Positions 1 to 36,971 of a stretch of 36,971 bases of DNA are shown here, piece by piece. Where the stretch lies: positions 1 to 36,971 of the IMG/VR virus record IMGVR_UViG_3300020147_000021; one strand, given 5' to 3'. The position numbers were made by a program, and so were the translations under genes. Below the pieces are notes generated by a model that was not told the DNA's origin, did not search any database, and saw only the letters and a program-made list of their open reading frames with translations. This DNA is from a virus. Each line of letters begins with the position of its first letter. Position 1 is the stretch's first letter.

Positions 1-530
1 AAATGATGATTGACTCATTCTTACATGAAAGGTCTGGTGTAAGAGCTAATAGTTATGATAATTGGATGTTCAATGGAGGTCAATGGGGTCACCGATGTGA
101 TACTAAGTTAATTAAGTCTATTGCTGAAGACATGGACAAATTACCATACATTATCTCTATTGGTAGAGGTTCAAAGAGAGTCAATATCGCTCACGCTGAA
201 ATCTTCAGGGCAAATGATGGTCAAATGGCTGATGACACTGATATCGATGAATGGAACTTTGACGAAGCACATGAAAATGGCTTAATTTGGGGTAGGCATT
301 TGACTTCCCATGAGTATCCAGAATCAGGTGTTTGCCTATCAAAGACCTTCTGTGGCCATACTCCATTAGATGAAGTACTGAAAACTGACAATCACGTTTT
401 TATTGATACTGGTGCAGTCTTTTACCACACAAAAATGTTAGATACTAAATTGACAATGGTAAGGGTATCTGATTTTAACACCTATACCCTTAACATGAGG
501 TCTAAAGAGATAACTGAGTCTTCTCTCTAG
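1..530 (+). CDS. Ser/Thr protein phosphatase, lambda-PP type (5' end outside window)
   Basis: This is the C-terminal 175 or so residues of a calcineurin-like metallophosphatase that removes phosphate from Ser/Thr (or Tyr) of proteins. The visible part starts with MMIDSF and continues with WMFNGG, which lines up with the lambda phosphatase segment just after the GNHE metal-binding motif. It then shows IAHAE (metal-binding His), FCGHTP and the IDTGAVF signature. The GDxHG, GDxxDRG and GNHE motifs must lie to the left of the window, so the first ATG here (base 3) is almost certainly internal and the gene is cut by the edge. It converges on the gene at 527-754; the two stop codons share a CTAG palindrome. 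Such phosphatases occur in lambda (NinI) and several T4-like phages; their targets are unknown. The family call is firm, the biological role is not. Confidence 0.85.
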   Translation, partial: MMIDSFLHERSGVRANSYDNWMFNGGQWGHRCDTKLIKSIAEDMDKLPYIISIGRGSKRVNIAHAEIFRANDGQMADDTDIDEWNFDEAHENGLIWGRHLTSHEYPESGVCLSKTFCGHTPLDEVLKTDNHVFIDTGAVFYHTKMLDTKLTMVRVSDFNTYTLNMRSKEITESSL

Positions 531-754
531 ACGTCCATCTTTCCACCGAAGCCTTTATTAATTTTTTGAAGAACTTCACGGAATCCACCGTCAATTTTGA
601 TTGACTCTCTGAAATTAACCCTTGCTGCGTCAGCCGATTCAAAATGTCTGATTAAGTGAGGGTTTTCTTCTTTGAATTTGTCGTATTCAGCTAAGGATAG
701 CTTATGTTCTTCAACAGTATCCGTGTTAGTATTCTTAAAGGCATAGATAGGCAT
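527..754 (-). CDS. Small conserved phage protein, FmdB-like without zinc cysteines
   Basis: A 75-residue acidic protein beginning MPIYAFKNTNT and carrying ENPHLIRHFESA. The start and the 'xxxxNPHxxx' stretch resemble small T4-like phage proteins usually labelled FmdB-family regulators. The CxxC pairs of the FmdB zinc ribbon are absent: the protein has no cysteine. A strong ribosome site (TTGGAGAG) lies about 6 nt before the ATG. It sits 2 nt downstream of the endolysin gene and is presumably cotranscribed from the late promoter at 1393-1400. In related phages these proteins lie near structural genes, but no function is established. The resemblance is from memory of family patterns, so the name should be treated as a hint. 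Confidence 0.65.
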   Translation of the reverse strand: MPIYAFKNTNTDTVEEHKLSLAEYDKFKEENPHLIRHFESADAARVNFRESIKIDGGFREVLQKINKGFGGKMDV

Positions 755-756
755 TG

Positions 757-1368
757 TTACTCTCCAATGTGTTTCATGATATTGTGGTACAATTCGGTTC
801 TGTGTTCAATTCCATTAGTACCACCATTTATTCGTTTCGTCAATAACTGAATATTTCCAGTATCGGCTATAGCGTTTAACTTATTTATATCCCAAAACCA
901 GATGGCAGATAATGTTGCATATTGAGGCTCTGCTACCAAATCTGGGTTATCAATGATTGATGGGTTCTTTACCCATTCTGAGAATCTTTTGTAGTTATCT
1001 TTTCCAGTAACTTGCAATATTCCTCTACCTCGGTATTTCCATCCATCACCTGAAGTTTCACTTCCATTTCCCATTCTGTTTGCATATACTCTATTTGCAA
1101 TCATTGTAGGCTTGCGTGCGTATGCAACAGCTAATTCCTGAGTTGGAAAATATTTCTTAAAGACTGACATCAAAGCGTTAGCTGAATAATTCAAGTTCTC
1201 TGATACAGCGGTAAATCCAGCTGATTCATGACCCGTTTGAGACAGGAACGCAGCAACTCTAATGTTTGTGTCTATATCATAAGTGGGCAACACTTCAAAT
1301 TCCTTCACCCATTTATCAATATTCTTATTATTTGGGAATACTTTATTCATTAATTCAAGTGTTACCAT
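757..1368 (-). CDS. Endolysin, GH19 chitinase/lysozyme-like
   Basis: A 203-residue single-domain glycoside hydrolase family 19 enzyme, expected to cut peptidoglycan glycan strands at lysis. Key features are QTGHESAGF with catalytic Glu48, SENLNYSA with the probable second acid Glu57, and the conserved block GDGWKYRGRGILQVTG. The longest frame starts 6 nt earlier (ATG TAT ATG), but AAGGAG abuts that first ATG. It sits 6 nt before the second, so the MVTLEL start at 1368 is preferred. There is no signal peptide or membrane segment, so export would need a holin, which is not seen in this window. It is a clear relative of the GH19 domain inside gp5 (14012-16513). It is transcribed leftward from a TATAAATA late promoter about 25 nt upstream, which suits a lysis gene. 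Confidence 0.9.
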   Translation of the reverse strand: MVTLELMNKVFPNNKNIDKWVKEFEVLPTYDIDTNIRVAAFLSQTGHESAGFTAVSENLNYSANALMSVFKKYFPTQELAVAYARKPTMIANRVYANRMGNGSETSGDGWKYRGRGILQVTGKDNYKRFSEWVKNPSIIDNPDLVAEPQYATLSAIWFWDINKLNAIADTGNIQLLTKRINGGTNGIEHRTELYHNIMKHIGE

Positions 1369-1379
1369 ATACATCTCCT

Positions 1380-1387
1380 TATAAATA
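1380..1387 (+). promoter_or_regulatory. T4-type late promoter TATAAATA (rightward)
   Basis: Exact match to the T4 late promoter -10 element TATAAATA, 25 nt before the ATG at 1412. Transcription would start near 1393. It overlaps a leftward TATAAATA at 1393-1400. Another rightward TATAAATA at 1399-1406 is too close to the ATG to be the main start. Confidence 0.75.
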
Positions 1388-1392
1388 CATTC

Positions 1393-1400
1393 TATTTATA
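1393..1400 (-). promoter_or_regulatory. T4-type late promoter TATAAATA (leftward)
   Basis: TATTTATA on the plus strand, i.e. TATAAATA read leftward. It lies 25 nt before the endolysin ATG at 1368, with the start site expected near 1387. It faces the rightward promoter at 1380-1387, so the two polymerases would compete for the same DNA. Confidence 0.75.
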
Positions 1401-1411
1401 TAAATATAATA

Positions 1412-1978
1412 ATGGGACAATTAGAACTTTTATTCAACAAACACAAGTACGATAGAAGTATCGTGACGAACTCTAGAGGCTGGTTTAATAAAGAAGCTGC
1501 TAGTCTAGCTGGCATGCATGCTGACCGAGTTCTTAGAGAAGGTGGGAAACAAACAAAGCTAATAGAACCCGGTTCTATGTATATGTTTTATTACTCACCA
1601 AAATACAAAGAGACGTTACCTTATTATGACACTTTTCCACTCCTTCTTCCGTATGCTGAAACAAATAATGGCTTCATTGGTCTTAACCTGCATTACTTGC
1701 CTCCTTATTATAGGGTTAAGTTACTTGATGGTTTAATGAAGTATGCAACCAACGATAAGCTTAATAGAAATACAAAGCTAAAATACACATGGGACCTTGT
1801 AAGGTCGGCGGCTTATTCCAAACTTGGAGAAGCTACTATTCACAGATACATTGCAGGAAATGTTAAGTCAAATTTTGTAAAGATAGAACCAAAGAACTGG
1901 TTCTCAGCATGCATGCTTCCTGTGGCCCGCTTCAAGAAGATGTCTGAATCACAGGTTTGGAAGGATTCAATGAGATAA
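1412..1978 (+). CDS. Conserved T4-like structural or packaging protein, unassigned
   Basis: A 188-residue basic protein. The readable signature is a central block: YMFYYSPKYKETLPYYD, then FPLLLPY and GFIGLNLHYLPPYYR, followed by helical segments and a C-terminal WFSACMLPVARFKK. The same 'PYYDxFPLxxP ... GFxGLNLHYLPPxxR' pattern is familiar from a conserved family of tailed-phage virion genes. I cannot place it with confidence; the T4 gp2 DNA-end protector is one possibility, but I could not verify it. It is the first gene of a rightward late operon with gp54 (1 nt gap), gp16 and gp26, so a role in tail, neck or DNA-end assembly is likely. The start ATG lies just after an AT-rich late-promoter region and has no good Shine-Dalgarno sequence. 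Confidence 0.65.
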   Translation: MGQLELLFNKHKYDRSIVTNSRGWFNKEAASLAGMHADRVLREGGKQTKLIEPGSMYMFYYSPKYKETLPYYDTFPLLLPYAETNNGFIGLNLHYLPPYYRVKLLDGLMKYATNDKLNRNTKLKYTWDLVRSAAYSKLGEATIHRYIAGNVKSNFVKIEPKNWFSACMLPVARFKKMSESQVWKDSMR

Positions 1979-1979
1979 T

Positions 1980-2735
1980 ATGGCAAACAATTTAAACAAT
2001 TTCATATCAAAATTGAAGTCTGATGGTGTTGCTAGAACTAACAGGTTCACTGTTATATTGAACACTCCAACTTCTATTATTGGGACATATGATATCCAAT
2101 CAATGTTGATGTACTGTGCACAGGCTAACTTACCAGGTATCAACATGTCTAGTAACCCAGCTAGAATTTTCGGTGAAACATTTGAGTTTCCATATGAAAA
2201 GATTTATGCTCCATTAACATTGACTTTCTATGTTGATACTAATATGGAGATTAAAAAGTTCTTTGATGAATGGTATTCAGCAATCCAAGACCCTTATACA
2301 AGAGAGTTTGGGTACTATAAAGATTACACAACAAATATTCAAATCTTTGTACAGAACGTAAAGAATAACGATGTCTATTCATTGAATTTATTTGAGGCTT
2401 ACCCTAAAACTGTAAATGACATTCAATTGGATTACAGCTCAAATAACCAGATTATGACTATGTCTGTAACGTTTGCTTATAGATACTTCATAGCTGAGCA
2501 ACAAATGGGTATAGTACAAAATTCAACACTAAGTTCTGCGATGTTTGAAAATTTTACACCGCCTCATTTGATATCAGGTAGCATTCCAGATAATTACCTC
2601 CGTGATTTTTCTGGATTCCAAACTGACATGCAGAATCAATTCATAAATACAGTATCTAATTCTGAACCAATAGTTAATGCTAAAGCCGCTCTAAGTTCAT
2701 TCATATCAAAGAAAACAAAGTTGATAAAAACATAA
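1980..2735 (+). CDS. 54: Baseplate tail-tube initiator gp54
   Basis: A 251-residue protein of the T4 gp54/gp19 tail-tube fold. It starts with a helical N-terminus, then DGVARTNRFTVIL. It continues with FEFPYEKIYAPLTLTFYVDTN, the tube-like beta motif, and YPKTVNDIQLDYSSNNQIMTMSVTFAYRYF, the region that stacks rings in tube proteins. In T4, gp54 sits on gp48 at the top of the baseplate and nucleates polymerisation of the gp19 tube. T4 gp54 is 320 residues, so this one is shorter. It lies 1 nt after the preceding gene and shares the TAATG junction with gp16. In T4 gene 54 follows gene 48; here gp48 is about 8 kb away, so the pair has been split. The main alternative is another tail-tube-like protein. 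Confidence 0.75.
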   Translation: MANNLNNFISKLKSDGVARTNRFTVILNTPTSIIGTYDIQSMLMYCAQANLPGINMSSNPARIFGETFEFPYEKIYAPLTLTFYVDTNMEIKKFFDEWYSAIQDPYTREFGYYKDYTTNIQIFVQNVKNNDVYSLNLFEAYPKTVNDIQLDYSSNNQIMTMSVTFAYRYFIAEQQMGIVQNSTLSSAMFENFTPPHLISGSIPDNYLRDFSGFQTDMQNQFINTVSNSEPIVNAKAALSSFISKKTKLIKT

Positions 2736-3274
2736 TGTCTAAACAACCTGGTCAAATACAAACTGTCCTTGAAAAAAATATGTCTGAGATATTAGACATA
2801 CCATTGAACAGAGCTCTTGCTAAAGAAGATTCAAAGAATGTCGTTGTTCATGAACCTGTTAAAGAAGAAGTTCCATCAAAAGTAGACACTGACTTCGACA
2901 TAGCTCGAGAGAGTCTTCAAAGTCTATTGAATACTGGACAGGAAGCTTTGTTGTATGCTTTAGGAGTAGCTAAACAGTCAGATGACCCAAAAGCATATGA
3001 AGCTGTTTCTAATCTGATTGCAAATTTAGGTACTATCAACGAACAGATGATGAGATTGCACCTGCAACATCAGAAGCACAAGTTACAATCTGTGCCTGAT
3101 AACAATAAAAATAACCAATCACAGGGTCAAAGTGGAACAACAAATAACGCTATCTTTATTGGAACAGGAGCTGATTTATCTAAATTGGTTGCTGGGATGA
3201 ATTTAGGTGCTTTGCCTATGAATAACAACGTGAATACTATAAAGGATATTGAAAACGATGACATTACCGGTTAA
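2735..3274 (+). CDS. 16: Terminase small subunit gp16
   Basis: A 179-residue DNA-packaging recognition subunit that in T4 forms rings and regulates the gp17 motor. The diagnostic part is residues about 50-115: FDIARESLQSLLNTGQEALL, then VAKQSDDPKAYEAVSNL and an antiparallel helix ending in HLQHQKHK. This is the central coiled-coil oligomerisation domain of the family. The C-terminal tail has the typical NNAIFIGTGADLSKLV motif, thought to contact the large subunit. The start overlaps the gp54 stop (TAATG) and the end overlaps gp26 by 17 nt, so translation is coupled. Oddly, the next gene is hub gp26 rather than gp17; the large terminase is not in this window. Confidence 0.85.
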   Translation: MSKQPGQIQTVLEKNMSEILDIPLNRALAKEDSKNVVVHEPVKEEVPSKVDTDFDIARESLQSLLNTGQEALLYALGVAKQSDDPKAYEAVSNLIANLGTINEQMMRLHLQHQKHKLQSVPDNNKNNQSQGQSGTTNNAIFIGTGADLSKLVAGMNLGALPMNNNVNTIKDIENDDITG

Positions 3275-3974
3275 AAGTTCTCTTAGCTACAATTTAACAG
3301 TACCATCAACTAAGAAGAAACATAAGTTTAGACCGTTCTATGTGAGAGAACAAAAGGAGCTTTTATTAGCTCAGCAATCAGAAGACATTAGTGTTATGGT
3401 TTCAACACTAAAAAATGTTATCTTATCATGTGTTGAGAATATTGATGTTGATTCGTTGGCTCTATTCGATATTGAATACATCTTTACTCAAATTCGAGCA
3501 AAATCAACCGGTGAAATAGTTGAGATTCTTATGGGTTGCGATTATGAAAGCTGTGTTGACAATCCAAAAGCAAAGATAAAAGTACCTATTGACTTGACTA
3601 AACTGGAAGTAACTACACCTGAAGGTCATACAAACAATATACCTTTGTATGATGATGTCGGTGTTGTTATGAAGTATCCAACCTATGACCTTATTAATGA
3701 TATTAAGGGCATTGAGGATGAAACCCAGATGATGACCGAGACAATCCTAGGGTCTGTTGATTACATCTATACAAAGGACACAATTCATTATGCTAGTGAT
3801 TATAGCAAGGAAGAATTGGCTGGGTTCTTTGACGATCTAGAAGGAGAAGAATTCAAGAAGGTATCTAAATTCTTCAATACATCTCCTAAGCTGACTCATA
3901 CGGTTGAATACAAATGTCCTGAATGTGGTAAACAACACAAACAAACTGTTGAAGGAATTAAAAGTTTTTTTTAA
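3258..3974 (+). CDS. 26: Baseplate hub subunit / tail chaperone gp26
   Basis: A 238-residue T4 gp26-family protein needed for hub assembly. Recognisable parts are KHKFRPFYVREQKELLLA near the N-terminus, LFDIEYIFTQIRAKSTGE in the middle, then GCDYESC and a C-terminal CPECGKQHKQ knuckle. Together these give two Cys pairs that could bind zinc. A TTG 9 nt upstream is possible but lies only 2 nt from AAGGA; ATG 3258, 11 nt from AAGGA, fits better. The gene ends in a run of eight T directly followed by TAA, and the next conserved frame (gp51-like) has no ordinary start. A -1 frameshift here would give a 300-residue gp26-gp51 fusion, join(3258..3971,3971..4159). It lies directly before the tape measure, where tail assembly chaperones normally sit. 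Confidence 0.8.
   Translation: MTLPVKSSLSYNLTVPSTKKKHKFRPFYVREQKELLLAQQSEDISVMVSTLKNVILSCVENIDVDSLALFDIEYIFTQIRAKSTGEIVEILMGCDYESCVDNPKAKIKVPIDLTKLEVTTPEGHTNNIPLYDDVGVVMKYPTYDLINDIKGIEDETQMMTETILGSVDYIYTKDTIHYASDYSKEELAGFFDDLEGEEFKKVSKFFNTSPKLTHTVEYKCPECGKQHKQTVEGIKSFF
3951..3974 (+). promoter_or_regulatory. Probable programmed -1 ribosomal frameshift site
   Basis: The gp26 codons run AGT TTT TTT TAA. Bases 3965-3971 form T_TTT_TTT in the gp26 frame, a perfect X_XXY_YYZ slippery heptamer, and the TAA stop comes immediately after. GAAGGA at 3951-3956 lies 8 nt upstream, in the range of the internal Shine-Dalgarno that stimulates dnaX frameshifting. A -1 slip continues into the gp51-like frame. 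No strong downstream stem is visible, only a short TCTC..GAGA pairing. The sequence layout is direct observation; frameshifting is inference. Confidence 0.65.
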
Positions 3975-4159
3975 TTACCCTTTCAAATGAGTCTCTTGAG
4001 AATTACTTTAAAACTAATTCTATTCTGATAAATGAATTTGGTTATTCTCTTAATGAACTTGAAAACATTATGACTCCGTTTGAAAGGGAATATTACATAC
4101 AGTTGCTTAATATTCAGTTAGAAGAAAAGAAACAAAAAGAAATGGCTTATAATGGATAA
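3971..4159 (+). CDS. 51: gp51-like tail assembly chaperone extension (reached by frameshift)
   Basis: This frame encodes 62 residues, starting LITLSNESLENYF and containing INEFGYSLNELENIMTPFER followed by EYYIQLLNIQLEEKK. The 'sLxELExMxPxEREYYIxLL' pattern, and the position between gp26 and the tail-length gene, match small gp51-type hub assembly proteins of marine T4-like phages. In this frame there is a stop at 3959 and no ATG, GTG or TTG until ATG 4070, which would leave only 29 residues and cut the conserved block in half. Translation therefore most likely comes from -1 frameshifting at 3965-3971. A rare ATT start at 3974 is an alternative. The stop overlaps the tape-measure start by 8 nt. 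This mirrors the G/GT layout of lambda-type tail chaperones. Confidence 0.6.
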   Translation, partial: LITLSNESLENYFKTNSILINEFGYSLNELENIMTPFEREYYIQLLNIQLEEKKQKEMAYNG

Positions 4160-5780
4160 ACTACCATTAAAAAATACACGAGAAAATAGTGGCAATTCCG
4201 GTGCACCGACATCAAATTATGATAAATTACTTCATAAAATTGATGGTTATATGAAAGAAATGAGTGAGTTTTCGAAGCAAAACCAAAGTGTGGTTAAATC
4301 TGTTGTGAAGATGAAAATTAAGGATACAGCAGAAAAACACATGATTGGTGTTGACTTCAAGTCTTCCATTTCTAACATTATTGGTAACTCAATCGATGGT
4401 GTATTCAAGGGGATGATTAACCCTAAGTCTGGTGGGATGCTTGACCAAATCTTTGAACAAAGGCGTGAGAAGAGAAGAGAACGTCTTGAAGAAAATAGAG
4501 ATAGAAAAGAATTCAAGAAACACTACTTTGAAAACACACAGGTAGGTAGAGCAATTAAGGACAGACCTGACGCTGATAAACAAGCTGACAAATTATTTGA
4601 CCAAATCCTAGCCACTAAAAAATCTCTTGAAAAGCAACATCAGCTAATCGAGAAGAAAAGTTTGATGGCTGAAAAGTTTGGTATTGGTGGACCTCTAGTT
4701 AAAGATATCAAATTAGCCGAAGAAATAAAGAATCAACTTGAAGAACTTCTTGTTAAGTCTTCATTAGGTAAGAATTCAGTTAAAGCTAAAGAAGAAAAGA
4801 TAGATAAAATTAGAGAGAAGTCAGAGAAGAGCCATCTTGACGAAGAAGAACGTGAGCAAATCAATATTCAATCTGAGTCTCTTCAACTTCTAGCTAAGAT
4901 TGAGGAAAACACAAGAAAGTATGAAGAGGGTGAAACTGGTCCAGTACCTGATACTAATTTAAATTCATTGAGTCTAATTCCAGCTGGTTTGGTTTCAGGT
5001 TTGGCTGGTATTGCTTCAAACGTTCTTAAGTCATTATTAGCAATCTTTAATCCAAAGGTTCTATTCAAACTATTCAGTAAAGTACTTGTTCCAGTTGCTA
5101 TTGTAGCCTCTGTAGTTAATGGTATTATGGATGGGTTTGAAGAATTCACAAAGACTGGTTCAATCAAGAAAGCTTTGATTGCTGGCGTTGGGGGTATTCT
5201 AGACTTCCTAACGTTTGGTTTGTTTGATAAAGATACTGTTCAAAGCGTAGTTGATACGTTAAGTTCTGCATTCGACAGCACAGTTGAATTTGTATCCGTA
5301 AACATCGTTGAACCAATAATGAATGCATTTCATAACATCAAGGATACTATTGCGGAATATGCTAAGCCTATTTGGGATAAGATTGTCTCTATTGGCTCAT
5401 TCATTAATGATAACTTGATTCAACCAATCGTTAGCTTTTACTCTGAAATAATGGATAACATCAGAGGTGTTCTTGAGTCAATTAAGATTCCATCATTTTC
5501 GGTTGGTCCTTGGGATTTTGGTCCTTGGGAACCGTTCAAACCAGAAGCTAAAGTAGAAAAGACAGAACCTAAATTTGAGACACCGGTAAATAACACTGGA
5601 GATTTATTGAAGAAGAATTCTGATGAGCTTGAAGAACTTAAGAAAAATAAGAATTCAGCTCCATCTCAGACTACTGTTGTTAATAGTGGAACTACGGTCA
5701 ACAACAAGACTACTCTAACAACAAGACGTCCTGTAAGAAACCAAGACGCCTCATTTAATAGATATATTGTTAAAGCTTAA
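4152..5780 (+). CDS. Tail tape measure protein (gp29-like)
   Basis: A 542-residue protein. The first 270 or so residues are charged, Lys/Glu-rich and strongly helical (coiled-coil-like). They are followed by hydrophobic stretches at about 273-335 (LVSGLAGIASNVL, VLVPVAIVASVVNGIM) and 340-362 (ALIAGVGGILDFLTFGLF). A C-terminal part carries the repeat GPWDFGPWEPF and a low-complexity Thr/Asn-rich end. Long helix plus membrane-inserting segments is the classic tape-measure design. The length is close to T4 gp29 (590 residues), suggesting a tail of similar length. It follows gp26 and gp51-like with an 8-nt overlap, where chaperones precede the tape measure. I assign it from architecture and position rather than clear sequence motifs. 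It is the last gene before a terminator. Confidence 0.7.
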   Translation: MDKLPLKNTRENSGNSGAPTSNYDKLLHKIDGYMKEMSEFSKQNQSVVKSVVKMKIKDTAEKHMIGVDFKSSISNIIGNSIDGVFKGMINPKSGGMLDQIFEQRREKRRERLEENRDRKEFKKHYFENTQVGRAIKDRPDADKQADKLFDQILATKKSLEKQHQLIEKKSLMAEKFGIGGPLVKDIKLAEEIKNQLEELLVKSSLGKNSVKAKEEKIDKIREKSEKSHLDEEEREQINIQSESLQLLAKIEENTRKYEEGETGPVPDTNLNSLSLIPAGLVSGLAGIASNVLKSLLAIFNPKVLFKLFSKVLVPVAIVASVVNGIMDGFEEFTKTGSIKKALIAGVGGILDFLTFGLFDKDTVQSVVDTLSSAFDSTVEFVSVNIVEPIMNAFHNIKDTIAEYAKPIWDKIVSIGSFINDNLIQPIVSFYSEIMDNIRGVLESIKIPSFSVGPWDFGPWEPFKPEAKVEKTEPKFETPVNNTGDLLKKNSDELEELKKNKNSAPSQTTVVNSGTTVNNKTTLTTRRPVRNQDASFNRYIVKA

Positions 5781-5805
5781 CCTACCGTAAAGTAAACAAA
5801 TAAAC

Positions 5806-5838
5806 AAAAGCCGGATATCAATTAAGATTCCGGCTTTT
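5806..5838. terminator. Bidirectional intrinsic terminator
   Basis: A perfect 10-bp inverted repeat, AAAAGCCGGA (5806-5815) and TCCGGCTTTT (5829-5838), with a 13-nt loop. The stem ends in A and T tracts, so it can terminate on both strands. It lies between the convergent tape-measure and gp32 genes. Confidence 0.85.
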
Positions 5839-5871
5839 GAGTTACATATACCTCAATTGGTATACTAACGA

Positions 5872-6804
5872 TTAGTTTTCATCGTTCAAAATTGTATTGA
5901 AGTAGTCAGCCAAGTTTGAATCATCATCTGATGCTGGAAGTTCAATCGATGTAGATTTTGCTTCCTTAATAGTTGCGACGGCTGGGCTTGAATTAATTCC
6001 TGCTGCTTGTTCAACTTCTTTCTCAGCTGTAGCAAGACTCTTCTTACCATTACCCATAACTTCCGCCAACTTCTTATCAAGGTCTTCTCTTGACTTGAAG
6101 TTCTTTGGGTCAATGAATTCACCAAGCCAATGTTGAGTATTAGCAACTTCAACGATGAATTCATCATCACCAATTGCACTTGGAGCATCGAATACTGATT
6201 GGTCGTAGTTTGCGTAACCGTCAACTTGTCTCATACGAAGCTTGAAGTTTGCACCTTCCCAATAGTCAAACACATCGATTGGTTCCTGGTCTGCAAAGGT
6301 TGGACGAGCCGCATCAACAATCTTGTCATGAATTTTCTTACCATACTTAAACAAGAAAACCTTACCTTCGTTTTCTGGATGCTTAGGGTCAGAAATAACA
6401 AGAATGTTAGAAATGTAAGTTAGTCTACGCTTCTGTTCTCTTGCTTGCTTACGATTTGGGTGATTGTCATCTTCAGTAGAGTTCCAAAGTTCTCTATTCA
6501 ACTCAGCAACACCGTCCATTTGGCCGATAGTTGACAGAGAATTTTCGATGTACCAACGACCTGTTGGGCCCTTGAAACCATGGTGATAGATTCTAACCCA
6601 TGGAAGTTCATCCTTCTCAGTTCTTGGAAGGAAACGAATAACTGCAGAGCCATTGCCTGCTTTATCTCGTTCTAGTTTCCAGAACCTTTTATCTTCTTCA
6701 CGGGTATTATTTGATTGGGGATTTGCTGCTTTTTCGAGTGCATCAGTAATTTTTGAGAAATCACCTGAACGCATTTTACGGAGTGCTTTGATATCAATTG
6801 ACAT
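5872..6804 (-). CDS. 32: Single-stranded DNA-binding protein gp32
   Basis: A 310-residue T4 gp32-family protein that coats ssDNA and coordinates replication, recombination and repair proteins. It has a basic N-terminus (IKALRKMRSGDF) for cooperative binding. The OB-fold core includes VIRFLPR, YHHGFKGPTGRWYIE, ISNILVISDPKHPENEGKVF and WEGANFKLRMRQVDGYANYD. The acidic C-terminal tail has SDDDSNLADYF. The T4 zinc site (one His, three Cys) is lost: the His pair YHH remains, but the positions of Cys77, Cys87 and Cys90 are occupied by other residues, and the whole protein contains no Cys. The order 33-59-32 is as in T4. The leader carries five 11-nt-spaced AATAC copies that overlap the AAGGA ribosome site (see 6805-6876), and a late promoter lies at 6880-6887. 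Confidence 0.95.
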   Translation of the reverse strand: MSIDIKALRKMRSGDFSKITDALEKAANPQSNNTREEDKRFWKLERDKAGNGSAVIRFLPRTEKDELPWVRIYHHGFKGPTGRWYIENSLSTIGQMDGVAELNRELWNSTEDDNHPNRKQAREQKRRLTYISNILVISDPKHPENEGKVFLFKYGKKIHDKIVDAARPTFADQEPIDVFDYWEGANFKLRMRQVDGYANYDQSVFDAPSAIGDDEFIVEVANTQHWLGEFIDPKNFKSREDLDKKLAEVMGNGKKSLATAEKEVEQAAGINSSPAVATIKEAKSTSIELPASDDDSNLADYFNTILNDEN

Positions 6805-6876
6805 ATCGTATTTTCCTTGTATTTTCGCTGTATTAAATTTGTATTAACATCGTATTATAGAGAATTTATCCCTATA
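6805..6876 (-). promoter_or_regulatory. gp32 mRNA leader: five AATAC repeats at 11-nt period plus 5' hairpin
   Basis: Read leftward, AATAC occurs at 6856-6852, 6845-6841, 6834-6830, 6823-6819 and 6812-6808, each exactly 11 nt apart. The array is AT-rich and looks unstructured, and it runs through AAGGA (6818-6814) to within 3 nt of the ATG. Immediately 5' is an 8-bp hairpin, 6876-6869 with 6863-6856 (one G-T pair, 5-nt loop), close to the predicted RNA 5' end. In T4 the gp32 mRNA is repressed by gp32 itself through a 5' structure plus a repetitive unstructured stretch over the ribosome site; this has the same layout. The repeats are seen; the operator role is inferred. Confidence 0.7.
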
Positions 6877-6879
6877 TAC

Positions 6880-6887
6880 TATTTATA
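6880..6887 (-). promoter_or_regulatory. T4-type late promoter TATAAATA for gp32
   Basis: Exact TATAAATA read leftward, in the gap between gp59 and gp32. The expected start near 6874 would give a leader of about 70 nt that begins at the hairpin and contains the AATAC array. gp32 would thus have late transcripts independent of the upstream 59/33 operon. Confidence 0.7.
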
Positions 6888-6899
6888 GGAGTTAAATGA

Positions 6900-7499
6900 C
6901 TATTTTGAAAATATTTCATTTATTTCTTCATACCATTCATCATATACGGGTTTAATTTTATCTGGATTAAACTTCACAAATCTTGAACTCTTTCTCAATC
7001 TTAATAATTCGTCGTTCCAAATCATTGTAAACGAAGGATTATTCCATCGACTAAACATACCATTGAAAGAGTTTAATATAACCAGGGTTTCATGACTAAT
7101 ATTTCCATTGATGTACAACAGAAATAAATCATCATAAGATTCATTAACTTTAATTGAACCTTCCAGAGCTCCACTTGAAATCAAATTCAAGTCATCTTTG
7201 AAAACTTGGGTTATAGCTTGTGATTTACTAACCCATTTAAGATAATTTTCGGAGCCTGACACTGGGTCATAGAGGAAATTCTTGCAACCATAGGAAAAAT
7301 TAGCTACGTAGTATCTAACGCAATCCCTTGGTTGTTTAAATTTTTTGGCTAACTTCTCAAATAGAAACTTATCGCTTCTCTTATTATAATAATCAACTCC
7401 AGTGTGCTTTACTCTTGGTGTTTCGAATAAATCGAAAGACTCAACGGTAAAATGTAACTTAACTGGAATGTATAACTTATATGCTTCATAACCTGTCAT
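6900..7499 (-). CDS. 59: Replicative helicase loader gp59
   Basis: A 199-residue T4 gp59-type protein, which binds fork DNA and gp32 and loads the gp41 helicase. T4 gp59 is 217 residues, so the size fits. Family features are an N-terminal GYEAYKLYIPVKLHFT (compare the T4 KSVYKLYLMIKQHM), KRSDKFLFEKLAKKF, YYVANFSYGCKNFLYDP and a C-terminal helical half with HETLVILNSF and MIWNDELLRLRK. The start overlaps the gp33 stop as ATGA, so translation is coupled. Its direct neighbours, gp33 upstream and gp32 downstream, reproduce the T4 order. Identification combines sequence pattern and synteny. Confidence 0.88.
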   Translation of the reverse strand: MTGYEAYKLYIPVKLHFTVESFDLFETPRVKHTGVDYYNKRSDKFLFEKLAKKFKQPRDCVRYYVANFSYGCKNFLYDPVSGSENYLKWVSKSQAITQVFKDDLNLISSGALEGSIKVNESYDDLFLLYINGNISHETLVILNSFNGMFSRWNNPSFTMIWNDELLRLRKSSRFVKFNPDKIKPVYDEWYEEINEIFSK

Positions 7500-7717
7500 A
7501 GCTTAGTTGAATCTGTATCACTTTTTAAAAATTTCATGTTGATAAAGTCTTGTTTCATTTTGAGCTTAAGTGATTTATTCACTAGACCTTTAATATCTTC
7601 TGGGTCTATTTTATTCTCATGACAATACTTCAAAATGGCATCTACATAAGTTATAGTCTTATCTTGATGAACCATTTGTTCTATAAATTTTGAAAACTCA
7701 TTTGGATTGTTGAACAT
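7496..7717 (-). CDS. 33: Late transcription coactivator gp33
   Basis: A 73-residue protein of the short gp33 type (T4 gp33 has 112 residues). In T4, gp33 binds the beta flap of RNA polymerase and links it to the sliding clamp, allowing gp55-directed transcription from TATAAATA promoters. The sequence shows the typical FSKFIEQMV, then TYVDAILKYCHENKIDPEDI and LVNKSLKLKMKQDFINMKFL. GAGGG lies 9 nt before the ATG. It overlaps gp59 by 4 nt (ATGA) and the upstream small gene by 20 nt. Several TATAAATA sites in this window agree with a gp33/gp55 late system, though gp55 itself is not in the window. Confidence 0.85.
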   Translation of the reverse strand: MFNNPNEFSKFIEQMVHQDKTITYVDAILKYCHENKIDPEDIKGLVNKSLKLKMKQDFINMKFLKSDTDSTKL

Positions 7718-7907
7718 AATTTAATACCCTCAATCTATTTTCAATTTCTCTGTATCGGGTAAGGTTTTCATTATAAGGTTGCCAAAGAGGGTGTTTGTTA
7801 TTAAGTTCATCCATAGCATCTGAATTTTCATCAAGAAACTCGTTGAACCAGATATTCAGTTTAGTTCTTTCATTTACAAGTTCTATTACTTCCGGTGTCG
7901 TTATCAT
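7698..7907 (-). CDS. Small hypothetical protein
   Basis: A 69-residue, mostly helical, charged protein starting MITTPEVIELVNERTKLNIW with a Trp/Pro centre (HPLWQPYNENL). I do not recognise a family. It is real by context: its ATG overlaps the stop of the preceding 56-residue gene as ATGA (7904-7907) and its end overlaps gp33 by 20 nt, so it belongs to a tightly packed leftward operon. There is no clear Shine-Dalgarno sequence of its own, which suggests it depends on translational coupling. It could be a small regulator or an accessory of the late-transcription gene next door; this is only positional. Confidence 0.7.
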   Translation of the reverse strand: MITTPEVIELVNERTKLNIWFNEFLDENSDAMDELNNKHPLWQPYNENLTRYREIENRLRVLNYVQQSK

Positions 7908-8074
7908 TCTAAGCCGTATCCAATTCCGTTAGCAATATCACGAATAAACTTAATTAATTGAGATGAATTCTTAAAGATGAATTGTTTGTCATCATACCAA
8001 ACTACAAAACCATTTTGTGCTTTAGTGATATTAATATCCCAGTTTTCTGGACCTGATTGTTTATTTTCTGACAT
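7904..8074 (-). CDS. Small hypothetical protein, 56 aa
   Basis: A 56-residue gene beginning MSENKQSGPENWDINI. AAAGGG lies a few nt before the ATG, the stop overlaps the next ATG as TGA within ATGA, and 1 nt separates it from the upstream gene. The protein has a beta-hairpin-like centre (NGFVVWYDDKQFIF) followed by an amphipathic helix (SSQLIKFIRDIANG). This layout resembles small single-domain proteins common in T4-like phages and its neighbour at 8076-8252 (VNGFMVKNGTLKDLQEAKDYI). No function can be assigned. Confidence 0.75.
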   Translation of the reverse strand: MSENKQSGPENWDINITKAQNGFVVWYDDKQFIFKNSSQLIKFIRDIANGIGYGLE

Positions 8075-8075
8075 A

Positions 8076-8252
8076 TTAACCCTTTAATAGTGTAATCGAC
8101 TTGATGTAGTCTTTAGCTTCTTGTAAATCCTTCAATGTTCCATTTTTTACCATGAATCCATTGACCTCAACTGAGAATTTACCAGAGCTGTCTTCAAAGA
8201 TATTAATTGCCATATCTCTATCGTCAAACAAAATTTCTTCAACTAACTTCAT
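8076..8252 (-). CDS. Small hypothetical protein, 58 aa
   Basis: A 58-residue protein, MKLVEEILFDDRDMAIN..., ending SITLLKG. The frame is open to a TTG at 8279, but GGAG lies about 7 nt before ATG 8252 and the region upstream is already used by the gene at 8239-8403, so ATG 8252 is chosen. It has an acidic N-terminus, a beta hairpin (FSVEVNGFMVKNG) and a C-terminal helix (KDLQEAKDYIKSI). The hairpin-helix plan is like the next gene (7904-8074), and the two may be diverged paralogues. No family is recognised. Confidence 0.7.
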   Translation of the reverse strand: MKLVEEILFDDRDMAINIFEDSSGKFSVEVNGFMVKNGTLKDLQEAKDYIKSITLLKG

Positions 8253-8403
8253 ATACTTCTCCAAATTCGTATTCCACAATGATATCTTCTGGGAAATTGT
8301 CTTGATATATCAGACGACGTCTCGCTTGGTCTTCTGATATCTTGCGTTTGAATGTTACTATTTCTAGTAACTTACCTTCATGATATATTCTGTATCGGAA
8401 CAT
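8239..8403 (-). CDS. Small hypothetical protein, 54 aa
   Basis: A 54-residue protein reading MFRYRIYHEGKLLEIVTFKR, followed by a basic helix with EDQARRRLIYQ and an acidic end with IIVEYEFGEVYE. GAGG is placed 7 nt before the ATG. The gene overlaps its upstream neighbour by 26 nt and its downstream neighbour by 14 nt, which explains why such a short frame is easily missed. The reading frame fills what would otherwise be the only gap in the operon. No homologous family is recognised. Confidence 0.65.
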   Translation of the reverse strand: MFRYRIYHEGKLLEIVTFKRKISEDQARRRLIYQDNFPEDIIVEYEFGEVYEVS

Positions 8404-8596
8404 AAACTACCTCAACGTCAAAATTAATATAGTCGTTATCAACAAACTGAGATAGTTCTTTGATTGCGCTGGCCGCACGTTTGGCCGCATCTACAGTATC
8501 GTATTCTACTTCCGAATAAGATTTTCTAATGAACCCTTCCGAACTGTCAAGCTTGACGACTTTCCAGACCGTACGGGTATTGTACGATGTTTGCAT
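8378..8596 (-). CDS. Small hypothetical protein, 72 aa
   Basis: A 72-residue protein, MQTSYNTRTVWKVVKLD..., with an alternating beta pattern, a helix (DAAKRAASAIKELSQF) and a final strand (INFDVEVVYVPI). The helix carries a run of Ala and may pack on the sheet. No family is recognised. It is the first gene after a 55-nt gap, with a weak GGGT ribosome site. It begins the run of overlapping small genes that leads into gp33, gp59 and gp32. No clear promoter is seen just upstream. Confidence 0.65.
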   Translation of the reverse strand: MQTSYNTRTVWKVVKLDSSEGFIRKSYSEVEYDTVDAAKRAASAIKELSQFVDNDYINFDVEVVYVPIQNIS

Positions 8597-8651
8597 TCAG
8601 ACCCAGCTATATTAATAACTAAAACGTACTACGGTGAAACTAGCTGTATTA

Positions 8652-8954
8652 TCACTGAAATACTACACCAAAGACATACATAATGAACATAATAAATGTC
8701 ATTACGAACAAACTGGATTTTTTCCAAGATATGGCGATGATAAGCCATAAGAAGTTTGCTACGATAAAAACATACTTATTCCAGGGAACAATATCTTGAG
8801 CTGTCAAATACGTCCCAACTAGAATAAGAAATACTGCTAAGTACTCAACTAGTTTTATAATTATATCAAAAAATATCTTTTTAGTAAAATTTATTTTCAA
8901 TATCCGGCTAATTCTTTGAATTTTTTTCGTGCTTTTATAAATTCCGGAATCCAT
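8652..8954 (-). CDS. Small integral membrane protein
   Basis: A protein of up to 100 residues with three hydrophobic segments: VEYLAVFLILVGTYLTA, YVFIVANFLWLIIAI and SLFVMTFIMFIMYVFGVVF. The 'ANFLWxxxxxxWKxxSLFVM' pattern recalls small membrane proteins common in marine T4-like phages; the function is unknown. The start is unclear. ATG 8954 overlaps the exonuclease gene by 58 nt and has no ribosome site. A TTG at 8900, which overlaps the exonuclease stop as TTGA, would give a more usual short N-terminus (MKINFTKK) before the first membrane segment. The basic N-terminus suggests it stays in the cytoplasm. Confidence 0.65.
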   Translation of the reverse strand: MDSGIYKSTKKIQRISRILKINFTKKIFFDIIIKLVEYLAVFLILVGTYLTAQDIVPWNKYVFIVANFLWLIIAISWKKSSLFVMTFIMFIMYVFGVVFQ

Positions 8955-9541
8955 TTATCGGTTGGTTCTACAAAAACTATTGGATTGCGTTCCTCTTCAA
9001 CTGCCATCGCTATCACAAGATTTGGAACTACAATTTTATATTTCTCAAACATACAAAGAGCATAAAAACTTGTTTGAATAAAATATGAAGGAATTTCTTC
9101 GATTGTTTTGGACCTCTTTGAGGTCTTCCAATCTATTACTGAGACTTTACCTTTGTATTCAGCAACAAGGTCTACTGTTCCTGCGGTTTGAAACCTGTCA
9201 GAGTATAGTTGTTTTTCGATACCATAGACATTATTGACTTCTGTAAGAATCTTCTTGAACTGATTAAACATCTCAATGTCAAGAAAAGATGGTTTTGGAG
9301 TTTTATTGTTTAGATAGTCTTCACATAGACCATGTAGAGCGGTTCCTCGGAGAGTTGCTCTCTTTGAAACCCTATTTGCTTCTTCTTCACCTACTTTACT
9401 TTTCCACTCATCAATCCATGTGTTATCGGATATCTTACTTAAAACGGTTGTTATTGAGGGGTATTTGTTTCCAGATGGAGTTTCGTATAATCGTCTATCA
9501 GGTAGGTTTATTTGAACTAAAGGGTGATAATCAATATCAAT
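8897..9541 (-). CDS. PD-(D/E)XK exonuclease, Cas4/RecB-like, without a canonical start codon
   Basis: A DNA exonuclease-like protein of about 214 residues. The conserved N-terminal part includes YPSITTVLSKISD, WIDEWKSKVGEEEANR and RGTALHGLCEDYL (His and Glu of the RecB-type motif). The core follows with TAGTVDLVAEYKG and VSVIDWKTSK (metal-binding Asp, Asp and Lys), then a QTSFYALCMF QxxxY-like motif. The first ATG in frame is at 9271, inside the domain and after the RGTALH motif. Between the upstream in-frame stop inside the deaminase gene and 9271 there is no ATG, GTG or TTG. I place the start at ATT 9541, which overlaps the deaminase stop as ATTGA, but this is a guess; a CTG near 9582 is possible. 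It probably acts in recombination or DNA processing. Confidence 0.7.
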   Translation of the reverse strand: MDIDYHPLVQINLPDRRLYETPSGNKYPSITTVLSKISDNTWIDEWKSKVGEEEANRVSKRATLRGTALHGLCEDYLNNKTPKPSFLDIEMFNQFKKILTEVNNVYGIEKQLYSDRFQTAGTVDLVAEYKGKVSVIDWKTSKRSKTIEEIPSYFIQTSFYALCMFEKYKIVVPNLVIAMAVEEERNPIVFVEPTDKWIPEFIKARKKFKELAGY

Positions 9542-9995
9542 GTGAGATATTTTCGAAGTAGTGGTAATATTCGACTCCAGCTTCCTTAAACATTTCCTTA
9601 GTCAAATTATTAGATTCAACCCATTTTTCTGATACGTCAAGTTGAGACATAGAAATTACTCGTGTAATACCGACTTGAATAATCCCTTTAGCACATTCTG
9701 AACATACAGGAAGGCCATAGACATATAAAGTTGCACCTTCTAATGACACACCAGCCAAACATGCGTTAAAAATCAAGTTCATCTCAGAATGAATAACGTA
9801 TTGATACTTAACTTCTCTATTGTTGTATCGTTCTTCTGAGTCAGTAATTCCACGTGGAAATCCATTGTATCCAGTTGCTAGGATGTTTTTATGTTTTCCA
9901 ACAGCAACGGACCCAATCTTTTTAGATGGGTCCTTTGACCATGATGCCTTTTCTTTTGCGTCTTTTAGAAAACGACTATCCCATTTTGTCAACAT
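9537..9995 (-). CDS. dCMP deaminase
   Basis: A 152-residue zinc deaminase converting dCMP to dUMP, feeding dTMP synthesis during phage replication. The zinc and catalytic motif is HSEMN (His69, Glu71) with PVCSECAKGI (Cys98, Cys101), and an upstream TGYNGFPRG loop is typical of the enzyme. The frame also allows TTG 3 nt earlier, but GAGGAG sits 8 nt before ATG 9995. T4 Cd has an extra zinc site; I do not see its additional cysteines here. The gene overlaps the membrane-protein gene upstream by 20 nt and the exonuclease start downstream, so it belongs to the same leftward early operon. Confidence 0.93.
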   Translation of the reverse strand: MLTKWDSRFLKDAKEKASWSKDPSKKIGSVAVGKHKNILATGYNGFPRGITDSEERYNNREVKYQYVIHSEMNLIFNACLAGVSLEGATLYVYGLPVCSECAKGIIQVGITRVISMSQLDVSEKWVESNNLTKEMFKEAGVEYYHYFENISH

Positions 9996-10305
9996 CAATT
10001 TTACTCCTCACTACAAAAATAGGTATATTATGTCTTTGATAGTAACCCTTCATATAAGTATATGAAAAGCTATTTCCTTCTGATAGAGAATCAAAATCCC
10101 TACTCATAAGAAATTTCTTTTTAGTCATTCTTTGAATGTCACCAATATAAAAATCATATCGGTACTTATATTGAGTAATTGCTTTAGGTTTGAATAGCTT
10201 TTTCTTGATATAAGAGAAGACGTAGGAAAAATATACCCCTAATACTGATAGGATATATCCAGAACATAGCATGAAAGCTATGTAGAAATTTATTAGTTTG
10301 TCCAT
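9976..10305 (-). CDS. Hypothetical protein with N-terminal membrane anchor
   Basis: A 109-residue protein. Residues 5-33 are hydrophobic (FYIAFMLCSGYILSVLG, then VYFSYVFSYI), followed by the basic KKKLFKPK. This predicts one or two membrane passes with the remaining basic, Tyr-rich domain (FYIGDIQRMTKKKFLMSRD) in the cytoplasm. No family is recognised. AAGGAG stands 7 nt before the ATG. A sigma70-like promoter (10332-10360) lies just upstream, which makes this the likely first gene of the leftward early operon running through the deaminase and exonuclease. Confidence 0.7.
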   Translation of the reverse strand: MDKLINFYIAFMLCSGYILSVLGVYFSYVFSYIKKKLFKPKAITQYKYRYDFYIGDIQRMTKKKFLMSRDFDSLSEGNSFSYTYMKGYYQRHNIPIFVVRSKIDVDKMG

Positions 10306-10331
10306 GTCTACTCCTTACTTATCATATTGAA

Positions 10332-10360
10332 ATTATATACTTACATTAATTAAAAGTAAA
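10332..10360 (-). promoter_or_regulatory. Sigma70-like early promoter (leftward)
   Basis: Read leftward: TTTACT (10360-10355), a 17-bp spacer, then a perfect TATAAT (10337-10332). The start would be near 10325, giving a leader of about 20 nt for the gene starting at 10305. It is a host-type promoter, unlike the TATAAATA sites, so this block is probably transcribed early. Confidence 0.6.
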
Positions 10361-10402
10361 ATTTAATTTATTGTACTTTAATTCCAAAAACCATTATAAT
10401 TA

Positions 10403-10437
10403 ATACTGTTATTCGGCACAGAGTAGATACTGTTATT
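10403..10437. repeat. 11-bp direct repeat
   Basis: ATACTGTTATT occurs at 10403-10413 and 10427-10437, 24 nt apart; the second copy covers the gp4 stop codon. This AT-rich stretch (10306-10432) otherwise holds only the sigma70-like promoter. The role is unknown; it may be a duplication or a protein-binding site. Confidence 0.5.
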
Positions 10438-10900
10438 TTATACCAAGGTCTTTCTCTGTGACAATCTTGAATTCCCAGCCTCTATCTGTAGCATATTTAC
10501 CAGCAGCAGTCCATTTAGCTTGATTAACAGCGTAAGTCATCTGTTCACTTAGAATTCGTTTCTTTCTCTTATTACCAATAGTAGGTTTATTAGCCTGAAC
10601 AGAAGGTTTGACTTCAAGAAGGTATGTCTTCTGAATATTACCTCTAGTCACTACTGTAACTTTGAAGTCAACAAAATATCTATGATACTTCCCATCTATT
10701 GGAGATATGTATGGAATAATAGTTTCTTCTGATGACCATTTTATTATTGACGGATTTTCATCCAACCATTTCATTAGTTTATATTCCCAAGAACTTCTAT
10801 ACACTACGTTATTATAGTCTCCGGCATATTTCTGCTTATTCTTTATATGGAATATGCCTTGTTTATATTTTGATTTACTCTTTTGGGAAGATATCGTCAT
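10433..10900 (-). CDS. 4: Head completion nuclease gp4
   Basis: A 155-residue T4 gp4 (gp50)-family head completion protein, added to filled heads before the tail joins. Recognisable blocks are KYKQGIFHIKNKQKYAGD, VVYRSSWEYKLMKWLDENPS and IKWSSEETIIPYISPIDGKYH, then RYFVDFKV and TYLLEVKP. The VDF...LEVK arrangement gives the acidic and Lys residues of a PD-(D/E)XK nuclease. Length matches T4 gp4 (150 residues). It is leftward and has its own late-type promoter (CATAAATA at 10940-10933), while the neighbouring gp48 points the other way. In T4, gene 4 also sits next to baseplate gene 53. Confidence 0.9.
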   Translation of the reverse strand: MTISSQKSKSKYKQGIFHIKNKQKYAGDYNNVVYRSSWEYKLMKWLDENPSIIKWSSEETIIPYISPIDGKYHRYFVDFKVTVVTRGNIQKTYLLEVKPSVQANKPTIGNKRKKRILSEQMTYAVNQAKWTAAGKYATDRGWEFKIVTEKDLGIK

Positions 10901-10907
10901 TTAAACC

Positions 10908-10915
10908 TATAAATA
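10908..10915 (+). promoter_or_regulatory. T4-type late promoter TATAAATA for the gp48 operon
   Basis: Exact TATAAATA, rightward, 35 nt before the gp48 ATG; the start is expected near 10921. It is the only clear exact late promoter before the long rightward structural operon. It faces the leftward CATAAATA at 10933-10940. Confidence 0.75.
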
Positions 10916-10932
10916 ATTAATACAATAAATTC

Positions 10933-10940
10933 TATTTATG
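10933..10940 (-). promoter_or_regulatory. Late promoter CATAAATA for gp4 (leftward)
   Basis: TATTTATG on the plus strand, CATAAATA leftward, one base from the T4 consensus. It is placed 32 nt before the gp4 ATG, with the start near 10927. It overlaps in function with the facing promoter at 10908-10915. Confidence 0.6.
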
Positions 10941-10950
10941 GGCATTTTTA

Positions 10951-12231
10951 ATGGCTATTGACCCAAATTTACTAAAAACATATATACCTAATGTTGAAGA
11001 TTTAAAACCTGACGTGTTTAGGTCTGTGAGAAATCAGGTCGGCACTTTGGTTGATGATGGATATCAAACACATATCCCTTCTGTACTACAATCAGGAAGT
11101 CCGGAAGAAATCAATTCAGAAGTATATCCACCTTATAAAGCTGAGTCAAAATATGATATGACTCAGCATACTTATCCAGAAGATTTGTTTGCTGAAGATT
11201 CGAGATATGGTGGTATGTATGTTGTGTTTTATGTCAACGTTCAAGAGGATTCTAAGTTAGCACAGACCAACCCAGTTTTGATAATTCCTGATTCTGAAGT
11301 TACTAAAGGGAAGGGTTCACAGATTACAAAGAGAAAAGTAACTAGTGGGCAGTTGACAGGTTCTCTTGCAGGTTTAGGTGCTATAGCTGGTACTGCTGTA
11401 GGCTCTATTATTGGGGTAGGTGGAGCCGGTGGAGTAACAGGTACAGCACTTGGAGCTTTAGTTGGTGGGGCCCAAACGGTAGTAAAAACTGAGCAATTCT
11501 CTGAAAATGAGAAGAGTCCAAAATATACATTGGACCAATTGACAGGGATAAACTTAACAAAACAAACAAAAAGAATTAAGACCGCAATTGCACTATATAC
11601 TCCAAATGATTTGATGTTTAAGTACGGTGTTAACTGGGGAGATGATGATACTCTTATTCTACAAGCAGCATTAGAAGCCGGAGAGGACATAAAAAATACA
11701 GTTGCGGATATCATGAAGGGTGATACTTCATCGATGAGTCTATCCGGTGCTCTTGGAAATGGATATCTTCAAGGATTAGCCTTGAAGGCCGCTCAAGCAG
11801 CTGGTGCTGATGGTCTTTCTGCTTTAACAGGAACGGCTCCTAACCCAAGAAAAGAACAGATTTTTAACGGGGTTGACTTTAGAACCCATCAGTTTCTTTT
11901 CAGATTCTGGATTAGAAGCGAGACTGAACATATAAATGTAAAGAATATCATCAGAGAATTCAAGTACCACATGCATCCTGAATTTAAGGATGGAAATGAA
12001 TATATCTTCTTATACCCATCTGAATTTGATATTCAATTTTATTATAAGGACAAAGAATCGGATGAACTTCCTAAATATACATCATGCGTGTTAACGGATG
12101 TAAGTTCAAATTATACACCGAATGGTGTATTCAATCTTCTTAAACAAGGGAAGCCTGCCGAAATTACCCTTAACTTGATGTTTAGAGAATTGGCAATTCT
12201 AACCAAGGAAGATATTGAGAAGGGATATTAA
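10951..12231 (+). CDS. 48: Baseplate tail-tube cap gp48
   Basis: A 426-residue gp48-type protein that caps the hub and connects it to the tube with gp54. Family features are the N-terminal VRNQVGTLVDDGYQTHIPSV with YPPYKAESKYDMTQHTYPEDL, and the C-terminal EQIFNGVDFRTHQFLFRFWI followed by FKYHMHPEF and FEIxFYYK-like strands (tube fold). Residues about 138-175 form a Gly/Ala-rich hydrophobic stretch (AGLGAIAGTAVGSIIG and VTGTALGALVGG) resembling a glycine zipper. T4 gp48 is 364 residues, so this insert may explain the extra length. It follows the late promoter at 10908 and joins gp53 with a 1-nt overlap (TAATG). Confidence 0.82.
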   Translation: MAIDPNLLKTYIPNVEDLKPDVFRSVRNQVGTLVDDGYQTHIPSVLQSGSPEEINSEVYPPYKAESKYDMTQHTYPEDLFAEDSRYGGMYVVFYVNVQEDSKLAQTNPVLIIPDSEVTKGKGSQITKRKVTSGQLTGSLAGLGAIAGTAVGSIIGVGGAGGVTGTALGALVGGAQTVVKTEQFSENEKSPKYTLDQLTGINLTKQTKRIKTAIALYTPNDLMFKYGVNWGDDDTLILQAALEAGEDIKNTVADIMKGDTSSMSLSGALGNGYLQGLALKAAQAAGADGLSALTGTAPNPRKEQIFNGVDFRTHQFLFRFWIRSETEHINVKNIIREFKYHMHPEFKDGNEYIFLYPSEFDIQFYYKDKESDELPKYTSCVLTDVSSNYTPNGVFNLLKQGKPAEITLNLMFRELAILTKEDIEKGY

Positions 12232-12728
12232 TGTATTTCCGCAATTTTCCTAAGATTCCATATACGTTTATTGTAGATGGTGAAGAAAAGAATATTCTTG
12301 TTAGTGACATAACAAGAAACGTGAGATTTTTAGCTAAGACCTTAAAGTCAATAGAACTTTATGATAATTACATCATAAAAGACGGTGAGACCCCGGAAAT
12401 TATATCTGATAAGTTCTATGGTACTCCTGAGTATCATTGGATTATCATGCTTGCCAACGATAAGTATGACTACATTGAGGATTTTCCAAGAACTCAACAA
12501 GCCTTGGATAAATACATTATTACTAAACATGGTGATGAGGCTGATGAGATTGCATTCTATATAAAGAACGGTCGTATCGTAGACTATGGTACAGTGGGAG
12601 CATCTGGTGTTACGAATAGAGCATATGAGAACCTATTGAATGAATCAAAAAGAAAGATAAAAATAATCTCAAAGGACCTTTTGAACATAGTTCTAAAGGA
12701 CTTTAATAGAATCGTTACTACTTGGTAA
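12231..12728 (+). CDS. 53: Baseplate wedge gp53
   Basis: A 165-residue wedge protein that in T4 locks the wedge to the hub. It shows the gp53 core: a DNYIIKDGETPEIISDKFYG stretch resembling a LysM-like fold, then TPEYHWIIMLANDKYDYIEDFPRTQQALDKYI (compare the T4 NPQLYWVLLMCNDNYDPYYGW). A C-terminal helix has KRKIKIISKDLLNIVLKDF, comparable to the T4 LRQIKIIAKSDIN. T4 gp53 has 196 residues. AAGGGA precedes the start at good spacing. It sits between gp48 and gp27, inside the hub cluster. Confidence 0.9.
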   Translation: MYFRNFPKIPYTFIVDGEEKNILVSDITRNVRFLAKTLKSIELYDNYIIKDGETPEIISDKFYGTPEYHWIIMLANDKYDYIEDFPRTQQALDKYIITKHGDEADEIAFYIKNGRIVDYGTVGASGVTNRAYENLLNESKRKIKIISKDLLNIVLKDFNRIVTTW

Positions 12729-12731
12729 TTA

Positions 12732-14012
12732 ATGGACACAAATCTAAAATTTGCCGGTGATGTAAACGTAGAATCAGTAATTGTAAAGTCTTTAGCATCC
12801 GGTAATTCTATCGATATCAAAAATCAAGTTCTTGGTATAAATGTGTACGAGGACTTGTTCTCACCATTCATGTCTGGTTCTATATCAGTTAAAGATTCGT
12901 TAGACATCGCTAATGCCTTGCCTTTTTCCGGTGAAGAAATTGTTCATCTTAAAATAGAAACACCATCCATCAACGATAAAGGCAAGACGATAGATGCTGA
13001 TTTTTACGTCTATAAGATGGGTGATAGAGAATATACAAACGATAGGTCAGTAATTTATTCTTTATATTTTATATCAGTTGAAGCGATTACTGATGCAAAT
13101 AAGAAACTATCAAAGGGATACAAAGGTTCGATAGATAATATGATTAAGGAGCTTGTTAAGAATCCGGATGGTCTCGATTCTAGCAAGCAGTTGTTTTATG
13201 AACCATCATCAGATAACATTAAATTTGTTGCAAATTACTGGAGTCCAGTAAAGATAATTGACTTCCTTTCAGAAAAGGCAAACAATAAGTCTAAGTCACC
13301 TTCATATATCTTTTATGAGAATAGAGACGGATTCAATTTCGTATCTCTGGATACGTTATACCAACAACCAATCTTTCAAGACTTCAACTACAGTAATTTC
13401 ACAAAGATAGATGGTTCTTATAGAGATATAGCCGCAGACTATAAAAGAATTACTCATTTGAGTATTCCGACCGTATTCAATTATCTTGATGACATTCAAT
13501 CCGGTAAATTCAGTTCAAAGAGAATCACGTATGATTTTGTAACGAAGCAATATAAACTAGAGGCTTTCGACTACTTCCAAGAATATGGAAGAGGGAGACA
13601 TCTTAACCAATTTCCAACTGCTTCAAAAAACATAATTAAGAAGTATAACGCATGGGTTACAAATGACGTGAGTCATTATGAAATCCATACTGGTTTTGGT
13701 TCAACTACTCTGGATAATTCAAATGCACAGAGACGTCGTTCTTTATTACTGCAATCAAGGTCAAATTGTATTACCATAACGGTTCCAGGGAGACTTGATT
13801 ATACTGTTGGACAAAAAGTTAATTTGACTTTATACAAGGCAGAACCAATCAGAACATCAGATTCAAACGACGATATTCTTGACAAATTGAATTCTGGAAA
13901 CTATCTTATTTCTGCTATCAATCATAACATTTCTAAAGTCAATGGTGAACATGAGTGTGTAATGGAATTGATTAAAGACAGTGTGATGTTTGACATATCA
14001 AAGGGTAACTAA
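12732..14012 (+). CDS. 27: Baseplate hub gp27
   Basis: A 426-residue hub protein of the T4 gp27 / gpD-like family, which forms the trimeric ring that holds gp5 and continues the tube channel. Pattern features are INVYEDLFSPFMSGSISVKD and ALPFSGEEIVHLKIETP at the N-terminus (tube-like domain). The C-terminus has ITVPGRLDYTVGQKVNLTLY followed by GNYLISAINHNIS and HECVMELIKDS, typical of hub proteins. T4 gp27 is 391 residues. It lies directly before gp5, its physical partner, with a 1-nt overlap, and AAAGGG precedes the gp5 ATG. Confidence 0.85.
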   Translation: MDTNLKFAGDVNVESVIVKSLASGNSIDIKNQVLGINVYEDLFSPFMSGSISVKDSLDIANALPFSGEEIVHLKIETPSINDKGKTIDADFYVYKMGDREYTNDRSVIYSLYFISVEAITDANKKLSKGYKGSIDNMIKELVKNPDGLDSSKQLFYEPSSDNIKFVANYWSPVKIIDFLSEKANNKSKSPSYIFYENRDGFNFVSLDTLYQQPIFQDFNYSNFTKIDGSYRDIAADYKRITHLSIPTVFNYLDDIQSGKFSSKRITYDFVTKQYKLEAFDYFQEYGRGRHLNQFPTASKNIIKKYNAWVTNDVSHYEIHTGFGSTTLDNSNAQRRRSLLLQSRSNCITITVPGRLDYTVGQKVNLTLYKAEPIRTSDSNDDILDKLNSGNYLISAINHNISKVNGEHECVMELIKDSVMFDISKGN

Positions 14013-16513
14013 TGTTTCATGTAGGTGTTGTTGAAAATAGAGACGATCCACTTAAGTTGGGTCGCTGTAAAGTAAGAGTTATTGGATTACATACTCATGA
14101 CAAAGCTGTTCTAAAGACAGAAGACCTTCCATGGGCGGTTCAGAATATTCCAAACTCAGCTTCTATGAACGGTATCGGAGAATCTCCAACTAATTTGGTT
14201 GAGGGAACGGTAGTTCTTGTTGTGTTCTTGGACGAACATAAACAATCACCCGTCATTATGGGTAGCTTACTTGGAATTCCACAAACAAATTCAAAGATTA
14301 TTGATACTCTGAATGATGAATATGATTCTTCAGTTGATAATGGAATTCCAGATACAACTTCAACAAACCCAGTTTCTGAAGCACCAGATTCAATCGATCC
14401 AAACGTAATAGACTCAACTCCTGATTCTAATCCAGGTATTGCTGCTTTAAATAAAGCTATGGAAGAAGCTGGAATAACTTCTAAGTTTGCAAGAGCATCT
14501 ATACTTGGTATATGTAAGGTTGAATCAAACTTCAAGTGTGTTGCTGAAAATCTAAATTACTCAGCTGAGGCTCTATTAGCAACATTCCCATCAGTATTCA
14601 AGAACGATAAGAATCTTGCGAAATCTGTCGAGAGAAGACCGAAGAACATCGCTGAGATGGTCTATGGTCCTGTCTATGGTAAAGGTAAGGAACTTGGAAA
14701 TGATGTTGTTGGAGATGGTTGGAAATATAGAGGAAGAGGATACGTTCAACTTACAGGTAAAGCAAATTATAGAAAATATTCAGCTGTAGCTGGTGTAGAC
14801 CTTGTATCAAATCCAGATTTAATGCTGGATGAAGATATCGCCTCAAAAGTTACTGTTCAATATTTCAAGGACAGAGTTAAACTCCAACAGGATAATCCGT
14901 CTTATATCAATGATGCCATCAAAGCAGTTGGTTTAAATAGAGCTGATATTCGCGAGAAGAAGTTTAATGCATATCAATACTACATGGGAGAATCTTCTCC
15001 TTTAGACCAGACAGATAAATCAACGGATATTGGAAAATCTTCTGAACAACATAAATCAACAGCTAAGATTAATGGAGTTCCAATTGATAGAGTTTCTAAT
15101 TTGAATTTCGGTTTCTCAGACCCTAACTTCAAGTATCCTCTAAAGGAATATATTGGAGAACCTGATACAAACAGGTTGGCTAGAGGAAGGTATAATGGAA
15201 CTATTGCTGAGAAGAAGGATAAAAACAGAGTAAGAAATATTCCTACTTCGATTGGAACTTCTTGGACTCAACCTATTTCTCCATTCAACTCACAGTATCC
15301 TTACAATAAGGTTATAGAAACAGAATCAGGTCACGTTCAAGAATTTGATGACACACCAGGAAATGAAAGAATTCATAGGTATCACAGAAAAGGTACATTT
15401 GAAGAAATTGATGTTAATGGTACCAAGGTAACTAGAATTGTTGGCGACAACTATGAAATCATCGATAGAAATGGATTTGTATACGTTGCTGGTGATGTAC
15501 ATATTACAGCTGCTGGTGACATAAATGTTCTATCTCAATCTAATGCTAATATTAAAGTCCACGGTGATTCTAATATCAATATTCACGGTGACGCCAATTT
15601 AAATATCGGTGGTGACATGAAGTCTAATGTATCTGGAGACTTCAAATTAAAGGCCTCAAATATAATTTTAGAATCGGATGACAGATTCGATGCTAAAGCT
15701 GGTGGTAAGATGGCGTTTGATTCTGAAAGACTTGACTTTAACGATGACCAAGCAAAAAGTTCTGGTCTTGGTTCAGGAATATCAAGTCTTAAAACCGTTA
15801 ACCCAAATTATAGTCAATTAAAGACTCCTCCAAGAAAGGCTGACGAAGAGTTTATATTTGAAACACCTGAAGATGTTGCAGAAGCCAACCTGCCTCCAAT
15901 TGAAGATGCTATGCCAGAAAAACAAGAGAATGAGGTGGTTCAACCAAGAAAGACTCCGGTAAAACCAGTTGCTCCTTCATGTGATATCTATTACAACATG
16001 GAAGATTTTCCAAAGACTTTGATTCTTCATACTGATGCTACTGGTTATGACTGGACATTAGGTAAACTTCTTAATGGAAACGAACTTAAGGCTATTACGG
16101 TAAAAGGCAAGAGGTATGAGAAGGCTGATATTGTTTGCAACCTAAAGGGATTGGCTGAAAATATCCTTGGCAAATTGAACGAAACCATTGGGCCTATAGG
16201 TTCTGCTTGGTTGATGACTTCATGTTATAGAAGTGGTGTTCCATCTGGTGGCTCTAAGACATCACAACACTTGATTGGTCAAGCTGTTGATTTTGTAATT
16301 GGTCATAATTTCAACTATGATACTACATACTCATGGGCTAAACAATTAAGTGAGAGTCTTCCTTTCGATCAATTCTTGTATGAATTCTTGGATTCAAATG
16401 ATGGAAGAAAAAACTGGTTACATATAAGTTATTCGCCAAGCGGTGGTAGAAAACAAGTTCTAACATTCTTGAACCATTCAACTAATACAACTGGATTGAG
16501 GAAGTTAGCTTAA
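14012..16513 (+). CDS. 5: Baseplate spike gp5 with GH19 and M15 peptidase domains
   Basis: An 833-residue multi-domain spike. Residues 1-90 form an OB fold (KLGRCKVRVIGLHTHD, VVLVVFLDEHKQSPVIMGSLLG). About 141-330 is a GH19 lysozyme/chitinase-like domain (VESNF with Glu171, AENLNYSAEALL with Glu179, GDGWKYRGRGYVQLTG), replacing the T4-lysozyme domain of T4 gp5. About 430-560 is the gp5C-type beta-helix needle (GDVHITAAGDINVLSQ, GDSNINIHGDANLNIGGD). After a Pro-rich linker, about 655-833 is an M15-type peptidase (SQHLIGQAVDF with His753 and Asp760, WLHISY with His804). It should pierce and locally digest the host envelope. The neighbours gp27 and PAAR complete the spike. Confidence 0.92.
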   Translation: MFHVGVVENRDDPLKLGRCKVRVIGLHTHDKAVLKTEDLPWAVQNIPNSASMNGIGESPTNLVEGTVVLVVFLDEHKQSPVIMGSLLGIPQTNSKIIDTLNDEYDSSVDNGIPDTTSTNPVSEAPDSIDPNVIDSTPDSNPGIAALNKAMEEAGITSKFARASILGICKVESNFKCVAENLNYSAEALLATFPSVFKNDKNLAKSVERRPKNIAEMVYGPVYGKGKELGNDVVGDGWKYRGRGYVQLTGKANYRKYSAVAGVDLVSNPDLMLDEDIASKVTVQYFKDRVKLQQDNPSYINDAIKAVGLNRADIREKKFNAYQYYMGESSPLDQTDKSTDIGKSSEQHKSTAKINGVPIDRVSNLNFGFSDPNFKYPLKEYIGEPDTNRLARGRYNGTIAEKKDKNRVRNIPTSIGTSWTQPISPFNSQYPYNKVIETESGHVQEFDDTPGNERIHRYHRKGTFEEIDVNGTKVTRIVGDNYEIIDRNGFVYVAGDVHITAAGDINVLSQSNANIKVHGDSNINIHGDANLNIGGDMKSNVSGDFKLKASNIILESDDRFDAKAGGKMAFDSERLDFNDDQAKSSGLGSGISSLKTVNPNYSQLKTPPRKADEEFIFETPEDVAEANLPPIEDAMPEKQENEVVQPRKTPVKPVAPSCDIYYNMEDFPKTLILHTDATGYDWTLGKLLNGNELKAITVKGKRYEKADIVCNLKGLAENILGKLNETIGPIGSAWLMTSCYRSGVPSGGSKTSQHLIGQAVDFVIGHNFNYDTTYSWAKQLSESLPFDQFLYEFLDSNDGRKNWLHISYSPSGGRKQVLTFLNHSTNTTGLRKLA

Positions 16514-16947
16514 TGTTTTCACCGGAAGTTATTAACTTATCAACAGTTAATGAGTTAGTTAATGTGGACCACACCATTACTTATGTAGTTGCCGATCCTC
16601 TAGGTATAGGGCCTGGAACTTCATATGATGTAGTTATTACACCTATCGATATCAATAAAACTATTAACATAACCGAAAATAGAATTCATGGGTACTTCTC
16701 TGATTCATTTGATAATGAGATTCAATATAGAACTAAAGATGATAGATTTTTAACGGTTGATAAATTCAGCGAAATAGATGAAGATATTATGTATGGAATA
16801 TATCTTTTCAAAGCTGATACTAGAAGAACAATTGTTTATCAGTTCTTAGCTGAAGCTAATGGGCAATCTAAAATCTATACGATTACCGTTCAAAATGATT
16901 GGACATTGAATAGGAATACATTATTGGAGTATTTGAATGAAGGGTAA
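16513..16947 (+). CDS. Hypothetical spike-associated structural protein
   Basis: A 144-residue, mainly beta-strand protein without recognised motifs. It starts MFSPEVINLSTVNELVNVD and has an YVVADPLGIGPGTSYDVVI strand pair and the end WTLNRNTLLEYLNEG. No signal peptide or membrane segment is present. GAGGAAG precedes the start. It is placed between the spike gp5 and the PAAR tip and overlaps both by 1-11 nt, so it is probably a small virion component of the hub or needle or a chaperone for it. This is inferred from position only. Confidence 0.65.
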   Translation: MFSPEVINLSTVNELVNVDHTITYVVADPLGIGPGTSYDVVITPIDINKTINITENRIHGYFSDSFDNEIQYRTKDDRFLTVDKFSEIDEDIMYGIYLFKADTRRTIVYQFLAEANGQSKIYTITVQNDWTLNRNTLLEYLNEG

Positions 16948-17242
16948 ATCATTAGCAAGATACACATCAGTTTCTACTGGTCATGGATGTTGGCCTCCAA
17001 CTACAGTGACTCAGGACCTTTCATCAACAGTATTCGTCAATGGTTTTGCTGCTGGAAAAGTTGGTATGAAATTCATAGCACACGAATGCCATGATGAGGT
17101 TCATTCTGACGAGGAAAGAATGGTAACTGCTGGTTCAGGAACTGTATTCATAGAAGGAAAATCCGCAGCAAGAATAGGTGACCCAATTGCCTGTGGAGAC
17201 ACTGTTGGTGAAGGTTCTCCAAACGTGTTTGTTGGCGGTTAA
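16937..17242 (+). CDS. PAAR spike-tip protein (gp5.4-like)
   Basis: A 101-residue PAAR-repeat protein that caps the gp5 needle with a sharp zinc-stabilised tip. The start MKGKSLARYTSVSTGHGCWPPT, VFVNGFAAGKVGMKF, HECHDE, SGTVFIEGKSAARIGDPIACG and the terminal VFVGG are the usual PAAR pattern. His (HGCW, HECHDE) and Cys (IACGD) residues are available for metal binding. T4 gp5.4 is about the same size. TTGGAG precedes the ATG, which lies inside the end of the previous gene. gp25 follows after 11 nt, as in many contractile systems. Confidence 0.92.
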   Translation: MKGKSLARYTSVSTGHGCWPPTTVTQDLSSTVFVNGFAAGKVGMKFIAHECHDEVHSDEERMVTAGSGTVFIEGKSAARIGDPIACGDTVGEGSPNVFVGG

Positions 17243-17253
17243 CTAAATATAAT

Positions 17254-17640
17254 ATGGCTAAAAATATATTTACAGACATTGATTTAAAACTAACAGCTCA
17301 TCCAGTTAGTGGTGACTTAGTGCAAATCAAAAATGAAGCAGCAATTAAAACGTCTGTTAAAAATCTAATTCAAACTGCATTTTATGAAAGACCTTTCCAG
17401 CCTGACCTAGGGTCGGCTGTAGGTAGATTGCTGTTTGAACCAGCCTCTCCAATGCTTAAAGTTACAATGGAGAAGGCCATCCGTCAGGTATTAGAAAATC
17501 ACGAACCAAGAATAGATGTTGAACAAATTGTAGTCACATTCAATACTGACCAGAATGAGGTAATAATTTCGATTTACTTCAAAATCGTTAACACATTAAC
17601 ACCACTTACTGTGGCTGTAGCAATCAAAAGAACCAGATAA
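17254..17640 (+). CDS. 25: Baseplate wedge gp25
   Basis: A 128-residue gp25/TssE-family protein that fastens the sheath-initiating platform of the baseplate. Features are DIDLKLTAHPVSGDLVQIKN, AIKTSVKNLIQTAFYERPFQ, PDLGSAVGRLLFEP and EPRIDVEQIVV. Length matches T4 gp25 (132). It is tightly coupled to gp6 (TAATG overlap at 17640). An ACTAAATA sequence at 17242-17249, 5 nt before the ATG, resembles a late promoter but is too close to give a normal leader. Confidence 0.95.
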   Translation: MAKNIFTDIDLKLTAHPVSGDLVQIKNEAAIKTSVKNLIQTAFYERPFQPDLGSAVGRLLFEPASPMLKVTMEKAIRQVLENHEPRIDVEQIVVTFNTDQNEVIISIYFKIVNTLTPLTVAVAIKRTR

Positions 17641-19424
17641 TGACCCAATCAAAACGTATAAACGCGGCAGAATTAGACTTTGATAGAATTAAAGAGTCAT
17701 TCAAGGAATATCTAAAAGGTCAGGATAAATATTCTGACTATAACTTTGACGGTTCCAATATATCCATTTTGTTGGACATCTTGGCTTATAACACACATTA
17801 TAATAATCTATATGACAACTTTGCTATAAATGAAACAAATCTTGATTCAGCGTCACTGAGAAGTTCTGTTGTATCTATAGCTAAGAGACATGGTTATACA
17901 CCAAGGTCTTCTATTGCTCCTAAAGCTATAGTAACACTTACAGTTACAAACGTTAGCACTGGAGCTCCATCAATTTTGACTATTCCAAAAGGAACTCCTT
18001 TTACAACATCTAATGAAGGAACAACATATACTTTTGCTACATTGAAGCCTTATTCTGCTGCTCTTGAGGATGATGGTTATATCTTTGAAGGTGTTGAAAT
18101 ATATGAGGGTGATTATCTAACAAACAGATTCGTTGTTGCGGATGGTGTTAGATATGTAATTCCTAACTCTGGAGTTGATACAACAACACTTAAAGTAAAA
18201 GTACAAGAAAGTGCGACATCTGATTCTTTTGAAACATATTCATCAGTTGAGAATTTTGTTTCAGCGGATAGAGACTCTCTAGTATATTTCCTTAAGGAAG
18301 TTGAGAATGGATTATATGAAGTGTTCTTCGGTGAGGATATAATCGGTAAACAACCTTCAAGTGGAAATGTTGTCACTGTTGAATATGTAGCTACCAACGG
18401 AGAACTTGCTAATGGAGCAAGAAATTTCTCCTATTCTGGTGATATTTTAGCTGGCGGTGTTACTTCTGTTTCAACGGAAGAGCTAGCTTCTTCAGGTAAG
18501 TTTCCAGAACCAATAGAATCAATTAAGGTAAACGCACCTAACTCATATTCTGCCCAAAATAGAACAGTTACTTCTACTGATTATAAGACATTAATCTATA
18601 ATAAGATTCCTAATATTGATTCTATCTCAGTTTGGGGTGGAGAAAATAATGTACCAGTAGTTTACGGTAAGGTTTTCATTTCTATCAAACCAACTGGTAG
18701 AAACCGACTGTCTGACAAAGAAAAATCATCTATCACTAGCTTACTCAAAGGCAAGATGGTTGTTGCTATTCTTATTGAGTTTGTCGACCCAGAATTACTT
18801 GATATCATTGTTGAGACGAACGTATACTATAATCCATCTAAAACTATCAAAACTACTGATGAAGTTAAGATGGCCGTTCTAGAAGCTATCGGAACATACA
18901 ACGACGAAAATCTAAATAAGTTTGATGGAATATACAGACACTCAACTTTAACTGGACTTATTGATAAGTCAGAAAAATCCGTTGTTAGCAATATCACAAC
19001 AATTAAGCTATCAAAGGAATTCTCTCCTGTTATCGATCAACCTGTTAAAAAGACAATAAGTGTATATAATCCTATTGAGGAATTATCATCAACTGAATTC
19101 TATGTCGCAGGTACTGAAGACCTCGTATCACTTAAATCAAACGATTCAGGTGAGGTTTGGTTGATATCAAAAAATATTAACAGTACTGAGCCAACATATG
19201 TTAGCAAAGTAGGAACTATTAATTTTGATGCTGGTATCATCAATCTTGAGGGATTTACTGTAACAGATGCACCTGGAAATGACATCATCATTGAGTTAAT
19301 TCCACAATCATACGATGTCGTATCTAAACTGAATCAAATCGCTTCAATAGACGTTTCTAGGTCTGTGGTTAACATGATTGTTGAAGACACAGAAAATTAC
19401 ATCTTTACACCAAGTAAGAATTAA
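17640..19424 (+). CDS. 6: Baseplate wedge gp6
   Basis: A 594-residue gp6/gpJ-family wedge protein (T4 gp6 is 660 residues) that forms the continuous inner ring of the baseplate. The N-terminus is typical: NAAELDFDRIKESFKEYLKG, GSNISILLDILAYNTHYNN and SLRSSVVSIAKRHGYTPRSS. The middle contains YVIPNSGVDTTTLKVKVQES, and later come TSTDYKTLIYNKIPNIDSISVWGGE and VVYGKVFISIKP, as in other gpJ-like proteins. It lies between gp25 and the gp7-like gene, as in T4-type operons, with 1-nt overlaps on both sides. Confidence 0.93.
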   Translation: MTQSKRINAAELDFDRIKESFKEYLKGQDKYSDYNFDGSNISILLDILAYNTHYNNLYDNFAINETNLDSASLRSSVVSIAKRHGYTPRSSIAPKAIVTLTVTNVSTGAPSILTIPKGTPFTTSNEGTTYTFATLKPYSAALEDDGYIFEGVEIYEGDYLTNRFVVADGVRYVIPNSGVDTTTLKVKVQESATSDSFETYSSVENFVSADRDSLVYFLKEVENGLYEVFFGEDIIGKQPSSGNVVTVEYVATNGELANGARNFSYSGDILAGGVTSVSTEELASSGKFPEPIESIKVNAPNSYSAQNRTVTSTDYKTLIYNKIPNIDSISVWGGENNVPVVYGKVFISIKPTGRNRLSDKEKSSITSLLKGKMVVAILIEFVDPELLDIIVETNVYYNPSKTIKTTDEVKMAVLEAIGTYNDENLNKFDGIYRHSTLTGLIDKSEKSVVSNITTIKLSKEFSPVIDQPVKKTISVYNPIEELSSTEFYVAGTEDLVSLKSNDSGEVWLISKNINSTEPTYVSKVGTINFDAGIINLEGFTVTDAPGNDIIIELIPQSYDVVSKLNQIASIDVSRSVVNMIVEDTENYIFTPSKN

Positions 19425-21688
19425 TGTCAAGAAATATAAATGAAATAGTAGCTGGACAATTTCCTGAGTTTATTCGCAGTACCCAGGATTACGCTAAATT
19501 TATTGAGTTCATAGAAGACTACTATAAGTTTGAAGAGTCTTTGGATATTATCGAAGAAGCTGATATCGATAAGACACATTTCCTTGAGCATTACTTCGGA
19601 GAATTAGCAAAGGACTTTCCTCAGTTAAGGTCTTTATCAGATAAAAAACAAAGATTAGTTCTCCAAAAGCTTTCTGATTTATATAAGTCAAAAGGCTCTC
19701 TTGATTCATATAAAGCTTTATTTGCTATCTTATTTTCAATTGATGTTGAACTATTTTATCCATCAACTGAGATATTTAAACCTTCTGCGGCTAGATGGAA
19801 CAGAGAAGTTTCGGTTAGATTTGAAGTAACTTCAGGAGAAGTAATTACTCTTGAAAATCTAACTTGTGAAATAAATACAACTCATAGAAAGTATGACCTA
19901 GACATAGATCGTATCAAAAAATTAACTGATACGTTGTATGAAGCCATTTTCAATATTAAGTTTAAGTTAGTAATTCCTGATGGTGGAACAATTACTACCA
20001 ATGAATTTACAGGTAAGTTGATTCAAGGTATTAATAGTTATGAGGTTAGAGTTCCAGGAGCTGGATTCAACGTTGGGGATATATTCGATGTTGAAAATAA
20101 TCTAGGTTCGGGAACAAGAATCCGTATAAAAAGAGTACACTCAGGCGGCGGCATCAGAAACCTAGAGATATTCCAGTTTGGTACAGGATACCAGAACTCG
20201 TTCTTCCATATCTTGAACCCAGAATCAGCTCTAATTATAACTGAGTTGAATAACCTTACAATCACTGTAACTGGTACTGACCCATCTTCTGCAGCATACC
20301 CAACAGACGATAAAGTTAATAACATTGGTGATAATCTTCAAGCTACTAGGTTTGACTATACCGTAATTCATCCTACGGACAGAAGTAGCGACTATTTCCA
20401 AGATAACACTTATGTTGGTGAACAAGTAGCTGAAGCTTCAACTATATCTACACAGATTCAAGAAGAAAATGTTAATAGAGCTGTTGTATTCTTTAAGTTA
20501 GGATACGTACATGAATATCCAGGTTATTTCTCAACGAACGTTGGTTTCCCTGATGATAGTTCATACATACAAGACGGCCACTACTATCAACAATATTCTT
20601 ATCTAATCAAGTCAACAAAGCAGTTTAAGGATTATAAGAAACCAGTTCTAGACCTTCTCCATCCTGCAGGGCTGAAGGCTTTTGGTGAATATCGTATCGA
20701 AAGAAACCTTGAAGTTTTAATTAATGTTAGAAACGAACTTAATAGGTTTGCTAATAACTTACTTGAAGTTCTTAACTTAGAAGAAACTATTTCTAAAACT
20801 ATTGTCAAGGATTTAATGAATGACAATGTTGATGCTCTTGAGCAAATAGCATTAAGTCTAGAAAAATATCAAGAAGATTCAGTAGATATAGAAGATGAAT
20901 CAATTAAGGTAATTACAAAGAATATCTATGACACGATTACAGTCGTAGACGGTTTCGACCCTGATTCATCAATAAGTATTGGTGTGATTGATACATATAA
21001 TGAAAATATCACAGTATCTGAACTAACTGTTAAGTCTCAATCAAAAGCTATATCTGATGCTATTAATGCTATTGATGAAATCATACTAACGGTAGCAAAG
21101 GTTGTTTCTGATGAAGTAGAAATTACAGATGACGTCATAAACCTAGTTTTAACAAAATCTGTAAATGAAGTTATAACACCGGAAGAGTTTGTAGCTAAAA
21201 CAATTTCCAAATCATTAAATGAATCTACATCATTCCAATTAGTTGATGGAGAAGGAGATTCTCTTGGTATTGGAACCGGCGACGAGTTGGTTGCATATTC
21301 TACTATTGAAGAACATGTTGCCAAGACAGTTTACAAGAGCTTTGCAGATTCAGTTACAGTTTCTGACGATATCGTTGACCTATTAACATTGACATTAAGA
21401 ACAGCAACAGACGATGCTAATGTTGACGACGAAATTTTATTGACAATAACTAAAAATATCGATGAAATAATAGATGCTCTTGATGAGTATGTTAAAGTCA
21501 TGACAAAGACTTTGGTTGATTCTGTCACAACCAATGAAACTATAAATAAGACATATAACACAACTAAGTCGGAATCAGTTTCAGCTAACAACTACGGTGT
21601 AGTAATGTTGGAACCATTTTATTATGACCCTTCACTAGGCCAATACTGGGAAGCTGGTTATGCGGAAAATGAAAGAGAAATAACATAA
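19424..21688 (+). CDS. Baseplate wedge gp7-like protein with C-terminal repeats
   Basis: A 754-residue structural protein. The N-terminal 120 or so residues (VAGQFPEFIRSTQDYAKFIE, FLEHYFGELAKDFP, LSDLYKSKGSLDSYKALFAI, LFSIDVELFYPS) follow a pattern found in wedge or tail proteins of marine T4-like phages. Position after gp6 points to gp7. Around 195-270 there are beta-rich GxGxxxGD segments (VPGAGFNVGDIFDV, FGTGYQNSFFHI). From about residue 440 to 725 the protein is made of imperfect, acidic, Val/Ile-rich repeats of the type Sv..DEi...v.K...e. It ends with EPFYYDPSLGQYWEAGY. T4 gp7 has 1032 residues and no such repeats that I know of. Homology to gp7 is a positional inference; the repeats look like a fibre extension. 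Confidence 0.6.
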   Translation: MSRNINEIVAGQFPEFIRSTQDYAKFIEFIEDYYKFEESLDIIEEADIDKTHFLEHYFGELAKDFPQLRSLSDKKQRLVLQKLSDLYKSKGSLDSYKALFAILFSIDVELFYPSTEIFKPSAARWNREVSVRFEVTSGEVITLENLTCEINTTHRKYDLDIDRIKKLTDTLYEAIFNIKFKLVIPDGGTITTNEFTGKLIQGINSYEVRVPGAGFNVGDIFDVENNLGSGTRIRIKRVHSGGGIRNLEIFQFGTGYQNSFFHILNPESALIITELNNLTITVTGTDPSSAAYPTDDKVNNIGDNLQATRFDYTVIHPTDRSSDYFQDNTYVGEQVAEASTISTQIQEENVNRAVVFFKLGYVHEYPGYFSTNVGFPDDSSYIQDGHYYQQYSYLIKSTKQFKDYKKPVLDLLHPAGLKAFGEYRIERNLEVLINVRNELNRFANNLLEVLNLEETISKTIVKDLMNDNVDALEQIALSLEKYQEDSVDIEDESIKVITKNIYDTITVVDGFDPDSSISIGVIDTYNENITVSELTVKSQSKAISDAINAIDEIILTVAKVVSDEVEITDDVINLVLTKSVNEVITPEEFVAKTISKSLNESTSFQLVDGEGDSLGIGTGDELVAYSTIEEHVAKTVYKSFADSVTVSDDIVDLLTLTLRTATDDANVDDEILLTITKNIDEIIDALDEYVKVMTKTLVDSVTTNETINKTYNTTKSESVSANNYGVVMLEPFYYDPSLGQYWEAGYAENEREIT

Positions 21689-22290
21689 TGGCACAAAAAC
21701 TAATTTCACAATTAAACTCAATTTCAACTCCATTACAAGATAGTGACGTTCTTATAATTTCAAGAGATGGTACTGAATTGATGAAGGTAACATACAGTGA
21801 GCTGCTCTCTGATGTTTCTGATGAAGTATTAAACGATCCAAATGTGTTAAAAACTGATGATATAGGTTCAGTAGTTCAAGCATATAATGCAAACTTATTG
21901 GAAACTGATGATATTGGAATCACAGTTCAAGCTTTTGACGCTGGCACAGCAAAGATAGACGAAGAACAAACGTACACAGCTCAACAAGTTCCTATGAGTG
22001 GCACATTAACAGACGCGGCAAATATTTCATGGGATGCTGATACTAACGGACAAATTGTTAGTGTTACATTAACAGCTATTAGAAATTTTTCAGCCCCAAC
22101 TAATATAATTCAAAATGCTTTATATGTTCTTGTAATTACTTCTGGTGGTTTTACCCCAACGTTCGATCCTGCTTTTAAATGGCCAGAAGCTGCTGCACCG
22201 GCCGGACTGTCTGGTGTTTGTATATTCAATTTTATAGGTGGCGCAGGAAATACGCTTCTATCAAATGGATATGCAATCAACGTAAGTTAA
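21688..22290 (+). CDS. Tail fibre-like structural protein
   Basis: A 200-residue protein. The N-terminus MAQKLISQLNSISTPLQDSD with VLIISRDGTELMKVTYSELL is a common anchor of phage fibre proteins. Residues about 57-92 contain two copies of a DIGxxVQAxxA motif (KTDDIGSVVQAYNANLLETD, DDIGITVQAFDAG), a linker widespread in marine phage fibres. The C-terminal half is a beta domain ending GGAGNTLLSNGYAINVS. It is coupled to the gp7-like gene (TAATG) and lies just before a large LamG-type adhesin, so it is probably a fibre or adaptor subunit. Confidence 0.7.
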   Translation: MAQKLISQLNSISTPLQDSDVLIISRDGTELMKVTYSELLSDVSDEVLNDPNVLKTDDIGSVVQAYNANLLETDDIGITVQAFDAGTAKIDEEQTYTAQQVPMSGTLTDAANISWDADTNGQIVSVTLTAIRNFSAPTNIIQNALYVLVITSGGFTPTFDPAFKWPEAAAPAGLSGVCIFNFIGGAGNTLLSNGYAINVS

Positions 22291-22334
22291 TATGATAAAC
22301 TCAATCTCAATATTTAAATTACAAGAAAATATAT

Positions 22335-24560
22335 ATGTTTATTAGTGGTGGCGGTTCACTCCAATACGAAATCAAAAAGTCTCTACGCTTTCGTGGTAGT
22401 GCCAGTCCATACCTGAATCGCACCCCTTCTAGCGCAGGAAATCGCAGGACATGGACACTTAGCGTATGGGTAAAGCGAGGGGATTTAAGCGCTACGATTC
22501 CACTTTTGACCGGACACACTGATGGCAACAATTTCATGTGGGTTGGGTTCAACGGGGAAGGTTTTATAGCGCAAAACTATGTGTCGGCCAATAACAATTT
22601 CGTACATGCGACAAGTGCTGTTTTCAGAGACCCATCTGCGTGGTATCACGTGGTATACGTATTTGACTCGACACAAGCTACCGCCAGTAACCGTGGGAAG
22701 CTGTATATCAACGGGGTGCAGATAGCTCTTGTAAACGTATCGACGAATACCCAATGGCCTACACTGAACTATGAGGGGCGTATCAACGCCACACTCGGCC
22801 ATTACATCGGGTTTAAGGCAACCGCTTACGCAGACGGCTACTTGGCTGAATATAACCTTGTTGACGGCCAAGCTCTTGACCCTTCCTACTTCGGCAAGAT
22901 CGACGCCACAACAGGTCAATGGGTGGCTAAGAAATACACAGGCAGCTATGGGACTTGTGGCATTTACCTTGACTTCAAAGACGGCACCAACCTTACCACG
23001 CTTGGCAACGACAAGTCCAACAACGGCAATAACTGGACTTTGAACAACGTCAGCCTTACATCCGGTGCTACCTACGACTGGATGGACGACACGCCGACGA
23101 ACAATTTCTGCACCTTGAATCCACTGGATGAGCCATTAGTAGCCTCAACTATCGGCGCTATGTCGGCTCTGGTCAGTAACGGTAATCTCACCCTTGGGGC
23201 GAACACTACAACCACAAGCGGTTCCGGCACCATCGCCGGAACTATGGGCGTGTCCCAAGGGAAATTCTACTTTGAGGGCACGTTGTCTTCGTACGCTGGC
23301 GGTTCGACGTTACGCTTGGGTTTCATGAGCGCCGATGAAGGTACTGGGGGCGGAGTTGCGCCTTACAAAGATGTCTCCGCCAACGGTACCTACATGGTGG
23401 CGGTGGACTTCGACAACTTACTGTGCTGGGTTGGCGCGAACGGAGTATGGGACGCTGGCGACCCTAATACAGGAACAGGTGGCACTAGCATATTTTATGG
23501 CAGTGTCATGCACGTACCTTTTGTCCGCGACAACTCGGCATCCTCAGGAAATGGCGGTAGATGGGATGTCAACTTTGGTCAGCAGCCATTTGCTTACACT
23601 CCGCCTTCCGGCTTCAAGGCACTCTGCACCAAGAATCTGCCAACACCTACCATTCTTAATGGTAGGAAGTATTTTGATGTTGTTACTGGAACTGGATCGA
23701 CATTAGAGGCTGCGATAAATACAACCTTACCTAATAAAAGTTTACGTATAGTTAAGAATCGTTCAACTGCAGGTACAGGATGGGTGTTTTGGGATGAAGA
23801 ACGTGGAGCTACTGCTCGTCTTGATTCTTCATCTACATCTGCTGAAACAACTTTCGATTATTCAAACTTAACTTCTGGTGATAACCATGTAGCAGCAGTA
23901 TGTGAGCAAGGGGTTACACCTGGTTTTGATATAGTTTCATATGCTGGTACTGGTGTTGCTAGAACAATTGCACATAATCTTGGGGTTGCTCCATCTTTAA
24001 TTATCATTAAAGACAGAGATTCCGCTGGCGGCTGGGCCGTCTACCATAAAGGGAACACTGCGACACCTGAGACAGACTATTTGCTACTACAAGCCACCAA
24101 CGCTACCTCTGACGACGATACCAACTGGAACGATACAGCTCCAACTTCCTCAGTGTTTTCACTAGGTACAGCAACACGAGTAAATCAGAATGGTAATGAT
24201 TTTATAGCTTATCTATTTGCTGAAGTCCCTAGTTTCTCCAAATTTGGTAGTTACACCGGTAATGGAAACGCTGGTGGGCCATTTATCTACTGTGGATTTA
24301 AACCTCGCTGGGTATTGGTCAAGCGTACTGACAACACAGGCTCTTGGGTGGTCATTGATACAGCGCGTGACACATACAACGTTGCAGGTAACCAGCTCTA
24401 CTTTAACCAAACTACGGCAGACGGTTTTGGAGCGGCATTGGATATTGTATCCAATGGATTTAAGATAAGAAGCACAGCCACTGGGTATAATACCAGCGGT
24501 GGTACTTACATTTTCTGGGCAATGGCAGAATGTCCATTTAAATATGCAACAGCGAGGTAA
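22335..24560 (+). CDS. Large LamG/concanavalin-type adhesin (tail fibre)
   Basis: A 741-residue putative receptor-binding protein. Residues about 15-190 form a LamG-like lectin domain (TWTLSVWVKRGDLS, WYHVVYVFDSTQ, GKLYINGVQI, YADGYLAEYNLVDGQALDPS). About 300-430 looks SPRY-like (GKFYFEGTLSS, LGFMSADEGTGGG, MVAVDFDNLLCWVGANGVWD). The C-terminal third has units with the pattern ARTIAHNLGVAPSLIIIKDR and FGSYTGNGNAGGPFIYCGFK, known from pelagic phage fibres (DUF7483-like). Base composition switches within the gene: 22385-23640 is GC-rich (line 23041 is 34 of 60 G+C), whereas the flanks are about 30%. That suggests recent domain acquisition. A 44-nt gap precedes it and the ribosome site is weak. 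Confidence 0.75.
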   Translation: MFISGGGSLQYEIKKSLRFRGSASPYLNRTPSSAGNRRTWTLSVWVKRGDLSATIPLLTGHTDGNNFMWVGFNGEGFIAQNYVSANNNFVHATSAVFRDPSAWYHVVYVFDSTQATASNRGKLYINGVQIALVNVSTNTQWPTLNYEGRINATLGHYIGFKATAYADGYLAEYNLVDGQALDPSYFGKIDATTGQWVAKKYTGSYGTCGIYLDFKDGTNLTTLGNDKSNNGNNWTLNNVSLTSGATYDWMDDTPTNNFCTLNPLDEPLVASTIGAMSALVSNGNLTLGANTTTTSGSGTIAGTMGVSQGKFYFEGTLSSYAGGSTLRLGFMSADEGTGGGVAPYKDVSANGTYMVAVDFDNLLCWVGANGVWDAGDPNTGTGGTSIFYGSVMHVPFVRDNSASSGNGGRWDVNFGQQPFAYTPPSGFKALCTKNLPTPTILNGRKYFDVVTGTGSTLEAAINTTLPNKSLRIVKNRSTAGTGWVFWDEERGATARLDSSSTSAETTFDYSNLTSGDNHVAAVCEQGVTPGFDIVSYAGTGVARTIAHNLGVAPSLIIIKDRDSAGGWAVYHKGNTATPETDYLLLQATNATSDDDTNWNDTAPTSSVFSLGTATRVNQNGNDFIAYLFAEVPSFSKFGSYTGNGNAGGPFIYCGFKPRWVLVKRTDNTGSWVVIDTARDTYNVAGNQLYFNQTTADGFGAALDIVSNGFKIRSTATGYNTSGGTYIFWAMAECPFKYATAR

Positions 24561-24562
24561 TA

Positions 24563-25141
24563 ATGTTTATAAGAAATAATAAAAGAGTCAATATTAACAG
24601 TAAATTAATTATTGATGGTGTTCATTACAATTCTGAATATTTCAAGAATCCAACAAATAGAGAAGCCTTTGGAATTACTGAAATTCCAGACCCTGTTAGA
24701 AAAGATGAAAGATTTTATTTCGTTGAAGAAATCGATGACTCTCCATACGTGATTAATACTCCAAAGCCGTTAGAATATGTTAAAGACTATCTATGGCAGC
24801 AAATCAAATCATATAGAGATAGATTACAATCTGGTGGATTCAAAGTTGGTGATAAATGGTATCATTCAGATATAGATTCTAGAATAAAAATTCTTGGTTT
24901 GGTAATTCTTGGTTCATCTATTCCAGCAGGTCTACAATGGAAAACAATGGATGGAACATTTGCAGAAATGACTCAAACTTTGGCTACACAAATATTTGGC
25001 GCTGCTGCATCACACGATACATCAATATTTGCAATAGCAGAAAATCATAGAAATAATATAAATGCTCTTGAAACTATTGAAGAACTTGAAGCTTATGATT
25101 ATACTATAGATTGGCCAGACACATATGAAACTTCTGTTTAG
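24563..25141 (+). CDS. DUF4376-type tail fibre-associated protein
   Basis: A 192-residue protein. The N-terminal half (RFYFVEEIDDSPYVINTPKP) leads to a DUF4376-like C-terminal domain: LWQQIKSYRDRLQSGGFKVG, DKWYHSDIDSRIKILGLVIL, WKTMDGTFAEMTQTLATQIF and an Asn/His-rich AIAENHRNNINALETIEELE. This domain is common near phage fibre genes, often as a fibre chaperone or minor tail protein. It sits 2 nt after the large adhesin with a good GAGGT ribosome site, so an assembly partner of that adhesin is plausible. The domain call is moderately sure; the function is inferred from position. Confidence 0.7.
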   Translation: MFIRNNKRVNINSKLIIDGVHYNSEYFKNPTNREAFGITEIPDPVRKDERFYFVEEIDDSPYVINTPKPLEYVKDYLWQQIKSYRDRLQSGGFKVGDKWYHSDIDSRIKILGLVILGSSIPAGLQWKTMDGTFAEMTQTLATQIFGAAASHDTSIFAIAENHRNNINALETIEELEAYDYTIDWPDTYETSV

Positions 25142-25568
25142 TAGACAAAGACATATTGGTAGTCTTGGAATAAGACTAGTCACTTGGTCAACATGGTCTC
25201 ACGTTGACATCATTGTCGGTGAAAATAAAATTATTTCCGCTAATGCTAGACATGGTGTTAGTTATGACACTTTGGATTATAGACTAAATAATTCATCCAA
25301 AGCTGTTATTGTTGATATTCCATTACCAGATGAAAAATCAGCTGAGTTATGGGGTTCCAGTCAGATAGGTAAAAAGTATGACTGGGTTGGTGTAGCTGGA
25401 TTAGGTTTCCATAGAGAATGGGACAACGAAGACAAGTGGTGGTGCTCTGAATTTGCTTTAGGTTATGCCAAACATGGTGGATTCATTCCATTCAGAGAAA
25501 AATATCTAAGAAGAGTAACACCAGAACATCTCTGGATGCTGAATTTTCCAATTACTGAGATAAAGTAA
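25125..25568 (+). CDS. Papain-like (permuted NlpC/P60, YiiX-type) hydrolase
   Basis: A 147-residue protein of the permuted papain-like fold. The motifs are WSTWSHVDIIVGENKIISAN (catalytic His in SHVD), the strand before IGKKYDWVGVAGLG, and KWWCSEFALGYAKHGG (catalytic Cys in WCSEF). Such enzymes cut amide bonds, often in peptidoglycan or lipid-linked substrates. There is no signal peptide, and it lies in the virion gene cluster, overlapping the DUF4376 gene by 17 nt, so it could be a virion or fibre-associated hydrolase. Similar phage proteins are sometimes mislabelled as enoyl-CoA hydratase. The family is fairly clear, the substrate is unknown. Confidence 0.75.
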   Translation: MKLLFSRQRHIGSLGIRLVTWSTWSHVDIIVGENKIISANARHGVSYDTLDYRLNNSSKAVIVDIPLPDEKSAELWGSSQIGKKYDWVGVAGLGFHREWDNEDKWWCSEFALGYAKHGGFIPFREKYLRRVTPEHLWMLNFPITEIK

Positions 25569-25579
25569 CATTGGGCGGT

Positions 25580-25587
25580 ACTAAATA
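25580..25587 (+). promoter_or_regulatory. Possible variant late promoter ACTAAATA
   Basis: ACTAAATA lies 44 nt before the ATG at 25632, in a 63-nt gap. It differs from TATAAATA at two bases, and the surrounding GGCGGT..ACTAAATATA is nearly repeated before gp25 (17235-17250). It could give separate late expression of the abundant-looking structural gene at 25632. No direct proof. Confidence 0.35.
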
Positions 25588-25631
25588 TATCATGCATTCT
25601 TAATTATATAAAACAAGAGGATTAAAGAAAT

Positions 25632-26090
25632 ATGCTTAAAGATTATGTTAAGGCTACTGGTAACTTGACAGTTACTCTGTTTGATGCCTTGGGTAATGTT
25701 AAGGAAGAAAGATTCATTCCAAACCTAGTAGTTTCAGTTGGTAAAGAGTGGATCGCTGCTAGAATGAAAGATTCTGGTACTCCTACACAAATGACACACA
25801 TGGAAATCGGTGAAGGAACATCTTCTCCAGTTTCAGGCAACACAGCCCTTGAAACACCATTTGGTACTCCAGCTAGAGTAGCTCTTACTGTGGCCGGTGG
25901 TTCTGTAGCAGCTAACGTTGTTACTTACTCAGCTACTTTTGGTGCTGGTGTAGGTACTGGCGCAGTTACAGAAGCAGGTATCTTCAATGATGATGAAGAT
26001 GGTACGATGCTATGTAGAACTACATTCCCAGTAGTTAACAAGCCAGCTGATGACACCCTAGCTATTAACTGGGCCATCACAATCAACTAA
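25632..26090 (+). CDS. Virion structural protein
   Basis: A 152-residue beta-rich protein beginning MLKDYVKATGNLTVTLFDAL. It carries IPNLVVSVGKEWIAARMKDS, MTHMEIGEGTSSPVSGNTAL and the end VTEAGIFNDDEDGTMLCRTT with DDTLAINWAITIN. This pattern is common in tail or fibre-associated structural proteins of marine tailed phages. It has no membrane or signal segment. Its own 63-nt upstream gap, with a possible late promoter and an AGAGG ribosome site, suggests higher or separate expression. It immediately precedes the gp8-like wedge gene. The exact virion location is unknown. Confidence 0.7.
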   Translation: MLKDYVKATGNLTVTLFDALGNVKEERFIPNLVVSVGKEWIAARMKDSGTPTQMTHMEIGEGTSSPVSGNTALETPFGTPARVALTVAGGSVAANVVTYSATFGAGVGTGAVTEAGIFNDDEDGTMLCRTTFPVVNKPADDTLAINWAITIN

Positions 26091-26104
26091 TTCGGGATAA
26101 CTGA

Positions 26105-28696
26105 ATGACAACTGTAGTCAAAGTCAGTGTATCTCAGGCTCTTGCTCAAGCGCTAATCGACGATATCTTCCAACAAAAGAATAGATACTATTTCGGAGTT
26201 GGAAGATGTTATCCATGGCCAGATGACAACGAAGTTCCTGATTCTATCGACACTGAAAAATATGAAATTTCTGCCAGAAACGATATGCTCTTGTTCAAGG
26301 CTATCGACGGCAATAACTTATCTTTCATTATTGATAGAATAGACTACGAGCCTAATACGATTTATGCTAAGTATGATGATGACATGAATCAAGAGGGTCA
26401 GAACTATTACGTTTTGACCTCTGATTATAATGTTTATAAGTGCTTGTATAATAACGAAGGTACAGAATCTACAGTTGAGCCATTTGGTACAGCTCTTGAA
26501 CCAATCACATATTCTGATGGATATGTTTGGAAATATATCTACTCATTGCCACCAGCTTTAAGAACTAAGTTTCTTACACCTAGTTCAATGCCTATTTACA
26601 ACTCAATCACCTCTGAATACTATTCAAGAGGTTCATTGCATAACTTCCAAATAACCAATGCAGGTGATGGATATACTCAAAGTTCAACATCAATCACTGT
26701 TATTGGTGATGGTTATCTTGAAGATAATCCTATTAAGGTTACTGAAGTTCAGTTAGTTGATGGTGGCTCAGGTTATGAAAATGCTCCTGATGTAGAATTA
26801 GAAGACCCAGTTTCAAATACTCAAAATTGGGTAGCTGAGACAGATTATATTGTTGGTCAAAATATTCGTGTAGATGACGGTAATATTAGATTCTATAGAG
26901 TAGTTACTCCTGGAACTTCAGGATTGACTGAACCAAGTCACTACTATTCAGAAGCAAATAATGGTACTTTGGGCTTGAAGCATGTTGGAACTAAGCCAAT
27001 GCTAGAAGCTACCGTTAACGACGATGCTGTAGGTTCTGTTCTTATTATTGAACCTGGTTTTGGATATACTTCTGCACCTACGGTAACTAAATCTGGAGCA
27101 GGTTCTGGCGCTACATTCCAGTCAGTTTTAGACGGAAGTTCTATAGCTTCAGTTACAGTATTGACACCAGGTGACGGCTATGTTAACACTGACATGACAA
27201 TAGCTAGTCCATTCCCAAGCGCTACAACATATAACACTACTACCGCTTATTCGATAAATACTATCCTTAAAGTTGATGATTTATTTTATAAGTGTACGAA
27301 TGGTGGTACATCTGGTGCTTCTGCTCCTACACATGAAAGTGGTACCGTTCTTAATGGAACAATATTACTTCAATTCGTTGGTAAACAAGCCGAAATAGCA
27401 GCCGTACTTGGTGTAGTTGATTCAATATCGTATTATGGTGATATTGAAAAGGTTAATGTATCAAATGGCGGTTCTGGATACGATGAAAATACTACAACGG
27501 TAGAATTTACAGGTGGAAGTCCAATTACCCCAGCTACTGCTAATGCTGTTGTCGTTGGAGGAAAGGTTACGGCTATAAATGTAACTTTTCCTGGTATTGG
27601 ATATGAATCTGTTCCTACAGTAGTTATTGATGGTGATGGGACTGGTGCTTCAGCATCTGCTGTTCTACAATTTGGTTACGGGTATGGAGATGTTCCTGAA
27701 GTAGTTTTCGCTGACCCAGATAATGATAACGGTGTATTTCCGCTCACTAACGTTCCTACACAAAAGACAGAAGCTATTCTAGAACCTGTTATCATTGATG
27801 GTAAGCTAAGAGGTATAAAGATTATTGATGGTGGGGTTGGTTACACAGTAGTTAATATGACTGTCATTGGCGACGGTGAGGAAGCTGAAGTTAGAGCTTT
27901 GTTCACTTCTGGTGACCTTGTTACTCCACAGACAAGAAATGAATTGTTTGCCGTACCTGGTCAGCTTTCTTCAATAACTATCGAAGAACCAGGCGAAGGT
28001 ATATATTCTATTAATACAACGATAACTGGTGATGGAACTGGAGCTCAAATTGAGCCTGTTATTTTTGGTGGTCAACTGCAGCAATTGAAAGTTATTGACG
28101 GTGGAACTGGTTATACTAACATAGATATTGAATTTACAATAAATGATGGTGCTGAAGCTCCAACTGTAAGGCCAATTATTTCTCCTATTAAGGGACATGG
28201 TTCTAATCCAATTAAAGAGCTTAGAGCTAAAAGTGTAGCGATTTATACTAAACTTTCTGATGAAACTAACAATAATATTGTTTCTGAAAATGAATACAGA
28301 CAGGTTTCTATAATTAAGAATCCATTAAAATACAATCAAGATGCTATTGCTTCTGAGAAGACTCTTAGCTCTTGTATAGTTGTATCTACACCGTCAGATT
28401 TATCTCAAATAGTTGCAAATACTGAACTTGAGGATGGTGATGAAGCAGTTTACAAAGTAGTTCATAAAACTGGTCAGACTTTATTGTTGCAACCTACTCA
28501 AAATTCAACGATTAGTCCTAATGATGTTCTGTCAGCTACTATAAATAATATAGAATACAATGTCATAGTGACTTCAATTACACCTCCACAAATTGATAAG
28601 TATTCTGGTGATATTTTGTTTATTGACAACTTAACACCATTTAAACCAACATCAGACCAAGCCATTGCTATCAGCACTACCATAGACTTGAATTAG
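26105..28696 (+). CDS. 8: Baseplate wedge gp8-like protein with GxGY repeats
   Basis: An 863-residue protein. The N-terminal 170 or so residues match the gp8-type wedge pattern of marine T4-like phages: NRYYFGVGRCYPWPDDNEVP, YYVLTSDYNVYKCLYNNEG and TYSDGYVWKYIYSLPPALR followed by KFLTPSSMP. From about 180 to 690 it contains some nine imperfect beta repeats with a GxGYxxxPxV core (DGGSGYENAPDVELEDP, EPGFGYTSAPTVTKSG, FPGIGYESVPTVVIDGDGTG, DGGTGYTNIDIEF). Two copies of a linker (NWVAETDYIVGQNIRVDDG, NTTTAYSINTILKVDD) interrupt them. T4 gp8 is only 334 residues; the repeats are an expansion. The stop lies in a perfect 7-bp inverted repeat. Confidence 0.75.
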   Translation: MTTVVKVSVSQALAQALIDDIFQQKNRYYFGVGRCYPWPDDNEVPDSIDTEKYEISARNDMLLFKAIDGNNLSFIIDRIDYEPNTIYAKYDDDMNQEGQNYYVLTSDYNVYKCLYNNEGTESTVEPFGTALEPITYSDGYVWKYIYSLPPALRTKFLTPSSMPIYNSITSEYYSRGSLHNFQITNAGDGYTQSSTSITVIGDGYLEDNPIKVTEVQLVDGGSGYENAPDVELEDPVSNTQNWVAETDYIVGQNIRVDDGNIRFYRVVTPGTSGLTEPSHYYSEANNGTLGLKHVGTKPMLEATVNDDAVGSVLIIEPGFGYTSAPTVTKSGAGSGATFQSVLDGSSIASVTVLTPGDGYVNTDMTIASPFPSATTYNTTTAYSINTILKVDDLFYKCTNGGTSGASAPTHESGTVLNGTILLQFVGKQAEIAAVLGVVDSISYYGDIEKVNVSNGGSGYDENTTTVEFTGGSPITPATANAVVVGGKVTAINVTFPGIGYESVPTVVIDGDGTGASASAVLQFGYGYGDVPEVVFADPDNDNGVFPLTNVPTQKTEAILEPVIIDGKLRGIKIIDGGVGYTVVNMTVIGDGEEAEVRALFTSGDLVTPQTRNELFAVPGQLSSITIEEPGEGIYSINTTITGDGTGAQIEPVIFGGQLQQLKVIDGGTGYTNIDIEFTINDGAEAPTVRPIISPIKGHGSNPIKELRAKSVAIYTKLSDETNNNIVSENEYRQVSIIKNPLKYNQDAIASEKTLSSCIVVSTPSDLSQIVANTELEDGDEAVYKVVHKTGQTLLLQPTQNSTISPNDVLSATINNIEYNVIVTSITPPQIDKYSGDILFIDNLTPFKPTSDQAIAISTTIDLN

Positions 28697-28702
28697 TCTA
28701 TG
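28681..28702 (+). repeat. Hairpin over the gp8-like stop codon
   Basis: CATAGAC (28681-28687) and GTCTATG (28696-28702) form a perfect 7-bp stem with an 8-nt loop that holds most of the stop codon TAG (28694-28696). There is no T tract, so it is not a normal terminator. It may act as an RNA stability or coupling element 16 nt before the next ATG. Confidence 0.5.
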
Positions 28703-28717
28703 AATTAAGGTAAAAGA

Positions 28718-31700
28718 ATGACAATAGATTTTAATATTGAACCATATTTTGACGACTTCGACGAAACTAAAAAGTTCTATCGAATTCTCTTTAAGCCAGA
28801 ATATGCTGTTCAAGCCAGAGAGTTAAATCAACTTCAAACTCAGATACAAAACCAAATTCAAAAATTTGGTGACAATATCTTTGCTGACGGCTCAGTGGTT
28901 TTAAATGGCCAAAGATTCTTTGAAAACTCTCTTAAATCTCTTAAAATAGAGAGTAAGTATTCTGGTACAACAATTGATTTTGCTTCATTTGAAGGCAAAA
29001 CCATCATTGGTGAAACTTCTGAAACTCAAGCTATTGTAAAAATTGTTGAAGCTGCAACTAGTGATGACCCAATTACATTCATCATCAAAGTAACTTCCGG
29101 AGATGGTTTCGAACAAGGTGAAAATGTTTATTACACAGATGACAGTGTTGATATTTTTGCTACAATCTCAGCTACAAATGCCATCAATGATGCAATGGTG
29201 TTTTCAATCAATGAAGGTGTGTTTTATGTAAACGGTAAATTCGTTTATAATGGACCACAAACAATAGTTGTAGATAAGTATTCAAGTTCTTCATCTAAGA
29301 ATATTGGTTTCGTTGTTGACGAACAAATCATCACATCTGATGATGATGAATCTCTATTAGACATCGCATCTGGGGCTCCAAGCTTTGCTGCACCAGGTGC
29401 AGATAGATACTATATCGATCTTGTTCTGACAGTTAAGGGTTTGAATGATACTGTTGATAATTTTATCGAAATTGCAAGAGTTGTTGATGGTGAATTAGTT
29501 GTCAATAAAGACAAAACAGTTTATTCGGAAATTGAAAAAGAGTTAGCACGTAGAACATACGACGAATCTGGTGATTACACTGTAAGAAATTTTCCTATCA
29601 TTCTTAAGGACCATGTATCTACAGCAAGAGCAACAGGAAATATCAACTCTGGAACGGTAGCTTCATATACAATTACAGACGGTGGAAGAGGATACACCTC
29701 AGCTCCAACAGTAACTGTAACTGGTGATGGTACAGGAGCTATAGGTACTGCAGTAATTGACACTAACCCAGAATCTGAAACATACGGTCAAGTTACATCT
29801 ATCACTGTAGTTTCTCCAGGTTCAGGTTACACACAAGCCAAGGTTGCAATCTCCGGCGACCCAACACAATTTACTGTAGCTTTGGACCCAGGTAAAGCTT
29901 ATGTTCGTGGTTTTGAATTAGAGACTATTAATCAAACTCATATCTCAGCTGATAGAGCTAGAACAACTGAGATAGCAGAAAACATCGATACAAACGTTTC
30001 ATATGGAAACTTCTTGTATGTAGATGAACCATTGAATATTCTTGATACAACAGCCTTTACTGAAGTCGAATTGCATGATGTAGCCAGGGCTTCTGTAGCT
30101 GGTTCTACATCAAAAATCGGTACTGCTAAAGTAAGATTTTTCAAATGGGTGTCTGGAACAATCGGTTCAAACGCAATATATAAACTATCATTATTTGATA
30201 TTCAAATCGATTCTGGTAAGTTTTTCAAAGACGTTGAATCTATTGTTACTCGATCTGGTTCTACAGTAACTGCTGGTGTAAACGTTAATGAACTTTCAAA
30301 AGTAGATGGTAACGCTTCGAACGATGTGTTCCTTGATGGTTCTGTTAATCCAGCTCTTGTTTTCCCATTGAATAATGAATACATTCAAACTATTCGTGAC
30401 GAAAACTCAGACGTTGACACCGACTACACGTTCCAAAGAACTTACAACTCTGTTCCATTTACAGCTGGTATAGGTACAATTCAAACAGATTCAGGTTTGG
30501 AAAGATTCTTTGGTGGTGCTGGAGCTTACTCACAAACTATTAAAGACCAACACTTCCATGTTGTAGTTACTGCGGCTGGTACTTCAGGTCTTACCGTAGG
30601 ACAAGTTCTAAGATTTGACGGTGATAAGTCAATCACAGGTGGTTCAATTATTCCAAGTACTGCTCAGTCTGTAACACTTGATTACGACATTTCTGGTGAC
30701 TTTACTGCTTCGATTATTACAACAATCAATATCAATACAGTTTCAGAAAGAACTAAAACTCTTTCTGGTTACACAGCCAAGATTATTTCTTCTCCATCTA
30801 CTACACTTGGTGGTAAGAATTCTCTTGAGAAATCAGACATTTATGAGCTGGTTTCTGTTTGGAATACTGGTACAACAAATCCGACAGGTCAAGTAACAGT
30901 AAACTCAAGCACAGGAGTTATAACTTGGGGTACAGTAACAGGTCAAGTTGAAGTTACTCAGAACTACATCCTAGACGATGGTCAAAGAGATGAATTTTAC
31001 GATCATGGTTCTATAGTTTTGAATGGAATTGCTCCAGGTGGTACGGATTACCTAGTAGCAATCTACAGAAACTTCTCGCATTCAGGTAATGGTTACTTAT
31101 CAGTAGATTCATATTCTGGTATTCCATATGAAGATATTCCAGTTTATGTGAGCCCATCGACAGGTAGAGAATACAATCTAAGAGATTGTTTAGACTTCAG
31201 ACCAAGAAGAGCTGATGCTGGTACAACTTACTCTAATGCAAGATTACCAGACCCAGATTTTAATGTAAACTCTGATTATCAATACTACTTGCCAAGAATT
31301 GACATCGTTCTAGCAACCAAAGATAAACAACTTATTGTTAAGCAAGGTATTCCTTCGCTTAAACCTCAGGTTCCAGTTGATGAATCCAACTCAATGAGGT
31401 TGTATGTTCTATCAATTCCGCCATATACGGATGACTTGAGTCAAGTAGCAATAAAGTATATCGAGAATAAGCGTTACACGATGCGCGACATCGGTAAGAT
31501 TCAACGCCGAGTTGAGAACCTTGAGTATTACACACAGTTATCACTACTTGAAAAACAAGCACAGGATGAATCAATCACCGACTCTTCTAATCTTGAAAAG
31601 TTTAAGAATGGTTTCCTAGTAGACCCATTCGTTGGCCACTCTGTTGGAGACCCAACAAATCCAGATTACAGGTGTGCTGTTGACCCAACAAGAAGAGAAT

Positions 31701-34270
31701 TGAGACCATTCTATGAAATCTATTCTATAAAGTTCAAGTATAATTCTCTATCTGGAGTTGTACAAAACAGTGATGCTACAACTCTAACTTACTCTGAGTC
31801 TCCATTTGTACAACAGATGTTGGCAACTAAGTCAGTAAACATTAACCCATTTAATGTTATCTCTTACTTTGGTACGGTAACTCTTGAACCAGCTGAAGAT
31901 ATCTGGATGGATACTGTTCAATTGCCGCCAATCAATAAGGTAATTGACGTAAATCAATCTTCACCTGATGTATTTGCTAATGTTCCTCTATGGAACGGAT
32001 GGCATTGGGGTGCTCAACCATGGGCATGGAACAACTGGGGATGGTGTGGTTACGGTTGGGGTTATAACAACTGGGGATGGTGGGGAGGCTGGGGCACATG
32101 GTGGGCTCCACAAGCTTCTGTATCCACAACTAGAACTATCCAAGAATCTACACAAAGTCTTGGTAATAACGTTGTTGACCTACAATTCTTGCCGTTTATT
32201 AGAGAAAACGTAGTATTTGGTGTTGGTGAAGGATTCAAGCCAAAGGCTAGAGTATATCCATTCATCGATGAAACAGATGCTTCAGACATATGTAGACCAT
32301 TGACTATTGTAACTATTCAAAACTTCAACGGAACATTGTTTAATGACAAGACTGGTGAATATGAAGAACTTACATTCAGAACAGGTGGTTCTGGTGGTAC
32401 TATTATAGCTACAGCTAAGACGGCTTTAATTACTCCACCTACATCAGCTGATAATACAATCAGATTGCTTTCAATATTTGATGTTGAAGGTACTCCAGCT
32501 GTAGGTCACACGGTTGTAGGACAATCTGGTAATTACGCTACAGTAACTGATATTGATACATATGAATTAGGTGATGCAATATATCCAGATGAATTTGGTC
32601 TACTTGCTTATGAAATTAATATTCCAGGCCAGACGTTTAGAACTGGTGAAAGAACATTCAGACTTATCGATAACGTAGATAATGACACTACAACAACTGA
32701 ATCTTCAGGTGAAGCCAAGTACTTTGCTCTTGGTCAGGTACAAACTAAGCAAGAAACTCTTCTAACAACAAGAACTACAACTACAAGAAGAGTAGTGACA
32801 AGACGTTGGATTGACCCTCTTGCTCAGTCATTCTTGGTAGACGAACAAGCTTACCCAGAAGGTTTGCATGTAACAAGTATCGATGTTTACTTTAGAACTA
32901 AGTCACAGAACGTTCCAGTTACTATGGAACTACGTAAGATGGTTAATGGTTACCCAGAAGGTTCCCAAACTATTCCTTTCGGTTCTGTTTCATATTTCCC
33001 TGAAAATATCAATGTATCTGAGGATGGTTCAGCAAAAACTAACTTTGTGTTCCCATCACCAGTTCACTTGACTCCAGGTGAATATTGTTTCGTTCTATTG
33101 GCTAATTCTCAAGAGTATGAAGTGTTTGTTGCTGAAATCGGCAAAACGATTGTAGGTACCAACGAGAAAGTAACACAACAACCATATGCTGGTGTAATGT
33201 TCAAGTCTCAAAATGCTTCTACATGGACAGCTGAACAACTTGAAGATATTAAATTCTCTATTAACAGAGCAGTGTTTGATACAACAGGAACAGTTGAACT
33301 TGTTTGTGAAGACCCTCCTGTTGTAGCAATGACTGGTGATATTACTAACGGTGATGCTACAGTAACTAATGTTGAGCCAGCTTCTGGTTCATGGGTTGGT
33401 ATCGCTGCAGGGATGCTGGTTGTTGGTACAGGAATTCCATCAGGAACTACAATAACTTTCGTTGACCCAGTTGCTGAAACTATTGAATTATCGGCTAATG
33501 CGACAGCTACTACGGCTGACTTGTCAATCTCCGTATACCCGATCTTTGAATTCAGCGTAGGTAACTTTAATTCATCAATTATTACTCCAACAAACACAAA
33601 CGTTACATGGAGTATCAAGGCTCTGAATAAAGACACTGACCTGATGGATACTAGCTTTACAAACTTTGAGAATTCAACAGACTTTGAATTCAGCACAGTT
33701 AAGAAGGTTATTCCAAAGGCTGAGAACGGCGATACAAACGCTATCATAATCCAAGCTACATTGACATCAACTAAAGATAATGTATCTCCATTGATCGATA
33801 TTGGTAGAACAGCGATGGTTATGATGAAGAGTGTTATTAACAACGACTCTACTGACGAAGATAATGCAGTAGGTGGTAATGCTCTTGCGAAATATATCAC
33901 TAAACCAGTTACTTTAGCTGATGGGTTCGATGCTTCTAATATTATTGTTATGTTGGATGCTTACAAACCATCTGGAACGGACGTAAAAGTTTACTATAAG
34001 ACTCTACCATCAGAATCTACCTCTCCAATAAGAGATGAAGATTGGGTTGAAATGGAGCTGCAAGGCTCAGTACCTAACTCAATCAACGATACTGATTATA
34101 GGGAACATAAGTTCTATCCACCTTCAGCATTCAATGCTTTCGGTGTACCAGTTGACGATCCAATCTCACCAAGATTCAATAACTTCCAAGTTAAGATAGT
34201 CATGTTGAGTTCTACTGAAGCTGGTGTTCCTAAAATTAGAGATTTTAGAGCAATAGCTCTTGATAGCTAA
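28718..34270 (+). CDS. Giant DUF4815-type baseplate/tail structural protein
   Basis: A 1850-residue protein, the largest here. The N-terminus is the DUF4815 signature: NIEPYFDDFDETKKFYRILF, then KPEYAVQARELNQLQTQIQN and FGDNIFADGSVVLNG. Other conserved parts are KAYVRGFELETI, GREYNLRDCLDFRPRRAD, YLPRIDIVLATKDKQL, TMRDIGKIQRRVENLEYYTQ and RRWIDPLAQSFLVDEQAYPE with GLHVTSIDVYFRTKS. Residues about 310-360 carry a GxGYxxAP repeat like those in the gp8-like protein. Residues about 1092-1129 are extremely Trp/Gly/Asn-rich (14 Trp in 38). DUF4815 proteins are virion proteins of many T4-like phages and could take the place of gp10-type wedge pins, which are not otherwise seen here. AAGG lies 9 nt before the ATG. 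Confidence 0.85.
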   Translation: MTIDFNIEPYFDDFDETKKFYRILFKPEYAVQARELNQLQTQIQNQIQKFGDNIFADGSVVLNGQRFFENSLKSLKIESKYSGTTIDFASFEGKTIIGETSETQAIVKIVEAATSDDPITFIIKVTSGDGFEQGENVYYTDDSVDIFATISATNAINDAMVFSINEGVFYVNGKFVYNGPQTIVVDKYSSSSSKNIGFVVDEQIITSDDDESLLDIASGAPSFAAPGADRYYIDLVLTVKGLNDTVDNFIEIARVVDGELVVNKDKTVYSEIEKELARRTYDESGDYTVRNFPIILKDHVSTARATGNINSGTVASYTITDGGRGYTSAPTVTVTGDGTGAIGTAVIDTNPESETYGQVTSITVVSPGSGYTQAKVAISGDPTQFTVALDPGKAYVRGFELETINQTHISADRARTTEIAENIDTNVSYGNFLYVDEPLNILDTTAFTEVELHDVARASVAGSTSKIGTAKVRFFKWVSGTIGSNAIYKLSLFDIQIDSGKFFKDVESIVTRSGSTVTAGVNVNELSKVDGNASNDVFLDGSVNPALVFPLNNEYIQTIRDENSDVDTDYTFQRTYNSVPFTAGIGTIQTDSGLERFFGGAGAYSQTIKDQHFHVVVTAAGTSGLTVGQVLRFDGDKSITGGSIIPSTAQSVTLDYDISGDFTASIITTININTVSERTKTLSGYTAKIISSPSTTLGGKNSLEKSDIYELVSVWNTGTTNPTGQVTVNSSTGVITWGTVTGQVEVTQNYILDDGQRDEFYDHGSIVLNGIAPGGTDYLVAIYRNFSHSGNGYLSVDSYSGIPYEDIPVYVSPSTGREYNLRDCLDFRPRRADAGTTYSNARLPDPDFNVNSDYQYYLPRIDIVLATKDKQLIVKQGIPSLKPQVPVDESNSMRLYVLSIPPYTDDLSQVAIKYIENKRYTMRDIGKIQRRVENLEYYTQLSLLEKQAQDESITDSSNLEKFKNGFLVDPFVGHSVGDPTNPDYRCAVDPTRRELRPFYEIYSIKFKYNSLSGVVQNSDATTLTYSESPFVQQMLATKSVNINPFNVISYFGTVTLEPAEDIWMDTVQLPPINKVIDVNQSSPDVFANVPLWNGWHWGAQPWAWNNWGWCGYGWGYNNWGWWGGWGTWWAPQASVSTTRTIQESTQSLGNNVVDLQFLPFIRENVVFGVGEGFKPKARVYPFIDETDASDICRPLTIVTIQNFNGTLFNDKTGEYEELTFRTGGSGGTIIATAKTALITPPTSADNTIRLLSIFDVEGTPAVGHTVVGQSGNYATVTDIDTYELGDAIYPDEFGLLAYEINIPGQTFRTGERTFRLIDNVDNDTTTTESSGEAKYFALGQVQTKQETLLTTRTTTTRRVVTRRWIDPLAQSFLVDEQAYPEGLHVTSIDVYFRTKSQNVPVTMELRKMVNGYPEGSQTIPFGSVSYFPENINVSEDGSAKTNFVFPSPVHLTPGEYCFVLLANSQEYEVFVAEIGKTIVGTNEKVTQQPYAGVMFKSQNASTWTAEQLEDIKFSINRAVFDTTGTVELVCEDPPVVAMTGDITNGDATVTNVEPASGSWVGIAAGMLVVGTGIPSGTTITFVDPVAETIELSANATATTADLSISVYPIFEFSVGNFNSSIITPTNTNVTWSIKALNKDTDLMDTSFTNFENSTDFEFSTVKKVIPKAENGDTNAIIIQATLTSTKDNVSPLIDIGRTAMVMMKSVINNDSTDEDNAVGGNALAKYITKPVTLADGFDASNIIVMLDAYKPSGTDVKVYYKTLPSESTSPIRDEDWVEMELQGSVPNSINDTDYREHKFYPPSAFNAFGVPVDDPISPRFNNFQVKIVMLSSTEAGVPKIRDFRAIALDS

Positions 34271-34491
34271 TGAATAAGTTTTTTAAAGTTGAAAATGAGC
34301 CAGGTCTTATCAAAGATTCTCATAACGGTGCTGTGTTGAATGTTGATAAGACTGCATTAAATAGACATAGACGATATAAAAGAAGTTTAAATCAAAAGAA
34401 CGGCGAAATAGAATCACTTAAGTCTAGATTAGCCGCCATAGAAGAGTTTTTAGGAATAAAGAATGGCAACGATAACATTACACAGTGTTAA
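34270..34491 (+). CDS. Small coiled-coil protein
   Basis: A 73-residue basic protein. The N-terminus has VENEPGLIKDSHNGAVLNVD, a pattern familiar from small proteins that follow structural genes in marine T4-like phages. It is followed by a Lys/Arg/Glu helix with a leucine heptad (NGEIESLKSRLAAIEEFLG) that predicts a coiled coil. It begins at the TAATG junction with the DUF4815 gene and overlaps the next fibre gene by 29 nt. It may be an oligomerising virion component; no function is known to me. Confidence 0.7.
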   Translation: MNKFFKVENEPGLIKDSHNGAVLNVDKTALNRHRRYKRSLNQKNGEIESLKSRLAAIEEFLGIKNGNDNITQC

Positions 34492-35167
34492 AGGTGGGTC
34501 ACTTACTAACGATGAAGTTGATGCCAACTGGAACAATATAAATCAGGAATTAGTAACTAAAGTTAGTCAATCTGAATTAACTGAAGCTATCGATTCATTA
34601 ACTGATGAAATTGAGTCATCTTCTTCTGACTTAACCACTCTTATTAATAGTAAGATTGCAAATTCCGCTGGTTCTGTTTCTAACACTAATTACGCTTCTC
34701 AATCAATAACATATGATAAGATTAGTCAAATATCGCAAGCCTGGACATTTGTTGGTTCAATATCATTAACTGGCTCGTTTGTAGCCTCAGGAAATATCAG
34801 TGGTGTTAATATTTCCGGTACTTCTGGTTCGTTTACTAATCTAACGGCTACAGGTCCTACTAACCTTGGAACTATTGTTGCAACGTCCATTAATGGAACG
34901 CCAATAGGAAATATAGTTCCGTCTACTGGTGTATTTACAACGCTTTCTGCCACATCTATTTCAGGTAGCTTAACTGGTAGCTTTTCTGGGACAGCTGTAT
35001 TAGCTACAAATTCAACAGCTATAACTCAAGATGCATCCGATTCTTCAAATAAAATAGCTACTACAGGTTGGACTCAGATAGCTGGTAAAAATTCCCAAGG
35101 AAATAAAACAATAAGCACATCAGCTCCATCAGGTGGCTCTGATGGAGATATTTGGTACCAATATTAA
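34463..35167 (+). CDS. Tail fibre protein
   Basis: A 234-residue fibre. The N-terminal ITLHSVKGGSLTNDEVDANW followed by NNINQEL is the usual attachment pattern of marine phage fibres. A short helical region (SELTEAIDSLTDEIESSSSD) precedes a Ser/Thr/Gly-rich beta shaft (SLTGSFVASGNISGVNISGT, FTTLSATSISGSLTGSFSGT). The C-terminus is NKTISTSAPSGGSDGDIWYQ. Short repeats of the type SGSLTGSFSGTA suggest a triple beta-helix. AGGA precedes the ATG, and its stop overlaps the start of the glycine-rich gene as TAATG. It is probably the shaft that carries the tips encoded downstream. Confidence 0.8.
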   Translation: MATITLHSVKGGSLTNDEVDANWNNINQELVTKVSQSELTEAIDSLTDEIESSSSDLTTLINSKIANSAGSVSNTNYASQSITYDKISQISQAWTFVGSISLTGSFVASGNISGVNISGTSGSFTNLTATGPTNLGTIVATSINGTPIGNIVPSTGVFTTLSATSISGSLTGSFSGTAVLATNSTAITQDASDSSNKIATTGWTQIAGKNSQGNKTISTSAPSGGSDGDIWYQY

Positions 35168-36012
35168 TGGCAACAAGAACTCACATTAAAACAAATAACA
35201 TATGGGCACCTGTAAAAAATATCCATGTTAAGGATGGTGGGGTATGGAGAACCTGTAAAAAAGTTTGGGTTAATCAAAGTGGTGTTTGGAGGTTAGTTCA
35301 CATAAGAACAGTAGAACTTAACATAACATCTAATGCACAAAACTACAACGTAAAAACTAAAGCTGAAACAGAACTTGGTTATTCTATTGATGTTGATAAT
35401 CCTGTCAATATAATAGTAAATGTATTAGCTGGTGTATCTGTAGGTTCAGGTTCTACAATAACTCAAGTTGGCGAAGGGTATGACCTTTATAGAATTCAAA
35501 CTATAACTGGCCCAGCACTAACAATTCCAGCATTACCAGAAGGCTGTTCAGTTACCATTATAAATAATGGATATATCCTAGGTTGTGGCGGGGTAGGTGG
35601 TCATAGTAATTACAGAAACGGCCAAACAGGTGGAACTGCACTACATGTAAGACATCCAACAACGATAATTAATAATTCAATTATTGGAGGAGGCGGCGGT
35701 GGAGGCTCAGGTTACTATTCCTCATCAGACCATATTATGGGTGGTGGAGCTGGAGCTGGATATAATGGAGCTCCAGGTCAGAGATATGGATATCATGGAA
35801 CTAGAAGATGGCTTCCTAATGGTAACCTGTTAACCGGAAACTATGGTGGAAACGATCCAAGGTCTGGTAGAGGAGGAGATTTAGGTCAGCCAGGTAAAGC
35901 CGGTAATGGCACAAAGTCTCAAAGTTCTCCAGGTGCTGCAGGTTTTTATATAGACGGAAATTCATTCGTCACTTGGCAAGTTGCCGGTGATAGACGCGGA
36001 AGAGTATCATAA
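35167..36012 (+). CDS. Glycine-rich tail-tip adhesin (gp38-like architecture)
   Basis: A 281-residue protein. The N-terminus has the Trp-containing NIWAPVKNIHVKDGGVWRTC and KKVWVNQSGVWRLVH, a small virion-attachment motif. From about residue 130 there are glycine-rich loops (GCGGVGGHSNYRNGQTGGTA, IIGGGGGGGSGYY, GGGAGAGYNGAPGQRYGYHG, GRGGDLGQPGKAGNG), which resemble the polyglycine receptor-binding tips of T-even gp38 and related fibres. The frame is open to a TTG 15 nt upstream, but ATG 35167 overlaps the previous stop as TAATG and is preferred. It is a likely host-range determinant. The resemblance is in architecture; no sequence match to gp38 is claimed. Confidence 0.7.
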   Translation: MATRTHIKTNNIWAPVKNIHVKDGGVWRTCKKVWVNQSGVWRLVHIRTVELNITSNAQNYNVKTKAETELGYSIDVDNPVNIIVNVLAGVSVGSGSTITQVGEGYDLYRIQTITGPALTIPALPEGCSVTIINNGYILGCGGVGGHSNYRNGQTGGTALHVRHPTTIINNSIIGGGGGGGSGYYSSSDHIMGGGAGAGYNGAPGQRYGYHGTRRWLPNGNLLTGNYGGNDPRSGRGGDLGQPGKAGNGTKSQSSPGAAGFYIDGNSFVTWQVAGDRRGRVS

Positions 36013-36021
36013 GAGAATAAT

Positions 36022-36546
36022 ATGGCAACTATTGTTACAAGATCAGGAAAAGGTGCACCTCTATCTCTCACAGAGATAGATGATAACTTCAGTAATTTAA
36101 ATGATGATAAAGCAGAAGTAGATAATCCTACATTTACTGGATATATCACAGGCAAGCTTAAATTCTTAGCTGAAAAACTAGAAATTGTTGCTGCTGGTGG
36201 CACTGGTACGCTGAATATAGATTTAGACGATTCTACTGCTTGGTACTATACTTCAAATAATTCTGCAAACTGGACATTCAATATTAGAGGAAATGGTTCT
36301 ACTACACTAAACAGCATGTTAGATGTAGGAGATTCAATAACAATTGCTGTTTTAATGACAAATGGAGCTTCAGCATATTATCCTACGGCACATCAGGTTG
36401 ATGGTTCAGCTGTAACGGTAAAATGGCAAGGTGGAACAGCTCCTACTTTAGGCAATTCTAATGCTATTGATGTTTACACATACACTATTATCAAAACTGC
36501 AAATGCAACATTTACAGTAATTGGTAGCCAAACTAAGTATAGCTAA
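36022..36546 (+). CDS. Tail fibre-type structural protein
   Basis: A 174-residue protein with the fibre-anchor N-terminus MATIVTRSGKGAPLSLTEID, DNFSNLNDDKAEVDNPTFTG (compare the 34463 gene). A beta domain follows (TGTLNIDLDDSTAWYYTSNN, GDSITIAVLMTNGASAYYPT, VDGSAVTVKWQGGTAPTLGN) and the protein ends ATFTVIGSQTKYS. This domain is frequent in marine phage tail proteins. It lies 9 nt after the glycine-rich gene and joins the next one by TAATG. It is probably a short fibre or adaptor for the following glycine-rich protein. Confidence 0.75.
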   Translation: MATIVTRSGKGAPLSLTEIDDNFSNLNDDKAEVDNPTFTGYITGKLKFLAEKLEIVAAGGTGTLNIDLDDSTAWYYTSNNSANWTFNIRGNGSTTLNSMLDVGDSITIAVLMTNGASAYYPTAHQVDGSAVTVKWQGGTAPTLGNSNAIDVYTYTIIKTANATFTVIGSQTKYS

Positions 36547-36971
36547 TGCCTTTATTAACATCAATTAGGTCTTTGGTTAGGGGTTTACCTGCTGCAGTAG
36601 CGGCCGGCCAACAAGCTTTCACTACTGTAGGAACACACTCATTTGTAGTTCCTAATGGAGTAACATCTATTTCCGCTGTTTGTGTTGGTGCTGGTGCAGG
36701 AGGATGGAGACAATTTGATAATGGTGATGGATACTTCTTATACCAAGGTGGTGGCGGTGGCGGTCTGTCTTATAGTAATAATATAACAGTAACTCCTGGT
36801 GAAACGTTAACAGTAGTTGTTGGTAGCGGCGGCGCTGGTACATCTGGTGGCGCTGGTGGGGATAGTAGGATTCACAGATCTGGAACAAACTTAGTTCTAG
36901 CAAAAGGTGGAACAAACCCAAATGGTGGTGCATTAGCATCTGGTGTTGGTGATGTACGCCGTTCGGGTGGT
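36546..36971 (+). CDS. Glycine-rich domain tail-tip protein (3' end outside window)
   Basis: This frame starts MPLLTSIRSLVRGLPAAVAA and stays open for 142 codons to the window edge, so the gene is cut. The segment FTTVGTHSFVVPNGVTSISA leads to VCVGAGAGGW, YQGGGGGGLSYSNNITVTPG and ETLTVVVGSGGAGTSGGAGG, then a LVLAKGGTNPNGG block. This is the glycine-rich domain typical of phage fibre-tip and receptor-binding proteins. ATG overlaps the preceding stop as TAATG. It would be the second glycine-rich tip protein in a row, possibly an alternative or partner adhesin to the one at 35167. Confidence 0.8.
   Translation, partial: MPLLTSIRSLVRGLPAAVAAGQQAFTTVGTHSFVVPNGVTSISAVCVGAGAGGWRQFDNGDGYFLYQGGGGGGLSYSNNITVTPGETLTVVVGSGGAGTSGGAGGDSRIHRSGTNLVLAKGGTNPNGGALASGVGDVRRSGG

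Follow-up and report, generated by a model that had tools for sequence, protein, structure and literature searches.

Evenly spaced AUAC-type repeats in the gp32 mRNA leaders of T4-like phages: a candidate autogenous operator with its own architecture

The gp32 proteins of phages T4 and RB69 are translational repressors of their own mRNA and act through a 5′ structure together with UUAAA/UAAA repeats that lie over the ribosome-binding site (PMC535899). In T4, gp32 nucleates at a 5′ pseudoknot and spreads over these repeats across the ribosome-binding site, and both parts are required (PMC535899). The occluded site of T4 gp32 is 7 nt, with tight contact to 2–3 nt (PMC10484735). How gp32, a non-specific single-stranded-DNA-binding protein (SSB), recognizes its own mRNA has been described as unclear (PMC535899). 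The RB69 operator differs from that of T4 in detail. RB49 is reported to lack both T4 elements, and for this reason a review calls for work on gp32 autocontrol across diverse T4-related phages (PMC3014915). Translational repression of a specific mRNA by an SSB is also known for M13 gp5, which acts on gene 2 mRNA; its target, however, is another gene, and a periodic array is not described in that source (PMC535899). The DNA polymerase gp43 of T4 and RB69 is likewise an autogenously controlled replication protein with a hairpin and ribosome-binding-site overlap in its operator (PMC3014915), but this hairpin has a specific loop, lies about 40 nt before the start, and has no described repeat array.

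The window analyzed here, a 36,971-nt stretch of viral DNA, encodes a gp32 whose reading frame matches the Pfam single-stranded-DNA-binding core domain PF08804 (E = 5.3e-45; score 154 bits, cut-off 26.8) and phrog_224 (E = 4e-104). Its leader carries five copies of AATAC on the coding (minus) strand, every step being 11 nt. A first-pass annotation had described exactly this period and an array running through the Shine-Dalgarno (SD) sequence to the ATG; all five start positions were confirmed, and the SD-like AAGGA falls between the last two copies (Table 1). The pattern ATACN{4,8}ATACN{4,8}ATAC has a single site in the 37-kb window, namely this array. When the leader was shuffled 20,000 times with its dinucleotides preserved, five evenly spaced copies never arose and five copies at all arose once; among 84,480 placements of five random non-overlapping copies, 12 are evenly spaced. 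Downstream of a 5′ hairpin, the array is predicted to be essentially unstructured (-1.2 kcal/mol, z = +0.3). A known RNA family was considered for the leader and rejected: Rfam at gathering score gave no match in the window, and tRNA was the sole match in the gp32 leaders of 20 relatives. Elsewhere in the window, an inverted repeat with a T-rich tail (AAAAGCCGGAATCTTAATTGATATCCGGCTTTTGTTT) lies 3′ of gp32 at 5795–5840 on the minus strand; it looks terminator-like by eye and is absent from the list of an automatic scan. At 1380–1406, between divergent genes, the late-promoter element TATAAATA occurs three times in close succession, with both strands represented.

Table 1. Features of the gp32 leader and adjoining genes in the window
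Feature	Positions	Strand	Basis
gp32 single-stranded-DNA-binding protein, 310 aa, ATG at 6804	5872..6804	-	PF08804, phrog_224
AATAC repeat 5, within SD-to-ATG spacer	6808..6812	-	sequence
Shine-Dalgarno-like AAGGA, between repeats 4 and 5	6814..6818	-	sequence; same placement in relatives' arrays
AATAC repeat 4	6819..6823	-	sequence
AATAC repeat 3	6830..6834	-	sequence
AATAC repeat 2	6841..6845	-	sequence
AATAC repeat 1	6852..6856	-	sequence
5′ hairpin, 8-bp stem UAUAGGGA/UCUCUAUA (one G-U pair), loop UAAAU	6856..6876	-	folding prediction
TATAAATA late-promoter -10 element	6880..6887	-	sequence; ends 3 nt upstream of hairpin
gp59 helicase loader, gp32's upstream neighbour as in T4-like phages	6900..7499	-	PF08993; phrog_269 E=7e-32

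The locus shares with the T4 gene 32 operator (found also in T2 and RB69) the same gene, gp59 upstream, a 5′ structured element and unstructured repeats over the ribosome-binding site. As in T4, the candidate element belongs to the leader of the gp32 mRNA and extends over the ribosome-binding site. T4-type RB14 has TATAAATA upstream, as the window does, and the NATAAATA/TATAAATA late-promoter element is known from S-PM2, T4 and KVP40 (PMC2984593). The T4 pseudoknot is H-type and about 28 nt long, whereas the window has a simple hairpin with no pseudoknot partner. The 3′ part of the T4 operator consists of UUAAA/UAAA repeats, for which a fixed spacing is not stated; the corresponding part of the window leader is also predicted to be unstructured, but its word is AAUAC, and the leaders studied here carry AUAC or AAUCC every 9–11 nt. 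Because the pseudoknot and the UUAAA word are both missing, this leader is set apart from the T4 operator class. The same logic as in T4, which the first-pass annotation had proposed and which combines a 5′ structure, an unstructured repeated leader and the ribosome-binding site, is favored by comparative evidence; a T4-type pseudoknot partner was looked for and not found.

The comparison rests on gp32 genes from IMG/VR and named phages, which gave 207 non-redundant leaders; this sample was collected by sequence patterns, is rich in marine phages and takes its IMG/VR part from among the matches listed, and a few extra named phages were read, or placed on the tree, outside this set. The density of ATAC per 70 nt is 2.19 in the 207 gp32 leaders, compared with 0.32 in 444 leaders of neighboring genes and 0.30 for the opposite strand, and at least three copies within 70 nt are present in 88 of the 207 but in only 3 of the 444. 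Loss of the repeats in relatives, named in advance by the first-pass annotation as what would speak against it, is not the pattern seen, the repeats being retained in a large share of the T4-like phages. Among the matches listed, the window's closest relative has a gp32 that is 65% identical in the best segment and a leader with six ATAC copies, the final three steps being 12, 11 and 11 nt. P-SSM4 carries four copies at a 9-nt step, and other named array carriers are Pelagibacter phages Mosig and HTVC008M, P-RSM6, Vibrio phage Va3 and Caulobacter phage Cr30. In many T4-like phages, most of them marine, a short word, usually AUAC, recurs every 9–11 bases up to the gp32 start, and a small hairpin often precedes it. 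An earlier report of the array in cyanophage gp32 leaders was not found in the literature searched, which covers subscription journals thinly.

A blind scan of IMG/VR with the 14-mer AATACGGAGAATAC, using no protein similarity, returned at least 120 stretches; of the 119 informative ones among the matches listed, 93 are immediately followed by gp32. Some of the non-gp32 matches fall within coding regions, such as a gene for a gp41-like helicase (identity read from its translation). AUAC-type leaders occasionally precede genes other than gp32, which counts against a gp32 operator. One such leader (ATACtATAC...ATACggagaATACaaATG) precedes a gene whose product appears UvsX/RecA-like by eye (L485:4094-5131, plus strand), and from it the operator type may extend to further recombination genes. 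In P-RSM6 (L427), ATACaaaacaaATACgagaaaATACaATG stands immediately before the start of CPXG_00076, a peptidase-like gene (phrog_459) near gp46 (leader 1017–1041, minus strand).

Neighboring ATAC copies lie 9, 10 or 11 nt apart 165 times in the 207 leaders, against about 61 expected, while spacings of 4–7 and 12–14 nt are depleted. A motif-free count of identical 4-mers at each lag gives the same picture in gp32 leaders, with 392 against 100 at lag 9, 393 against 100 at lag 10 and 229 against 95 at lag 11 (self-similarity z = 22.7, 21.4 and 11.7, respectively) and harmonics at 18–20; the only peaks in control leaders fall at multiples of three, the periodicity of codons. Copies are also anchored to the start codon, clustering near -5/-6, -15 to -17, -24 to -27 and -36/-37 relative to the ATG, and every one of the 37 relatives' arrays that extend to the ATG has its SD between the final two copies. 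Uniform arrays occur at 9 nt (up to six copies, in L194) and 11 nt (five, in the window), and also at 10 and 8 nt. The strict 11-nt period of the first-pass annotation holds for the window and some other phages; 9- and 10-nt arrays are equally common.

These spacings bear on the possibility, raised alongside the RNA reading in the first-pass annotation, that a protein binds one site per turn on one face of double-stranded DNA and controls transcription or replication in the manner of iterons. A period of 11 is near 10.5 bp, and many IMG/VR loci other than gp32 have four ATAC copies at period 11, often within iteron-like arrays. Such phage arrays share the word and, in some contigs, the 11-bp step, but most are not upstream of gp32, and they have no tie to SD and ATG. 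Many unrelated viral contigs (L043–L162) carry ATAC at an 11-nt step in long arrays, of GATACCCTATC or CCTATACACA units for instance, that resemble replication iterons. Because these unrelated repeats share the pattern, four ATAC copies at period 11 are a poor marker of gp32, which accompanies 5 of 115 informative matches listed; in a scan at period 9 the figure is 26 of 113 informative matches listed (IMG/VR). In the gp32 leaders, helical phasing near 10.5 bp is not found: uniform arrays at 9 nt (six copies in L194, four in P-SSM4) are common and drift off any helix face, so binding to one DNA face is disfavored. The copies are moreover strand-specific and anchored to SD and ATG, and where a late TAAATA lies beyond -45 the array is mostly downstream of it. 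We consider DNA iterons very improbable.

Recent tandem duplication was also rejected as the origin of the array, because between successive copies the ATAC word alone is kept: agreement is 0.36–0.43 in the spacers and 0.51 at the flanking base, against 0.30 by chance. This conservation of words beside diverged spacers likewise argues against a non-functional origin in compositional bias and slippage. The leaders are 43% A, as such an origin would have it, yet neither dinucleotide shuffles nor the 444–447 control leaders reproduce the array and the hairpin covaries (below), so that this explanation is scarcely credible.

The word itself changes between lineages. Leaders with at most one ATAC are still periodic at lags 9 and 10 (z = 12.7 and 20.6), and many leaders low in ATAC carry AAUCC or AAUCU instead, mostly at a spacing of 9–10 nt, as in the L330 leader (AATCC-aacga-AATCC-aactt-AATCC-gaggt-AATCT-aa-ATG). 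At least three AATC[CT] copies are present in 22 of 207 gp32 leaders and in 0 of 447 controls. On the gp32 tree, the AAUCY class consists largely of S-SM2-like cyanophages adjoining AUAC relatives, with several switches, and leaders tend to hold copies of one kind (96 of 118 are pure against 44 expected, a comparison uncorrected for kinship between leaders). Neither word, as classified, is present in 54 of 214 sampled leaders, about a quarter, which counts against the operator reading. In L330, L280, L283, L322 and their S-SM2-like kin, AAUCC or AAUCU stands for AUAC in most or all copies; S-SM2-like leaders of this kind often follow a sigma-70-like promoter, with the predicted start close to the array. 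Other repeated words, seen by eye in Straboviridae gp32 leaders, are GTAAA in Proteus phage PM2 and CTGTTAA in Dhakavirus.

Two explanations keep the array at the RNA level without repression by gp32. As a translation enhancer or standby site, A/U-rich unstructured repeats would recruit ribosomes (e.g. via S1) for high gp32 output. The leader is A-rich and predicted unstructured, the array terminates at SD and ATG, and gp32 is required in quantity; an enhancer, however, predicts neither the fixed 9–11-nt spacing nor the change of all copies from AAUAC to AAUCC, and neighboring-gene leaders lack the array. We regard it as unlikely. Another RNA-binding protein, either phage RegA or a host repeat-binding protein, could instead read the array and control gp32 translation. 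RegA occurs in cyanomyoviruses (PMC2984593), and the sites it binds are A/U-rich and close to start codons (PMC3014915), but it targets many mRNAs at short sites, while the array belongs for the most part to gp32 (93 of 119 among the matches listed), and the T4 precedent favors gp32 itself. We think such a reader decidedly unlikely.

The 8-bp hairpin described in the first-pass annotation stands as a prediction (-7.1 kcal/mol, z = -3.6): positions 6876–6869 pair with 6863–6856 around a loop at 6868–6864, and its final base is the first A of the first AATAC copy. The stem lies only 3 nt past TATAAATA, so that, with the start-site spacing of T4 late promoters, a late transcript would probably lack the outermost 2–3 pairs. 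Placement of a hairpin after the late promoter is common to the window and its relatives. TAAATA is present at -95 to -45 in 64 of 207 leaders and missing at the expected distance in 143; a hairpin scoring at least 11 follows within the next 40 nt in 70% of the 64, against 19% of shuffles. The relatives' stems are wholly different (TGCTAC/GTAGCA, AGCC/GGCT, TCCC/GGGA, TGTCC/GGACA, GCCAT/ATGGC), and a 9-nt loop near GAUNAYANA recurs, frequently with AUACA or AUAUA. Among 17 hairpin variants each of six stem pairs changes on both sides somewhere, and covariation scores 0.944, where shuffles give 0.19 and slid pairings no more than 0.19; these hairpins were chosen for four inner pairs, so the independent evidence is the outer pairs (formed in 13 and 10 of the 17), loop similarity and position. 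The window hairpin is grouped with them by position and not by loop, because its UAAAU loop is unlike their 9-nt loop. A T4-type pseudoknot was rejected: downstream complementarity to the 17 loops is 3.9 against 4.0 in shuffles, none exceeding its shuffles, and the window's best partner is not significant (p about 0.2), while the same search recovers the 7-bp partner in the positive control RB14. In many relatives the hairpin is absent or weak, and some have sigma-70-like promoters, which counts against the operator reading.

Taken from sequence comparison, the leader is probably an autogenous translational operator that acts as RNA and is bound by gp32, and it probably works like that of T4 with a different architecture and a lineage-specific repeated word. 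Late transcription would begin just downstream of TATAAATA, a start inferred from T4, so that the mRNA would open with, or within, the small hairpin, followed by the unstructured AAUAC array at its 11-nt step through the SD to the AUG. Once in excess of available single-stranded DNA, gp32 would preferentially bind its own leader, probably starting from the hairpin and array, and would form a cooperative filament that covers SD and AUG and stops gp32 translation. On this reading, about one protomer would grip the RNA tightly at each word, and successive protomers would sit 9–11 nt apart. We infer gp32 as the ligand, repression by its binding and the register of protomers with the words. One protomer per repeat is plausible; as the T4 site is 7 nt (PMC10484735) and not 9–11, a 4–5-nt word at this step would require a somewhat longer gp32 site or gaps.

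More tentatively, and with more doubt than confidence, gp32 operators across T4-like phages might be RNA rulers that present a lineage-specific word (AUAC, AAUCC, perhaps GUAAA or CUGUUAA) once per protomer, every 9–11 nt. As parts of this same tentative claim, a nominally sequence-independent SSB might recognize its own mRNA through register and avidity, and the hairpin's 9-nt loop might hold an extra, nucleating copy of the word, e.g. GAUUAUACA, in place of the T4 pseudoknot. The leaders provide a large natural set of candidate operators whose design, in word, spacing, number and hairpin, can be counted. Register, specificity and co-evolution thereby become directly testable, abundant ocean phages included.
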